Origin: a virus
DNA: 48,356 bases
Direction: 5' to 3' (one strand)
IMG/VR virus record: IMGVR_UViG_3300035691_000009
Coordinates: 1-48,356 of that record
The stretch's first letter is position 1. Each line of letters opens with the position of its first letter. Of this stretch, positions 1 to 48,356 are shown in pieces. The position numbers and the translations under genes were made by a program. The notes under the pieces were generated by a model. That model did not search any database. It saw only the letters and a list, made by a program, of their open reading frames with translations, and had not been told where the DNA came from.

Positions 1-220
1 ACTAAACACGGGGAATCTTGCTGCGATTGAGTACTACTATGGGGACGCTGTTGAGCTTATCTCCTCCTGCTTACGTGGGATGTTTATATCTGCTCCTGGG
101 TACGACTTACTATGCTCAGATTATAGTGCTATCGAAGCTGTCGTTTTGGCAGCTATTGCAGGTGAAGAATGGCGTCTTGAGGTATTTAGGACTCACGGGA
201 AAATATATGAAATGTCAGGG
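1..220. repeat. Terminal redundancy of the contig (left copy)
   Basis: These 220 bases recur at 48137-48356. The only difference seen is T at 127 against C at 48263, which falls in the third position of a serine codon (AGT/AGC) of the polymerase DYSAIE motif and is silent. An end overlap like this indicates a circular assembly or a terminally redundant, permuted phage genome. Confidence 0.93.
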
Positions 221-937
221 GCTAAGATATCGAGAATCCCCTTTGATGATGTTCTATCATATAAAGAAGAAACCGGAAAGCATCACCCATGCCGTAAGTT
301 AGGTAAGGTTGCCGAATTAGCTTCGGGTTATGGAGGATGGATTAATGGATGGAAAGCTTTTGGTGCAGATAGTTTTTTAACTGAAAAAGAAATTAAAGAG
401 GCCGTACTAGCTTGGCGTGACCAATCTCCCGCGATAGTTAGACTTTGGGAAGGTTTAGAAAAAGCCGCTAAAGATGCCGTACAAATGCCAGGTGTGGAAT
501 TTAGCTATCGAGGTATTAAATACTTATGTAAGCAAAATATATTGTACTGTATTTTACTTTCAGGTCGATTAATCACATACCACAAGCCTCTATTATCCAT
601 AGGTGACCGAGGGTTATCCCTAAGTTATGAAGGGTGGAACACTAACCCTAAGAATGGCCGGATTGGTTGGACTCGAATGAACACATACGGCGGGAAACTT
701 ACTGAAAATGTTATTCAGGCTACTGCAAGAGATATTCTAACGCACGCCATAGTTAAGCTTGAATATCTAGGTTATCCCGTGGTTTTGCACGTACATGACG
801 AAATTGTATGTGAAGTACCGGAATGGTGTGGAGATATCAAGATTATGGAAGAGGCTATGTCCCGCATGCCCAAATGGGCGGAAGGATGGCCTGTGGTTGC
901 TAAAGGGGGATGGAGGGCAAAAAGATATGCGAAATAG
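2..937 (+). CDS. polA: DNA polymerase family A, C-terminal part (continues from window end)
   Basis: This is the polymerase half of a family A (Pol I-like) replicative DNA polymerase. The frame is open across the left edge and joins the CDS starting at 46857, giving a 738-aa protein when the ends are closed. Motif A is SDYSAIE (catalytic Asp at nt 119-121, residue 467). Motif B (O helix) is the KLGKVAELASGYGG stretch near nt 295-336. Motif C is HVHDE at nt 788-802, with its Asp near residue 693. All catalytic residues are visible. It lies downstream of an ssDNA-binding-like protein and a nuclease, consistent with phage genome replication. The stop at 935-937 overlaps the next small gene. Confidence 0.95.
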   Translation, partial: LNTGNLAAIEYYYGDAVELISSCLRGMFISAPGYDLLCSDYSAIEAVVLAAIAGEEWRLEVFRTHGKIYEMSGAKISRIPFDDVLSYKEETGKHHPCRKLGKVAELASGYGGWINGWKAFGADSFLTEKEIKEAVLAWRDQSPAIVRLWEGLEKAAKDAVQMPGVEFSYRGIKYLCKQNILYCILLSGRLITYHKPLLSIGDRGLSLSYEGWNTNPKNGRIGWTRMNTYGGKLTENVIQATARDILTHAIVKLEYLGYPVVLHVHDEIVCEVPEWCGDIKIMEEAMSRMPKWAEGWPVVAKGGWRAKRYAK

Positions 938-1106
938 TTTTCCTGGAGTTTGTTATAGATGCAACAAACCCGTTAAAGCAAGAGAGGGTCACTTTCAGAT
1001 AATACCACGCCATCAGCGTCTAAATGGTGTTAAATGGAAGCTACAGCATGCAACTTGTGCTATTTATTACCGAAATTTAAAGCATGAAAATACTAAAAGT
1101 AGTTGA
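927..1106 (+). CDS. Small zinc-finger-like protein
   Basis: This 59-aa protein starts with an ATG that overlaps the polymerase stop. The site GGAGG lies about 10 bases upstream, which decides this start over longer in-frame options. A CYRC pair near residue 9, a later His and a Cys near residue 47 suggest a small metal-binding fold. The function is unknown. It is translationally coupled to the polymerase. Confidence 0.7.
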   Translation: MRNSFPGVCYRCNKPVKAREGHFQIIPRHQRLNGVKWKLQHATCAIYYRNLKHENTKSS

Positions 1107-1131
1107 CGACCTACATTTAAGGAGTTATAGT
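1103..1131 (+). promoter_or_regulatory. Sigma-70-like promoter TTGACG-N17-TATAGT
   Basis: The -35 box TTGACG (1103-1108) and -10 box TATAGT (1126-1131) are separated by exactly 17 bases. It precedes the run of small genes beginning at 1162. The flanks GTAG and CTAC around the -35 box resemble the inverted repeat at the leftward promoter near 36370. Confidence 0.7.
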
Positions 1132-1161
1132 TTCTTTGTAGTTAGAGGGAGGTAAAAATAA

Positions 1162-1299
1162 ATGATATTCGGCATTTTTGATCCAGGTGTTTTTTATGCG
1201 AATGTGTTTGGAATAATTTGCATACTGGGAATATTTTTTATGCTAGTAGCTTTAGTTGGTGCTATAAAATTACTAATTGATGATTTTATGTACTATTAA
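1162..1299 (+). CDS. Small single-pass membrane protein
   Basis: This 45-aa protein is preceded by GGGAGG at the right distance. Residues 13-38 form one hydrophobic segment (start NVFGIICILGIFF), followed by a short acidic/aromatic tail. It is the first gene behind the 1103 promoter. The family is not recognised. Small membrane proteins in phage early regions often act on host envelope functions, but nothing here shows which. Confidence 0.6.
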   Translation: MIFGIFDPGVFYANVFGIICILGIFFMLVALVGAIKLLIDDFMYY

Positions 1300-1319
1300 T
1301 AACTTACGGAGATATGGAC

Positions 1320-1457
1320 ATGGAATGGTTTATTCAGACGTTGTTAATACTAGGTTTAATTTTTGTTTCAGCATATTCATTAAAGATTAGCGAGGAAGCT
1401 ATAAAAACGATGGATATGCAAAACAAACAAATTCAAATGATGTTTGTTAAAAGTTAA
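1320..1457 (+). CDS. Small membrane-anchored protein
   Basis: This is a 45-aa protein. GGAG at 1308-1311 is 8 bases from this ATG and only 2 from the ATG at 1314, so the second start is preferred. Residues 3-20 are a hydrophobic anchor. The rest is a polar helix rich in Met, Gln and Lys. The function is unknown. Confidence 0.55.
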   Translation: MEWFIQTLLILGLIFVSAYSLKISEEAIKTMDMQNKQIQMMFVKS

Positions 1458-1467
1458 GGAGACGTAA

Positions 1468-1644
1468 ATGATATTTTTATTATACATATTTTTCAATGTT
1501 TATGGAGAGCCAATACCCAAAGTATTGGCCTCCTACGAGACCAGAGTTCTTTGCGAAAATCAAAGAGCTATCTTGAATGAATATAAACAAACAAAAAACT
1601 TTTTGTGCATAAAGGATCCTAGGGATGAGAAATTACATGGTTAG
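1468..1644 (+). CDS. Small protein with N-terminal hydrophobic segment
   Basis: This 58-aa protein is preceded by GGAGACG, the same Shine-Dalgarno context used at 3331, 3531 and 46573. Residues 2-11 are hydrophobic, too short for a confident membrane span but possibly a signal-like start. Two cysteines follow (near 29 and 47), with spacing that would suit a disulphide in an exported domain. The family is not recognised. Confidence 0.55.
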   Translation: MIFLLYIFFNVYGEPIPKVLASYETRVLCENQRAILNEYKQTKNFLCIKDPRDEKLHG

Positions 1645-1789
1645 GTTGGTTGCTACAATGGTATGTATCGGTGTCTATTCAATACCTATTTTTGTTACTT
1701 TTAAATTTGGATTTACTACAGGATGGCTCACTCAATACCTTATTTTGTTAACGATGTATGTATTGGGGAAGCACGCAAATGACGAATAA
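1625..1789 (+). CDS. Small membrane protein, probably two spans
   Basis: This 54-aa protein overlaps the previous gene by 20 bases. Hydrophobic segments lie at about residues 7-26 and 34-48, with a charged end KHANDE. An in-frame ATG at 1637 is a possible alternative start. The function is unknown. Confidence 0.55.
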   Translation: MRNYMVRLVATMVCIGVYSIPIFVTFKFGFTTGWLTQYLILLTMYVLGKHANDE

Positions 1790-1919
1790 AGCCATTTATT
1801 TTTTATTAGTTTTTGTCATGGGTGGAATGTTCACACTTGTCTATGACCAAGTGAAATTAGAGAAACGTATTAAACATGTGGAATCTGTAACATTTGGAGG
1901 TGAAAGATGTCCAAAGTAA
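1779..1919 (+). CDS. Small single-pass membrane protein
   Basis: This 46-aa protein overlaps the previous stop by 11 bases. Residues 5-22 are hydrophobic, followed by a charged, helix-prone tail beginning DQVKLEKRIKHVE. Spanin-like proteins can look similar, but the length and position in an early region do not support that. Confidence 0.5.
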   Translation: MTNKAIYFLLVFVMGGMFTLVYDQVKLEKRIKHVESVTFGGERCPK

Positions 1920-2077
1920 TTTATGTAAACGCAAGTCAAAAAGATTATGATCCTGAAAAAGCAGACGGTAGCCGAGAGAGACCTTTTGATGGGCTAGATG
2001 GCGCTTATGCAAAAATTAGACGCGAAGCGCTAGACGAAGTATTAGGCCGAGACGTATCTAAGCATTGGGATGATTAA
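1907..2077 (+). CDS. Small soluble hypothetical protein
   Basis: This 56-aa, highly charged protein is preceded by GGAGGTGAAAG, a near-consensus ribosome site. The start overlaps the preceding gene by 13 bases. It has no membrane segment and no recognised family. Confidence 0.6.
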   Translation: MSKVIYVNASQKDYDPEKADGSRERPFDGLDGAYAKIRREALDEVLGRDVSKHWDD

Positions 2078-2078
2078 T

Positions 2079-2330
2079 ATGCCAAGAGTAACTAAAGAGC
2101 AATTTATAGAATTTTTAAATAATTATCCTAATCCCGTTGAACACGTATGTCATACGATTTGTGAACCTGTATTACATGCGTATCACGACTGGTCTTTAGC
2201 AGATGGAACTTTTGAAGAATGTACCGTAGACCATCATCTTCAATGTCGGATAGCTACTTATTATCACGATTGGATTCATGATGAGCATGTACATGAAATA
2301 GAGGATAAAGTATGGAAACCCCAAGAATAA
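2079..2330 (+). CDS. Histidine-rich hypothetical protein
   Basis: This 83-aa protein contains a striking number of His residues (HVCHT, DHHLQC, YYHDWIHDEHVHE) and several Cys, so metal binding is plausible. The ATG at 2079 sits one base after the previous stop. An in-frame ATG at 2070 is an alternative. No family is recognised. Confidence 0.65.
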   Translation: MPRVTKEQFIEFLNNYPNPVEHVCHTICEPVLHAYHDWSLADGTFEECTVDHHLQCRIATYYHDWIHDEHVHEIEDKVWKPQE

Positions 2331-2581
2331 CAATTTCTTTTGACTGTACCAAGCACATCCATACGGATCAAATGGTAGAAATATATAAGTGCATATCTAG
2401 CAGTAAATTATTTGTTGAATTTTTTCATAGTCAATTTGAGAACGTACATGTAGACGGAGATATGAAAGAATTCTTCGATGCGATAGACCCTACGGGAGTA
2501 CTTTATAAAAACTATGAAGAAAGAATGATACTTGAAGAATCAATTAATGGAGCTTCCAATGATGGAAATATCAATAGTTAA
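2312..2581 (+). CDS. Hypothetical acidic protein
   Basis: This 89-aa soluble protein starts inside the preceding gene (19-base overlap) behind GAGG. It is acidic with two Cys and no recognised motif. Confidence 0.65.
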   Translation: METPRITISFDCTKHIHTDQMVEIYKCISSSKLFVEFFHSQFENVHVDGDMKEFFDAIDPTGVLYKNYEERMILEESINGASNDGNINS

Positions 2582-2729
2582 AAAAGTGGTAATTGGGGTA
2601 TGCCTAGGTTTACTTGCCCTAACAGTAATGTGTTTTTCGATAGGTTTTTCTATGGTACTAATTCACACTTTTAATATTTTAGGTGGGATATTGATTGATA
2701 AAATCGACTTATTTTTTGGAGTTAACTAA
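2559..2729 (+). CDS. Small membrane protein
   Basis: This protein is about 56 aa. GGAG at 2549-2552 is best placed for the ATG at 2559 (2562 is also possible). A hydrophobic stretch covers residues 8-45 and probably spans the membrane once or twice. It overlaps both neighbours. The function is unknown. Confidence 0.6.
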   Translation: MMEISIVKKVVIGVCLGLLALTVMCFSIGFSMVLIHTFNILGGILIDKIDLFFGVN

Positions 2730-3157
2730 TGTTCCCGATAAAACTTAGAATGTGGGTTCCAAAAGGCGACTCGGATGGCGTTATGGTATATCGAAACATT
2801 TATGATAAAAACTGGTATCTTCATCCAAGAGAAGCCATTTTGTATAGAGAAATACGACAATCTGACCATGTGTTCCCTTTGATGCAAGAGACAGGATATT
2901 TTGATTCAGAGGGTGTCAGTTTATACCAAGATGATATCGTTAGATTTTTTGAACCAGGGAACATGTGGGAAGGAGAATCTAATTCAGAAGGAATTTTCAC
3001 AGTTGTATGGGATCTAGAGCATTTACAATGGTACGCGGATTTTATGGGCCACGATAGGATAGCACTGTGTGAAATCGATCCCATGTATTTAACCGTGATT
3101 TCTAGTATCTACGAAAAACCTGAGCTTTTGGAGATTGAATATGCCAATAACATTTAA
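2729..3157 (+). CDS. YopX-like protein
   Basis: This 142-aa protein has the layout of the YopX family. An N-terminal beta-rich part is followed by the signature LMQETGYFDSEG then LYQDDIVRFF (compare the family pattern of 'tGl.D..G..iyegDiv'), and a C-terminal beta segment. YopX proteins are common in phage early regions and have no established biochemical role. The start overlaps the previous stop by one base. Confidence 0.8.
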   Translation: MFPIKLRMWVPKGDSDGVMVYRNIYDKNWYLHPREAILYREIRQSDHVFPLMQETGYFDSEGVSLYQDDIVRFFEPGNMWEGESNSEGIFTVVWDLEHLQWYADFMGHDRIALCEIDPMYLTVISSIYEKPELLEIEYANNI

Positions 3158-3341
3158 AGTCGAAGAGGTAGGCGTTTTGACGATGGCACAAATAATTGAA
3201 ATAAAAATATTTATTGAAGAAAGATGTAAAAGCGTTGTGACCACTCTTGTTGACCTTACTCCACAAGAACCTATTGAAACTATGGTGATGCATCCCTCTG
3301 TAAATGTAGAAATACCAAAACCAAAGAAAAGGAGACGATAA
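3141..3341 (+). CDS. Small hypothetical protein, first of a tandem pair
   Basis: This 66-aa protein begins MPITFKVEEV and ends KKRRR. The start is set by GGAG at 3128-3131 and overlaps the YopX-like gene. The next gene begins MPITFTV and ends EKRRR, and both share predicted beta-alpha order, so the two look like diverged tandem duplicates. The last codons (AAAAGGAGACGATAATG) are also the ribosome site and start of the following gene. The function is unknown. Confidence 0.65.
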   Translation: MPITFKVEEVGVLTMAQIIEIKIFIEERCKSVVTTLVDLTPQEPIETMVMHPSVNVEIPKPKKRRR

Positions 3342-3343
3342 TG
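3325..3343 (+). repeat. 19-bp repeat carrying SD, C-terminal KRRR codons and start (copy 1)
   Basis: The same 19 bases recur at 3522-3540. They encode the end of one protein, contain AAGGAG as ribosome site, and end in the TAATG overlap with the next start. They mark the boundaries of a gene duplication unit of about 197 bases. Confidence 0.85.
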
Positions 3344-3538
3344 CCAATAACATTTACTGTAAGTAATCCTGAGAATCTTAAGTTTTCAGACGTGGAAAAA
3401 GTACAAGAGTTCATATCAAAAACTTTTAATACTACGGTTCTTACTACAATACGAGGAGAAAGCATCAACAGTAATTCCCCTGCTATTCTGCCTAAAAAGC
3501 AACCTCACTATAAAGCATTAGAGAAAAGGAGACGATAA
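3341..3538 (+). CDS. Small hypothetical protein, second of a tandem pair
   Basis: This 65-aa paralogue of the preceding gene overlaps it by one base (TAATG). It shares the MPITF start, a central segment of the type VEKVQEFISKTFNTTVLTT (compare IIEIKIFIEERCKSVVTT), and the KRRR end. The function is unknown. Confidence 0.65.
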   Translation: MPITFTVSNPENLKFSDVEKVQEFISKTFNTTVLTTIRGESINSNSPAILPKKQPHYKALEKRRR

Positions 3539-3540
3539 TG
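3522..3540 (+). repeat. 19-bp repeat carrying SD, C-terminal KRRR codons and start (copy 2)
   Basis: This is the second copy of the repeat at 3325-3343, here joining the second paralogue to the 138-aa gene at 3538. Confidence 0.85.
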
Positions 3541-3954
3541 AGACACGGAAGCGATTTAACAGATGAAACAAAGAAATTCGCAGATCTACTTGAACAAGCT
3601 GGAGATCATGCGAGAGCCGAAATTCAAGAAGATTTAAAGAAAATATCAGAAAATATTTACGATAGAATGTTTGAAACTTTTGATACGTGGTTTTCCTCAA
3701 ATATTAGAGAAAACTTTCTTTTATCAGTGGCCTATGAAGTTAATACAATAATGACTCAGTTCTTAAGCGGAAACCTTGACCAAATAAAAAAGTGTTACCT
3801 AACTAGCGACTATACTTTTGATAATTTACACAACATTAGATTAGCCATTTGGAAAGCGGCAGCGCCTGATATAGAAAAGTGCATAATTAAAGAACAAGAG
3901 GGTATTATCGAAAGATTACGAAGAGAAATTGAAATTTTAAGGAACCGATACTAA
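3538..3954 (+). CDS. Hypothetical helical protein
   Basis: This 138-aa protein is predicted to be almost all helical. It has a charged N-terminal helix and a C-terminal coiled-coil-like stretch (EQEGIIERLRREIEILRNRY). No family is recognised. It overlaps its upstream and downstream neighbours by one base each, so it is translationally coupled. Confidence 0.75.
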   Translation: MRHGSDLTDETKKFADLLEQAGDHARAEIQEDLKKISENIYDRMFETFDTWFSSNIRENFLLSVAYEVNTIMTQFLSGNLDQIKKCYLTSDYTFDNLHNIRLAIWKAAAPDIEKCIIKEQEGIIERLRREIEILRNRY

Positions 3955-4187
3955 TGAAAATACTTGAAATAGAAGATTACTGTAGGGATATCTATTGCAT
4001 CCCTTTGGATAAGATTACTTATGTCGAAAAGCATAACCAATATTCACAATACTCTAGCCACGATAGGGATTATGAGATTCGTATTGGAATAGTTAATTAC
4101 GAAAGACCTGTAATTAAAAAATTTGATACGGCAGATCTTCTTGACATATATTTTGGTGATTTAATACGGTTTCTTAAGGATAATTAA
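3954..4187 (+). CDS. Hypothetical protein
   Basis: This 77-aa soluble protein has beta-strand-like segments around a Tyr/Gln/Ser-rich middle. No motif is recognised. It starts on the stop of the previous gene (TAATG). Confidence 0.7.
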   Translation: MKILEIEDYCRDIYCIPLDKITYVEKHNQYSQYSSHDRDYEIRIGIVNYERPVIKKFDTADLLDIYFGDLIRFLKDN

Positions 4188-4189
4188 AT

Positions 4190-4369
4190 ATGCGAATAGC
4201 CTATTACTACAATCCTGAAGGTAAAGTTGAGTCAATTTGTTTATCAGCCGAAAATCAAGCAGAGGATTTTCAAATTAAAGGAGTACTTAGAGATTTAAAC
4301 AGCGAATCGATAAAAGTGGATTTTGTTAATCATACCGGACATTGGACGTGTGTTTTAGAACTCAAGTAA
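4190..4369 (+). CDS. Small hypothetical protein, last gene of the rightward block
   Basis: This 59-aa protein begins MRIAYYYNPEG and ends with a beta strand WTCVLELK. AAGGA lies about 12 bases upstream. The stop runs into the A-rich side of the hairpin at 4378-4395. No family is recognised. Confidence 0.65.
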   Translation: MRIAYYYNPEGKVESICLSAENQAEDFQIKGVLRDLNSESIKVDFVNHTGHWTCVLELK

Positions 4370-4395
4370 AAAAAAAGAGCCCGCGACAACGGGCT
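4370..4395 (-). terminator. Rho-independent terminator of the leftward late block
   Basis: An AGCCCG/CGGGCT stem (4378-4383 with 4390-4395) with a 6-base loop is followed, on the minus strand, by a run of T (A-run at 4367-4376 on the plus strand). It sits between convergent blocks. It suits the leftward transcript best, because the plus-strand side lacks a T tract. Confidence 0.8.
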
Positions 4396-4607
4396 TAATC
4401 ATCTAAGGATAGAACTTTTGCAACTTTAAGACCCTTCTTTATATTCACATTCTCTATATCTTTGGCCTGCATGTCAACTATTTGCATTTTGGCGCCATTC
4501 TTAAAATCTGTCTGAAAAGGCAGTGTGCGCCAAAATCCTAAAAACCATCTTTTACATTGAACGCCGTAACTACCGTTCGCATACTGTATTATTCTGTATC
4601 GATTCAT
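4395..4607 (-). CDS. Small hypothetical protein
   Basis: This 70-aa basic protein has an N-terminal beta/aromatic motif (YRIIQYANGSYGVQ, then KRWFLGFW), a pattern seen in many short phage proteins of unknown role. Its start lies inside the preceding ribbon-helix-helix gene, and its stop overlaps the terminator stem. It is the last gene of the leftward block. Confidence 0.65.
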   Translation of the reverse strand: MNRYRIIQYANGSYGVQCKRWFLGFWRTLPFQTDFKNGAKMQIVDMQAKDIENVNIKKGLKVAKVLSLDD

Positions 4608-4728
4608 TTTTTAAGTACTCTTGTATATACTCAACTAATACGGCAGTCATTGTAGTACCTTTTCGGATCACCGCTACTTTAAATTCCCGATGTAAATCCT
4701 CATCGATTAGAATATTCAAATTTAACAT
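4570..4728 (-). CDS. Ribbon-helix-helix DNA-binding protein
   Basis: This 52-aa protein follows the ribbon-helix-helix plan of Arc/CopG/ParD. An N-terminal strand MLNLNILID is followed by helix 1 EDLHREFKVAVIRKG, a turn (TT), and helix 2 MTAVLVEYIQEYLKN. On the minus strand AGGAGAT precedes the start. A promoter (4757-4785) and a short palindrome (4791-4802) lie just upstream, so autoregulation is likely. It overlaps the downstream gene by 38 bases. It may control the late or convergent early transcripts, but the target is inferred only from position. Confidence 0.75.
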   Translation of the reverse strand: MLNLNILIDEDLHREFKVAVIRKGTTMTAVLVEYIQEYLKNESIQNNTVCER

Positions 4729-4756
4729 GAAGCGGACGATCTCCTATTTTATTGTA

Positions 4757-4785
4757 CGTATAGTCGTCCGGCTTCCCTCCGTCAA
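4757..4785 (-). promoter_or_regulatory. Promoter TTGACG-N17-TATACG for the ribbon-helix-helix gene
   Basis: On the minus strand, TTGACG (4785-4780) and TATACG (4762-4757) are 17 bases apart, ending 28 bases before the start codon. The upstream AATGA-GA-TCATT inverted repeat (4791-4802) is a candidate operator. The -35 hexamer is the same as at 1103, 36370 and 45535. Confidence 0.6.
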
Positions 4786-4902
4786 CTAATAATGAGATCA
4801 TTATATCATTATTTAATCAGGAGTAAAGTCTTCGAGACGACTCTTCTCAATCGTGCGTGGTAAATCCTCTAAGCGCCAATTAAACGCATAGGGATTTCTT
4901 AT

Positions 4903-5082
4903 TCACTCAGACTCAGAATTATCAATACTGTTTCTGTGCATTGATTTTACAGTTCCTGATAAATCAACAACTGCTTTCTGCACATCATTTAATGCAGCAT
5001 TCTGATAGTAAGCGTTACCGCCTAAAATACTTACAATGGCGCTAAGTACTGCTATGAGTATATTCTTAACTGTTTGGTTCAT
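4903..5082 (-). CDS. Small lysis-region membrane protein
   Basis: This 59-aa protein has one N-terminal hydrophobic segment (about residues 6-21) followed by a polar helix (LNDVQKAVVDLSGTVKS). It overlaps the holin-like gene by 17 bases and is the last of the lysis cassette. The arrangement suits an accessory holin or a short inner-membrane spanin-like protein. Neither is proven. The reading frame stays open for about 29 codons beyond its TGA. Confidence 0.6.
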   Translation of the reverse strand: MNQTVKNILIAVLSAIVSILGGNAYYQNAALNDVQKAVVDLSGTVKSMHRNSIDNSESE

Positions 5083-5323
5083 CTTTTTTCTCCGCTGTTG
5101 GGGGTTGTTTAGTCAAATGTAGATTTATGCCAAAGCCCACGGCCATTGCCGTTGCTCCGCTTGCAAATTCGACTGCCGACCATCCGTGGCCGAGAAAGGC
5201 ATTATAGAACGCAAGTAAATAATAAATATTGAAACTCAAGGCGCAAATAATCCGCCCATTATCAAAGCTCTCATTATCATGTCCTGTTAAGCTGTCTTTA
5301 ATTATCCTAAATAATATATTCAC
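5066..5323 (-). CDS. Putative holin
   Basis: This is an 85-aa protein starting at GTG (5323). A perfect GGAGG lies 8 bases upstream and the start overlaps the endolysin stop as GTGA, which favours this over the ATG at 5344. Two hydrophobic segments (about residues 24-45 and 49-69) are followed by a charged tail KKDEPNS, as in two-span holins. Position directly after the endolysin supports release of the signal-less lysin. The identity as holin rests on topology and context. Confidence 0.65.
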   Translation of the reverse strand: MNILFRIIKDSLTGHDNESFDNGRIICALSFNIYYLLAFYNAFLGHGWSAVEFASGATAMAVGFGINLHLTKQPPTAEKKDEPNS

Positions 5324-5802
5324 AGCATCGCCCTCCGAATCCATCCTTCAAAATATTTCTTTTGGCTTTTGTCTATAGTAACACGATGTATATAAAAATT
5401 CACCATCCCGACACGTATTGCATCACCTAGAGCTACTTGTGGTAGTTTGTTGATCGCCTCAATGGTTTGTGTGCCTACAACACCATCGACTTCGATGCTT
5501 CCTCCACATCTTTTGATTGCTATTTGAACGATTGTACCAAAAGTTTGAGGAGAACAATTCACTGTCATTAAAAGTAGTTGTGTGGCCATAAGGTCATCTT
5601 TAATTTTATCAAGATGAAATTTTAACCAAAAATCATGGTAATAAATGGCTTCTGCTTGTTCCATTTTTAAATTGAAAATATCGAGATGTGGGTAAGACCG
5701 TTTACTTATACCAAATTTGGTCTCACCCCCGAAGTCATTGGGGTCAAAAGTGTAACCCCCCTCTTCTGCCATTAAGACGCCAAAAGAATCTTTAAAGGTC
5801 AT
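5320..5802 (-). CDS. Endolysin, glycosyl hydrolase family 108 type
   Basis: This 160-aa muramidase-type endolysin cleaves peptidoglycan glycan chains during host lysis. The GH108 signature is visible: AEEGGY with the likely catalytic Glu at residue 14, then DPNDFGGETKFGI at residues 20-32. The C-terminal half has the peptidoglycan-binding pattern VDGVVGTQTIEAIN. There is no signal peptide, so it needs the neighbouring holin. The ATG at 5802 overlaps the previous stop by one base. A TTG at 5820 is a less likely start. Confidence 0.9.
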   Translation of the reverse strand: MTFKDSFGVLMAEEGGYTFDPNDFGGETKFGISKRSYPHLDIFNLKMEQAEAIYYHDFWLKFHLDKIKDDLMATQLLLMTVNCSPQTFGTIVQIAIKRCGGSIEVDGVVGTQTIEAINKLPQVALGDAIRVGMVNFYIHRVTIDKSQKKYFEGWIRRAML

Positions 5803-6668
5803 TAGGTTTTTATCATCCAATTAACAATAGCGGCAGGCGGAATATTATTGTGGCCAAGTCCACCGCCTTGCGCTGCAACCGATACCGAAAAGAGAACTGG
5901 AAATACTGTAGGTGCATTAGCTAATCCGTCTAATCCGGAACCCCCTGCAAATCTAGCTTGATAAAGAGTAACCAAAGAACCAGGATGCGCATGGTTTGGC
6001 ATTTCTGGAATTCCCAATACCACGCTTTCTGTTCCCCCTACATTACCGACCACATTGCCGATAATGGCAGTTCCTGTGCCGCCCGCTCCCATTAGCGTTC
6101 TACGGGGTAAATTAGGAAGATTGAAAGTATTTACGCCATCGCCTGGCCCCCACAAAATACCAATAGCGGTAAATAGGGATGCATAAGTTACGCGACTTAC
6201 GGCAGTTCCATCGCATAGTAAGAAGCCAGAAGGGATTGTTAACCCACCATAAGCTTGTATAGTACCTGCGGGAACTTGGCCTCCACTAATTACATGCCAA
6301 CTTGGGTCAGTCGGAAAAGTAGTATTACCTGCAACTTGGTTTTCATAGACTTTGAAACCAAAACCATCGTCATATCTAACTCTAGCGTATATCGGATATG
6401 GAAAAGGAACGCCAAGATTTTCAGCCGCTGTAATAAAATCAGGAACCCCGTTTTGTTGGTATTGCTGAATCGCTGTGGTTATATCAAATGCGAGTTCATT
6501 AAATTCATTACGTGGGATTGGCAATGCCGATGGATCAGAAGGAAACGGCAATTGATAATCGACACCAAAGCCATAACGATAATTAACCGGCCCTGAAGAT
6601 GGCCCCGTATCAGGAATAGGCGTTAAATCCCCATCAATACCAAATGGATATACGAAATATTTTGCCAT
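5802..6668 (-). CDS. Tail fibre protein with tail-collar domain
   Basis: This 288-aa protein has a phage tail collar domain at about residues 130-195. PAGTIQAYGG and GFLLCDGTAVSR are followed by WGPGDGVNTFNLPNLPRR. The C-terminus is rich in Gly and ends with PPAAIVNWMIKT, typical of distal fibre or adhesin tips. It lies next to the DUF2612 baseplate protein, so it is probably a short fibre attached to the baseplate. The start is supported by GGAG. Confidence 0.88.
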   Translation of the reverse strand: MAKYFVYPFGIDGDLTPIPDTGPSSGPVNYRYGFGVDYQLPFPSDPSALPIPRNEFNELAFDITTAIQQYQQNGVPDFITAAENLGVPFPYPIYARVRYDDGFGFKVYENQVAGNTTFPTDPSWHVISGGQVPAGTIQAYGGLTIPSGFLLCDGTAVSRVTYASLFTAIGILWGPGDGVNTFNLPNLPRRTLMGAGGTGTAIIGNVVGNVGGTESVVLGIPEMPNHAHPGSLVTLYQARFAGGSGLDGLANAPTVFPVLFSVSVAAQGGGLGHNNIPPAAIVNWMIKT

Positions 6669-6685
6669 CCTTAACTCCTTGTTAA

Positions 6686-7294
6686 CTACGGTGGGTTTAC
6701 GTAACTAATGGCCACACCTGCCGGTTTTGGTAAAAGAAAATTCGCTTGTATAACTTTAAGTAAAGCGGTAGATACATGAAAGCCAAAAGTGTACGTAATG
6801 GTCATATCAAGATTATCAACCATCCAACAGCCGCCCAAAGGCCCAAATACAAAGTCCAGGAACTTATTAACTTCAGGTACTGCGCCTCTTGTAACACATT
6901 GGTAATACCTTAATTTCAATGCAATCCGTTGTTCTTCTTCTGTAAGTAATGGAGGCAATTCGCCTGGTGCAAAGTTACCATTTGTAAAATTCACATATGT
7001 GTTAATCGGCGGTATTTCATTAAATCCCCAATAATCACTAACAACAGGTGGAGACAATGGCACATATAAAGGCAAGTCTAAAATAATAGACCAAACATTT
7101 AACCCGAATAGATTAGCTGTTCGTAAATCAAAAATATCAGGATACCATGCTGTCCAAAAATTCTGATTGTATAATTCTAGCCATTTGTTTTTAAATCTGA
7201 GAAGCGCTTCTAAATTAGTCGCTTCGTTGTACTGCCATAAGAGCGCAGTAAGTACATCCGTATTATAATTAAAAGTTTCAATAGTGTCCGTCAT
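6686..7294 (-). CDS. Baseplate/tail protein, DUF2612 family
   Basis: This 202-aa protein matches the DUF2612 pattern. It has an N-terminal aromatic segment, then LPPLLTEEEQRIALKLRYY, then DNLDMTITYTFGF and the end LLPKPAGVAISYV. Members follow the J-like baseplate protein in many myophages and take the place of P2 gpI, linking baseplate and fibres. The start overlaps the J-like stop (ATGA). Confidence 0.85.
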   Translation of the reverse strand: MTDTIETFNYNTDVLTALLWQYNEATNLEALLRFKNKWLELYNQNFWTAWYPDIFDLRTANLFGLNVWSIILDLPLYVPLSPPVVSDYWGFNEIPPINTYVNFTNGNFAPGELPPLLTEEEQRIALKLRYYQCVTRGAVPEVNKFLDFVFGPLGGCWMVDNLDMTITYTFGFHVSTALLKVIQANFLLPKPAGVAISYVNPP

Positions 7295-8502
7295 GCAGGA
7301 ACCGCCGTAATACTTGCTGCATCAATGGTGGCTTTTTGAAATACTTCAATAGGAATAGTTACACTTGTGTATGGGCCACCTGGAGTTAATGATAGACCGA
7401 CATCTTCAATAAATATTGTAGTGTCGTAGAAAAGAACAGCGCCTGCGAATTCAAAAGGTGAAACATCTGCGCCAACAATCAATCCAGGTTCATTTGGGAT
7501 TAATCCATTAGCATAATTTACGATAGCGTTCTTAATAGTAGTACCTGGGTCAGTTTGACCGCCGCTATAGGTAACCTGTGCGTATATTGGGATTAATTCG
7601 GGTCTATCAAATAAGATGTTATATAGTTGACCACTATAGGGATCTACAATTGGCACAGTTACTGGAGTTGCGCCAGGTGCGCCATTATTATATGCACAGC
7701 CACCGGATTTTTTATTTAGTAAAACTGTAGCAACATCCAGGTCAGTTCCGCCATCTACGCAGGCATATATGGAATGCGCAACCATTGTTACGCCATCAAT
7801 AACTTGAGTTGTATTAGCGGTATTTTCTCGGAAGGTAGCACTTTTGACATTAGGTGTCGCAAACAAGCCAGCCAAAATAGCTTGAGGTAATGCTTGGCCT
7901 TGAAGGGCTAAAGTAGCTCTTCTGTATGCCCTCATTTGGTCGTCTGTTTGTGTGTCAGTTCCTAGGACTGCAGCAGCGGCATTAGTAACGGTTTCCCACC
8001 CAATGACTACGCTTACAATAATAACCAAAGTACCTGCAGTACAAGCGATTGGCCCTGGATCTACTGCTTGGAATTGGACATCAATGGAACCTGTAACTGG
8101 AATAGTAACCATCGTTACTGTTTGGAATAGGTGATTAAATACGTTCTCTCGTGCTAATGAGCCAGCGGGAATAATAGTACCTGGAACACCTGCAACCGTA
8201 CCTGTAACCAAGCTAAAAGACGCTGCCGTTCTTTGGGTTCCTGTAAGTGCTGCAATAGCATCTAGGAAAATCCCACCGGCGAGATTGGGGTTAATCTGGT
8301 TTGCCAAGGTTGCGTTATTAGTAGCCACGCTGTCACGGGCAGTAGTTTCTGCGGTTATCAAAAGACCTTGAGGAGTATTAGGCGTGACTATTAAATCCGC
8401 CCCAAATAAACTTTTAAATTCCGTAATGACTCCGTTGTTAATAACTTCGGTATCGGGAATAATAACGCCTTCAGGTTCCACATATTTATATACGTCAGCC
8501 AT
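7291..8502 (-). CDS. Baseplate J-like wedge protein
   Basis: This 403-aa baseplate assembly protein is of the P2 gpJ/Mu gp47 type. Typical features are an N-terminal segment ending ANQINPNLAGGIFLDAIAA, the GTVAGVPGTIIPAGSLAR strand region, and the DTQTDDQMRAYRRATL helix. It forms the wedge that surrounds the hub and transmits the contraction signal. It overlaps the W/gp25-like gene by 8 bases. Confidence 0.92.
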   Translation of the reverse strand: MADVYKYVEPEGVIIPDTEVINNGVITEFKSLFGADLIVTPNTPQGLLITAETTARDSVATNNATLANQINPNLAGGIFLDAIAALTGTQRTAASFSLVTGTVAGVPGTIIPAGSLARENVFNHLFQTVTMVTIPVTGSIDVQFQAVDPGPIACTAGTLVIIVSVVIGWETVTNAAAAVLGTDTQTDDQMRAYRRATLALQGQALPQAILAGLFATPNVKSATFRENTANTTQVIDGVTMVAHSIYACVDGGTDLDVATVLLNKKSGGCAYNNGAPGATPVTVPIVDPYSGQLYNILFDRPELIPIYAQVTYSGGQTDPGTTIKNAIVNYANGLIPNEPGLIVGADVSPFEFAGAVLFYDTTIFIEDVGLSLTPGGPYTSVTIPIEVFQKATIDAASITAVPA

Positions 8503-8845
8503 TGATTGACCCTATTCCGTAGATTGTTCGGATTATTGCGGTATAACTTAGCGTATTATCGCTTATATCGGCTATAAAAGATACTATCTCTACAACCCCC
8601 GCAACCTCTAAAAGTGCTGCACGTACTGCAGCTTGGTACTGTTGAATGTTAGGGACACCGACCCAAACAAGCTCAAAATTTGGAATTCCTTGATTTACTT
8701 GATAAATCATTTCCCCAAGTATAGTTGTTGCCGCATGTTCACATGCTTGCAGCGTTCCTTGTAAATCAAAAACGACAACGAGATTACCATCTTTACCTAG
8801 GTAGATATCATTTTTATCATTTACCGCTAAAGTTTGCGCAGTCAT
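8495..8845 (-). CDS. Baseplate wedge protein, gpW/gp25-like
   Basis: This 116-aa protein has the gpW/T4 gp25 arrangement: an N-terminal strand pair (DIYLGKDGNLVVV), a central helix with CEHAATTILGE, and a C-terminal ferredoxin-like part (AVRAALLEVAGVVEI). Its position before the J-like gene is canonical. In contractile tails it joins the wedge to the sheath-proximal hub. Confidence 0.75.
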   Translation of the reverse strand: MTAQTLAVNDKNDIYLGKDGNLVVVFDLQGTLQACEHAATTILGEMIYQVNQGIPNFELVWVGVPNIQQYQAAVRAALLEVAGVVEIVSFIADISDNTLSYTAIIRTIYGIGSING

Positions 8846-8855
8846 TTAATATCCT

Positions 8856-9587
8856 CTATGGTGGGGGTGGCGGCGGGATTGGAGCCCCTGGAACCCCAGG
8901 AGTAAAGGCAACACTAGAATCGCCATTGCCCAATACATACATAGGCCCACCAAAGTAACCCGCATATACAGTTGTGGCAATACCAGTTACCGCCAATCCG
9001 GCAGTAGTTCTTGTTAAACCTTCGACTACTAATTCCCCTGTAACCGTGGTAACTGGAGAATCTAAAAATATCGCAGGTGCGGTTACCCGTATGTCGGTTT
9101 CACTTAAGGCTATTCTAACGGTTCCATCAAGATTTTGAATAACCATCTTTCCATCTTCTGCACTTACGTCATATCCGGTTAGTACACTGGGAATAAATAC
9201 GCCATCAGAAAAACTTTTAACGCGCATCGTATTTGGGGGCGATTCTTTGTAACTTTGTAAGAACAAACTGATATCACGATCATTTGCACATACGAAACCT
9301 AAATCTCCCTCCTTTAAAGGGAAATTAAGAATGTACCCGCCGCCGCCAAGATTTATTACAGGGAGATTAGCTATTTGCGCTCTACTTACTTGTGCGCCGG
9401 AGGTAGTGATCATTGCGATCATTAGCTCAACCTGTACTCGATTGGCAGTCCTGTCGTACGCCAGAACGCGAGCGGGTAACATACCATCGACACCGCGCAT
9501 CAATTGCTGAAAAGCAAAACGCACCACCCCCGCAAGCGAATCATTATCCGCCGGATTAATATTAGGGTTATTACCTGATGCACTCAT
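8856..9587 (-). CDS. Baseplate spike protein with Gp138-type N-terminal domain
   Basis: This 243-aa puncturing spike protein has an N-terminal OB-fold-like domain (ARVLAYDRTANRVQVELM and VINLGGGGYILNFPLKEGD, as in phage Gp138). Repetitive short strands at about 165-220 suggest a beta-helical needle. A proline run closes the protein, encoded by a C/G-rich stretch near 8858-8873. It overlaps the hub gene (ATGA). Confidence 0.85.
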   Translation of the reverse strand: MSASGNNPNINPADNDSLAGVVRFAFQQLMRGVDGMLPARVLAYDRTANRVQVELMIAMITTSGAQVSRAQIANLPVINLGGGGYILNFPLKEGDLGFVCANDRDISLFLQSYKESPPNTMRVKSFSDGVFIPSVLTGYDVSAEDGKMVIQNLDGTVRIALSETDIRVTAPAIFLDSPVTTVTGELVVEGLTRTTAGLAVTGIATTVYAGYFGGPMYVLGNGDSSVAFTPGVPGAPIPPPPPP

Positions 9588-10414
9588 GCTCTTTGCCTCG
9601 ATGCTTCCGCTATAAAATAAAACGGAGTGTCTCTATTCGATATTTCAAAGCCTAATTTAAAAATAACATAATCTCCATTAACAGCAGGATAGGCTTCGCT
9701 TCTTATACGTAACCCACTGCCTAATCTTGATACATTATCTAACAAATACTTAACTTTTACACCTTGTTCTGTAAGTTCTGGAATACCTATCATTCCTGTG
9801 GATGAATCGAGAATCTTTATAGAACCCGAAATTGTTGTATTAACATTTTTTACAACCAGAACATTATTATCAATGAATGCATTAATGTTTGCTAAAGTTC
9901 CTAAAACTCCAACTTGGTCTAAAGCAGAACCAGAAAAATTATAGTTCGTGACGTTTTTGTCAGTCGCTGAAAAATTTAATATCGTGTTAGTATCTTGTGC
10001 AATACCTCTGGATATATCCGCAAGTGTGGCTACTCCAGGATGATTCCTAGCTACGACTGAACCTTTAATAAAATTGCCCGTTAAGCATTTTAAAGTAATA
10101 GTTACATCGGGAGGTTGCGATACCACTGTGCTAATTACATTTCCGCTATAAATTAGAGTTGTACCATAGGATTCCCGACCTGCGAAAAGCCTAACAATTT
10201 TAGGCGTTCTATTGGGGGTGAAAGGGCTAGTTTCAGTCAAGATAAAATCTTGAGTTACCTTATCCAAATTGGTTAAAGTAATCACAGCTTCATTTTGGAG
10301 TGCGTTCGCATACCGAGTGCCGGTGGCTTTGATGTAAATCTTATCATAGGTTTTTATTACCCCATTGACTTCAATGGAGACAGAAAGCAACCTAGGATCA
10401 AGCGCATTCGTCAT
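9584..10414 (-). CDS. Baseplate hub protein (gpD/gp27-like)
   Basis: This 276-aa protein resembles the short hub proteins of myophages. It has an N-terminal strand block DPRLLSVSIEVNG, a second block TLIYSGNVISTVVSQPPD, then a gp27-like segment VKVKYLLDNVSRLGSGLRI. It forms the central tube adaptor to which the spike binds. The gene order plug-hub-spike supports this. Confidence 0.8.
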   Translation of the reverse strand: MTNALDPRLLSVSIEVNGVIKTYDKIYIKATGTRYANALQNEAVITLTNLDKVTQDFILTETSPFTPNRTPKIVRLFAGRESYGTTLIYSGNVISTVVSQPPDVTITLKCLTGNFIKGSVVARNHPGVATLADISRGIAQDTNTILNFSATDKNVTNYNFSGSALDQVGVLGTLANINAFIDNNVLVVKNVNTTISGSIKILDSSTGMIGIPELTEQGVKVKYLLDNVSRLGSGLRIRSEAYPAVNGDYVIFKLGFEISNRDTPFYFIAEASRQRA

Positions 10415-10725
10415 GGTGTAGCCCTAAGCCCATTTAATTCAACTTGAGTTAAAAAGTACATAAACTGCGTAATACCGAATTCCGTATAAATTGGATAAGC
10501 CCCGTTTTCGGTAGTCATAAAGAAATTACCATTTTCTAAATATTTGTAAGGAATAATTAGAGAATTTGGTAGTAATCGAGCGCCTAAAAGTATCGTAGTG
10601 TTATCCCTAACGATATCCATGGCCATGACATTTTTAGCTAAATAGATAGCTAAATCGTATTGGCTACCCTCAAGTACGATAGAAAATGTTTGATTAACCA
10701 CTGCTGATAAAGGAATTAAAATCAT
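10411..10725 (-). CDS. Baseplate plug protein (Pam3 gp18-like)
   Basis: This 104-aa small beta-rich protein lies between the Dit-like and hub genes. Strand pattern SIVLEGSQYDLAIYLAKN and the ending around YFLTQVELN fit the plug family described from cyanophage Pam3 baseplates. It overlaps both neighbours by 4 bases. Confidence 0.7.
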   Translation of the reverse strand: MILIPLSAVVNQTFSIVLEGSQYDLAIYLAKNVMAMDIVRDNTTILLGARLLPNSLIIPYKYLENGNFFMTTENGAYPIYTEFGITQFMYFLTQVELNGLRATP

Positions 10726-11261
10726 TTTATCCCCGATACATTCAATAAATACGACCTGTCTGGAGTAGTAGGAGGCGTTAAAGGTTGCTGATTACCTCGG
10801 TTTACCGTACTCGCTTGACTTGGGTTTTTATTAGCAAATTGATTCGTTGTGGTAGCAAATTGCGCTTCTTGAAGCTTTAAGCTAACTGCCAACGCATCAT
10901 ACATCTCAGGAGTTTCTTCATGCGGCATTGCTGCTATTAATAAATTTGGGTATACGCCCGATTTAGTTTGCACAATTAGCAGCGTGGCATTTAGATAGAA
11001 TTGTTTTATTTGGTTGTAGGCATCTTGGTAATCGGCAAATTGAAGAACAAGAGATAATTCAATTTCAATAGGCAATATTATTCTGTGGTCAACAATGGTC
11101 GCACCTGTTTCTAATGGATGCTCCATGACCTTCGCTTCTTCTTTAACAATAGCTTTTATAGGTCTAGCTCTAGGAAATACCTGATTAAAGTCTTGGTCAA
11201 AAACCGCAACTTGGTCATAGGCTTTTGTAGGCAATAACACATCTAATGGATTCACAGGCAT
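10722..11261 (-). CDS. Dit-like baseplate/tail protein
   Basis: This 179-aa protein has a beta-rich N-terminal domain of the Dit-like type (HPLETGATIVDHRIILPIEI and then IVQTKSGVYPNLLIAAMPHEE). A disordered Gln/Asn/Pro-rich tail starts near residue 140. It connects the tube end to the hub. The start overlaps the tape measure stop as TAATG. Confidence 0.8.
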   Translation of the reverse strand: MPVNPLDVLLPTKAYDQVAVFDQDFNQVFPRARPIKAIVKEEAKVMEHPLETGATIVDHRIILPIEIELSLVLQFADYQDAYNQIKQFYLNATLLIVQTKSGVYPNLLIAAMPHEETPEMYDALAVSLKLQEAQFATTTNQFANKNPSQASTVNRGNQQPLTPPTTPDRSYLLNVSGIK

Positions 11262-12568
11262 TATATTAATACTCCATTAGCTAAATTATTTTGAGTTTGC
11301 CTGAATTGATTTTGTAACTCAACATTTAAGCCATAAGCTATTTCACGTGGATTTGTGGCTTGAGTCTCTATTTTAATCTCACCGATACTAATATTACTTT
11401 CTCTTACATTGCGGCTTGTGTTATTAAAAATACTATTAGATGTTTGAGAAGATATCGGATTATTAGATGCAGTTAATAATTCTTTTTGTCCAGTTAATAG
11501 CGATAAGTATAGATTTTTTCCTACACCCGTAAACCCTAATTTCTCTTGGATAGGGGTAACAACCTTTTCATCAAGATACTTAAAAGCATCAACTAACGCC
11601 GATACCCATTTCAAAAGAACGCCCATGTCATGCTTAAACCGATTTAAACTATCGCTCATTTCATTAAAAGAATTTACCGCAATTACTTTTAACTCAGGAA
11701 ATCTTTCCATTAAACGGCCAATTAAAGAATCGCCGCCTCGTAAGAAAGTTTGCACATCGTCCCACGCCAAGCCTACGGCAACCGCAAAAGCTGTGACCGC
11801 TGCAGCCGCCGCAATAGCTCCGGCATTCAATATGATAAATGGCGCTGCCGCCAATGCCGCTGCTGCGCCTAAGACGAGTAAAGCGCCTTTAATAAATCCT
11901 GAATGCTTGCGCAATGAAATACTGACATCCTGAATGCCGTGAAGTACTTTGCTTAATGTGGGTAAGACCGCTAGAGCAACTTGATAGAAAAGTGATCTAA
12001 AACCGTGGCCAGTGTCTTCAAGTTCATTTTTAAATTTGCCGAAAATTTCCGAATCGCGTTTAGTAACCACGCCTAATTCACGTTGACGGTTTATAATGGC
12101 ATCTAGCTCACGGCGTCCTTGCTGGAGCAATAGAATCGTGGGGGTATCAAGACCTATAAGCTTTCCGTACTTCAAGGCTTGAAAGCGGCTTAATCGTTGG
12201 AATTGGTCGGAAAGTTTGGGTAAAACTTCCAGTGCAATTTTTGGTGTAGTTCCTAAATGTTTTGCTAAAGATTCAAGAGATGATTCAAATCCTTTAAGTG
12301 TCCCGCCTGTCTTTGTAACCGCGCCACCCCAAAGACTCAAGGCTTCGGCATTTACACCCAAAGCTTCAGAGGCAGCATTCAGTTCAAACGCATATCGGAA
12401 TGAATGCCCAATACCATTAATAAGTGCATATAGAGAAAACCATCGGCGTCCAACGCGGCCAAGCGAACTCTCAACGCCTGTTAATTGCGTATTAAGGCGC
12501 TTTAAGCTTTTTTCAGCTTCTGCCGAATCACTCTTAAACAGAATATAAAAGGTATCTAAGACAGCCAC
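11261..12568 (-). CDS. Tail tape measure protein
   Basis: This 435-aa protein starts at GTG 12568, behind AGAGG and directly after the frameshift-product stop. It is helical, with a long Ala-rich hydrophobic stretch in the middle (about residues 225-270) and helices before and after. It lies right after the tail chaperones. The modest length implies a short contractile tail. It sets tail length and is ejected with the DNA. Confidence 0.88.
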   Translation of the reverse strand: MAVLDTFYILFKSDSAEAEKSLKRLNTQLTGVESSLGRVGRRWFSLYALINGIGHSFRYAFELNAASEALGVNAEALSLWGGAVTKTGGTLKGFESSLESLAKHLGTTPKIALEVLPKLSDQFQRLSRFQALKYGKLIGLDTPTILLLQQGRRELDAIINRQRELGVVTKRDSEIFGKFKNELEDTGHGFRSLFYQVALAVLPTLSKVLHGIQDVSISLRKHSGFIKGALLVLGAAAALAAAPFIILNAGAIAAAAAVTAFAVAVGLAWDDVQTFLRGGDSLIGRLMERFPELKVIAVNSFNEMSDSLNRFKHDMGVLLKWVSALVDAFKYLDEKVVTPIQEKLGFTGVGKNLYLSLLTGQKELLTASNNPISSQTSNSIFNNTSRNVRESNISIGEIKIETQATNPREIAYGLNVELQNQFRQTQNNLANGVLI

Positions 12569-12569
12569 G

Positions 12570-13102
12570 TTATTTCCTCTCTGCTTTCTTTGCCGCATGC
12601 CTAGCAGCAAGATACTCATTATGCCGAGTTACCGCAATAACTTCCCACATTAAAAACGCATCTTCAAGAGTATAGACGGTTTTTAGTTCGTGGAGCGTGG
12701 CTTTTCCTTCTGCGACAATCGCTCCAATGAATCCGTCAATATTTTTGAAATCCACACTGGGAGCTTCTGGGCTAAATCTTCCAATAAAGTCGAGACTAGC
12801 CCTTTCCGAAAAAAAGAGCAGTTATACTCCAACACTGCCGCTTCTAATTTCATTAAGGTTTCCCAATCGCCAGTACGGGCGTTAACGAGTGCCATTGAAG
12901 TTAAGGGGATTACCACATCGTTCGCCCTAACCGAAACATATTTCATTAAACGCAACATTATCTCTTCATTAGCATCGTAATCGCCAACTTTCGGCATTGC
13001 AGTCGTGGGATAATTACAAATAATCCTACGTCCTTCAACGGCATCGAATTTATGGATTACAAAATGTTTTCCGTTAATTTCAATATCTTTCGGTTCAAGC
13101 AT
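12570..13102 (-). CDS. Tail assembly chaperone, -1 frameshift product (G-T type)
   Basis: This is the predicted fusion made by a -1 shift on the seven-T site at plus 12815-12809. Ninety-eight residues of the upstream chaperone end in CSFF, then 79 residues in the -1 frame read SERASLDFIGRF and DGFIGAIVAEGKATLHELK and end KKAERK, 177 aa in total. No stop interrupts the -1 frame. A GGAG lies 11 bases upstream of the slip site and could stimulate shifting. The C-terminal part resembles the downstream half of myophage tail chaperones, which bind the tape measure protein. Confidence 0.8.
12683..13102 (-). CDS. Tail assembly chaperone (unshifted product)
   Basis: This 139-aa protein lies between tail tube and tape measure genes, where the G/E-type chaperone is expected. 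It begins with beta strands (DIEINGKHFVIHKFDAVEG) and then helices. The last 41 residues come from the zero frame beyond the slip site and look unconstrained (low-complexity KEKPRSTN end). Confidence 0.85.
   Translation of the reverse strand: MLEPKDIEINGKHFVIHKFDAVEGRRIICNYPTTAMPKVGDYDANEEIMLRLMKYVSVRANDVVIPLTSMALVNARTGDWETLMKLEAAVLEYNCSFFRKGLVSTLLEDLAQKLPVWISKILTDSLERLSQKEKPRSTN
12809..12830 (-). promoter_or_regulatory. Programmed -1 ribosomal frameshift signal
   Basis: On the minus strand the zero frame reads TCT TTT TTT CGG, so T TTT TTT is a perfect slippery heptamer. Both Phe tRNAs re-pair after a one-base slip. GGAG (12830-12827) is 11 bases upstream, the spacing of stimulatory internal SD sites. 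The continuing -1 frame has no stop for 79 codons. Confidence 0.82.
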
Positions 13103-13104
13103 TA

Positions 13105-13554
13105 TTAGACCCCTGTCTTATTTTGGAAACTGAAATTATAGGTTTTGCTCTTAAGGCGTCCTGCGCTGGAAATAGCATCGCCTGGCATACCATCCGTAAT
13201 AACTCCTTCACTAAAGGTTATAAACCTAAAGCTAGGATAGACCACGTTAATTGTAATAATGTCTCGTGCGCCCTGTTTCCCTTTGCCCACACGGTTTGCT
13301 TCTAGCAAAATACCGAGATTGATATCTTCTGGACTCAAAGGAACAACACTAATGCTGAGTTTGATGGGATTGGGTTTCGCCCACGCTAACTGCTCACCAT
13401 TTAGCGCCATCGATGTTTCAGCAATATTTAAAGGCGGGAGATCAAAAGGATCTGCGTCATCCGCAAACTCTGTTAGTGGGAATCCCGCGCCTCGAAAAGT
13501 ATTTGATGCAATTACTGTAACGACTGCTCCAAACCCTGAAATAATTTTAGTCAT
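13105..13554 (-). CDS. Tail tube protein
   Basis: This 149-aa protein directly follows the sheath gene. It starts at 13554 with AAGGAG 8 bases upstream. The N-terminal part (VVTVIASNTFRGAGFPLTEF, then ADPFDLPPL) and the later strand block KLSISVVPLSPEDINLG match tube proteins found beside DUF3383 sheaths. It polymerises as the inner tube. Confidence 0.82.
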   Translation of the reverse strand: MTKIISGFGAVVTVIASNTFRGAGFPLTEFADDADPFDLPPLNIAETSMALNGEQLAWAKPNPIKLSISVVPLSPEDINLGILLEANRVGKGKQGARDIITINVVYPSFRFITFSEGVITDGMPGDAISSAGRLKSKTYNFSFQNKTGV

Positions 13555-13570
13555 GACCAAAACTCCTTTT

Positions 13571-15124
13571 TTAGATCAATATTTGTTGGCCGGTGATCTT
13601 GTTGATCGTATCATCTTTACTATAGATTAAAGTATAGACGGCCTTGAATTCGGTAAGACTGGTAATATTGTTAAAGAAGGACACGATTTGACAATTTACC
13701 CAATAACCGGAATTTTGTACTTGATACCATGCCTTATCGTCTCCTGCCGTGGATGTGATAAAGGCTATCTGTGTATCCGTTAGAGTCTTGTTAGCGCTAA
13801 TGGTTCCATTGTTTAATGCTTCATCAATTACAGATTGTAATGACGATAACACTAAGCTTTGACCTGTGGCATTTGCTGGTACTCGGCCTTGAACTAATAG
13901 TAACTGCATTAATGCAGCGCCCATTGCGTCTTTCAACCATACTTCATTCGCATATACGTTCATTGCGATAGGCGCATCCACACCGCCCATTAGGTTTCCG
14001 CGTTGGAAGAAAGATATAAACTGACCAGCAGTCTGTGTTTGACCATAGTAGTTTACACGCAGGCCATCATAAAAATCGGCGGTTGCATCATCTTTTACAG
14101 ATGCTTCCTGACCAGGGAATATTTGGAACATATAGTTCTGGACGCTATTTATGGCGTCATAATTTGTAGCGGCAAATATTTGCATAGGGTCTTGCTCTAC
14201 GTAATTTAATGGCGCAGGAGAAGGCGATAGCATTACGCCAGTACCCCTAAATCCTATTAAAGCCGCATTATAACTAGTTGCTTCACTCATACTTGTGACA
14301 GCTACTAGGTATATGTAAGTAACATTTTGGCCAGCATTCCATGTGGCAACTTCTATTACTTGAGGTAATGTGGTCGTATTCATGAATAGGAAGGAACCGA
14401 AGTTATTTGACGCTACGGCAGAAGCCATCACAGCCTCAACTGGAGTTTGTGCATTTGCACCATCAGAAATAACGAGGCTAGTTCCTTCATACCATCCCAA
14501 AATATTATCTGCTCCTGGGCCCGCGATTGGTGTACCACCAACGCCCGCTTGTACAGAGATTGTTGCAGGGCCGGTTGCACCGCCTACAAATTGGAAGGAA
14601 CCACGAACTGCATCATAAGTTACAGTTGCGCTTGCCCATACAGGGTCAACGTCAGCTGCATTAATGGCAGCTTGTAATATAGTTTTCACGCTAGGAGCGC
14701 CGCCGCCCAAAGAGGTTGCAGTTGAAAAATCGATACTGAAAGTATGTGGAGTTCCCGCAATGGTTAATCCGAAAGTACCTGCAGTAATAGCTTGAAACAC
14801 TGCTAACGAGGAGGCTTGAATGCTGTTCCTATTACCGAAAATTTCGGGTGCTTGAGGTGCATCAACCCATCGAGCGAAATCTAATGTTTGCGCTAGAGTG
14901 CCGTTTTTGCTAATCCAGCTAAAATATTGTGAAGCGCGGTTGTATTCTTCACCTGCGCCAAAATATGCAAGTACATCCGCTGCATTAGAAAAAGTTATAA
15001 ATGAGTTACTAGGAATCAAATGATTTGTGTCAAAGATTCGTCCCGTTAGACTTCTTCGGGCTACTACCGCTCCTGCACCGACACTCGATACGATATCGAC
15101 ATACCGTGTTAATGATATTGCCAT
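13571..15124 (-). CDS. Contractile tail sheath protein (DUF3383 family)
   Basis: This 517-aa protein begins SLTRYVDIVSSVGAGAVVA, followed by a DVLAYFGAGEEYNRASQYFSW segment typical of DUF3383 sheaths. The C-terminal part includes an inserted-strand region ending TGQQILI. It defines the phage as a myovirus. GGAGAG precedes the start. Confidence 0.93.
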   Translation of the reverse strand: MAISLTRYVDIVSSVGAGAVVARRSLTGRIFDTNHLIPSNSFITFSNAADVLAYFGAGEEYNRASQYFSWISKNGTLAQTLDFARWVDAPQAPEIFGNRNSIQASSLAVFQAITAGTFGLTIAGTPHTFSIDFSTATSLGGGAPSVKTILQAAINAADVDPVWASATVTYDAVRGSFQFVGGATGPATISVQAGVGGTPIAGPGADNILGWYEGTSLVISDGANAQTPVEAVMASAVASNNFGSFLFMNTTTLPQVIEVATWNAGQNVTYIYLVAVTSMSEATSYNAALIGFRGTGVMLSPSPAPLNYVEQDPMQIFAATNYDAINSVQNYMFQIFPGQEASVKDDATADFYDGLRVNYYGQTQTAGQFISFFQRGNLMGGVDAPIAMNVYANEVWLKDAMGAALMQLLLVQGRVPANATGQSLVLSSLQSVIDEALNNGTISANKTLTDTQIAFITSTAGDDKAWYQVQNSGYWVNCQIVSFFNNITSLTEFKAVYTLIYSKDDTINKITGQQILI

Positions 15125-15142
15125 AAATTCTCTCCATGAATT

Positions 15143-15682
15143 TTAAACTCTAAAAATATCGACTTCGATTTCTTTGCATTCGTTCCCTTGAGTAACATAT
15201 TCTCGATAATGTGTTAACACGAAATCGAAATTCGGGGATGCTTCAAAATTATCTTTGTCGTCTACAAAATATCCATTTGATACATCTGTAACTCTTAAAA
15301 TACCTACGCTACTATTGTACAGTATATTTCTAGTGTTATCACTCTGCATAATAGACGCCACATCGTTCGCCAAATCGGAGGCTGTGTACTGATTTGGTGT
15401 CGCTGGTGACTGAATAACTAATGTACTAATTTGAAAAGTTGTTTCATATTGTTGTCGCTCAGTATGAATCATTTCAGACGTTAGGCCATTCCATACGTCT
15501 GTACGTTCTAAAAACCCATAGCGTCTGTCGCCTATTTTATAAAAATAGACACTTGGCCCTGTGGGAATGCCTTGTTGTGTGGGCTGATTCGCGGCAATAG
15601 TAGTCACGCCTGTATAGCCTAAACTTGTTAAGCCTGCAGTTATGATAGGGAAAAACAATTGTATTAATTGGTTATCCGTCAT
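15143..15682 (-). CDS. Neck/tail terminator-like protein
   Basis: This 179-aa protein lies between the connector and sheath genes. It has alpha/beta tail-terminator features: helix LIQLFFPIITAGLTSLGYTG, then strands YFYKIGDRRYGFLERTD and the end ECKEIEVDIFRV. Similar proteins cap the tail or join it to the neck. The family assignment rests on position and general pattern. Confidence 0.65.
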   Translation of the reverse strand: MTDNQLIQLFFPIITAGLTSLGYTGVTTIAANQPTQQGIPTGPSVYFYKIGDRRYGFLERTDVWNGLTSEMIHTERQQYETTFQISTLVIQSPATPNQYTASDLANDVASIMQSDNTRNILYNSSVGILRVTDVSNGYFVDDKDNFEASPNFDFVLTHYREYVTQGNECKEIEVDIFRV

Positions 15683-16066
15683 TTAAGTACTCGCCGTTAA
15701 CGCACAGCATAAAACGCCTTTCCATTTATCCTGAGCATACCATTCAGTATTAGACTCACATTGATACGTTTGTCCATTGTAGGCAATCATATCATTCGAG
15801 AAATCTCTGTGTATATCGAGCAGATCGTTTAATGTGTAAAATACAAAATAAGTTTTTTGTAAATCTAATCCGTAGGCTTGATATAAGCCTTTAGGTAATG
15901 GCTGAAAACTTCCTTTAATAGTTACTGGAATAGCATAAGTATTCACCCATTGACCGACGGTATTTACCACGCGGCTAACATAAGCTGTATAAGTTACAAA
16001 TTGCGGCGTTATAACCGTAAGGGCTTGAGCTAGAAGATTAGAACCAGGTACACGTCCGAGTGCCAT
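15683..16066 (-). CDS. Head-tail connector (collar) protein
   Basis: This 127-aa beta-rich protein lies in the connector cluster. Motif-like parts are YTAYVSRVVNTVGQWVNTY and VTIKGSFQPLPKGLYQAYG. Comparable proteins occur at this place in E217/PB1-like myophages as collar or head-tail joining proteins. The function is inferred from synteny. Confidence 0.6.
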   Translation of the reverse strand: MALGRVPGSNLLAQALTVITPQFVTYTAYVSRVVNTVGQWVNTYAIPVTIKGSFQPLPKGLYQAYGLDLQKTYFVFYTLNDLLDIHRDFSNDMIAYNGQTYQCESNTEWYAQDKWKGVLCCALTAST

Positions 16067-16068
16067 AG

Positions 16069-16557
16069 TTAACCCTCCTCTACTACATTAATCAGGGTTG
16101 CCATCATACGGCCAGTATCATTAAGCGGCTTATATAAATTACCAATCTTGCTTTTATTAGTGTATTTAGCTAAGCGTCTAGCGATAGTGGCGGCTTTTAA
16201 TGCGGGGGTGTAAATGCCCTTAATAGTATGAAGGATATTTTTAACAGCAACAGCGCCGATATCATTCATAACTTTATAAGCAGTCGATTTACCTTCAAGA
16301 ATATTTTTAGAACCTTCAAAAGCCACACGTTTCCAAGTTTGCTCATATTTAATGATAGACGGACGCATAAAAGGTCTTGGAGGTATATTTTTAGGTTCAT
16401 AACCTTTTTCTTGAATAGCGGCTACGGCAGCAACGGGCATCCCATTCGGGTAATAAGACCCTTTGAACCACCCTACTTTGCCGACTTTTCCTTGTAGATT
16501 TTTAAGTGCAACTTCTAGATGTTTTCGGTCTGCACCTGGCACACGTTTAACATCCAT
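16069..16557 (-). CDS. Tail completion / HK97 gp10-like protein
   Basis: This is a 162-aa protein. The ATG at 16557 follows GGAGG by 5 bases and overlaps the preceding gene, which is preferred to the longer frame from 16650. The segment [20 protein letters not shown] followed by IQEKG and [10 protein letters not shown] is the classic signature of gp10/Mu gpG-like head-tail completion proteins. Confidence 0.8.
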
Positions 16558-17020
16558 TGCATCCTCCCGATGGCCGTCCGCTTGTAAAGCCACCACCAAC
16601 TCGCCGAAAAGCTGACAATTCAGGAAGACCCCCAATATAGAAGCCCCCAACAGAACGAGCTTGTAAAAGCGCCCACAATTGTTGCCCGTAAGGTGTGGTC
16701 ATTAACCACCATTGCCACCCATTATTTAACGGAGGCATTTCTAAATTGACAGTTATTTTGTCAATAGTAGAACCTTTAATTAAAATAGACGTTTGACCAG
16801 ATTGGATGAGTAAAAAGATATTCAGTAGATGCGCCAGCATTAAATCAAGTGCTAAACGTCTACAGGCATCTTTAAGCCATCCGCAATTCATATCACTGAT
16901 ATAGCATGTAGCTTGATTCCAATAACGCTGCAGCATCGCATCTGGATATACTAATACATTAGCAAATTCAGGAAACGATAGGCGGAATTCAGCTACATCA
17001 AATTCAATGATATTCGACAT
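16547..17020 (-). CDS. Head completion/adaptor protein, DUF4054 family
   Basis: This 157-aa protein starts with [20 protein letters not shown] and then [20 protein letters not shown], as DUF4054 proteins do. It ends with [19 protein letters not shown] and a Gly/Ser/Cys-rich tail. These proteins form the adaptor ring under the portal. AAGGAA precedes the start. Confidence 0.87.
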
Positions 17021-17029
17021 TTGATTTCC

Positions 17030-17404
17030 TTATGCAATAGGTCTAGGCGCTCCCAGAGGCGACTTATCATAAGATTCTGGAGTTAAAGGGGCCGATTCAT
17101 CTTTAGGCTTCATGTTCTTAATGATTTTATCAACGGAGAATTCTTTCTTTTCAACCGTGATATAGCCCCTTTTTACATGGTCATTAAAAGTATGGTCGTT
17201 CTTTAATATCTCATATTCTTCATCAGTTACTTTTGTAACAGCGCCACGAGGAGTTACCAAGTTTTTATTAGCAACATTGGCCTTACCCGCAACAGGTATT
17301 TTTCTCAAGATAACCGACATATCACGCCTCAAATCTTCTGGCTTATAGCTATATAAACAATAGACCATATCACTTGAAAGAGTGGAATAGATATAATAAG
17401 ACAT
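17030..17404 (-). CDS. Hypothetical structural-region protein
   Basis: This 124-aa protein lies between the capsid and DUF4054 genes. The N-terminus is beta/aromatic (MSYYIYSTLSSDMVYCLYS) and the middle contains a VTDEEYEILKNDHTFNDHVKRG helix. The C-terminus is Pro-rich. It is probably a head-associated protein, but no family is recognised. CGGAG precedes the start. Confidence 0.6.
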   Translation of the reverse strand: MSYYIYSTLSSDMVYCLYSYKPEDLRRDMSVILRKIPVAGKANVANKNLVTPRGAVTKVTDEEYEILKNDHTFNDHVKRGYITVEKKEFSVDKIIKNMKPKDESAPLTPESYDKSPLGAPRPIA

Positions 17405-17426
17405 TAAATATCTCCGTTTTATATGA

Positions 17427-17445
17427 GCGCCGCAGGATGCGGCGC
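17427..17445 (-). terminator. Stem-loop after the capsid gene (weak terminator or processing site)
   Basis: A 7-bp GC-only stem GCGCCGC/GCGGCGC with the loop AGGAT lies 11 bases beyond the capsid stop. The minus strand has no clear T tract after it. It may partially end transcription or shield the capsid mRNA 3' end, which would help the capsid outproduce downstream connectors. Confidence 0.55.
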
Positions 17446-17455
17446 TTTCAAATTA

Positions 17456-18568
17456 TTAGATATTGGTAAATCGAACGACTGCCCAAGGTCTTTTAACCAT
17501 TACGCCTGCCGAAGCATTCGCATAGTCTTCAACATAACCTTTAGCTTTTTGTTCAACACCAAGTACCATAAATTTACTTGGAACCATCTGAATAAAGGTT
17601 CTACCGTTATCAGTGGAATCTTCTTGAATAGCGTCTGCATAAAGATAGAAGACGTTATTACCACCGTTAGCGCCATTTAATTCAGGAGCCGATTCGACTC
17701 GAACTCGTGGGTAAGCTTTTCTCAACCAATCGCGGACAGAAATACCGAAATCGGAAGTTGTGCTTAACCAGTCGACTGCATTAGTGGACACAGCTAGGGT
17801 AAGATTAACTTTTTCAGGGTCAATTAAATCTTGAGAATTTGTACGTAATGTTTGGAGCGCAGTACGAATATCTTTACAAATTTCTAAGAATGTTTTGGTT
17901 GACCATTGTGGGAAACCAGATACGCCGTTAGCAACAGGTACATACGCAGGCAGAGAGGGATCATTTAAGAAACCATATGTCAAGTTAGCACCGTTGTTGT
18001 AACCGAAGAAACCGATTCTGTTACGAACGATTTCCAATTGCTTAGCGCAAGACAGACGTTTTTCAGCAGAAGAATCCACACGCATTCTAGCGCTTCGTAA
18101 TTCTTCTAAACGGTCAACAATCATTCCTTGCTCGAAACGAATAACGTTTCTATATACGAAATTGGTGTTCCAATTTGCGTATGGGACGTTAGTTGTATCG
18201 CCGTAAGGAATCGCGTTACCAGTTGGTTCCAACACGCCTTGAACGATTTGTTCATCTTCCCATGCGCCGGTAACATCCATACCAATAAGGTCGTCTATTT
18301 TTCGCGCAGCCGTCACAATTTTTACAAATCCTGGCATCCAAAATTGCAGAAATTGTACAGGTGTGGTAATAGAAGCGGTTGTTACTAAGGGCTGGATAGC
18401 GTCCATTGCGTCTGCCATGATCGCTTTCATCATAGGACGAATTTGATTGCTATCTAATCCGAAGTGAATACCGAGTTTATCTAGTTCTCGGAACTCTTCT
18501 ACATTGAAGTTATCTACCGCAGTGAAACCACGGGCAGGTCTCCAAGATTTAGTTACTGATTGTCTCAT
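17456..18568 (-). CDS. Major capsid protein (DUF2184 type, HK97 fold)
   Basis: This 370-aa protein follows the decoration gene. N-terminal arm FNVEEFRELDKLGIHFGLDS and the segment IDDLIGMDVTGAWEDEQIVQ are typical of DUF2184 capsids. Later parts include DWLRKAYPRVRVESAPELNG and the P-domain end VEDYANASAGVMVKRPWAVV. AAGGAG precedes the ATG. Confidence 0.92.
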   Translation of the reverse strand: MRQSVTKSWRPARGFTAVDNFNVEEFRELDKLGIHFGLDSNQIRPMMKAIMADAMDAIQPLVTTASITTPVQFLQFWMPGFVKIVTAARKIDDLIGMDVTGAWEDEQIVQGVLEPTGNAIPYGDTTNVPYANWNTNFVYRNVIRFEQGMIVDRLEELRSARMRVDSSAEKRLSCAKQLEIVRNRIGFFGYNNGANLTYGFLNDPSLPAYVPVANGVSGFPQWSTKTFLEICKDIRTALQTLRTNSQDLIDPEKVNLTLAVSTNAVDWLSTTSDFGISVRDWLRKAYPRVRVESAPELNGANGGNNVFYLYADAIQEDSTDNGRTFIQMVPSKFMVLGVEQKAKGYVEDYANASAGVMVKRPWAVVRFTNI

Positions 18569-18586
18569 ATTGGCCTACTCCTTGGC

Positions 18587-19093
18587 TTATGGGTTAATTA
18601 CGTTTGGATTTAAGGTAATCACAGCTAAACCAGCAGCGGTCACTGTGAAGTAATCTACGTAAGCATTAGCAGAAGCGGTTCCAGGAGGCAATGGGGTTCC
18701 AGGAGGAACTGTACTCAACGCACCTGTAGTCGTATCGTAAAGTACTACGTCTCCGATTGCTGCAGGAGCAGGCAAAGTGACGACTATTGTACCCATTGAT
18801 AAGATGTCCGCTTGTACTTCGTTCGCTAAGGTCATTGTGGGTGCTAAAGCAGTACCTAATGTACCGTAGAGAGCGTAATCTTTTGGCATTACTAAAATAC
18901 CTGCATAAGCGCCTGTACCACCAGCACGAGCAATACCTTCGGAAACGATAGTATAAGCTGTAGCACCGATAATATTTTGGCTAGCTAAGACAGATTGTAG
19001 AATATAAGACTGGGAGCGAATTGGTGTATTTGACCAAATTTCGCCTGGAACGCTTAGACCAGTTTGTCTAAAGACAGTTGATTGAAAAGGCAT
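18587..19093 (-). CDS. Capsid decoration/cement protein
   Basis: This 168-aa beta-rich protein is encoded between protease/scaffold and capsid genes behind a strong AAGGAGG. It contains repeated small residues and a segment LVMPKDYALYGTLG followed by GDVVLYDTTTGALST, as in structural cement proteins. It probably stabilises the mature head. Confidence 0.7.
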   Translation of the reverse strand: MPFQSTVFRQTGLSVPGEIWSNTPIRSQSYILQSVLASQNIIGATAYTIVSEGIARAGGTGAYAGILVMPKDYALYGTLGTALAPTMTLANEVQADILSMGTIVVTLPAPAAIGDVVLYDTTTGALSTVPPGTPLPPGTASANAYVDYFTVTAAGLAVITLNPNVINP

Positions 19094-19095
19094 GA

Positions 19096-20484
19096 TTAAA
19101 TCCCTCCTTGGGCTTCTTTAAGAAACTTATCTATGCTGCTTGATTCAACTTTTGCGTCCATAGCTTGAACTGATGCGCTCGTTGCTTTTGCGGCGGATAG
19201 ATATCCCTGTAACATTGAAATCTCATGGCCCTCTGGACAATGCAATTTCAAATTCTTGATGCCGTACTCGGCCACTTCTTGCAGAGTTTTTTCTGCGTGG
19301 TCAAAAGTACCTACGTGGAATGATAGTTTTTTAGCTAAATCATCACGTTCGGATATTTCTTTGAGAAATTCTTTCTTAAGTTTAGCGTCCATGCCGTAGT
19401 AATCCTTTTTGTCTTTTGGCTTTTTAGCTTCGCCCTTGGGTTCTTCCATTTCGCCATCTTTGACTTTTTTGTCATCCTTGGCCTTCTTGTCATCCTTGGA
19501 TTTTTTATCATCCTTTTCTTTCTTGTCGTCATCGTCTTTGATTTCGACAGTTTCTTCATCGTCATCATCGTCCATGTCATCATCGTCATCTGTAACATGA
19601 GCTTTTTTAACGAAGTCATCTGGCTCAACATCGTGAACCGGAGCGCCACCGGAAAGCTTGGCGACTTCAGCCTTTAGCTCCATAATCATCTTATGGCAAG
19701 CTTCAAGACTCATTTCTTCCTTGTCCATTTCCTTCATTTCTTCCTTTTCCATTTTATGAAACTCCTTTGCATCAAACGCGATTTTAAAATGATCTAAGAC
19801 GGCAACGTCTGGCCCTGCTCTTCCTTGTTCAACGAGGGCGAGATGATTTCCGCGTATCTTGCGCTGAATGGCATCATATCTCTCACCATTGTACACCCCC
19901 GCTGTCATTTCGTACAAGCACCTATACCCAATACTTAACTCTTTTTTACCATTTTCGATTAACTTAGCTAATTTATCCGAAAATACTTTTATATTGGCTT
20001 TCAGATACTCGCCATCAAAGAAAATTTCTTCTCCGATAACGCCTTGCACACCTTTTTGTTCTGCAGGGGTTAATCCTTCAGCGGATGACCCAAGCATAAC
20101 GTGTTCATCGACCCACGGTACGAGCTTAAAGGAAGCAATAGTATCAGGGTCTTGTAATTCTTCAGCAGGACGGTAAACCTGATAAATCTTATCGGGTTCT
20201 AACGATGAATCGATTTGACGACCGGGATAAGGGAAAACCCCAACTTTAGTAAGGGGATTTCCTTTCACTTCATACCATCCATTGAAATCTGTAACACGAT
20301 TCGATTCGCTATGAGTCGGCAATGTGGTATCTAAATCAGGAACGGGAACCCCAAAACCGGAATCCTTTTCGCGTTGTTTAGAGTAAGCAATTGCCACCGC
20401 TTGTTTTTGCGGGTATCCAGAATGCACTAGCTCAGAAATATTCTGAGATAGTACTTTTTTACTATGACCTTTTAATAGCGGCAT
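19096..20484 (-). CDS. Prohead protease (DUF2213) with scaffold-like C-terminus
   Basis: This is a 462-aa protein. Residues 1-40 form a basic helix-rich leader ([19 protein letters not shown]). Residues about 60-235 are a DUF2213 protease-like domain. The candidate catalytic His is in [10 protein letters not shown] and Ser in [21 protein letters not shown] closes the domain. The C-terminal 200 residues are highly charged, with Asp runs and DDKK repeats, then a helical end, as in scaffolds. It acts in prohead assembly and is presumably self-cleaving. Confidence 0.85.
19409..19600 (-). repeat. Low-complexity Asp/Lys-coding stretch in protease-scaffold gene
   Basis: Here GAT/GAC and AAG codons repeat as DDD runs followed by several units of the form KxKDDKK. 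The DNA is a strongly biased TCATC/CTT-type repeat on the plus strand. Such tracts expand and contract easily. Confidence 0.8.
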
Positions 20485-21368
20485 TAGGCTGTCTCTCCAT
20501 TTTCAAACTCTATTACCGGCCCCATGCGGCAACGACAATTAATTGCTTGCCCAGGGAACTGTCCATTTATAAAACCTTCTTCACCTTTCAACGGTAAGTC
20601 ATCAAAACTAAAAATTCGACCATCTAAATCCATATGAGACTGTCGTGGTTCTTGACTTCCGCCACTGTGAATCCATTCAAACTTTTTTATCCCAAGTGAT
20701 TGCATTCTTTGTTTATTAATAGTGTTATAAGCTTTTCGGGTTTGGTCGAGAGCCATAAGACTCACTTTACGATCCGATATGCCACTATATTTTTTTAACA
20801 TTGGCTCAATATTCACATTATCGCCAGAAGCAATCGATCTCATTATCATACCTGAAACATCATCATAATATTTGTCAGGTATCGATTTTATTAGCTTAAC
20901 ATTTTCTTCTATGATGGCTTTTGCAACATCTTCCATTCCGGCAGGGATGACGCCCGTATTCAAAGTAAGGCCGCCGGATAGTTTCTTAAGGGAACTCTTG
21001 AGACTGATTTCTGAGTATTTTAAAGTCCCTTTTAGCATTTTATCTGCAAAAAGCCCCGCTTTTTTATTAAAAAGCTGGCTAAACCGTTTAGTTAACTCAT
21101 TCAAAAGTTTTTTAGCTTTTGAAGTTATGCTCGCGTCCATTGTGGCTTTTTCTTGCATCCTAAAGTAGTTTTCTGAATGTTTAGTATCAAACAATGCCAT
21201 TATACGCTTTTCTGTCTCTCTTGTCATTTCTCTGACCAACTGGCGCAAAGCCCGCTGGTATTGTACCTGCAGGCTAGCATTGTAATTGAGAGGTGTGCCT
21301 TTAATAGCCACACTTCTCTTACCGAGCCATTTGGACTTTTTAGGCGATAGTTTTATTTTCCTATGCAT
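20484..21368 (-). CDS. Head morphogenesis (MuF-type) minor head protein
   Basis: This 294-aa protein starts at ATG 21368, overlapping the portal stop. Its C-terminus has the MuF signature: [20 protein letters not shown] followed by GRIF and [11 protein letters not shown]. The N-terminal half is helical and basic. These proteins bind the portal and are packaged inside the head. A TTG start at 21395 is possible but unsupported. Confidence 0.88.
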
Positions 21369-22875
21369 CGTCAAGTTCACCGCTTTCGCTATCAACTACT
21401 CCCGCATCTTCGGGCATTTCTTCCTCAATTAACCCATTATAGCCCGAAGTTGGATCAGCTATAACGCGTCTGCGTTCATCTTCACTACTAATCGCACCTG
21501 CATCAATGAGCGTTTTGCCAGTTTCCGCTTTTGCTTTATTGACTTCTGCCTGTTCTTTTTCAGTCATTGCATCAAGCTTATTCCAATAGATGCATGTTTC
21601 AAAGGGGTCAATCCCAAACTTTGGCGCAATATCTGACCTAATAACAATCTGATGGTGCCTTTCTACCATTGCAGTCGGGCCGGTTTCACGGAGTGATTCT
21701 AGGAACTCATGGTAATTCGATTCTTCATATTCACCTTTTCCGTGGAAACCTTTAGGGCTTGTACCCATAAGTTTTGTAGATGGTACATTAGAAGCCGAAG
21801 CCACTAATTGAAATTGAGTCATAATAACGGCATCTAATTCAGCTAATGAAGTATCAAGGCGCTCCATTTCATCATTTATATCGATAATCTTTATGCCTTC
21901 GTTATCTCGATTACGAACATATATACTCATTCGCCTATCAAATTCACCTTGATTCGCTAAGGCTTGAGCAACATCGGTTTTAAGGACATCGGTACGTTTA
22001 GTCATTGCCAATATAGGAGCTTCATTGGCAGTACGCTCCGCTGCGTACACGCGCTCATAGATTTTCTGTGGAATTGGCACACCGCCATAAATATAAGAAG
22101 GCTTTAAAATATCGGCTACTTCTTCAGTACGATAAATAACAAGGTGTGACCTATGAACTAATTTACCTGTAATTTTCCACCAGGTAGGCTCGTAGAAATG
22201 AATGCTTCCAGGGCTGCCTGCCGCTTCTGCATCTAATTGGGGAGTTATCCAATACGGGTCAATTTGTGAAATACCTCGGTAACTTCCAGGCTTAATGCCA
22301 TCAAGGTTAAAGGGTTTTGAATAGTAATCGGGGTCATTAGATTCAACAAGAAACATCGCGATACGAATGCCGAATATGCGCCCCATGTGGATTAATTCGA
22401 CCAAGTTGTGATTAAGATTATAAGCAACGTCCGCTTTACGCAATTCATCAAGAACATCAGAATCTAAATCTTCGCCATCGTTTGAAGTTATTTCGTAACC
22501 TTTACGTACGGCGTCTTGTGCAGGCATGAGGCATGCTTTACTAATGAGCCAATGCTGCGCTAGCATTGCCGAATTTTGATAGCCTATAAAACCTTGTGAC
22601 AAATACCAAGACAAAACGCTTGTAGACATGAGGGTATTTTCAAAAGGTAATTTAGATGCACCAATTGAAAAAGAATCCATCGTTCCAATGGCAGGCGCCA
22701 AATGTTCTTTAGGAACTGGCTGAAACGTTCGTTTAATATTATCTTCCATCCGAGATAAACGAAGTTCATCCTCTGCATAACTATTGAAAGGAGGCGCTTT
22801 CGCTTTAACCTCTGGCTTTGGTGCTGGTGCTTTCGGTTCTTCTTTTTTAAATAAGTTTTTAAAAAGTTGGAGCAT
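21361..22875 (-). CDS. Portal protein (DUF1073 type)
   Basis: This is a 504-aa protein. GGAGG upstream of ATG 22875 fixes the start, which overlaps the terminase gene by 17 bases. DUF1073-type features include the [20 protein letters not shown] segment, [22 protein letters not shown], and [20 protein letters not shown]. The portal is the dodecameric DNA channel of the head. The Pro/Lys-rich N-terminus is probably flexible. Confidence 0.9.
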
Positions 22876-24478
22876 GAAACGTTCCTCCGGTTCTCTTTTT
22901 TGGTGCGAATGCAATCATCACAGCGTCTGCCAAATTAGGCGACAGGCCGCCATCAGGTACTTTATCAACAACTATTTTCCCGACATTATCTTCGGAAAAA
23001 GTAGGCTGTGATAATTCTATCATTAATTTACGTAATTCTGGTAAGGAACTAGATAGGCTTATGATTTCATCAGGGTCATATTCGGTATAACCTTTCGTAA
23101 CTGCACGATGTGTTATCTCGAATCTTCTACGGAGCGCCCACCAACTTTGCGCTTTATAGTTCTTGAAGAAATCTGAATTAGTGCGGCTCGTCCCTGAGCC
23201 TCTTGCTTGTCCTTTTCTCAAAAAGGGATCGCTATCTGGATCAACCACTTCGCCAGATCCCCGAAAAGCGTCGAAAAGTACCTGCTTATTTCGTTTAGAG
23301 TTAATGACTCTAGCATCACCTCTAACTCCGGCACCCAGGCCGTCTGCGTCATATAGCACAACAGGATAATTGAAAATATCGCATAAAGTGAAAACTTTTT
23401 CAACACTGGAATATATATCGTCACCCTTTCCCGACCACGATTCCAAATATTCCACCAATATCCCATATCGACCACAGTAAGCATTTTTGTCTTTCCCTTC
23501 ATCTGCAACGTCAAACGCAGCGCTTCGTTTTCCTGACGGTTTAATATTAAGTTTAAGATGTGCATCAACGGCGGATTGAACCCAAGCGCTCGGAATTAAA
23601 ATACCTTCCATAGATGCAGAGTAATCGAGGTCAACTTCTTGTGCAAAAATAACAGGATCATCTATTTTGTCTTTTTCTTTTAAATACCACGCTTCATCTT
23701 TACGCGGGTCATCACGCCAATGAATACTAAAGACTTTAGTTTTCCCATTGAAACGTTTTCTAGCAAAAGGATTGTTTGTTCCGTGTGGTGTGGATATATC
23801 GATACGGCAATTTGTAGTATTAGATAGGGAAGCTTCTACAAGTTCTGGACGGGGCAAAAAGGCCGATTCGTCCACAAAGTAAATAGATTTTCTATCACCT
23901 CGCCCAATGCCGTCTCCCGCTTCCCCTGCGATAATAGAATCGGTATTAGGGAATAAGATACGCATATGGAATGCGTGTTTTCGTATATTCCAATCGCCAA
24001 TAAATTCCATTGGTAAAACAGACAAAAATCTTCGGGCTTTTTCTAAAATAGATTTGGGATCTCCACGCTTATCGACATATTCTTCTTTACGACTTCCGAA
24101 ACCTATAGCCATCCCATCGTGCATTAGGCACATGGTGCAGGCAAAGGCTACTGATAGCCAACTAAGGCCCATGTCGCGGGATTTATCGCTTAACCCACCT
24201 TCTCCACTGCGCCAGCGTTCCATCATCCAGTGAATCCACTCCTCTTGTCGTGGAAACAAAAAGAATGGAAGCGTTGCCGGTAGCCCCCGTTCTACATTAC
24301 GGGGGTCAGATGTACAACCCCAATCAATAATGAATTGTCCTGGGTTTTCCTTATAATATTCACGCATTCCCCATAATATGCCTGGGTCTTTACGCAAGCG
24401 CTTTAAACATTCAAGTCTCCACTCGAAGACTTGAACGTAATCCGGATTTTTAAAATCAAATGGAAACGGTAAAGGCAT
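22859..24478 (-). CDS. terL: Terminase large subunit
   Basis: This 539-aa packaging ATPase-nuclease has a Walker A-like SRDMGLSW at residues 100-107 (a variant without the usual Lys-Ser/Thr). Walker B is IYFVDESAF at 199-207, and the coupling motif is STPHGTNN at 229-236. The RNase H-like nuclease begins with [10 protein letters not shown] (Asp 323), then [12 protein letters not shown]. The C-terminal LADAVMIAF carries the third acidic residue. It cuts and translocates DNA into the prohead. Confidence 0.93.
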
Positions 24479-24487
24479 TATGTTTCT

Positions 24488-25045
24488 CTACATTGTAAGT
24501 TCGTGAGTACTAACAATGGTATTTGTACCTGTTCCCGCGCTAACTAACTTATATGCTGCATTGGCAGGTACCCAGAAAGACAATGCGCTTCCTACGGTAC
24601 TCGCCGCTGCAACATTAAGTGAGCATTGCGCTCTAGTGACAAAACCCGCACCAGAATCGACTTGTGCCGTAATAGTGCAGTTTTGGACGAGGGTGATAGC
24701 CATTGTCACATTGCATATGACAAAAGTATCATTTGTCGCATTGGGGGTGCGACCTGTACCAAAAGTTATACTGGCAGTTGTATAACTTCGATTGGTATTT
24801 ATTTTCCATCCAAAGGCTAATAAAATTGCGGCAATATTGGATGCATTAACTTCTTTTTCCCATACAAGCGGACTTCCCGTAGGGTCAACGCAATAGAAAA
24901 TATCGTTAGTTGTAGTATTCCACCAATAGAATAACCAATTTGCAGGAAGTCCATAACCTGAAACTACGGGTTCTGTACCCGTAGGGTCTACTGTACTTGT
25001 GAAATATATGTACTGCGTACTATAAACTAATGATGGAGATGGCAT
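24488..25045 (-). CDS. Fibre-associated or tail tip protein
   Basis: This 185-aa protein follows two giant fibres behind AGGAG. An aromatic N-terminal part (NWLFYWWNTTTNDIFYCVDP) is followed by a small beta-sandwich-like C-terminus with alternating Thr/Val strands. It could be a fibre tip, chaperone or head-fibre subunit. No family is firmly recognised. Confidence 0.6.
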   Translation of the reverse strand: MPSPSLVYSTQYIYFTSTVDPTGTEPVVSGYGLPANWLFYWWNTTTNDIFYCVDPTGSPLVWEKEVNASNIAAILLAFGWKINTNRSYTTASITFGTGRTPNATNDTFVICNVTMAITLVQNCTITAQVDSGAGFVTRAQCSLNVAAASTVGSALSFWVPANAAYKLVSAGTGTNTIVSTHELTM

Positions 25046-25058
25046 ACTTTGCTCCTAA

Positions 25059-27281
25059 TTATACAATAGTAAAGGTACCTGCTGAGGCTTGGACTTCCCA
25101 AACATCTGGGGCTGTTATACAAACTAAAGATATGCTTGCAAATTGAGTCGCAGAAGCTAAAGAACCTCCTGGGCCAACGGTTGTTGAAAGTGCTCCATAG
25201 TGTATTACATGGCCTGCGTTTTGTTGGTCGATTCTCCATCCACCCGCACCCTTTCCATTAACTTTAACTTTGTCACCATCTGAGGCGCTTGTTGGTAAAG
25301 TTAAAGATACAACGGCGGCGTTATTTGCCGTGTACTCTGTGTTGACTGCAATAATATTAGTAAGATTAGTTGCTTCAACATAAGGAACAACAGGCGCTTT
25401 TCCGGCTAAGGCATTATCGATTCCTTGCATGTAACCTGTTAGCGCATTAGTAACGTAGCTACCTGGAACAAAGCTATATTGAGTAGGCGTGAAAGTATTC
25501 ATTAACAAGCCGTCAGTAATCCCGTACACCGTGACATCTATATATGAATTTAAACCGCCGATAATGGGTGCTTTGTTATATGAGTTTACGTCAATAGTAA
25601 AACTACAGAATTGTCCATCAAGATTTATAGGATTATCTAATTGGCAATTTCTAATGTGTACTGCTTGTTGCGCATTACCATTAGGCCGTGTGATATTTAC
25701 GGTTCCAGGCACGTGACAATTACGTAAATAATGGTTAAGGGCATAGTCATCATCAAGTAAGGTATAATTTAAATCGCTCCCAAAATTAACACTCTGTATT
25801 GTGGATTTAATATCACTTACAGTTAAACCACCACTAAAGCTGCTTGGAACAGGATTTAAATCGTTAATAATACATACGGTATTATCATTAAGATTTGAGT
25901 AACTGCTCGAAAATAAAAAACCTGCGGAGCATTGAGCCCAATTACAATTTAAGAATGTAACGACATTACCTAAATATGTATTTGATGCCCAATTGATATT
26001 TAAACCTGGAGAAGTTATTGGTTTAAATCCGGTTATGAGGACTTTCTCATTGCTTACCGTCCAAGATGCATCGAGTACTATTCCAGATAAACCATTAATG
26101 GTTACTGTGGAATCCACAAAATTAAGATCAATATAAGGATTGATATTAAAGTCACCTGCCAAGGTCATGTCACCAATAACATTCATTAAGAATCTGTTAG
26201 TAGGTGAAGCAACAGCGGCAGCAAATGCTCTTGCTGCGTCATACGTAGCAAAAGGTTGATTAATACCACCGTTGTTCAAGTCATTACCTACTGCAGAATT
26301 TACCCATATCTGCTGCCTGATACCATTTAAACCTTTAGTAATTATTTGAGATAAGTCACCAGCCAACAAAAGGGTAGGATCATTTAAGTAAGAAACTGTA
26401 TCAATTTCAACTGTGCTTAACGGGTCTTCAAGTACTGGAGAACCTGTGGGCATTGGGGTATTTCTAACATGTACGACTTGAGTTGAGGTATTAGGTATAG
26501 TCTTTTTGAGTATGATACCGAAAGGAATATTAGAATTTAATAAGTAGTGATTAACAGTCAGACCATCGCTCAATAAATCATATCGTATTTCGCCGCTTAC
26601 GGTAGCATTGAAAAGAACAGAGGGGCTATTGCTTAAAAACAAATTACTTGAGTAACTTGTGGTTACTAATGAAGTATCATTGATAATTTGTAATGCATTT
26701 AATGACCCAGGATTAGATAAAAAATTTCCGCCTGTTGTTAAACCGTGGTCGCAATTTAAGAATCTTATGATATTACCGTTATTTCCTATCCAACTGAAAA
26801 CCCAGAAGCCTATTAACTTCATGCCCGTAATAGTCACAAGTTCATTGTTAACTACAGTGTCCCAAGAATTAGCAAGTCCAAGGCCGCCAGTAACGGTAAA
26901 TGACCCTGCGCTAAATGCTAAGTCTACATATGGGTATAAAACAGGGGAATTTTCAGTAAAATTACCGATTAGGTTTATTAAAAACCTATTAGTGGGAGAA
27001 GCGGTAAGCGCCGCGTGCGCTGCAGCGGCTGCGTATGTTTGAAACGGGGTATATAAGCCACCGTCATTAGTGTCTAGGCCATCGGTTGCATTAACCCATA
27101 GCTGTTGATGAATAACGTTAGCGACCACACCGCCAGGAGTTAATTGAACAAAGTTACCTGCTAAATTGACGTATTCTGGCACGTCTGTATCATCATTAAA
27201 TACTAGCGTACCTGGATTTAAGACAATACCTGGTTTGTCCGCATTGGTTATGCGTGGGGTTTTAAGTGTTGGTGCTACCAT
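25059..27281 (-). CDS. Tail fibre/spike with two beta-helix modules
   Basis: This 740-aa protein begins with a short strand-rich head-like domain (KPGIVLNPGTLVFNDD). Two related modules follow, opening QQLWVNATDGLDTNDGG and QQIWVNSAVGNDLNNGG, each with an Ala-rich helix and SPTNRFL(I/M)N. Beta-helix coils of short strands come after each opening, as in pectate-lyase-like adhesins. The end contains an intramolecular-trimer-like stretch GWRIDQQNAGHVIHYG. It probably binds or cuts a surface glycan. AAGGAG precedes the start. Confidence 0.8.
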   Translation of the reverse strand: MVAPTLKTPRITNADKPGIVLNPGTLVFNDDTDVPEYVNLAGNFVQLTPGGVVANVIHQQLWVNATDGLDTNDGGLYTPFQTYAAAAAHAALTASPTNRFLINLIGNFTENSPVLYPYVDLAFSAGSFTVTGGLGLANSWDTVVNNELVTITGMKLIGFWVFSWIGNNGNIIRFLNCDHGLTTGGNFLSNPGSLNALQIINDTSLVTTSYSSNLFLSNSPSVLFNATVSGEIRYDLLSDGLTVNHYLLNSNIPFGIILKKTIPNTSTQVVHVRNTPMPTGSPVLEDPLSTVEIDTVSYLNDPTLLLAGDLSQIITKGLNGIRQQIWVNSAVGNDLNNGGINQPFATYDAARAFAAAVASPTNRFLMNVIGDMTLAGDFNINPYIDLNFVDSTVTINGLSGIVLDASWTVSNEKVLITGFKPITSPGLNINWASNTYLGNVVTFLNCNWAQCSAGFLFSSSYSNLNDNTVCIINDLNPVPSSFSGGLTVSDIKSTIQSVNFGSDLNYTLLDDDYALNHYLRNCHVPGTVNITRPNGNAQQAVHIRNCQLDNPINLDGQFCSFTIDVNSYNKAPIIGGLNSYIDVTVYGITDGLLMNTFTPTQYSFVPGSYVTNALTGYMQGIDNALAGKAPVVPYVEATNLTNIIAVNTEYTANNAAVVSLTLPTSASDGDKVKVNGKGAGGWRIDQQNAGHVIHYGALSTTVGPGGSLASATQFASISLVCITAPDVWEVQASAGTFTIV

Positions 27282-27295
27282 GTTCTAAACTCCTT

Positions 27296-30200
27296 TTAGA
27301 TTACTTCATATGTAAAGTTAATTTCAGCTCTGTAGTCGTCAGCTCCATTGACGTCCATAACCAGCTCCAACTCCGAGGCAAATAAAACCGCTTGGACTAT
27401 TTGCACACTGCCATCACCTAGCGCAGTAAATGGCGCTTTAGCGCATATCCCAGAACCTATTGCTTGTTCAAGTTGTAAAAAGCCACTTCCGAAAGATTTC
27501 CCAGCGTGAATATTTACGACAGAACCCGTAGAGGTAAATTGTAATTTAATTGACCCTACTACTATATTTCCGACTTTTACTTCGTGAGATCCCAGTACAG
27601 TAACTGCACTAACACCAGCAAAACCAGAAGCGGTCATTCCATTTATGACGGTCTGAGGAAGCGCTTCGTCTATACCCTTCAAATTCCCAGTCAGCGTGTT
27701 TGCTTCAAATGCAGTATCGCCACTAGGCACATAATTAGACGGGCTGTAGCTACTATTGGTCATACCATCGGTTTTCGTTGGCAATACCAAATTTGCTAAG
27801 GTCGCACCACCATTTAATGCCAATGTGAACATATAGGACGTAGAATCCACATTAACTGTGTTATTTACGCCGTCTATGTTCAAGGTTCTGCCCATAGTAT
27901 TACAAGCAGTAATAAACGTTGTTAAGGTGCTGGCATTATTGGTTTTTACATGAATATCATTTGTATAGAACCTAGCGTTATTTGCTACAAACTGGTAGTT
28001 AACTGAATCCGCGCTAGAAGCTGTTACTGTTACAGAGCCCGCGCTTATGTCCGTATTTATGAGGAATAAATTAACGTTTTCAACTAGGAATCCGTCTGCA
28101 TAGCCTGGGATATCATTTGTGCAATTCTCAAACACTATGGTTTCTGTACCTGCAGCAGTTCCGCTACCTGTAGCAGTTATAAAACCGCCGGTATTCATGG
28201 CAACATTTACGAACTTCAAGAAACTAAATACCGCAGGATTTAGGAATGTGAAAAGGTAATCCGTTCCATTTAGGTACATATACATATTTCTTACTTGTGT
28301 ATATGCTAAATCTCCAAGACCCCAATTTGGGTCAATAACTACATTTCCATTTACGATAAATCCAGAAGTATATGGATTCTGACCTTCAATACAGACGTTA
28401 GGACTAAGAGTCATATCGCCTGCAATATTATGGGCGCCGACCACTATAATATCCCAAGGCTGGCTACTGTTCGCCCCACGCGCTAGCGCTTCAAGTCTAG
28501 CCGCATCATAATTTTGCATTGGGTAATTAATAGTACCGCTATTGTTATCATCGCCATTAAGTTGATCGATATAAATTAGGAAAGAAATACTTCCTTTAAT
28601 ATTCGCAAAACTAGCCCCACTGCCGAATGCAAAAGTCTTAAATTTATAAGAGTCTGCATCAATAGTTACGGTATTAGATGTACCATCAATTGTTAAAGTA
28701 CGTCCCCCCGTATCACATCCAGATATATAAGTTGCTAGAGTTCCAGTGGAAGTTGCATTAATCGTCATATTTCCAGTTGGGCCTTGGAGATTTTGGATGA
28801 TGCAATTTGCATTAGTAACAGCGGAAGTTACTGCAACATCAATAACTCCAGAAGTAGCGCTATTAAGTAAAGAGAAATTCACGTTATCGGTAGTAAAATT
28901 GGGGCCATTTCCAAAAATATCGGTAGTACAATTATCAAATATTACCCTTTCCGCACTTGCATTTGTTCCTGCACCGGCAATGTTCACGTTTGGTAATTGC
29001 AATGACGAATTTTGGAATCGTAAGAACGAACCTGCTTGGAACGCTGGATAAACCAAACTAATTCCTGCAGCTACTAAATCAATATCGGTAAATACCGTAA
29101 ATGGCGTGGTCGTTGTACCCCAAGCAGCGTCAAGTACTACATTTCCACTTACAATTACAATAGTGCTATAGCTCGTATCGCCCACGACATTAACAAATGG
29201 GCTTATTGTCATATTGCCCGTGATGTTGAATTTACCTATCAAAATAATACTAAATGGTAAATTAACGCTAGGATTCCTAGATACCGCAAGCAATCGTGCG
29301 GCTTCATAAGTTTTTAATGGGCTATCGATAGTACCTTGGTTTAAATCGCTACCATCAAGATTATTAACCCATATTAATTGCGTTAGGTTAGAAATGTTTG
29401 GCGAGGTACCAATAGCGTCCATTGCTTCTGCAATAAAATTGAAGTCAGATACAATCGGGTCGTTACTATTATCATTATTTTCAACCCAAACCTCTACGGT
29501 GTTTCCAAGGTTTAAAGGTATTAAAGCCTGACAAATTGCAGGTTTATCTGCAGGAGTTGTTGGGCCAATATATTCTTTTTGTTTAGATCGAGCAACCACA
29601 CTGCCACTTACCGCAATATAAAAACTTGTGTTTTGAGCAGTGCCATTATAAGTCGCACTCATTACAGCACGTAAATCAAAGACTTTTGATACAGGCGATT
29701 GATACGTTAGCGTACCGTTTAAATGTGTGAAGTCTTTTAATTCACCTGCATTGTAAGTTGCTACAATTTTAACCGGAGTATTTGGGGCGCTAATGGGTGT
29801 TGGTGTAACATTGTCCTGAAAATCCATTCCTGCGTAAGATGGCAACAATCCAATATTAGCCACTGATAAGTCAAGACTTTCGATACCAAAATTCACATCT
29901 CTAACAACGATAGAATTTGTATTGTCGTTGTTTTCTACCCATAACTCGAAGGTATTGCCAGTGACTGCAGGTGTTTTAACTTGTACAGGCAATGGCTGAT
30001 TTCCTGGCGTAATAGGGCCAATAAATGCCGTTTGTTTAGATTTAGCAATTGGCGTGCCATTTTTAGTTATGTAGAAACTTGTATTTTGCGCAGTTCCTTC
30101 ATAAGTTGCCGTAATCATGGCCGTCAAATTCAATTCACGATTAGGCAAGCCCGTATATGTGAACGTACCTCCAACTTGCGTAAATTGCTGTAAATCGCCG

Positions 30201-31786
30201 CTGTTATATGTCGCTATGACCTTCGTGGGCGTGTTTGGGGCGCCAAAAGGCGTTGGCGTTACATTGTCTTGAAAATAGGTTTCTGCGTAAGCTGTGGGAA
30301 TCCCAACACCGCCGCCAGAGAGGGCTTCATCAATACCTTTCAAGTTACCGACCACACTGTCTGCTTTCCATTCACCAAGAGGGCCGTCTTGGGGCGTATA
30401 ATTGGAGGGCGTGAAGTACTTATTAGCTAGCATGGCGTCTGCAATAGATGTGGCATCATAAGTTGCGCCATTTACTAATGCAGGCAGTTCGTTTAGGAAA
30501 TCTGCAGTAAATATTACGCGTCCCCCACCAGCGCCGTTATCTAATGTTGGCGTATTGAAATAACTCATGGTCTTCGCGCCAACAAATAAATCACCAGAAT
30601 CGGTAACTTGATATGTAGTCGTTCCGATAACTTTGGAGTTCTCATGAAAGAAAGTGAAATCAGTATTTGTATTATTAACATAACCAAAGTTGCCAATAGT
30701 TGTCATGTCAATAACGCTAAAATTAGGACAATCTGTAACTGTTATATCACCTGATGCACCACTAGCCAATGCGCCATAGCATCGCACCACGTTATAAGAT
30801 AGCTGACTAGAAAATCCAAAGTTATTGCTTATGTTAACGATAGCTCCATTCGTGTAACCAATAACATTCATTAAAGTAGCGGAGGTTATGATGTTATTTG
30901 AGAAATTCAATAATGCGAATGGTGCTTCCATTAAATTAAAATCAAAATCAACAGTAGCAGGCAAATTCAAGCTAGTGAAGTTTTGGAAGAATAAAAAGCC
31001 ACCATTAACCCACGAAGGGTCTAATGATAACGAGCCAGTAATAGTTAATTGGCTTTCGCTACCATAAATAAATACGTTTTGTTTAATAGCTAGGTTTGTC
31101 TCAGTATAACTACCGTTTTGAACGATAATCATGTACGGGCCATCAACTGTTGGATTGATTTGAGACATTGCGTAACTTAATGATGCATAGGGAAACAATA
31201 TGCTCCCATCATTCTCCGCAGGTACATCGCTCCCACTTGGCGCGACATATCTGGTATTAGGATCTGAAGCTAATTCAACATCGCCGGTCTTATTACCATT
31301 GATAGTTTGCACAACGCCTAAAAACTCCCATGCGCCCGCGACACTTGTGCGGTCATTAGGAATTGCGTTATAGCAGGCATGTGGCCCAACTTGAAATATA
31401 AGTGTGTCAGCCCCATTGTGGATATTAATAGGGTCTGACGTATTCCCTGTGATTAATTGAATCGTTTGAGAACCCTGTAAAGATGTAGGCTGATTCTGAG
31501 GCGGAAGCTTCAAGACACGGCCAGGACTTGTCGCGTTCATAACGACAAATATCGGGGGTGGATTAGTAAGCGTATATGTGCCACCCCCTGCTGCAAAGTC
31601 TGAATCATTAACTATCTGAATTCCTGGACGACCTAAACCTAAATTTTCAATAGAGGTTGTATCATCCAAGACGTCAGATAAGTTATTAACCGCAAGCAAA
31701 GCACCTGATGGTGGCGGGCCGCCGCCAGTAGGAACTTGGAATATCTTAAGCCATTTGTAAAAATCCGATCCGATAATATAGCTCAT
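27296..31786 (-). CDS. Giant modular tail fibre / receptor-binding protein
   Basis: This is a 1496-aa protein, starting at ATG 31786 which overlaps the preceding stop (ATGA). Three beta-helix modules open with TRYVAPSGSDVPAEND, IWVNNLDGSDLNQGT and IYIDQLNGDDNNSGT. Between the first two lie two tandem, about 144-residue beta-sandwich copies that begin with FQDNVTPTP. Linkers such as GNLKGIDEAL recur. It is by far the largest gene, and its modules match those of the next gene. It is most likely a long trimeric fibre that binds the host surface. Confidence 0.82.
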   Translation of the reverse strand: MSYIIGSDFYKWLKIFQVPTGGGPPPSGALLAVNNLSDVLDDTTSIENLGLGRPGIQIVNDSDFAAGGGTYTLTNPPPIFVVMNATSPGRVLKLPPQNQPTSLQGSQTIQLITGNTSDPINIHNGADTLIFQVGPHACYNAIPNDRTSVAGAWEFLGVVQTINGNKTGDVELASDPNTRYVAPSGSDVPAENDGSILFPYASLSYAMSQINPTVDGPYMIIVQNGSYTETNLAIKQNVFIYGSESQLTITGSLSLDPSWVNGGFLFFQNFTSLNLPATVDFDFNLMEAPFALLNFSNNIITSATLMNVIGYTNGAIVNISNNFGFSSQLSYNVVRCYGALASGASGDITVTDCPNFSVIDMTTIGNFGYVNNTNTDFTFFHENSKVIGTTTYQVTDSGDLFVGAKTMSYFNTPTLDNGAGGGRVIFTADFLNELPALVNGATYDATSIADAMLANKYFTPSNYTPQDGPLGEWKADSVVGNLKGIDEALSGGGVGIPTAYAETYFQDNVTPTPFGAPNTPTKVIATYNSGDLQQFTQVGGTFTYTGLPNRELNLTAMITATYEGTAQNTSFYITKNGTPIAKSKQTAFIGPITPGNQPLPVQVKTPAVTGNTFELWVENNDNTNSIVVRDVNFGIESLDLSVANIGLLPSYAGMDFQDNVTPTPISAPNTPVKIVATYNAGELKDFTHLNGTLTYQSPVSKVFDLRAVMSATYNGTAQNTSFYIAVSGSVVARSKQKEYIGPTTPADKPAICQALIPLNLGNTVEVWVENNDNSNDPIVSDFNFIAEAMDAIGTSPNISNLTQLIWVNNLDGSDLNQGTIDSPLKTYEAARLLAVSRNPSVNLPFSIILIGKFNITGNMTISPFVNVVGDTSYSTIVIVSGNVVLDAAWGTTTTPFTVFTDIDLVAAGISLVYPAFQAGSFLRFQNSSLQLPNVNIAGAGTNASAERVIFDNCTTDIFGNGPNFTTDNVNFSLLNSATSGVIDVAVTSAVTNANCIIQNLQGPTGNMTINATSTGTLATYISGCDTGGRTLTIDGTSNTVTIDADSYKFKTFAFGSGASFANIKGSISFLIYIDQLNGDDNNSGTINYPMQNYDAARLEALARGANSSQPWDIIVVGAHNIAGDMTLSPNVCIEGQNPYTSGFIVNGNVVIDPNWGLGDLAYTQVRNMYMYLNGTDYLFTFLNPAVFSFLKFVNVAMNTGGFITATGSGTAAGTETIVFENCTNDIPGYADGFLVENVNLFLINTDISAGSVTVTASSADSVNYQFVANNARFYTNDIHVKTNNASTLTTFITACNTMGRTLNIDGVNNTVNVDSTSYMFTLALNGGATLANLVLPTKTDGMTNSSYSPSNYVPSGDTAFEANTLTGNLKGIDEALPQTVINGMTASGFAGVSAVTVLGSHEVKVGNIVVGSIKLQFTSTGSVVNIHAGKSFGSGFLQLEQAIGSGICAKAPFTALGDGSVQIVQAVLFASELELVMDVNGADDYRAEINFTYEVI
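29415..30285 (-). repeat. Tandem duplication of a beta-sandwich domain in the giant fibre
   Basis: The approximate copies are 29846-30285 and 29415-29845. Each starts FQDNVTPTP, continues with an NTP-KV/I-ATYN motif, contains GTAQNTSFYI and ends near WVENNDN. The two proteins differ at many positions, so the duplication is not recent. Confidence 0.8.
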
Positions 31787-31977
31787 TGTAAAATCCACCC
31801 TGAAATGTCGGTTAAGTTAACACCCGTGTAAGTAAAAGTTTGTTTATAAAACTTCAAACTCCCTGGGGGATAATTTACAGTGATAGAAATTACTTGAGTT
31901 CCGGCATACGCAATTTCCTGTTCGAGTGAATCGAGAGGAAGCATAGCACCATCGCTTGCTTGTACGGTTGATGACAT
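31783..31977 (-). CDS. Small hypothetical protein between TerS and fibre
   Basis: This 64-aa acidic protein reads as one small beta-rich domain (VISITVNYPPGSLKFYKQTF). GGGAG is 8 bases upstream. It is coupled to the giant fibre by ATGA. It could be a fibre-associated or head-tail protein, but no family is recognised. Confidence 0.65.
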   Translation of the reverse strand: MSSTVQASDGAMLPLDSLEQEIAYAGTQVISITVNYPPGSLKFYKQTFTYTGVNLTDISGWILQ

Positions 31978-31978
31978 A

Positions 31979-32407
31979 TCAGTGACTCCCTGTCATGATT
32001 TTCTGATAAATTTTAGCAGCTTCAACGGGATCTTTAGTATTGAGAACAAGCTCAACCTTTTCGGGCGGTTTGTCTTCCTTGATTTCCAGATGACTCTTCT
32101 TAACCCAATTCCCGCCGCCTTGTTTTTCCAGATAGAACATTATAGCCTTTAAATTACCTTTTTTCACCAGTTCCATTAGCTTACTTGAAACAAAGGCAAC
32201 TGTTTTGGCTCTACCGCGCTTAATAGTCTCTGCAATTTCTGGATATCTTGCTAGTGTAGCATACCAACCAGATTTTTTAAGACCGAAAAAATTAGCTATT
32301 TGCAAAGGCTTCATTTGACCTGCAAGACCTTCAATTGTCTTTAGGTTTTCTGGAGTTGGCTCAAGGCGTAACTTTGGGCCGACTTTAGCCTTCTTTTTCG
32401 CTGTCAT
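31979..32407 (-). CDS. terS: Terminase small subunit-like protein
   Basis: This 142-aa basic protein has an HTH-like N-terminal part (MKPLQIANFFGLKKSGWYAT) and the segment MFYLEKQGGGNWVKKSHLEI seen in small terminases. It recognises phage DNA for packaging. It is separated from terL by the fibre genes, an unusual order. It overlaps the ParB-like gene by 23 bases. Confidence 0.75.
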   Translation of the reverse strand: MTAKKKAKVGPKLRLEPTPENLKTIEGLAGQMKPLQIANFFGLKKSGWYATLARYPEIAETIKRGRAKTVAFVSSKLMELVKKGNLKAIMFYLEKQGGGNWVKKSHLEIKEDKPPEKVELVLNTKDPVEAAKIYQKIMTGSH

Positions 32408-33002
32408 CGAAAATCTCTCCTGTTGATTCTAAGATGGCCTTTTGTGATGTAAGTCCTTGCCAATGCCGTATTAAATCATCACATATCTTAGGATTCTCCC
32501 CACATTCTAGCTTATGGTTACCTAATAGCCAAATGTCTCCGAACTTACATATTGATTCTTTCGGGTCACTGTCAGAATCTGTCTGCGGCTGGTAATCAAC
32601 GATTTCAGGATTTAAAATGGCGTCTATTTCATCTTGGTCAAAGCCCGTAAGTGTTGGGTCAAAGTCATCGCTAATGATGTCCTCAAACTCATGCTTCAGT
32701 AGCTCGTAATCCCATCCAGCTTTAAGCGCCAATTTGTTCGCAGCCAAAATATAAGCCTTTTGGGCCGCTTTAGTTAGATGACTATGGGTAATAGTAGGCA
32801 CCTCAAGAAATCCTAGCCTTCGGGCTGCTTCAAGGCGGGCGTGGCCTGAAATGACCACATTGGCAGCATCTACCTCAATCGGGTCTAGAAAACCGTAAGT
32901 CGTAATACTATCCATTATCTCCTTAATTTGTTCATCACTATGCGTCCGAGCGTTATGTTCGTACCCTGTCAAAATATCCAATGATTTCTTGATAATTTCC
33001 AT
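32385..33002 (-). CDS. ParB-like protein with deleted methyltransferase core
   Basis: This is a 205-aa protein. The N-terminal ParB/sulfiredoxin-type domain shows HNARTHSDEQI (residues 16-26) and VISGHARLEAARRLG (50-64). After residue 150 comes GDIWLLGNHKLECGE (155-169), which normally introduces the DNA methylase part of ParB-methylases. It is followed at once by DDLIRHWQGLTSQKAIL (175-191), which normally ends it. The SAM- and DPPY-bearing core is absent. Upstream AAAGGGAT supports the start. It may regulate or nick DNA at the late promoter region, but activity is unknown. Confidence 0.82.
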   Translation of the reverse strand: MEIIKKSLDILTGYEHNARTHSDEQIKEIMDSITTYGFLDPIEVDAANVVISGHARLEAARRLGFLEVPTITHSHLTKAAQKAYILAANKLALKAGWDYELLKHEFEDIISDDFDPTLTGFDQDEIDAILNPEIVDYQPQTDSDSDPKESICKFGDIWLLGNHKLECGENPKICDDLIRHWQGLTSQKAILESTGEIFDDSEKEG

Positions 33003-33065
33003 GTAATTGATCCCTTTTTAGTTAACTAACTTAAATTACCACACTTTCAGCCGTTTTGCATCAAT

Positions 33066-33071
33066 TTTATA
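33066..33071 (-). promoter_or_regulatory. Possible -10 box of the late leftward promoter
   Basis: On the minus strand TATAAA lies just downstream of the ACGAGTACTCGT palindrome. No good -35 box is 17 bases upstream, which would fit an activator-dependent late promoter. Low certainty. Confidence 0.35.
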
Positions 33072-33391
33072 CTTTATGACGAGTACTCGTTCCGTCATTA
33101 CTCGTCATGTTACTCGTCATCGCCCATAACCCCTTGTTTCTATTGTCTTTCTTCTTCTTTATGACGAGTATGACAAGTAAAAGAGAAAATAGTAATCTGC
33201 GTCTCCGCAAGTAGCAGTATAGTATATATGTTTGTATATAAGCCTTTGCGGAAAAAGCGGCGGGAATAGCGAAATTACTCGTCATTGCCCGCATTCGTCA
33301 TAAATCGATTTTTTGTTAATTAAATCATATAGTTAACGATGACGCATAAAAACTGACCACTTGTCATTACTCGTCATAACATATATTTTAC

Positions 33392-33419
33392 TTGTACTTT
33401 TTGTTAAATCTTGTATACT
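33392..33419 (+). promoter_or_regulatory. Promoter TTGTAC-N16-TATACT
   Basis: TTGTAC (33392-33397) and TATACT (33414-33419) are separated by 16 bases and end 28 bases before the ATG at 33448. The last TTACTCGTCAT copy lies just upstream, in a position suited to regulation. Confidence 0.6.
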
Positions 33420-33447
33420 CAATTTGTAGTTATTGGAGATTTACGAT

Positions 33448-33723
33448 ATGCAAGCACGATTAGACGCGATATCAAAGAACCAAAAAACATATATAGCAGA
33501 ACACCCTTGCATGCGTGGCCACGAGCCAATACGCTACGCAAGTACTGGTATATGTGTATTTTGTAATAGGCAAAGAGCTATTGATGCCAGGGCAAAAATT
33601 ATTAATAAAGCATGGGGGTTTAAAGAACGAACAGTTATGGTTCATGACGCAGATTGGGAATATGTTCAAAGAATAGTTAAACAGACCGAAATGGCTAGAA
33701 AATTACAGGAAGGAAAGATATGA
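33448..33723 (+). CDS. Small zinc-finger protein
   Basis: This 91-aa protein has the metal-binding pattern CMRGHEPIRYASTGICVFC at residues 21-39, followed by RQRAIDARAK. This C-GH-RY-C-C arrangement recurs in small phage proteins of unknown role. GGAG precedes the ATG by 9 bases. It leads the rightward accessory block and is coupled to the next gene by ATGA. Confidence 0.75.
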   Translation: MQARLDAISKNQKTYIAEHPCMRGHEPIRYASTGICVFCNRQRAIDARAKIINKAWGFKERTVMVHDADWEYVQRIVKQTEMARKLQEGKI

Positions 33724-34217
33724 AATTTGATGGTATTAAAAGAGGAATAGAGATTTTTTCAGACGCTTGCCAAACTACCGATACCATGAAAATAGCTATG
33801 GTTTTATCAATTATTAGGGATTTAATATGCGTTATCGAAAATGAACCTGCTAAAAGCGATGAAAAAGCTATGGGACAACATTTAGACGATATTTATACAA
33901 GACTTGAGAATATTGAAGGCTATTTATTTAACCCATTTAAACAATCAGGACTTACAAAGCATTTAGAGCGCTTAGAGCAACGCTTGCCCCCGCTATATAC
34001 GCCTATTGATGATTCTAAACAAGATAAAGGAACTACTGTTTATTACCCCGTGTATTTTGATGTGGCTTTAGTTGCATTTAGACAAGGTAAAACTATCAAG
34101 CATAGGTCTTGGGATAAAGGTATTAATTTAAGTAATTTTGAGGATGAATCAAGAGGAGGTAATTTAGCTATTCGAGTAAAAGATATGGTGTATGAAAGTT
34201 GGATAATATTAGACTAA
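33720..34217 (+). CDS. Protein with Tad2/DUF2829-like C-terminal domain (first copy)
   Basis: This is a 165-aa protein. The N-terminal 100 residues are helical with a coiled-coil-like part (DIYTRLENIEGYL). The C-terminal about 55 residues read VYFDVALVAFRQGKTIKHRS with a following W-D-K-G, then a strand block, and end KDMVYESWIILD. This corresponds to the DUF2829 pattern F..AL.A...GK.v.r..W..g ... w.i, the family of the anti-Thoeris protein Tad2. The domain is shorter than typical Tad2 and lacks the usual PWIAM segment. It may bind a small signalling molecule. Similarity is read by eye. Confidence 0.65.
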   Translation: MKFDGIKRGIEIFSDACQTTDTMKIAMVLSIIRDLICVIENEPAKSDEKAMGQHLDDIYTRLENIEGYLFNPFKQSGLTKHLERLEQRLPPLYTPIDDSKQDKGTTVYYPVYFDVALVAFRQGKTIKHRSWDKGINLSNFEDESRGGNLAIRVKDMVYESWIILD

Positions 34218-34231
34218 TTTAAGGAAAACTT

Positions 34232-34621
34232 ATGAGTATTGAAGATGAATTAACTGCTATTAAATCAATAATTAAATCGGGTAGTAAAGTACCAGATGAA
34301 AGGTTTCATGATGTCCTAGAAAGACTTTATTTATTTTCTGTTCAAATAAATGGTCGGATAGCTGATTTAGAAGATAAACGTGCAGAAATTGTTAAATATG
34401 CGAATGATTTAAATGACCGTCTTTCGTTTGTTGAAGAAACTCTTGATATTGACGTTCCTTATCCTAAAGTCTCTTTTGAAGTAGCTTTTGCGGCTATGAA
34501 ACAAGGTAAAACCATTAAGCATGCCAATTGGGATCCCCAAGTAAATCTTAAAAACCTTAACTACAATGCCTCATGGCTTCTTCATGACATGATGTCGGAT
34601 GAATGGATAATACTTGACTAA
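34232..34621 (+). CDS. Protein with Tad2/DUF2829-like C-terminal domain (second copy)
   Basis: This 129-aa paralogue of the upstream gene has a different helical N-terminus (DELTAIKSIIKSGSK) but a matching C-terminus: SFEVAFAAMKQGKTIKHANW then D-P-Q and MSDEWIILD. AAGGA precedes the start. Paired copies sharing only the last domain suggest that this domain is the working part and the N-terminus determines assembly or partner. Confidence 0.65.
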   Translation: MSIEDELTAIKSIIKSGSKVPDERFHDVLERLYLFSVQINGRIADLEDKRAEIVKYANDLNDRLSFVEETLDIDVPYPKVSFEVAFAAMKQGKTIKHANWDPQVNLKNLNYNASWLLHDMMSDEWIILD

Positions 34622-34622
34622 C

Positions 34623-34730
34623 TATAGTTGATGGACTATATTTGTAACCGAGGACTGAGGGCATTGTAAGAGCGATGTGACTATCTCAGGGGCTGATAGC
34701 ATGCTATGCAGTTGATAAGTCGCCAACTCT
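34623..34730 (+). ncRNA. Candidate structured RNA (series of hairpins)
   Basis: This 146-base interval has no gene but several foldable units. TATAGT/ACTATA (34623-34640) comes first, then CTGAG (34655-34659)/CTCAG (34685-34689). CTGATAG with CTAT-G-CAG closes on CATG (34693-34711), and AGTTG/CAACT (34710-34728) follows. It could be a leader for the downstream mini-gene or a stand-alone RNA. It is predicted by eye only. Confidence 0.4.
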
Positions 34731-34767
34731 CCTGTTTGGCCAGTTCTCACTTTGATTAGGGATTTAA

Positions 34768-34857
34768 ATGCTTAACATTATGTGTCCGTATTGTTTTGGA
34801 TTTGGATGTGCCAAATGTTGGTATACGGGCGACTACATATTATGGGCTATTGGATAA
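34768..34857 (+). CDS. Cysteine-rich micro-protein with DnaJ-type zinc motif
   Basis: This 29-aa protein has CPYCFGFGCAKCWYTG in the middle, that is CxxCxGxGC-x2-C, very close to half of a DnaJ zinc-binding repeat. An AGGGA lies just upstream. Proteins of this kind occur in phages next to zinc-finger genes. The function is unknown. It lies between two structured RNAs. Confidence 0.6.
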   Translation: MLNIMCPYCFGFGCAKCWYTGDYILWAIG

Positions 34858-34918
34858 ACTTTTGACTTAACAACAAAACAGTTTACTTGACGCACCAATA
34901 GCCCGCCATTTTATGCTT

Positions 34919-34986
34919 ATAGAGATAACTCAATCGGTAGAGTGCCGGTACGCCGGAAGTTGATGGTTCAAATCCTTCTCTCTATA
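34919..34986 (+). ncRNA. tRNA-like RNA lacking an anticodon loop
   Basis: All tRNA parts but one are present. The acceptor ATAGAGA/TCTCTAT (34919-34925, 34979-34985) has 7 perfect pairs. U8-A9 follow, and the D arm is ACTC/GAGT with the loop AATCGGTA (conserved GG). The T arm is GATGG/CCTTC with the canonical TTCAAAT loop and one mismatch. The discriminator is A. In place of a 17-base anticodon arm there are 12 bases: CCGG-TACG-CCGG, a 4-bp stem with a tetraloop. There is no anticodon and no encoded CCA. The acceptor helix extends four more pairs (GCTT/AAGC). It cannot decode a codon. Confidence 0.65.
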
Positions 34987-35044
34987 AGCGTTAAACGCGA
35001 CGATGCCGTCTGAACCGGCGGCACACGAGCGATAGGAGATGATA

Positions 35045-35215
35045 ATGTTTGATAATTTATTTAAAGCAACCTTGGGGGTGGCATTGTTGCCAGTAGCTGC
35101 AGCGGCTGATGTAGTCACATTAGGCGGTGTGTTAACTGATAACAACAAACCTTTTACTCAAGAATGCGCGGAAACAATAGCAAGTAATTTACGAGATGCT
35201 GTAACCAAGGATTAG
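35045..35215 (+). CDS. Small Ala-rich phage protein
   Basis: This 56-aa protein starts MFDNLFKATLGVALLPVAAA, then DVVTLGGVLTDN. It resembles a frequent short phage protein family of unknown role (MFxNLFKA... ADVVTLGG). A hydrophobic segment spans residues 9-22. AGGAGAT precedes the start. It follows the tRNA-like element by 58 bases. Confidence 0.75.
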   Translation: MFDNLFKATLGVALLPVAAAADVVTLGGVLTDNNKPFTQECAETIASNLRDAVTKD

Positions 35216-35223
35216 GAGATAGT

Positions 35224-35571
35224 ATGACAGTTGAAATAGCTACATGTGCAATGAGTGTAATATTAGCGGCCCATTCACCGATGCCAATGGATTTTTATAG
35301 TGACCACGGTGTATCGATTACTAACACAACTCAAGCACCTATAGGATATAAGATTAGCTATTATCACGAGGTCATGAATATGTTTAACGATAAGATGACC
35401 ATTAACATTATTGTTAATCCTGGTCAAACTTATACAGACGTTAGGCGCTTTACTAATAAAAAGGTTTGGGACTCTTCGGGCCAATATTATACGCGATCAG
35501 TTACGACCATATCGTTTGATGGCAAGAAGATAGCAAGCTGTGCTAATAATAACTATGCGTATATAACATGA
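35224..35571 (+). CDS. Hypothetical protein, possibly exported
   Basis: This 115-aa protein has a weakly hydrophobic start (MTVEIATCAMSVILAAHS) and a beta-rich body (SITNTTQAPIGYKISYY, NIIVNPGQTYTDV). The body resembles a small immunoglobulin-like or extracellular fold. No family is recognised. It follows GGAG and is coupled to the next gene (ATGA). Confidence 0.65.
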   Translation: MTVEIATCAMSVILAAHSPMPMDFYSDHGVSITNTTQAPIGYKISYYHEVMNMFNDKMTINIIVNPGQTYTDVRRFTNKKVWDSSGQYYTRSVTTISFDGKKIASCANNNYAYIT

Positions 35572-35825
35572 TAAAAAAGTATTCAACAAAAGAAGCTGCA
35601 AAGAAGTTAGGGTTATGCCCACAAAGGATTTTGGCAAAAATTAAGCAAGGACACTTTCCTAGCGCTCATACTTGCGAGTGTGGACGTAGTATACTAATAA
35701 CTGAGACGGATCTCTTAAACCAACCTCAGAAAAGGAAATACACCTATGATGAAGAAGCTCACAAAGCACGTGTTGCTCGTGCTACCTTTAACCGTTTTAC
35801 TAAGCGCAAATCTACAAGCCGGTAG
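35568..35825 (+). CDS. HTH (MerR/excisionase-like) DNA-binding protein
   Basis: This 85-aa protein begins YSTKEAAKKLGLCPQRILAK followed by IKQGHFP, the typical winged HTH start of excisionase/MerR-like proteins. The segment THTCECGRSILITETDL (approximate) corresponds to the wing, with two Cys that may bind metal. The C-terminus is basic. It may regulate the nearby control region. The gene overlaps the following one by 80 bases. Confidence 0.75.
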   Translation: MIKKYSTKEAAKKLGLCPQRILAKIKQGHFPSAHTCECGRSILITETDLLNQPQKRKYTYDEEAHKARVARATFNRFTKRKSTSR

Positions 35826-36159
35826 CTCTTTTTATTGTCAGCCTAATGTGATGTGTAAAAAAGGCGTGAATGTTATATGTCCTGGTGCGCCTAAAGCAAT
35901 GATGCAAGCCCGTCCTATGGATTTTAAAGAAGATACTACCTTTTTTTTAAAAATACTCCATTCATATAAAGAAGGCGCATTTGATAAAATCACTTGCTTA
36001 TATTCAAAGAATGGAAAAACAGATTATGAGTTTTCGTATGTAAATCAACCAGGACATTCTCTTTATCCTTATAATAAAAAAGAATGGAAAATACAAAGCA
36101 CAGGGATTGAAACGTGTGACCCTCGCGCTTATCCATGTGCTATTTTTGATAATTGGTAA
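35746..36159 (+). CDS. Secreted or periplasmic hypothetical protein
   Basis: This 137-aa protein has a clear signal peptide: KKLTKH, then the hydrophobic core VLLVLPLTVLLSANL, then LQAGS with likely cleavage after QAG. The mature part has six Cys and a beta-rich fold (ITCLYSKNGKTDYEFSYV), as in small periplasmic proteins. Early phage proteins of this type can change the host envelope or exclude other phages. That role is inferred. Confidence 0.75.
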   Translation: MMKKLTKHVLLVLPLTVLLSANLQAGSSFYCQPNVMCKKGVNVICPGAPKAMMQARPMDFKEDTTFFLKILHSYKEGAFDKITCLYSKNGKTDYEFSYVNQPGHSLYPYNKKEWKIQSTGIETCDPRAYPCAIFDNW

Positions 36160-36164
36160 TAAGT

Positions 36165-36187
36165 AGGGGCTTACGCCCCTTTCGTTT
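36165..36187 (+). terminator. Rho-independent terminator between convergent blocks
   Basis: A 6-bp AGGGGC/GCCCCT stem with loop TTAC is followed by TTCGTTT. It ends the rightward accessory block 5 bases beyond the secreted-protein stop. On the other strand it lies just past the small membrane gene. Confidence 0.75.
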
Positions 36188-36320
36188 AATGAATGATGAC
36201 GTTAAATAGAAACGTTACTACAATACCAAAACATAATAAATTGACCATATTAGTAATGCCGTAAGCTCTTAAGAAATGTATAATGCGGATGGTTAATCGA
36301 GGTCTTCTGATAGCTTGCAT
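36186..36320 (-). CDS. Small membrane protein, last gene of replication block
   Basis: This 44-aa protein has a basic N-terminus (RRPRLTIRIIHFLRAYG) and a C-terminal hydrophobic segment (about 27-43, NLLCFGIVVTFLFNVII). That is the topology of a tail-anchored or signal-anchor protein. AAGGGA lies upstream. The family is not recognised. Confidence 0.55.
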   Translation of the reverse strand: MQAIRRPRLTIRIIHFLRAYGITNMVNLLCFGIVVTFLFNVIIH

Positions 36321-36344
36321 AGTCCTAATTCCCTTTTAAGTTTA

Positions 36345-36378
36345 TACACTATCAGAGTACCTCGGTTAATGTAGTTCG
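36345..36378 (-). promoter_or_regulatory. Promoter-like TTGACG inside an inverted repeat
   Basis: On the minus strand GTAGTT-GACG-AACTAC is a perfect inverted repeat with 6-bp arms (within 36363-36378). TTGACG in it is followed 17 bases later by the weak -10 TACTCT. A closely related sequence surrounds the strong promoter at 1103. It could let a repressor block the promoter of the 44-aa gene. Confidence 0.5.
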
Positions 36379-36382
36379 TCAA

Positions 36383-36598
36383 CTACTTCCTGCCAGTAAG
36401 AGTCTTATAGTCCTCGTTAAGCATTTCGTTAAACTTATCGAAACATTGCACACAAACGTCTTGAACTGTGTACCTTTGTCTCAAAAAGTCTAATACATAT
36501 ACTACCGATAGCATCTTTTTATCTCTTGGTGCGTACATATCTTTAGCATCCCTTGTTTCCTTACGGCATAAATCACACGCATATAGTGTAGTTTGCAT
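36383..36598 (-). CDS. Small zinc-binding protein
   Basis: This 71-aa protein has two Cys pairs, CDLC (residues 8-11) and CVQC (48-51), around a short helix-strand part, as in small zinc-ribbon proteins. It overlaps the primase-helicase stop (TAATG). The function is unknown. Confidence 0.65.
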   Translation of the reverse strand: MQTTLYACDLCRKETRDAKDMYAPRDKKMLSVVYVLDFLRQRYTVQDVCVQCFDKFNEMLNEDYKTLTGRK

Positions 36599-38937
36599 TA
36601 TTTTTGTTCCCTTAAATAAGCTTCAATGATTAAATTGTTTTCAACTAGAAAACGACTGGAGTGGTCTTTAACAATATAAAGGCATGGTCTAATGTTTTCT
36701 CCTGGCATAATGGTCGATGTACGGCCATTCTTTAATCCAGGATGCCAATCATAGCCTAATGTCTTAAGGAGCGCCCTACGGCGATTCGGGGGTATCCTAC
36801 GCGCCATCCCTGCTTCTTCTAACAATTGGTTTAACGCGCTTGAGCCAATCCACCCATTTTTAAACCCAATACGCTCTTGTTCAATAGCTTCAAGTATTTC
36901 ATTTTCCACACTACCCATTGATTCCATAATGGCTTGTTCGGTTGATGAAGTCTTTGGCGCTCGTGAGCATATAAGCGGGTTGTAGCGGTCTTTAATGGGA
37001 TAGTCTTGTAGCCAATCTGATACGTAAAGAAAACCGTTCTTGCGCTTTGCCCATGTGTATAAATTAGGGCAATAATCCCCAAGCATTCCATCGCGCCGTA
37101 AGTCTTCCTCAGATTGCTGCGCTGTGAAGAACATAGCGAACCGTCTGTCATCACGGGTTTTGCGTAAGGCTTCCTTGTGGTTAGTATTAATAATGTAGTT
37201 ACAGCAAATATCGCGCATGATTTTGGTTTTGTTTTTACCTTCAATCATTTGTCTATCTGCAGTAAGCATGGGTTTTAAGGTTTCCATAGTGTCGTGTTGC
37301 GTGTTGCTGGTTCTATGGAAATCCTCAACAAATACGCCTAAAGTACGATACTGCCAATCGTTAAACTTGCTTGTTATTTCATCTGCACGTGGGAAAGCTG
37401 TATAACGATGACCCAATATAAAAGCCACACACAAGCTGATAAAGGTCTTTCCATTACCTTGCACCCCCTGAATGACAGGACACCATTGAAACTTACGGCC
37501 TAAGAATTGAACCATAGATGCTAAATAATTGATTAAGATTTCTTGGTCATCCCCATCCGGACATAACTTCTCAATATGAAATAGGAAGGGGCTAACGTCA
37601 CCTTTCATACGTGGGGTTTGTATAGGCCAATAGGTATTAACAAGTATCATCCCATCACGTTCTAGAAGTTCACCAGGGGGACGGTCAGGTAAGAATGTCG
37701 CGCTGTTGGCTTTAGGAAACTTAACGGCATAATTGTGATTAAAAGCATCCCACGCATGTTTAGACACTTTCGAGTTTGAAGGATCTGTAACAAATGTTTT
37801 GCCACCATGCATCACATTAAACCGTTCCTTGTCCAACACCATCCCACCAGGTACAAATACTGCATTTTCGTCGCAAATATACACACTGCCTTTGAACATT
37901 GTGCGTTGCTCTGGAATGCTTAAAATTGTACTTGACGTAATAAGTTCGCCGTATTCTTGACCATCATCTGAAGCTGTGATATCTTGAGGTGTCCTTATAG
38001 TATTGATTGATTTGAGTACACTCGTACACTTGCCGCATGCGCTCCGTATCGTACGCGGCAAGTAATCAGCCCGCTCCCATTTATCCCTTACAAGCTTTGA
38101 TTGTCGCATGAGTGTTTCAATACGTGTTGCGTTTTTACCAGTCCAAAACGCGAGATGTTGTGCAAGTGCTGCGTCAGCATTACTACGGTTAAACACATCG
38201 CCATCATTAGGAGGGTAAAATTTGGAAAGCGTGGATTCATTGGCGTCCCATAAGTCTACAAAACGCGCAGACTCCTCATATCCGAATTTACTTTTAAGGG
38301 ATTGCGAAGCTAAAGCCATCCGCAACAATTCAACGTCATTTGAAGGGCCACTCCATTCGGGGACAGGTTCGCTAGTCCACCAATCGTCAGCAGGGGCCGC
38401 TTTAGGCGCTGCTTTAAAATAGGTAGCCGCGATTTCTTTAATAGCCGCAGTGTGGTCGGTATTAACGTCCCCTGTGGCAAATGTACCCGTAAGTGCTACA
38501 AACCGCTTAGTATGGTATAGCTCAAGTCCTAAGTCACTATTACGGCAACCATGTTCAAAAGGTTCCGAACGTCCTATAATGTGCAAGCCCCTATTAGACC
38601 TTGAAACTTCCACCCCCGCTCCAGGTAACGCAGCGAGTAACGATTTAGCTAACGGTGACCAATCTTTACCATCATAACATTTGTCAATATCTAGGAAAAA
38701 GAAAGGGTCATTGTCAGTAAACACAAACCCTACCCCGTAACTTTCTCCTAGCCTTTTTGCCGCTTCAATTGCCGTATCTGAATCTGTCCATACTTCGGGA
38801 TCATGCGCATCCCATACACTTCCATCCTTGTAACTTGCCGGTTTCTTTATATCCTTTGGTGTTCCTTTAACGATTTTATAAACTATAAACTGCCTGTATG
38901 ATTTTAGAGAATAAAACGCCGTTGGGAGTGATTCCAT
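36598..38937 (-). CDS. Primase-polymerase/helicase (NrS-1-like, DUF5906 helicase)
   Basis: This 779-aa protein combines an N-terminal AEP-type primase-polymerase domain with a superfamily 3-type ATPase. The first has catalytic FFFLDIDKC (Asp 83 and 85) and GLHIIG with His 119. The second has Walker A GVQGNGKTF near residues 488-496, EDFHR-type Walker B in FVEDFHRTSNTQ, and a DUF5906-like end. Comparable proteins start replication on phage and plasmid DNA (NrS-1). It likely primes and opens DNA for the family A polymerase. Confidence 0.87.
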   Translation of the reverse strand: MESLPTAFYSLKSYRQFIVYKIVKGTPKDIKKPASYKDGSVWDAHDPEVWTDSDTAIEAAKRLGESYGVGFVFTDNDPFFFLDIDKCYDGKDWSPLAKSLLAALPGAGVEVSRSNRGLHIIGRSEPFEHGCRNSDLGLELYHTKRFVALTGTFATGDVNTDHTAAIKEIAATYFKAAPKAAPADDWWTSEPVPEWSGPSNDVELLRMALASQSLKSKFGYEESARFVDLWDANESTLSKFYPPNDGDVFNRSNADAALAQHLAFWTGKNATRIETLMRQSKLVRDKWERADYLPRTIRSACGKCTSVLKSINTIRTPQDITASDDGQEYGELITSSTILSIPEQRTMFKGSVYICDENAVFVPGGMVLDKERFNVMHGGKTFVTDPSNSKVSKHAWDAFNHNYAVKFPKANSATFLPDRPPGELLERDGMILVNTYWPIQTPRMKGDVSPFLFHIEKLCPDGDDQEILINYLASMVQFLGRKFQWCPVIQGVQGNGKTFISLCVAFILGHRYTAFPRADEITSKFNDWQYRTLGVFVEDFHRTSNTQHDTMETLKPMLTADRQMIEGKNKTKIMRDICCNYIINTNHKEALRKTRDDRRFAMFFTAQQSEEDLRRDGMLGDYCPNLYTWAKRKNGFLYVSDWLQDYPIKDRYNPLICSRAPKTSSTEQAIMESMGSVENEILEAIEQERIGFKNGWIGSSALNQLLEEAGMARRIPPNRRRALLKTLGYDWHPGLKNGRTSTIMPGENIRPCLYIVKDHSSRFLVENNLIIEAYLREQK

Positions 38938-38964
38938 TCGGGTATGTCCTTATATTGTCAAATT

Positions 38965-39270
38965 TTATTTTGACAAGTATTGCAGCACTTTCCTTTTGAG
39001 TTTGAGTGGCAACCTTGCCGTCTGTTTGTCTTTCCTAGCTAAACCTTGACCAATAATTTCGAGTATTTCTTGTTTGATTGCCTCCTTGAGTACCTCAGAT
39101 TTGAGGTTATCGATAGTTCCGTAATATACCGATACAAGCGCGTACGAAGTACCCGCTCGTTCCGCAACCCCATCCCGTGTTATATGACTATATCCTATCT
39201 CCTTTGATAGCTCGATAGCCGCGTTAAGTATTTCTTGCTTCCGCTGTTCTGGTTCTTTTCTACTTCTCAT
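38965..39270 (-). CDS. TetR-type HTH regulator, short form
   Basis: This is a 101-aa protein. The ATG at 39270 follows GGGGA and overlaps the zinc-ribbon gene. Residues 10-55 match TetR_N: ILNAAIELSKEIGYSHITRD followed by GVAERAGTSYALVSVYYG. The usual ligand-binding domain is absent. Only about 40 charged residues follow. It is probably a constitutive DNA-binding regulator of phage or host genes. Confidence 0.82.
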   Translation of the reverse strand: MRSRKEPEQRKQEILNAAIELSKEIGYSHITRDGVAERAGTSYALVSVYYGTIDNLKSEVLKEAIKQEILEIIGQGLARKDKQTARLPLKLKRKVLQYLSK

Positions 39271-39448
39271 TTCGTTCCCCGCAAGTTTTACAAATCGTAT
39301 AGTAGGCTCCCGAATCAAGGTCTTTATAAAATTTGACGCGGGAGTGTGTACAGCCATTACGCTTAGCTTCACATTCCTTGCACACAATTTCCTTACTTGT
39401 TAATAATATTTTCAATCCATCTAGTCTGCCGCAATCCTTGCACTTCAT
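39260..39448 (-). CDS. Zinc-ribbon-type small protein
   Basis: This 62-aa protein has CKDC at residues 3-6, CKEC at 23-26 and CKTC at 53-56, giving two likely metal sites (one with C-T-H). It overlaps the TetR-type gene by 11 bases. The function is unknown. Confidence 0.7.
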   Translation of the reverse strand: MKCKDCGRLDGLKILLTSKEIVCKECEAKRNGCTHSRVKFYKDLDSGAYYTICKTCGERNEK

Positions 39449-39450
39449 TG

Positions 39451-39669
39451 CTATACTCCGTGTTGTCTATTTAAGTGTGACTCTTGGGCCGCTCTATTTA
39501 TTTCTTCTAATACTTTTAAATACTCTTCTGTTTTTAAATCATCAGAAGGTACGGTTTTTAAATAACAATTTCCGTGAGTGGCCTCATACATAAAAGCATA
39601 TACTGTTTTAAGAAAAACAATTGCGGCTTTAGTTTCCATTTTGTTAATTTTAATCTCCAGATCTATCAT
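39451..39669 (-). CDS. Hypothetical helical protein
   Basis: This 72-aa protein is mostly helical, with no recognised motif. It begins inside the preceding gene (20-base overlap). Confidence 0.65.
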   Translation of the reverse strand: MIDLEIKINKMETKAAIVFLKTVYAFMYEATHGNCYLKTVPSDDLKTEEYLKVLEEINRAAQESHLNRQHGV

Positions 39670-39847
39670 TTTTAATCATCTCCATGTGAGCATCTAGGTT
39701 CTCTTTTTCTTCTTGGGTTTCAGCAACTACGATTAACTCATAGCCTTTGTCTAATAGCTTGGCGGCTTTAACTACAAAACAAATACCGCCGATTACTGAA
39801 AAGGCTTTTTCTATATCATCAATCTTTACGTCTAAAGTAATTTTCAT
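39650..39847 (-). CDS. Hypothetical protein
   Basis: This 65-aa protein begins MKITLDVKIDDIEKAF, an alternating strand-helix pattern, then LIVVAETQEEKENL. No family is recognised. It is coupled to the preceding gene by ATGA. Confidence 0.65.
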   Translation of the reverse strand: MKITLDVKIDDIEKAFSVIGGICFVVKAAKLLDKGYELIVVAETQEEKENLDAHMEMIKNDRSGD

Positions 39848-40050
39848 ACATCCATCTCTAACTGTTGTGGTTCTTTGTTGGCTTCTACTTGGTATTTAAT
39901 AATAACTCTCATACACTCGTAGCAAGGCATAATGTTCCCGTGTTTAAGGTTTATAACCATAGCGTCAATATCTTTAAAATGAAATGAACTATCCAGTTCC
40001 GCACCACACCAAGACTTATTCTCATCTAATGTACATTTAACGTGATTCAT
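39844..40050 (-). CDS. Small Cys-containing protein
   Basis: This 68-aa protein has CTLDENKSWCGAELDSSFHF, then INLKHGNIMPCYECM. It resembles short phage proteins with paired Cys (CGA..L...F.F.D and C..C), which probably bind zinc. It is coupled to the nuclease stop by ATGA. Confidence 0.7.
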   Translation of the reverse strand: MNHVKCTLDENKSWCGAELDSSFHFKDIDAMVINLKHGNIMPCYECMRVIIKYQVEANKEPQQLEMDV

Positions 40051-40526
40051 AAAGTTCCCTCATCAGTTGCAAAACAAGCGTCACCGCCTAACCCTGTGAT
40101 AACTTCAATCCATCTTAATTGTGCCATTTCTCGCTCGCTACCAGTAAACTTCCAATCGGTAGCTTTAATCTCCCGACTAACAAATTGACCGATAGTCATA
40201 CCCACCATGTGATCTCTAATTTTGACGGGCCTAATACCGATTAGATCGGCACTCTTAATGAAGCTATTCATCTTTCCCGATTCATTAGCTAGCCCGTACC
40301 GTATAAAATCACCCTTTGGTGTGTAGGTTGCTCCTACGTTATTCCTCCAGACACGTAACCCCTTTTTACTCGCTTCAATACGCACTAGACTCATAACGGA
40401 AGCTTCTGACTTTTGGATAACATCTGGCTGTATAACGTCTAATGTAGCCATCCCAAATATTTTCTTTAAGTCCTCTATGGCAGGATTTGGTATCCCCCAT
40501 CGTCTCGCCCATGCTTCAAGCTTCAT
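40047..40526 (-). CDS. VRR-NUC-like nuclease
   Basis: This 159-aa protein has the layout of VRR-NUC nucleases. RVWRNNVGATYTPKGDFIRY is followed by KSADLIGIRP with the likely metal-binding Asp, and then VSREIKATDWKFT with the E-x-K catalytic pair, ending with WIEVITGLGGDACFATD. It likely cuts branched or free-end DNA during replication or recombination. AAGGAG precedes the start. Confidence 0.83.
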   Translation of the reverse strand: MKLEAWARRWGIPNPAIEDLKKIFGMATLDVIQPDVIQKSEASVMSLVRIEASKKGLRVWRNNVGATYTPKGDFIRYGLANESGKMNSFIKSADLIGIRPVKIRDHMVGMTIGQFVSREIKATDWKFTGSEREMAQLRWIEVITGLGGDACFATDEGTL

Positions 40527-40543
40527 GCTTTTGCTCCTTGGCT

Positions 40544-42169
40544 TTAAGTTCCAAGAAATCGTAACTTACTATTAACCATTTCGTCAATAATTATTTTAAG
40601 TTTTTCAGCATCTGCAGCGTTTAAGGTTTGTGCAGTTAGTATATCAATTTTGAAAGTATAGTAAAACAGCCTATAAATTTCACAATCTTGTAATTGTGGA
40701 TGATAGTAGCCTGCCCATGTAGCCATTGATGCTCTTAGGTTCTGTTGGGCTTCTTTGCGCTTGTTGTGGCGTTTAACAATTGCAATTTCTGCAGGTACTC
40801 CAAGTCCATGCGGTACATGGGGTAAATCATCAATGCGTTTAATTTCCCCACGTAAGGCCGCAAGTACATCAGCATCTAATTCAAATAAATCACCTTCAAC
40901 TTCTGCAGGAGATGAACGTCCTTTGGGTGGATTAACATAATCGCAAAATGGGCAGGCTTTCCTAAATGACTCAAATACCGCAAAACAATCCATGCAGGTT
41001 TTAGTAGGTATAACATCCTCTTGTGCTTTGCGCTTACGTTCCCTACGGTCTAATGTCCACACGCGGGGAGCATCTGGCAGCCCATGCCGTTTAACGTTAT
41101 CAACGTGGTCAATAATAATTGCATGGGTCTTACCTGGCATGGGGCGTAAGGCACGTCCGAACTGTTGACAATATAAACCATAGGATTGCGTAGGTCGCGC
41201 CATGCTAACCACTTCAATGGCGGGTACGTCCACCCCCTCCCCTAGCAAGTCCACATTAACTAACTGCAATATTTCGCGGTTTCTAAACTTACGCATGATT
41301 TGCGAGCGGAGTAGGGCGGGGGTTTTAGCGCTAATAACTTCTGCAGGTACGCCATGTTTACGAAAAGCTGCAGCAATCTGTGTGGCCGCTTCAACGTCTA
41401 CTGCAAACGTTACCCCTAATAGTCCTTTAGCTATCTTAAGATAATGGTCTACTACATCGCCCATAATATGCGATTCATGTACTGCTTTGCGTAGCTTAGG
41501 GTTACTGAAATCACCTCCTTCAGTGATAGGTACATTAGTTAAGTTAAGATCTGATGGGGGTGCGAAGATACGGTAATCCGTGAGGAAACCCATTCTAATT
41601 AATTCGCGCATGGATGGGCCTTGGACCATAGTGTCTATAATTCCGTCAGCATGTCGCCCTAATCCCTTACCGTCTGCACGACATGGAGTGGCCGTAGGAT
41701 ATAAGCCACGTGCATTAGGAAATAATTCAGAGGCAACGCCCCATTTATTCCCTTGCAGGGGATGATGGCCTTCATCTTGTACAACAAGCCCTATATTTTT
41801 AAACCACGGTGTATCGGGGGCCATACGTATTAAAGTGTCCACACCAGCCACGATGCACTTAGCGCTAGGGTCATAATAACGTCTACCAAGCTCTTGCATG
41901 TGAATACTTATTATTTCTTTAATAGCCGAAGGTTGCGCGATAATATTGTGCCTTATGCCATAGCGAGCTAGAGTTAGCGATATTTGACTTACTATCTCTA
42001 TGCGATGGGCAATGGCAATGGAAGGAGAATTATAGTTGGCAATAATATTTGAAAATACTACTGTCTTCCCACCTCCGGTTGATAATTGCATAAGTACATT
42101 TAATGCGCCGTTATGCCATTCAGTATATACGTCATCTATAAGTTGCTTTTGGTAATCTCTTAGTTCCAT
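40544..42169 (-). CDS. SF2 DNA helicase with C-terminal zinc site
   Basis: This 541-aa helicase carries Walker A STGGGKT (30-36), motif II DEGH (132-135, a variant of DEAH) and motif III TAT near 159-161. The second RecA lobe has QQFGRALRP (335-343, motif VI). A zinc site CMDC...CPFC is at 392-409, and a helical tail follows. It probably unwinds branched DNA together with the nuclease encoded next. Confidence 0.9.
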   Translation of the reverse strand: MELRDYQKQLIDDVYTEWHNGALNVLMQLSTGGGKTVVFSNIIANYNSPSIAIAHRIEIVSQISLTLARYGIRHNIIAQPSAIKEIISIHMQELGRRYYDPSAKCIVAGVDTLIRMAPDTPWFKNIGLVVQDEGHHPLQGNKWGVASELFPNARGLYPTATPCRADGKGLGRHADGIIDTMVQGPSMRELIRMGFLTDYRIFAPPSDLNLTNVPITEGGDFSNPKLRKAVHESHIMGDVVDHYLKIAKGLLGVTFAVDVEAATQIAAAFRKHGVPAEVISAKTPALLRSQIMRKFRNREILQLVNVDLLGEGVDVPAIEVVSMARPTQSYGLYCQQFGRALRPMPGKTHAIIIDHVDNVKRHGLPDAPRVWTLDRRERKRKAQEDVIPTKTCMDCFAVFESFRKACPFCDYVNPPKGRSSPAEVEGDLFELDADVLAALRGEIKRIDDLPHVPHGLGVPAEIAIVKRHNKRKEAQQNLRASMATWAGYYHPQLQDCEIYRLFYYTFKIDILTAQTLNAADAEKLKIIIDEMVNSKLRFLGT

Positions 42170-42187
42170 TTTATTTCATTCCTGCTA

Positions 42188-42230
42188 TTGACTAACTCGT
42201 TAATAGTATATTATTATGGGTCGTTGTCAA
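42188..42230. promoter_or_regulatory. Divergent promoter region
   Basis: Rightward, TTGACT (42188-42193) and TATTAT (42212-42217) are 18 bases apart, upstream of the 42249 gene. Leftward, TTGACA (minus strand, 42230-42225) faces the helicase, with no well-spaced -10 box recognised. GTTGTCAAC (42223-42231) is a short palindrome that could bind a repressor. Confidence 0.5.
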
Positions 42231-42248
42231 CTATTTCAGGAGTCCTAC

Positions 42249-42533
42249 ATGGAAATAAGTATAGAAAAATTATGTTTTGATAAAGGAATTAAAGAAGGAG
42301 AGATGTTAATTGAATCGATGCTTACTAAAATAAATAATCAACATGAACATCTTTCGAAATTTCATAAAAATGAGATTTTAATAGGCTCGGCGATTTCTTT
42401 TATGGCCTTATCTTTGCATAGGCTATTATCCGATAATAAGTCTATTACTTTAGAAGCCACTTTGGGGGTTGTTATTAAAAATTTAAAAACCTCTTTAATT
42501 AATTTAGATACACCAACGAATAGTCAAGGTTAA
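42249..42533 (+). CDS. Hypothetical helical protein
   Basis: This 94-aa protein is helical and starts at the ATG behind CAGGAG. It begins MEISIEKLCFDKG. It is similar in length and pattern to the following gene, suggesting a pair. No family is recognised. Confidence 0.7.
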   Translation: MEISIEKLCFDKGIKEGEMLIESMLTKINNQHEHLSKFHKNEILIGSAISFMALSLHRLLSDNKSITLEATLGVVIKNLKTSLINLDTPTNSQG

Positions 42534-42537
42534 TAAA

Positions 42538-42819
42538 ATGGAAATTGATCCAGAATTCAGTAAAAAATTAGGGGATATAGCTTTTCAAGCAATGATGGTA
42601 GAACTTAATAAAGAACTTCCGGTAGGAGCAAAAATACCTAAAAATGAAACTATCGTAATGTTTATCATGGCCGGACTATCTTTTATAGAAAGAATCATAT
42701 TAACCATGAAAGACACTTTAGACGTACCACCTTCAGCTATGGCAAAAGAATTTATAACAGAACTTTTAGTTTGTTATGGACAGAGAATTGAATCACCACC
42801 TAATACTAATTTACATTAG
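42538..42819 (+). CDS. Hypothetical protein
   Basis: This 93-aa protein has a mildly hydrophobic helix (IVMFIMAGLSFIERIIL) and a C-terminal helix (MAKEFITELLVCYGQ). Its overall helix order resembles the previous gene. No family is recognised. Confidence 0.7.
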   Translation: MEIDPEFSKKLGDIAFQAMMVELNKELPVGAKIPKNETIVMFIMAGLSFIERIILTMKDTLDVPPSAMAKEFITELLVCYGQRIESPPNTNLH

Positions 42820-42833
42820 TTTTCACAGCCCCA

Positions 42834-42918
42834 GTCGGAGGTGGGTTATAACACCGACAGGCCGCAGGGTAACCGTCTCCAGACGAAACCTCTCATCCTC
42901 TACCCATGGCGGCCACCT
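42834..42918 (+). ncRNA. Structured RNA or 5' leader
   Basis: This is a gene-free stretch with consistent base pairing. Hairpin 1 pairs GTCG (42834-42837) and GTG (42841-42843) with CACCGAC (42852-42858). A closing helix pairs GGCCGC (42860-42865) and GGGTA (42867-42871) with TACCC (42901-42905) and GCGGCC (42909-42914). Inside lies CGTC-TCCA-GACG (42874-42885). AGGTGG (42839-42844) can also pair with CCACCT (42913-42918), giving a pseudoknot or alternative fold. It lies 26 bases before the ATG at 42945, so it may be a regulatory leader or a free RNA. Confidence 0.55.
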
Positions 42919-42944
42919 AATTATTAATCAATAAGGAATGAAAA

Positions 42945-43970
42945 ATGATACGTATCGAAATAACCGATTTAACTAATGAAAGCAAAATGGTTCTTATGAA
43001 GACTGCCGAATTATTAATGTATGTGGCAGGTCATCATATGGTACTTATACCTGAGCATGTCGACCACAGCGGTAAGCCTGTTAAAGCTAAAGAGGCGTGG
43101 GTTCCCGTTGGTACTAAGGCCCCCAAGGTTGACGCCGTGTTAACTATAGATGAATTGCCATGCCAAGTGCATAAGCCCTACCAACATTGTGGCGAATCGG
43201 ATTTATCATATGCTGATTTACCAGGAAAACTTAGTGGCATAGACCCTTGGGATCAACCTGGTGGAATCGGTAGACAACAATTTACTAATGATATTCCGCA
43301 AGGCATATACGCAAATTTAGGAGATGTACCTGGCTCACCTATAGTTAGTGGGCCTGATCCAGAAATGCCTAAGCATGACCATTTTCCATCTCCTGAAGAA
43401 GTCTTCAATGCAAAACCCCCTTTTGATCCAAATAACCCTGCACATGTCTTTGCTAAAACAATGACTCAAAATCTTGTTTCTTTCGCAGAAGAATTAGATA
43501 AAGCTACTGATAAAGCCATCAAGGTTATCACAGACCCTTCTCAACTCAAGCCAATTACCCAAGAGACGCTAGATGCAGTTGATGAAATGGGAGGTTTAGG
43601 GCCATGTGATGTTATAGAACCACCTAAACCAAAACGTAAGAGAAAACAAGACCTAGCGGCCCCGAAACCCCCCGTTTCAGCGGCGCCACCCCCTGTTTAT
43701 GAAATTACTAAAGAAACTGGTGTGACTGAAATTACAGAGGACTTCATACCACTTGAGGATTTTGTACCGTTAACCAATGAAATAACAACCGCTATGGAAC
43801 TCATTAATAAGATGACGCAGTTAATTACTGAGAAACGCCTTAGCCAAGCAGAACTTATAGAAATAGTAAAAGCTTCAGGATTAAATGAAGTTATCGATAT
43901 ATGCCAGCACGAAGAGTTAGTTCCCTTAATCAATAGTAATTTAGAAATTGTTTTGAGGACTAAAGCATGA
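42945..43970 (+). CDS. Hypothetical protein with disordered middle
   Basis: This is a 341-aa protein. It has an N-terminal ordered part (residues 1-70) and a long Pro/Gly/Asp-rich middle with PKPKRKRKQ near 230 and a run of Pro and Ala. A C-terminal helical part (EITTAMELINKMTQLITEKR) follows. It lies among replication genes downstream of the structured RNA. AAGGA precedes the start. The function is unknown. It may tether other replication proteins. Confidence 0.75.
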   Translation: MIRIEITDLTNESKMVLMKTAELLMYVAGHHMVLIPEHVDHSGKPVKAKEAWVPVGTKAPKVDAVLTIDELPCQVHKPYQHCGESDLSYADLPGKLSGIDPWDQPGGIGRQQFTNDIPQGIYANLGDVPGSPIVSGPDPEMPKHDHFPSPEEVFNAKPPFDPNNPAHVFAKTMTQNLVSFAEELDKATDKAIKVITDPSQLKPITQETLDAVDEMGGLGPCDVIEPPKPKRKRKQDLAAPKPPVSAAPPPVYEITKETGVTEITEDFIPLEDFVPLTNEITTAMELINKMTQLITEKRLSQAELIEIVKASGLNEVIDICQHEELVPLINSNLEIVLRTKA

Positions 43971-44167
43971 AGTATATCAGGCACGGTCATATTGTAATTA
44001 ATCTAGATCAAATATCTGGATTTGAGTTAAATATCCAATTAGCTATGATCACAATTTACGGAATAGCTAAACGGGAACCTCTTTTATTTAGAACGGAAGA
44101 AGAGACCATAATGTTTTTCAATAATATGCTTAGATTATCGGAGGCTATAGATGGCCAAGCATTCTAA
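43967..44167 (+). CDS. Small hypothetical protein
   Basis: This 66-aa protein has strand-strand-helix order (HIVINLDQISGFELN then EEETIMFFNNMLRL). It is coupled to the previous gene by ATGA and overlaps the nuclease gene. No family is recognised. Confidence 0.7.
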   Translation: MKYIRHGHIVINLDQISGFELNIQLAMITIYGIAKREPLLFRTEEETIMFFNNMLRLSEAIDGQAF

Positions 44168-45221
44168 ATTACCACCTTCCTCTGCAGCCAGGCGTGTCGC
44201 ATGTCCTGGCTCCCGAAGCATGGAAGAGCGATATCCACGTGAAGAAACTGAGGCAGCTAAAGAGGGAACATTGGCACATACCGTATGCGCGATGCTCTTA
44301 GAGGGGAAGTTAATACCTCCTGGAATTTCACGAGAAATGCTAGAGCATTGTGAACTATACGCACATTACATACTTGGAAAAGTTGGAGAAAACAGGCTGC
44401 ATATTGAAGAAACCATCGCTATTAAAGATATACATGAGGAATGTTGGGGAACGCCAGACTGTTGGTTTGTAGACCATAATACCAAAACGCTACATTTGTT
44501 CGATTTTAAGTATGGGTTTGGGTATGTGGATGTTTATGAGAACTGGCAATTAATTGAATATGCAGCAGGTATTAAAATTGAATATGATAAGGCCGTTTTT
44601 CACATCATACAGCCTCGTTGGTTCGGTAGAGAAGGTCGAATAAGGACATGGGAAATCGATTATCCTACATTAGAAATCTTTTGGCATAAATTGAAACGCG
44701 CTGAATATTTAGCTATGAGCGCACATGCTGAATTAAAGTTATCTGATGAATGTGTTAATTGTAAAGCACGCCATGCCTGCCCATCCCTTCAGCACAATAC
44801 CTTAAATCAAATAGATACCTTAGCAATTAATGTTCCTTTTGATTTAGACAGGGAACAACTAGGGAACGAGTTACGTATTATGCACAGGGCGGCTAAGTTA
44901 TTAGATGCTCGTATTACTGGATTAGAGGCTGAAGTATTGGCACATCTAAAGTCTGGACAGCCTATTCCACATTATCAAATTGGATATACGCAACCTCGTG
45001 AACGTTGGGCAAAAGATGATGCAGAAATACTCGCATTGGGTAAGTTACTAGGTTTAGACATTGGCAAACCGCCAGAACCTATTACACCTAAGCAGGCAAT
45101 GGCTAAAACTAAAAACCAGGAGATTATTAAAATACTCAAGGCAAACAGTGAGACGCCACATGGTAGCGCGAAGCTAGAAGAAATTAACGAACGTGAATTA
45201 AGAAAAATATTTAAGAGGTGA
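44151..45221 (+). CDS. DUF2800 / Cas4-like PD-(D/E)XK nuclease
   Basis: This 356-aa protein has RecB/Cas4-type motifs. EGTLAHTVCAML comes first, GTPDCWFVDHN has the likely metal-binding Asp, and LFDFKYGFGYV is the D-x-K motif. WQLIEYAAG is followed by a Cys group CVNCKARHACPS, as in Cas4-like iron-sulphur nucleases. It acts on phage DNA ends in replication or recombination. Confidence 0.87.
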   Translation: MAKHSKLPPSSAARRVACPGSRSMEERYPREETEAAKEGTLAHTVCAMLLEGKLIPPGISREMLEHCELYAHYILGKVGENRLHIEETIAIKDIHEECWGTPDCWFVDHNTKTLHLFDFKYGFGYVDVYENWQLIEYAAGIKIEYDKAVFHIIQPRWFGREGRIRTWEIDYPTLEIFWHKLKRAEYLAMSAHAELKLSDECVNCKARHACPSLQHNTLNQIDTLAINVPFDLDREQLGNELRIMHRAAKLLDARITGLEAEVLAHLKSGQPIPHYQIGYTQPRERWAKDDAEILALGKLLGLDIGKPPEPITPKQAMAKTKNQEIIKILKANSETPHGSAKLEEINERELRKIFKR

Positions 45222-45224
45222 CCG

Positions 45225-45560
45225 ATGAAATATACAGTTGAAGGTTCTTGTAATTTAGTAAAATTTATAACAGAAGTTAACGATATGATTAAGCAGGGAT
45301 GGACTCCATATGGAGATCTATGCACTGCAATTTATAATGATGACGATGTTCAATATTCACAAGCCTTAGTAAAAACCACAACTCCAAAATATTTAATGGT
45401 GCATGGAGAAAACATTAATGACTTTAATGATAGAGTAAATGAACTTATTCAAGAAGGATGGAAGCTTTATGGTTTTCCTTTTAAAAACAATTTTCATAAC
45501 AATAACGATTTTTATCAATGTGTGATAAAAGATGTTGACGAACCCGTTAATAACGATTAA
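45225..45560 (+). CDS. Tandem DUF1737-like protein
   Basis: This is a 111-aa protein. Two related units each contain LVKFITEVNDMIKQGWTPYG or NDFNDRVNELIQEGWKLYG, followed by YSQALVK or YQCVIK. The pattern F...vn..i.eGW..yG...(y)yQ.lvk is that of DUF1737. The role is unknown. A promoter sits at its 3' end. Confidence 0.75.
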   Translation: MKYTVEGSCNLVKFITEVNDMIKQGWTPYGDLCTAIYNDDDVQYSQALVKTTTPKYLMVHGENINDFNDRVNELIQEGWKLYGFPFKNNFHNNNDFYQCVIKDVDEPVNND

Positions 45561-45563
45561 TAT
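45535..45563 (+). promoter_or_regulatory. Promoter TTGACG-N17-TAATAT
   Basis: TTGACG (45535-45540) and TAATAT (45558-45563) have ideal 17-base spacing and lie upstream of the ssDNA-binding-like gene at 45606. The -35 box overlaps the end of the DUF1737-like gene. Confidence 0.6.
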
Positions 45564-45605
45564 CCGATTGCTACAAACAACTAACTTAACTAAAAGGAAC
45601 TTAAT

Positions 45606-46397
45606 ATGAAAGACAGAACTACAATACTAACTCCTCCAGGCCGTCTCGTAATGGGATCTCTATATACGTCAAATACCAAAAATATGCAAGGTGACCTTCT
45701 TAAAGATAAGGCAGGCAATCCTAGGCAAGAGTTTTGGTTCAATATAGCGGTTGCAAAAGGTAGTGAAACACATTGGAATCAAACACCATGGGGCGCTATT
45801 ATTTATGATAAGGGTGCAAAGGGTTATCCGAATGGTCAGTTCAAGTCTAATACTTTTTCATGGAAGATTTTAGATGGAGATAGCACAGAAGTTAATAAAG
45901 AAGGTAATAGACCTTGCGACCATGAAGGTTACCCTGGTCATTGGATCTTAAGATTTAAATCAGGTTTTGCGCCAATTATTGTAAATGAAGATGCTTCACC
46001 TTGTTTGTTACCTGCAGGCTCTATTAATTGTGGTGACTACATACAAGTATTTGGAACGGTATCTCCTAACAACAGCCCTACACAACCTGGAGTTTACCTT
46101 AATTTTACCCATGTGGCTTTCTTAGCATATGGCCAAAAAATTGTTACAACAATCGATCCGAAAAGTATAGGATTTGGAGGAGCGCCATTACCTGCGGGAG
46201 CTAGCAAAACTCCCGTTTTACAAGGTATGCCTCAACCTGCTAGTACAGTAACTCCTCCACCTACTCCACCTCCTTATCATGGTGTTTTACAGCCCAAACT
46301 TATGTTACCTGCGGCTAACGGAATACCTTATGACGCTTATATAAAGGAAGGTTGGACAGATACACTCTTAATACAACACGGGTATATGCAAGCATGA
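45606..46397 (+). CDS. DUF2815-like single-stranded DNA-binding protein
   Basis: This 263-aa protein has an OB-fold-like N-terminal domain (PPGRLVMGSLYTSNTKNMQG, QEFWFNIAVAKGS and the strand region YIQVFGTVSPNN). A Pro-rich linker and a C-terminal peptide follow, YDAYIKEGWTDTLLIQHGYM, typical of DUF2815 proteins. It coats ssDNA during replication and the C-terminus probably binds partners. AAAGGA precedes the start, and it has its own promoter. Confidence 0.82.
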   Translation: MKDRTTILTPPGRLVMGSLYTSNTKNMQGDLLKDKAGNPRQEFWFNIAVAKGSETHWNQTPWGAIIYDKGAKGYPNGQFKSNTFSWKILDGDSTEVNKEGNRPCDHEGYPGHWILRFKSGFAPIIVNEDASPCLLPAGSINCGDYIQVFGTVSPNNSPTQPGVYLNFTHVAFLAYGQKIVTTIDPKSIGFGGAPLPAGASKTPVLQGMPQPASTVTPPPTPPPYHGVLQPKLMLPAANGIPYDAYIKEGWTDTLLIQHGYMQA

Positions 46398-46543
46398 TAA
46401 ATGATGGATTGGTTTTACAAATTGCATGCCTATTTGTGGGTTTTGTATTAGGGTATTTAAAAGGAAAAAACGCCAAACTTACTCTGTATATAAAAGACTT
46501 TATAGAAGCAAGACACAATGTAACCGTAGACAAAATAGATTAA
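46394..46543 (+). CDS. Small membrane protein
   Basis: This 49-aa protein is coupled to the preceding stop by ATGA. A hydrophobic segment (about residues 6-21, LVLQIACLFVGFVLGYL) is followed by a basic helix. The gene ends just before a terminator. The family is not recognised. Confidence 0.6.
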   Translation: MINDGLVLQIACLFVGFVLGYLKGKNAKLTLYIKDFIEARHNVTVDKID

Positions 46544-46549
46544 TCACAC

Positions 46550-46572
46550 AGCCCCTTCGGGGGCTTTCTTTT
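46550..46572 (+). terminator. Rho-independent terminator upstream of polymerase
   Basis: A 6-bp AGCCCC/GGGGCT stem closed by the tetraloop TTCG is followed by TTCTTTT. It splits the replication transcript before the 89-aa gene and the polymerase, so the polymerase would depend on readthrough or antitermination. Confidence 0.85.
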
Positions 46573-46584
46573 GGAGACGTAAAA

Positions 46585-46854
46585 ATGGCTGAAAAAAGAT
46601 TTGAAGTAAGTTTAATAGATTTTAAGAGAGGTTTTTTCAAAAAAGTAGAAACTAATGATGACACTTCTCTTTATATTATTAATTTAAAAGAAGGGACTAT
46701 TTCTCCTTGTTCTACATTTGATGCCGGTGGAACAGTTACCATAACAGGTGACCTTTCGATAATAACTGCCCCACGAGAAAAATTAATAGAAAAAGCATGT
46801 GAAGATTACCTAAAACAAATAGAACGAATAAATGCTTTATATAGAGGAGAATAA
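46585..46854 (+). CDS. Hypothetical protein upstream of polymerase
   Basis: This 89-aa protein is preceded by GGAGACG. Its first half is beta-rich (MAEKRFEVSLIDFKRGFFKK) and its end is helical. It lies 2 bases before the polymerase start and is likely cotranslated with it. No family is recognised. Confidence 0.7.
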   Translation: MAEKRFEVSLIDFKRGFFKKVETNDDTSLYIINLKEGTISPCSTFDAGGTVTITGDLSIITAPREKLIEKACEDYLKQIERINALYRGE

Positions 46855-46856
46855 TA

Positions 46857-48356
46857 ATGATAACACCCCCACCAAAACTAGAAGACCTATGCGCCGATAC
46901 ACGGTTAGTCGCAGGTCTAGGATATTCAACCATCCTTCCAGATATGGACTTTGAAACCTATAGTCCTGCAGGATTTGTATGGAATGAAGAAAAGAATAAA
47001 TTCGTACCGTTACCAGGAGCCCGCGACAAGGGACTTAAAACTACAGGCGCCGCTCGATATAGCGAGCATCCTGAAGCTGAAGTTATTTGTTTAGCTTATG
47101 ATTTAAAAGATGGATGTGGCCGTAAGTTATGGACGCCAGGTTTACCAATACCAGGAATACTTATAACTCATATTGTTAATGGTGGCCTTATAGAAGCTTG
47201 GAATGCACCCTTCGAGTATTGGATATGGAATAATATTTGTGTTCCTAAGTATGGGTTTCCTCCTTTAGATTCTAAGCAAATACGATGTGCTGCAGCAAAA
47301 GCAAGAGCCCATGCGCTTCCAGGTTCATTAGATCCTGCAGGCACTGTATTAGATATTAAGAATAAAAAAGACAAAGATGGCAAACGGTTAATTAATAAAT
47401 TCTCTATTCCCCGTGACCCTACTCTTAAAAATCTTAGCAAAAGAACTTTACCATCGGATGATCCAGAAGATGCAAAGCGATTCTACGATTATTGTATTAG
47501 AGATATTGAAGCAGAATCAGAGCTATCCTCACTTATCCCTGATTTGTCAGAAGATGAGCAAAGGTTCTGGCAATGTGACCATGCTATTAACGTACGTGGT
47601 GTACAAATAGATGTTAAGTTAATTGATAATTGCATGAAGATATTAGAACAAGTATATAAAAAATATAATCAGGAATTATGTGATATCACGGACGGTATGG
47701 TAAAAGGTGTGACTAAGCTACCCGATATCAAAAGATTTTTAGAATATAGAGGCGTAAGTGCAGATAGTCTAACTGACGATATAATCACAGAATTACTTAA
47801 GATAGAAGAGTTACCTGATGATGTTCTTAAGGTTTTAAATATCCGACAAATGGCAGGATCTGCATCTGTTAAAAAACTTTATGCTATGAAGAACCAAGTT
47901 TGTAAAGATGGCCGTTTACATGATTTATTCATCTATCATTCAGCGCGTACGGGACGTGCGGCAGGTACTGGCCCACAACCTCAAAACTTGCCCAATAGCG
48001 GCCCTAATCTTACGCTATGCGGCACTTGTAATAAACATTACCGAGATATTAATGGTTGCCCTCGATGTGGAGCGCTTGAGTTCCATAAGCCTACAGTTGA
48101 ATGGAATCCCACTGCAGTTGAGGAAGCTGTTGAGGTACTAAACACGGGGAATCTTGCTGCGATTGAGTACTACTATGGGGACGCTGTTGAGCTTATCTCC
48201 TCCTGCTTACGTGGGATGTTTATATCTGCTCCTGGGTACGACTTACTATGCTCAGATTATAGCGCTATCGAAGCTGTCGTTTTGGCAGCTATTGCAGGTG
48301 AAGAATGGCGTCTTGAGGTATTTAGGACTCACGGGAAAATATATGAAATGTCAGGG
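46857..48356 (+). CDS. polA: DNA polymerase family A, N-terminal part (continues at position 1)
   Basis: This is the N-terminal part of the 738-aa polymerase. The 3'-5' exonuclease is indicated by DFETYS (Asp 31, Glu 33), NAPFEYW (116-122) and YCIRD (212-216). Then come the thumb and the template-binding SARTGRAAGTGPQPQNLP. A zinc ribbon C388-x2-C391...C401-x2-C404 (LCGTC...CPRCG) is inserted before motif A (Asp 467). The last 220 bases of this part repeat at positions 1-220. The frame is open at the window end. Confidence 0.95.
   Translation, partial: MITPPPKLEDLCADTRLVAGLGYSTILPDMDFETYSPAGFVWNEEKNKFVPLPGARDKGLKTTGAARYSEHPEAEVICLAYDLKDGCGRKLWTPGLPIPGILITHIVNGGLIEAWNAPFEYWIWNNICVPKYGFPPLDSKQIRCAAAKARAHALPGSLDPAGTVLDIKNKKDKDGKRLINKFSIPRDPTLKNLSKRTLPSDDPEDAKRFYDYCIRDIEAESELSSLIPDLSEDEQRFWQCDHAINVRGVQIDVKLIDNCMKILEQVYKKYNQELCDITDGMVKGVTKLPDIKRFLEYRGVSADSLTDDIITELLKIEELPDDVLKVLNIRQMAGSASVKKLYAMKNQVCKDGRLHDLFIYHSARTGRAAGTGPQPQNLPNSGPNLTLCGTCNKHYRDINGCPRCGALEFHKPTVEWNPTAVEEAVEVLNTGNLAAIEYYYGDAVELISSCLRGMFISAPGYDLLCSDYSAIEAVVLAAIAGEEWRLEVFRTHGKIYEMSG
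48137..48356. repeat. Terminal redundancy of the contig (right copy)
   Basis: This repeats positions 1-220, with C at 48263 where the left copy has T at 127. See the left copy. Confidence 0.93.

Follow-up and report, generated by a model that had tools for sequence, protein, structure and literature searches.

The gene pair and its surroundings

The DNA analysed here (the window) comprises an entire IMG/VR virus record, 48356 bases long. Hafnia phage yong1, Salmonella phage SEN34 and Burkholderia phage Magia have similar structural genes, with a large terminase about 60% identical to that of the window. Among its genes for replication are those for a primase, a helicase and a fragment of a DNA polymerase. 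No host was found when genome contigs were scanned with the ParB-like neighbour of the gene pair. The head maturation protease recurs at 100% identity in a second IMG/VR record (L055, 6748 bases, positions 321–1703), and the phage or a near twin has thus been sampled twice. Two large proteins of the structural region have no PHROGs or Pfam match (Table 1).

The two proteins of interest, P0001 and P0002, are encoded in tandem and both start with ATG. In the sequence ATGA, the start codon of P0001 shares bases with the stop codon of a small ORF upstream, and P0002 follows after a gap of 14 bases; this spacing makes it likely that all three form one operon. The upstream ORF carries a CxxGH...CxxC motif, which we read from the sequence as possibly zinc-ribbon-like, and it matches phrog_23777 (E 2e-7) and phrog_1081 (E 1e-6), both of unknown function. 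It is 46% identical to an equally placed gene of a related phage, L064. There the counterpart is followed, again by an ATGA overlap, by a different gene of 72 aa, which has the appearance of a coiled coil and lacks the C-terminal Tad2-like domain. The slot downstream of this small gene therefore seems to vary between relatives.

Two other features lie close to the pair. The relatives L064, L065 and L066 have a ParB-plus-DNA-methyltransferase protein of about 410 aa; the ParB-like protein of the window retains its two ends and lacks the methyltransferase middle. On the other side lies a tRNA-like element in which ARAGORN finds no tRNA. Its acceptor, D and T arms look intact, and the anticodon arm consists of a 4-bp CCGG/CCGG stem closed by a UACG tetraloop, making it a tRNA-like element without an anticodon. 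Phage tRNA genes match it only weakly and over short lengths, and it was not found in a search of 12 related loci, few of them extending this far. It could be a remnant or act as a tRNA-like decoy.

Table 1. Positions of the gene pair, its domains and neighbouring features in the window.
Feature	Positions	Strand	Description or basis
Structural-region protein	25059–27281	−	740 aa
Structural-region protein	27296–31798	−	1500 aa
ParB-like protein	32385–33002	−	205 aa
Small upstream ORF	33433–33723	+	96 aa from TTG, or 91 aa from ATG at 33448
P0001	33720–34217	+	165 aa
P0001 N-terminal part, residues 1–105	33720–34034	+	No Pfam match, no relative found
P0001 C-terminal mini Tad2-like domain, residues 106–165	34035–34214	+	BLASTP, profile and model evidence
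P0002	34232–34621	+	129 aa
P0002 N-terminal long helix, probable coiled coil, residues 1–74	34232–34453	+	AF2 model
P0002 C-terminal mini Tad2-like domain, residues 75–129	34454–34618	+	PF11195, phrog_3474, phrog_1048, models
tRNA-like element	34919–34986	+	Rfam tRNA match, 53.6 bits (gathering 29)

The shared domain and its relationship to the Tad2-like family

P0001 and P0002 share a C-terminal domain of 55–60 residues, as the original prediction had proposed for these tandem ORFs. BLASTP aligns the two proteins with 53.9 bits (E 8e-15, 37% identity over 93 columns); the trimmed domains are 52% identical, and their score was reached by none of 1000 shuffles. The motif quoted in that prediction is present, but with two rather than three residues between A and Q; corrected, it reads F-x-V-A-x-x-A-x-x-Q-G-K-T-I-K-H-x-x-W-D, and the domain ends in (S/E)-W-I-I-L-D. 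The N-termini had been described as unrelated and helical. The first part stands, since 123 of 1000 shuffles scored as well as the real pair and no kinship between them is detectable in sequence. The second is supported for P0002, the protein whose N-terminus was modelled. The AF2 model of P0002, built from an alignment of only P0001 and P0002 (mean pLDDT 64), places helices at residues 3–15 and 22–70, with block pLDDT values of 54–75. An XseB-like match to the P0002 helix (Z 5.1) reflects merely a coiled coil. The P0002 N-terminus was also compared with the 72-aa protein of L064: only four of 1000 shuffles did as well, but BLASTP aligned just nine residues (E 0.048), and because coiled coils match by composition this resemblance is too weak to be claimed as kinship.

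No close relative of either protein was found in viral or genome contigs. Plasmids gave no match to P0001 and four chance-level matches to P0002 (E 4–6), while phages gave one chance-level match to P0001 (E 0.5) and no close relative of P0002. A DNA pattern for G-K-T-I-K-H-x-x-W occurs in 19 viral stretches, and in none of their reading frames was the rest of the domain seen by eye. NCBIfam and PADLOC yielded nothing useful, and a phmmer search of PDB with the single P0002 sequence returned no Tad2 and nothing relevant. A two-row profile of the window domains did retrieve PDB entries, all but one of them WD40-type repeat proteins with designs ranked first (E 3e-11); each repeat contributes only 4–5 bits, with stretch E-values above 200, and we regard these matches as an artefact.

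P0002 matches the Pfam Tad2-like family PF11195 (DUF2829) with 13.6 bits (E 0.1) over residues 81–101, or 21 of 73 positions, and P0001 has no Pfam match at all; neither protein reaches the curated cut-off of 25 bits. The statement that the pair matches the DUF2829 family was consequently too strong, although a resemblance at the level of the fold is probable. Over the same residues P0002 also weakly matches phrog_3474 (E 0.065; no match for P0001) and phrog_1048 (E 0.11). Both are Tad2-like: phrog_1048 matches SPO1 Tad2 (E 1e-28) and phrog_3474 the short T4-like proteins described below (E 8e-28).

As no close relatives were found in the collections searched, two composed queries were used to gather real phage Tad2-like proteins, of which 16 full-length and 11 short domains were used. 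With hhalign the two window domains align end to end with the short set (probability 91.5, 50 columns) and over 21 columns with the full-length set (probability 71.4). Members of both sets had been selected by the family motif and trimmed manually; the short set is mixed and includes two phrog_3474 members. The observed score was reached by none of 200 column shuffles for the short set, the full-length set or both together. In pairwise tests at the same level (0/200, uncorrected for multiple testing), P0002 scored with 11 of the 27 domains and P0001 with four. In an HMM search of 5682 reading frames, P0002 is found with E 0.007 by the short profile and 0.73 by the full-length one, and P0001 with E 2.7 and 3.9, within noise.

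Among the closest known comparisons is SPO1 Tad2 (gp34.65; PDB 8sme, 8smf, 8smg, 8wje) with PF11195. The sequence motifs of the family are present in the window domains in both alignments and shuffles: an α1–β1 motif, F-x-x-A-x6-G-x-x-[IV]-x-[HR]-x-x-W, and an α3–β5 end, D-[ML]-x-x-x-W-x-[IV]. The window domains differ in their length (55–60 rather than about 85 aa), their sub-cut-off scores, the absence of β2–β4 and α2, the N-terminal part ahead of them and their occurrence in two copies.

Predicted structures are compatible with this relationship. A model of the P0001 domain has a mean pLDDT of 72, its five-row alignment including one full-length Tad2-like row (from L065) that may pull the fold towards Tad2. 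All ten among the matches listed for it are of the Tad2 family (Z 4.4–5.2, r.m.s.d. 2.2–3.9 Å), with SPO1 Tad2 aligned over 49 residues at Z 5.2, and in a Foldseek search of PDB this family takes the first 21 of 32 places (best E 0.33). For the P0002 model four SPO1 Tad2 entries are among the best 25 Foldseek chains (Z 3.6–4.0, 47–51 residues), ranking below several coiled-coil matches to the N-terminus. Z values of 3.6–5.2 lie in the range that the tool calls common, the Foldseek E-values are weak, and both models are of modest confidence. Of 98 BFVD matches to the P0001 domain model, the top two are uncharacterised proteins of uncultured Caudovirales phages, A0A6J5RVU0 (122 aa) and A0A6J5RPL0 (274 aa); compared by model alone, they give query TM-scores of 0.61–0.62 without long insertions. 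Several of the matches that follow are labelled Thoeris anti-defense 2-like. Judged by sequence comparison and modelling together, the window domain is probably a strongly shortened version of the Tad2-like fold, with which the models suggest it has the α1–β1 and α3–β5 units in common.

Short forms of the domain are not confined to the window. A composed short query found 175 places in 138 records, a list that also includes full-length forms, and many of the phage proteins with short domains are annotated simply as hypothetical. The T4-like short proteins (phrog_3474, 64 aa; Proteus SJ_PmiM and Morganella MP1) have the same length and both ends of the window domains. In the alignment A, G, I, H, D-M and W-x-I are kept, with I-x-H and D-M...W-x-I common to the two groups; however, they are single stand-alone domains and have FS or FT in place of the β1 W. 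Lactobacillus phages (phrog_6670; Iacchus, Bromius, P1 and Lpa804) resemble the window in having several copies per phage of a short domain linked to another part, but there the domain is mostly N-terminal with the extra part C-terminal. Short domains are joined to other parts in Bacteroides phages as well, and Klebsiella phage P184 (3266–4654) has four adjacent frames, annotated as hypothetical proteins, each with a short Tad2-like domain. The related phage L065 encodes a full-length Tad2-like protein of 88 aa (18835–19101) within its structural module, between genes that we read as portal-like and head-like from their likeness to window genes. Among the titles and abstract openings listed for Tad2, Thoeris and DUF2829, no miniature or tandem pair of Tad2-like proteins is described.

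The missing middle and the ligand pocket

The reduction of the domain is concentrated in its middle. From the β1 W to the last W there are 24 and 29 residues in the two window domains, 31–38 in those short relatives with a W at β1 (7 of 11), and about 46–71 in full-length Tad2-like domains, a range that leaves out three of 17 rows in which the first W lies upstream of β1 (L031, L034 and L041). The domains are thus shorter than standard Tad2, as originally noted together with the suggestion that they may bind another ligand. In Tad2 the stretch between the α1–β1 and α3–β5 units carries β2–β4 and α2; no strands are predicted for this region in either window model.

A review describes the gcADPR pocket as formed by the loops β1–β2 and β3–β4, strand β4, the loop β4–α3 and helix α3, the dimers as meeting at α2 and β2, and cyclic dinucleotides as bound via an insertion between β2 and β5 (PMC12043709). 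Set against that description, the β1–β2 and β3–β4 loops, β4 and the β2–β5 insertion are largely absent from the window domains, leaving most pocket elements without a counterpart. The sponge mechanism known from Tad2 is therefore not directly transferable, and the proposed sequestration of a cyclic ADP-ribose-type signal finds no support in the pocket elements so described. AcrIIA7/HgmTad2 (PDB 8kbi–8kbm, 9kzr) has the Tad2-like fold, as the window domains are predicted to have, but is longer (104–158 aa) and, by entry titles, was solved bound to cADPR or a cyclic dinucleotide. The anti-Thoeris reading is a lead about the fold only: such activity is possible, but the anatomy gives no indication of it.

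Possible roles of the pair

We give about an even chance to the proposal that P0001 and P0002 are phage accessory proteins from one operon, carrying a mini Tad2-like binding module that is not a standard gcADPR sponge. The two would be expressed together from the small operon, each with the miniature domain at its C-terminus and a different N-terminal part ahead of it, helical in P0002. Most likely, each would combine a compact binding module with a helical N-terminus that oligomerises. The N-termini would drive oligomerisation, replacing the α2 and β2 interfaces lost from Tad2, and the module would bind either a ligand or a protein of the host while the phage takes over the cell or counters its defences; the operon would be accessory in kind, possibly counter-defence. 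Two diverged copies could allow one phage to cover two targets, or a hetero-oligomer to form. Bolder, and in our view unlikely, is the idea that the Tad2 fold has been cut to a 55-residue cassette, swapped among N-termini and kept in tandem, so as to form hetero-oligomers that bind a defence signal or protein not bound by full-size Tad2.

Alternatively, though we think it somewhat improbable, the proteins may be adaptors or regulators in which the mini domain docks on a putative host or phage protein, the N-termini set the partner and no nucleotide signal takes part. The loss of the pocket region, the differing N-termini, the short domains that Lactobacillus and Bacteroides phages combine with other parts and the CxxC-bearing small gene in the operon are all consistent with such a role. 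The full-length protein of L065 is also weakly akin to phrog_643, labelled transcription regulator (E 1e-4), but this label is an annotation and P0001 and P0002 themselves have no phrog_643 match.

That the pair are anti-Thoeris or anti-CBASS sponges, whose mini domains still oligomerise and, through a rebuilt pocket, bind gcADPR, His-ADPR or a cyclic dinucleotide, appears distinctly unlikely. The modelled fold core is that of SPO1 Tad2, ModTad2, SptTad2 and HgmTad2/AcrIIA7, α3, itself a pocket element, is retained, and the related phage L065 carries a full-length Tad2-like gene. Against this, the middle strands and loops, with most of the pocket parts described, are gone, and the gene of L065 sits elsewhere, among its portal and head genes. 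Least probable is that the two are paralogues peculiar to this phage, resembling Tad2 through the chance likeness of a short helix–strand motif: the lack of close relatives in any collection searched and the partial Pfam match would fit it, but the hhalign shuffles, the whole-domain alignment with short relatives and the structure searches that retrieve the Tad2 family argue against it.

The preferred reading of a reduced binding module bears on how such proteins are named. Tad2-like proteins receive anti-defence annotations by name transfer; a rhizobiophage Tad2-like domain, for example, was reported as a predicted Thoeris blocker with its role still to be determined (PMC13299392), illustrating how anti-Thoeris names spread. 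A short, doubled form that lacks the described pocket and follows different N-termini warns against such transfer. The mini domains are also compact enough to help test where in the Tad2 fold the activity lies: should a signal be their ligand, they would count as very small sponges, and if it is not, the Tad2 fold would have another job in phages.

Follow-up and report, generated by a model that had tools for sequence, protein, structure and literature searches.

What would a phage gain from a tRNA that cannot read a codon? The carriage of tRNA genes by phages is an old question, usually answered by codon supply and more recently by escape from anticodon nucleases. It takes a different form at the locus considered here, in a viral sequence of 48,356 nucleotides (IMG/VR record IMGVR_UViG_3300035691_000009, analysed as a whole and referred to below as the window), where an RNA with the shape of a tRNA at 34919–34986 on the plus strand has no proper anticodon loop. 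Any fitness effect of such a tRNA-shaped, non-decoding phage RNA must stem from its fold and not from decoding.

The initial annotation had described a tRNA-like RNA without an anticodon loop at this site, and that description stands. Read from the sequence, the cloverleaf occupies 34919–34985 on the plus strand, with base 73 (A) at 34986. The acceptor strands ATAGAGA (34919–34925) and TCTCTAT (34979–34985) form seven pairs out of seven. The D arm, ACTC-AATCGGTA-GAGT (34928–34943), carries GG in its loop, as annotated, both in the sequence itself and in the Rfam alignment. It is followed by G26 (34944), the closed anticodon arm CCGG-TACG-CCGG (34945–34956), the variable loop AAGTT (34957–34961) and the T arm GATGG-TTCAAAT-CCTTC (34962–34978). 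The Rfam tRNA model (RF00005) matches 34919–34986 from end to end with 53.6 bits (E = 7.9e-9 for the whole window), well over the gathering score of 29 for a molecule with acceptor, D and T arms. Folding also yields a cloverleaf, at −27.3 kcal/mol compared with −16.2 kcal/mol for shuffled sequences (z = −3.6), so the tRNA-like fold is far beyond chance.

In the RF00005 alignment the anticodon stem strands CCGGU and GCCGG have AC alone between them, reducing the 7-nt loop to 2 nt; the arm measures 12 nt in place of 17, and it is five loop nucleotides that are missing. In a functional tRNA the anticodon stem has 5 bp and its loop 7 nt, where this arm offers either the two nucleotides of the alignment or, in the predicted fold, a 4-bp stem capped by UACG. 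Because the arm, CCGG(TACG)CCGG, is five nucleotides below normal, the element is unable to decode, as had been claimed, and ARAGORN, which requires an anticodon loop, reports no tRNA in the window. The cap had been assigned to the UNCG class on a 4-bp stem. The UACG itself is there, but the extra stability of UNCG loops is given by a C-G closing pair and the pair that closes this one is G-C. The elements of the elbow are present, namely TA at bases 8–9, G18–G19 and a TTCRA-type T loop. The T arm, with its annotated TTCAAAT, is not perfectly paired, since its stem contains one mismatch, U51–U63. This is no proof of decay, because the intact-looking tRNA-Trp of the crAss-like phage cr116_1 has an identical T arm (GATGGTTCAAATCCTTC) with the identical mismatch.

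The acceptor helix turned out to be longer than the 11 bp first assigned to it. The perfect 7 bp are continued by six extra pairs, five of them Watson-Crick and one G-U, formed between 34913–34918 and 34986–34991 on the plus strand, to give a helix of 13 bp; beyond this come one mismatch and then three A-T pairs. For a single element the chance of six further acceptor pairs is about 0.003. Elsewhere the extension amounts to 0–3 pairs, in the 86 other short-arm sequences described below, and it does not exceed three in regular tRNAs from the same loci (n = 59). The partner strand of the extension takes up positions 73–76, which read AAGC. CCA is not encoded and, with these bases paired within the 13-bp helix, there is no exposed CCA end, whereas a functional tRNA has an unpaired base 73 and a CCA end that is either encoded or addable. 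The earlier proposal of a 3′-end-like element for aminoacylation is not borne out by such a terminus. Charging with alanine through a G3-U70 pair was also considered and rejected, as pair 3–70 is A-U.

The element lies among other predicted structures. Upstream is a hairpin (34844–34904, plus strand) whose 10-bp stem, GGGCTATTGG/CCAATAGCCC, is perfectly paired and which is possibly on the same transcript as the tRNA-like RNA; a GC-rich hairpin (34996–35032, plus strand) fills the space between the tRNA-like RNA and the ribosome-binding site of the next gene. The 211-nt stretch that includes both hairpins (34835–35045) folds with a z-score of −3.75. The downstream gene (35039–35215, plus strand), preceded by a good ribosome-binding site, encodes a protein of 58 amino acids that matches phrog_33676, a family of unassigned function. 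Promoter and terminator scans near the element gave nothing beyond chance. The downstream hairpin also contains, at 35003–35014 on the plus strand, the 12-mer ATGCCGTCTGAA, which is the Neisseria DNA uptake sequence. It was weighed as a hint of a Neisseria origin, but it occurs once in the 48 kb, a frequency not above chance. Just upstream of the tRNA-like RNA, a reading frame of 29 amino acids with CPYCFGFGCAKC (34768–34857, plus strand) could, judging by this motif, encode a zinc-binding micro-protein.

The terminase of the phage is approximately 61% identical to those of Burkholderia phage Magia and similar phages, and its primase is 41–45% identical to those of Acinetobacter phage Scuro and Jedunavirus-type phages. 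The element was not found in Magia, yong1 and IFTN9, the phages closest by terminase, and no relative carrying it was reached through the primase or the 58-residue downstream protein. When phages and plasmids were searched for the window copy itself, they returned only partial tRNA similarity, with tRNA-Trp among the closer matches; the copy is thus single, with no close relative in the collections searched. Within the window it sits in a block of small genes on the plus strand, flanked by two blocks on the minus strand. A syntenic relative, L362, has a similar small-gene block between ParB-type and helix-turn-helix genes that are 53–60% identical to those of the window phage, and there is no tRNA or tRNA-like RNA at its locus, so the element is either an accessory gain in the window phage or a loss in L362. 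The neighbouring plus-strand genes at 33720–34217 and 34232–34621 are tandem paralogues, 41% identical, which share the C-terminal motif GKTIKH..WD..NL and WIILD. The initial annotation had taken them for Tad2-like genes; this is a weak assignment, as PF11195 matches one of the two with 13.6 bits (E = 0.1), where the cut-off is 25.

A pattern search in viral contigs placed the element in a wider class. The pattern specified a canonical D arm and a canonical T arm 17–22 bases apart, compared with a regular spacing of around 24–26 bases, and left the acceptor unspecified; in many matches from viral sequences the acceptor was nevertheless paired. At least 87 non-redundant tRNA-like sequences, the window copy included, have a shortened anticodon region and keep the acceptor, D and T arms intact. 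Complete scans yielded 71 stretches for a TAGCTCA-type D arm at a spacing of 20–21 and nine for the TAACTCA-type D arm of the window; looser scans contributed from among the matches listed, many of which were false hits. A scan targeted at TNCG gave no convincing member besides L126, which was already known. Matches from a scan of cellular genomes were, among those listed, mostly false or masked, and for this reason we claim no enrichment in phages over their hosts. A covariance model built for the short-arm sequences was dropped as a classifier, as ordinary tRNAs match it well too.

The window element fits this class, with its three intact arms and a capped hairpin in an anticodon region several nucleotides short. 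The members are heterogeneous: a 4-bp stem with a 4-nt loop is found in L103, L126, L082, L107, L011 and L190, the arm of L017 has 5 bp and 3 nt, and L159 and L213 keep a 7-nt loop and are short in other parts. A handful are called as tRNAs by ARAGORN, and because the program skips most of the others, the class is probably largely unannotated. The open-access literature covers mutations in phage tRNA loops, tRNA fragments arising from integration, and eukaryotic and viral tRNA mimicry; no phage class of tRNA-like RNAs with a closed anticodon arm is described there, though other papers may exist.

Members occur either in tRNA arrays or alone between genes: about 35 of the 87 have ordinary tRNA genes no more than 300 nt away, and the other 52 have none at that distance. 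Those in arrays share the strand of the adjacent tRNAs in nearly every case. On rough gene calls, solitary members are co-directional with the flanking gene by 37 to 11 on the upstream side and 30 to 20 on the downstream side, and many are located a few tens of bases 5′ of the next start codon. One phage (L229) has two near-identical tRNA-like RNAs 390 bases apart (8714–8779 and 9102–9167, plus strand), alike in their arms and different in the sequences of the anticodon region. The copies L140/L355, L357/L035 and L229 come from contigs of isolate genomes. The closed-arm RNAs of L357 (7589–7655, minus strand) and L358 (7711–7773, minus strand) are approximately 73% identical in loci otherwise without detectable similarity, a likeness that suggests either transfer between phages or convergence on the tRNA consensus.

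Is the short arm selected, or is it simply what a deletion leaves behind? Anticodon-region stems of at least 4 bp with loops of 3–5 nt were present in 46 of 82 sequences, compared with about 16 in shuffled mid-sections, and the exact 1-4-4-4 geometry was seen 15 times in the same set, compared with 1.9 in shuffles. Taken alone this excess is weak evidence, because an ancestral stem would stay paired after a deletion within the loop. The content of the loop is a stronger argument against a left-over: GNRA or UNCG caps account for 9 of 24 tetraloop arms, a set that excludes the window's own UACG, where 5.5% is expected from shuffles forming such arms (p ~3e-6). The strongest argument comes from diverged pairs of related elements. 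Covariation across unrelated members was set aside as proof, since base pairs in the acceptor, T stem and arm differ from one tRNA to another in any case and such covariation is partly inherited from tRNA ancestry; ortholog pairs were used instead. L143 and L228 are nearly identical and have a common short arm, but the two outer pairs of the T stem read GA..TC in one and CC..GG in the other, a fully compensated exchange. The arrays that contain L181 and L219 are about 72% identical in nucleotide sequence. Between these two the GGAA cap is kept, while GGCC/GGTT in the arm becomes GGC/GCC and CGGGG/CCCCG in the T stem becomes ACGGG/CCCGT. Across L357, L035 and L358 the arm varies in size and stays a hairpin, with acceptor and T stem re-paired. 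For any one of these sets, recombination with other tRNAs is a possible alternative source of the change. Loss of the loop kept together with covariation, which the initial annotation had proposed as a check in related phages, is therefore seen in these other phages of the class and not at the present locus, where the syntenic L362 is without the element and the collections searched hold no relative of the window copy.

The 3′ end tells a more equivocal story. CCA is encoded in 10 of the 87 class members compared with 22 of 59 regular tRNAs from the same loci. A C at base 73 is found in 22 of 87 compared with 2 of 59, so the 3′ end is free of the constraint on translating tRNAs. This relaxation argues against a use in translation, and it fits a non-decoding role and decay alike. 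The distribution of deletion sizes across the class declines smoothly, and this agrees with decay too.

RNA processing, a decoy and a loop-deleted remnant had been named as candidate explanations, and they are the right ones to weigh. We tentatively favour a tRNA-shaped, non-decoding RNA that acts in cis on the processing or stability of RNA. Sequence and comparison show a phage RNA module, probably of a recurring kind, whose acceptor, D and T arms keep the elbow and in which a short capped hairpin stands in for the unneeded anticodon arm. With similar caution we lean towards the view that diverse phages share recurrent non-decoding tRNA mimics, in which a capped mini-hairpin replaces the anticodon arm, and that these are kept by selection because the elbow is needed and decoding is not, whether for processing transcripts or for occupying host enzymes that bind or cut tRNA. 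RNase P, RNase Z, the CCA-adding enzyme and others recognise the elbow together with the acceptor and T arm and have no need of the anticodon (PMC4810234); this would be the useful part. In cis, the host tRNA-handling machinery, or the compact fold itself, could set the ends or the stability of the surrounding phage transcript, in this case presumably the leader of the gene at 35039. In other members, where the acceptor ends normally after 7–10 bp and CCA is mostly unencoded, cutting by RNase P and RNase Z is plausible. Ordinary end maturation of the window copy is unlikely because its acceptor has 13 bp, and it would more likely protect or structure the leader, or else the copy may be on its way to loss. 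We infer the function of this copy from the class, because no relative of the window phage carries the element and L362 is without it. The same facts count against the reading: for a single copy with no close relative in the collections searched, absent in L362, selection would be conjectural.

It is quite possible, then, that an acquired tRNA gene lost five anticodon-loop nucleotides and persists as a recent, functionless remnant. Its absence from L362 agrees with this, as do the AAGC at 73–76 and the unencoded CCA, and loss of exactly five loop bases leaves CCGGU-AC-GCCGG, which re-forms the 4-bp stem and UACG without any selection. The smooth fall-off of deletion sizes in the class, the relaxed base 73 and CCA, and the members L159 and L213, which keep the 7-nt loop yet have lost other parts, point the same way. 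A remnant would not, however, be expected to possess the 13-bp helix, given the small chance of six further pairs in one element, and it would have had to keep all seven acceptor pairs and an intact elbow; the T-stem mismatch, shared with an intact-looking tRNA-Trp, is no sign of decay, and compensatory change and the enrichment of stable caps in the class also speak against it. For the window copy, the class evidence tips the choice between functional non-decoding mimic and recent remnant slightly to the mimic.

Action in trans seems unlikely. A decoy would occupy defence nucleases, toxins or modification enzymes that read the acceptor and T arms, without presenting the loop that anticodon nucleases cut. 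The intact elbow and acceptor and the position in an accessory block of small genes are in keeping with this. The parts of a tRNA bound by Cas12a3 are the CCA tail, the T arm and the acceptor stem, and its cleavage is unimpaired by removal of tRNA loops (PMC12851939); tRNA-targeting defences are countered by phage tRNAs (PMC10264068, PMC11555353). A counter-defence role is possible on these grounds, but a decoy for tail-targeting enzymes should show a CCA-like end, whereas positions 73–76 are paired here and CCA is rarely encoded in the class. Moreover, no known defence partner lies nearby, the Tad2 match of the neighbouring gene being below threshold, and a sponge would need high expression. 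We consider it very improbable that the element is a fragment of a tRNA integration site (attP/att) left by a temperate phage or island. Such fragments often lie behind odd tRNA calls (PMC9897764), but both halves of this molecule are complete and what it lacks is internal. The phage proteins examined, which represent part of the open reading frames, included no integrase, and the replication-gene relatives are Jedunavirus/Scuro-type phages. An integration-site origin was rejected because both halves are present and no integrase was seen among those proteins.

Compared with known systems, the element resembles canonical phage tRNA genes (RF00005) in its acceptor, D and T arms, TA at bases 8–9, G18–G19 and TTCRA T loop, and differs from them in having neither anticodon loop nor CCA, in its 13-bp acceptor helix and in being non-decoding. 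The bacterial Y RNA YrlA has a non-decoding, tRNA-like module that mimics elbow-type arms, a likeness that extends to the present RNA; however, no covariance match to Y RNA was obtained, and tRNA was the only Rfam match in 34600–35300 up to an E value of 1. The tRNA-like domain of tmRNA similarly provides a tRNA-like end without an anticodon, but the element has a true D stem, no G3-U70 pair and no mRNA-like domain with a tag peptide, and the ARAGORN search for tmRNA was negative; neither identity was supported. The MALAT1-associated mascRNA is a tRNA-like RNA with a reduced anticodon arm, and this and similar eukaryotic processing elements are alike in form; they are mammalian and not homologous to this phage RNA, in which the acceptor is extended and cleavage would be hypothetical. 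More generally, some RNAs mimic tRNA to recruit RNase P (PMC4810234). Phage tRNAs with anticodon-loop mutations that evade anticodon nucleases (PMC10264068) are also phage-borne and altered in the loop, but they still decode, whereas in this element the loop is gone.

Two further observations concern the flanking genes and the relatives of the phage. The ParB-like gene at 32385–33002 on the minus strand retains its ParB portion at the N terminus and, in frame, some 25 residues at the C terminus, without a methyltransferase core; its homologue in L362 is 411 residues long, and the gene appears from this comparison to be an internally deleted ParB-methyltransferase. In Burkholderia phage Magia (L345), an Rfam RT-15 RNA at 31780–31962 on the minus strand adjoins the reverse transcriptase of a diversity-generating retroelement region.
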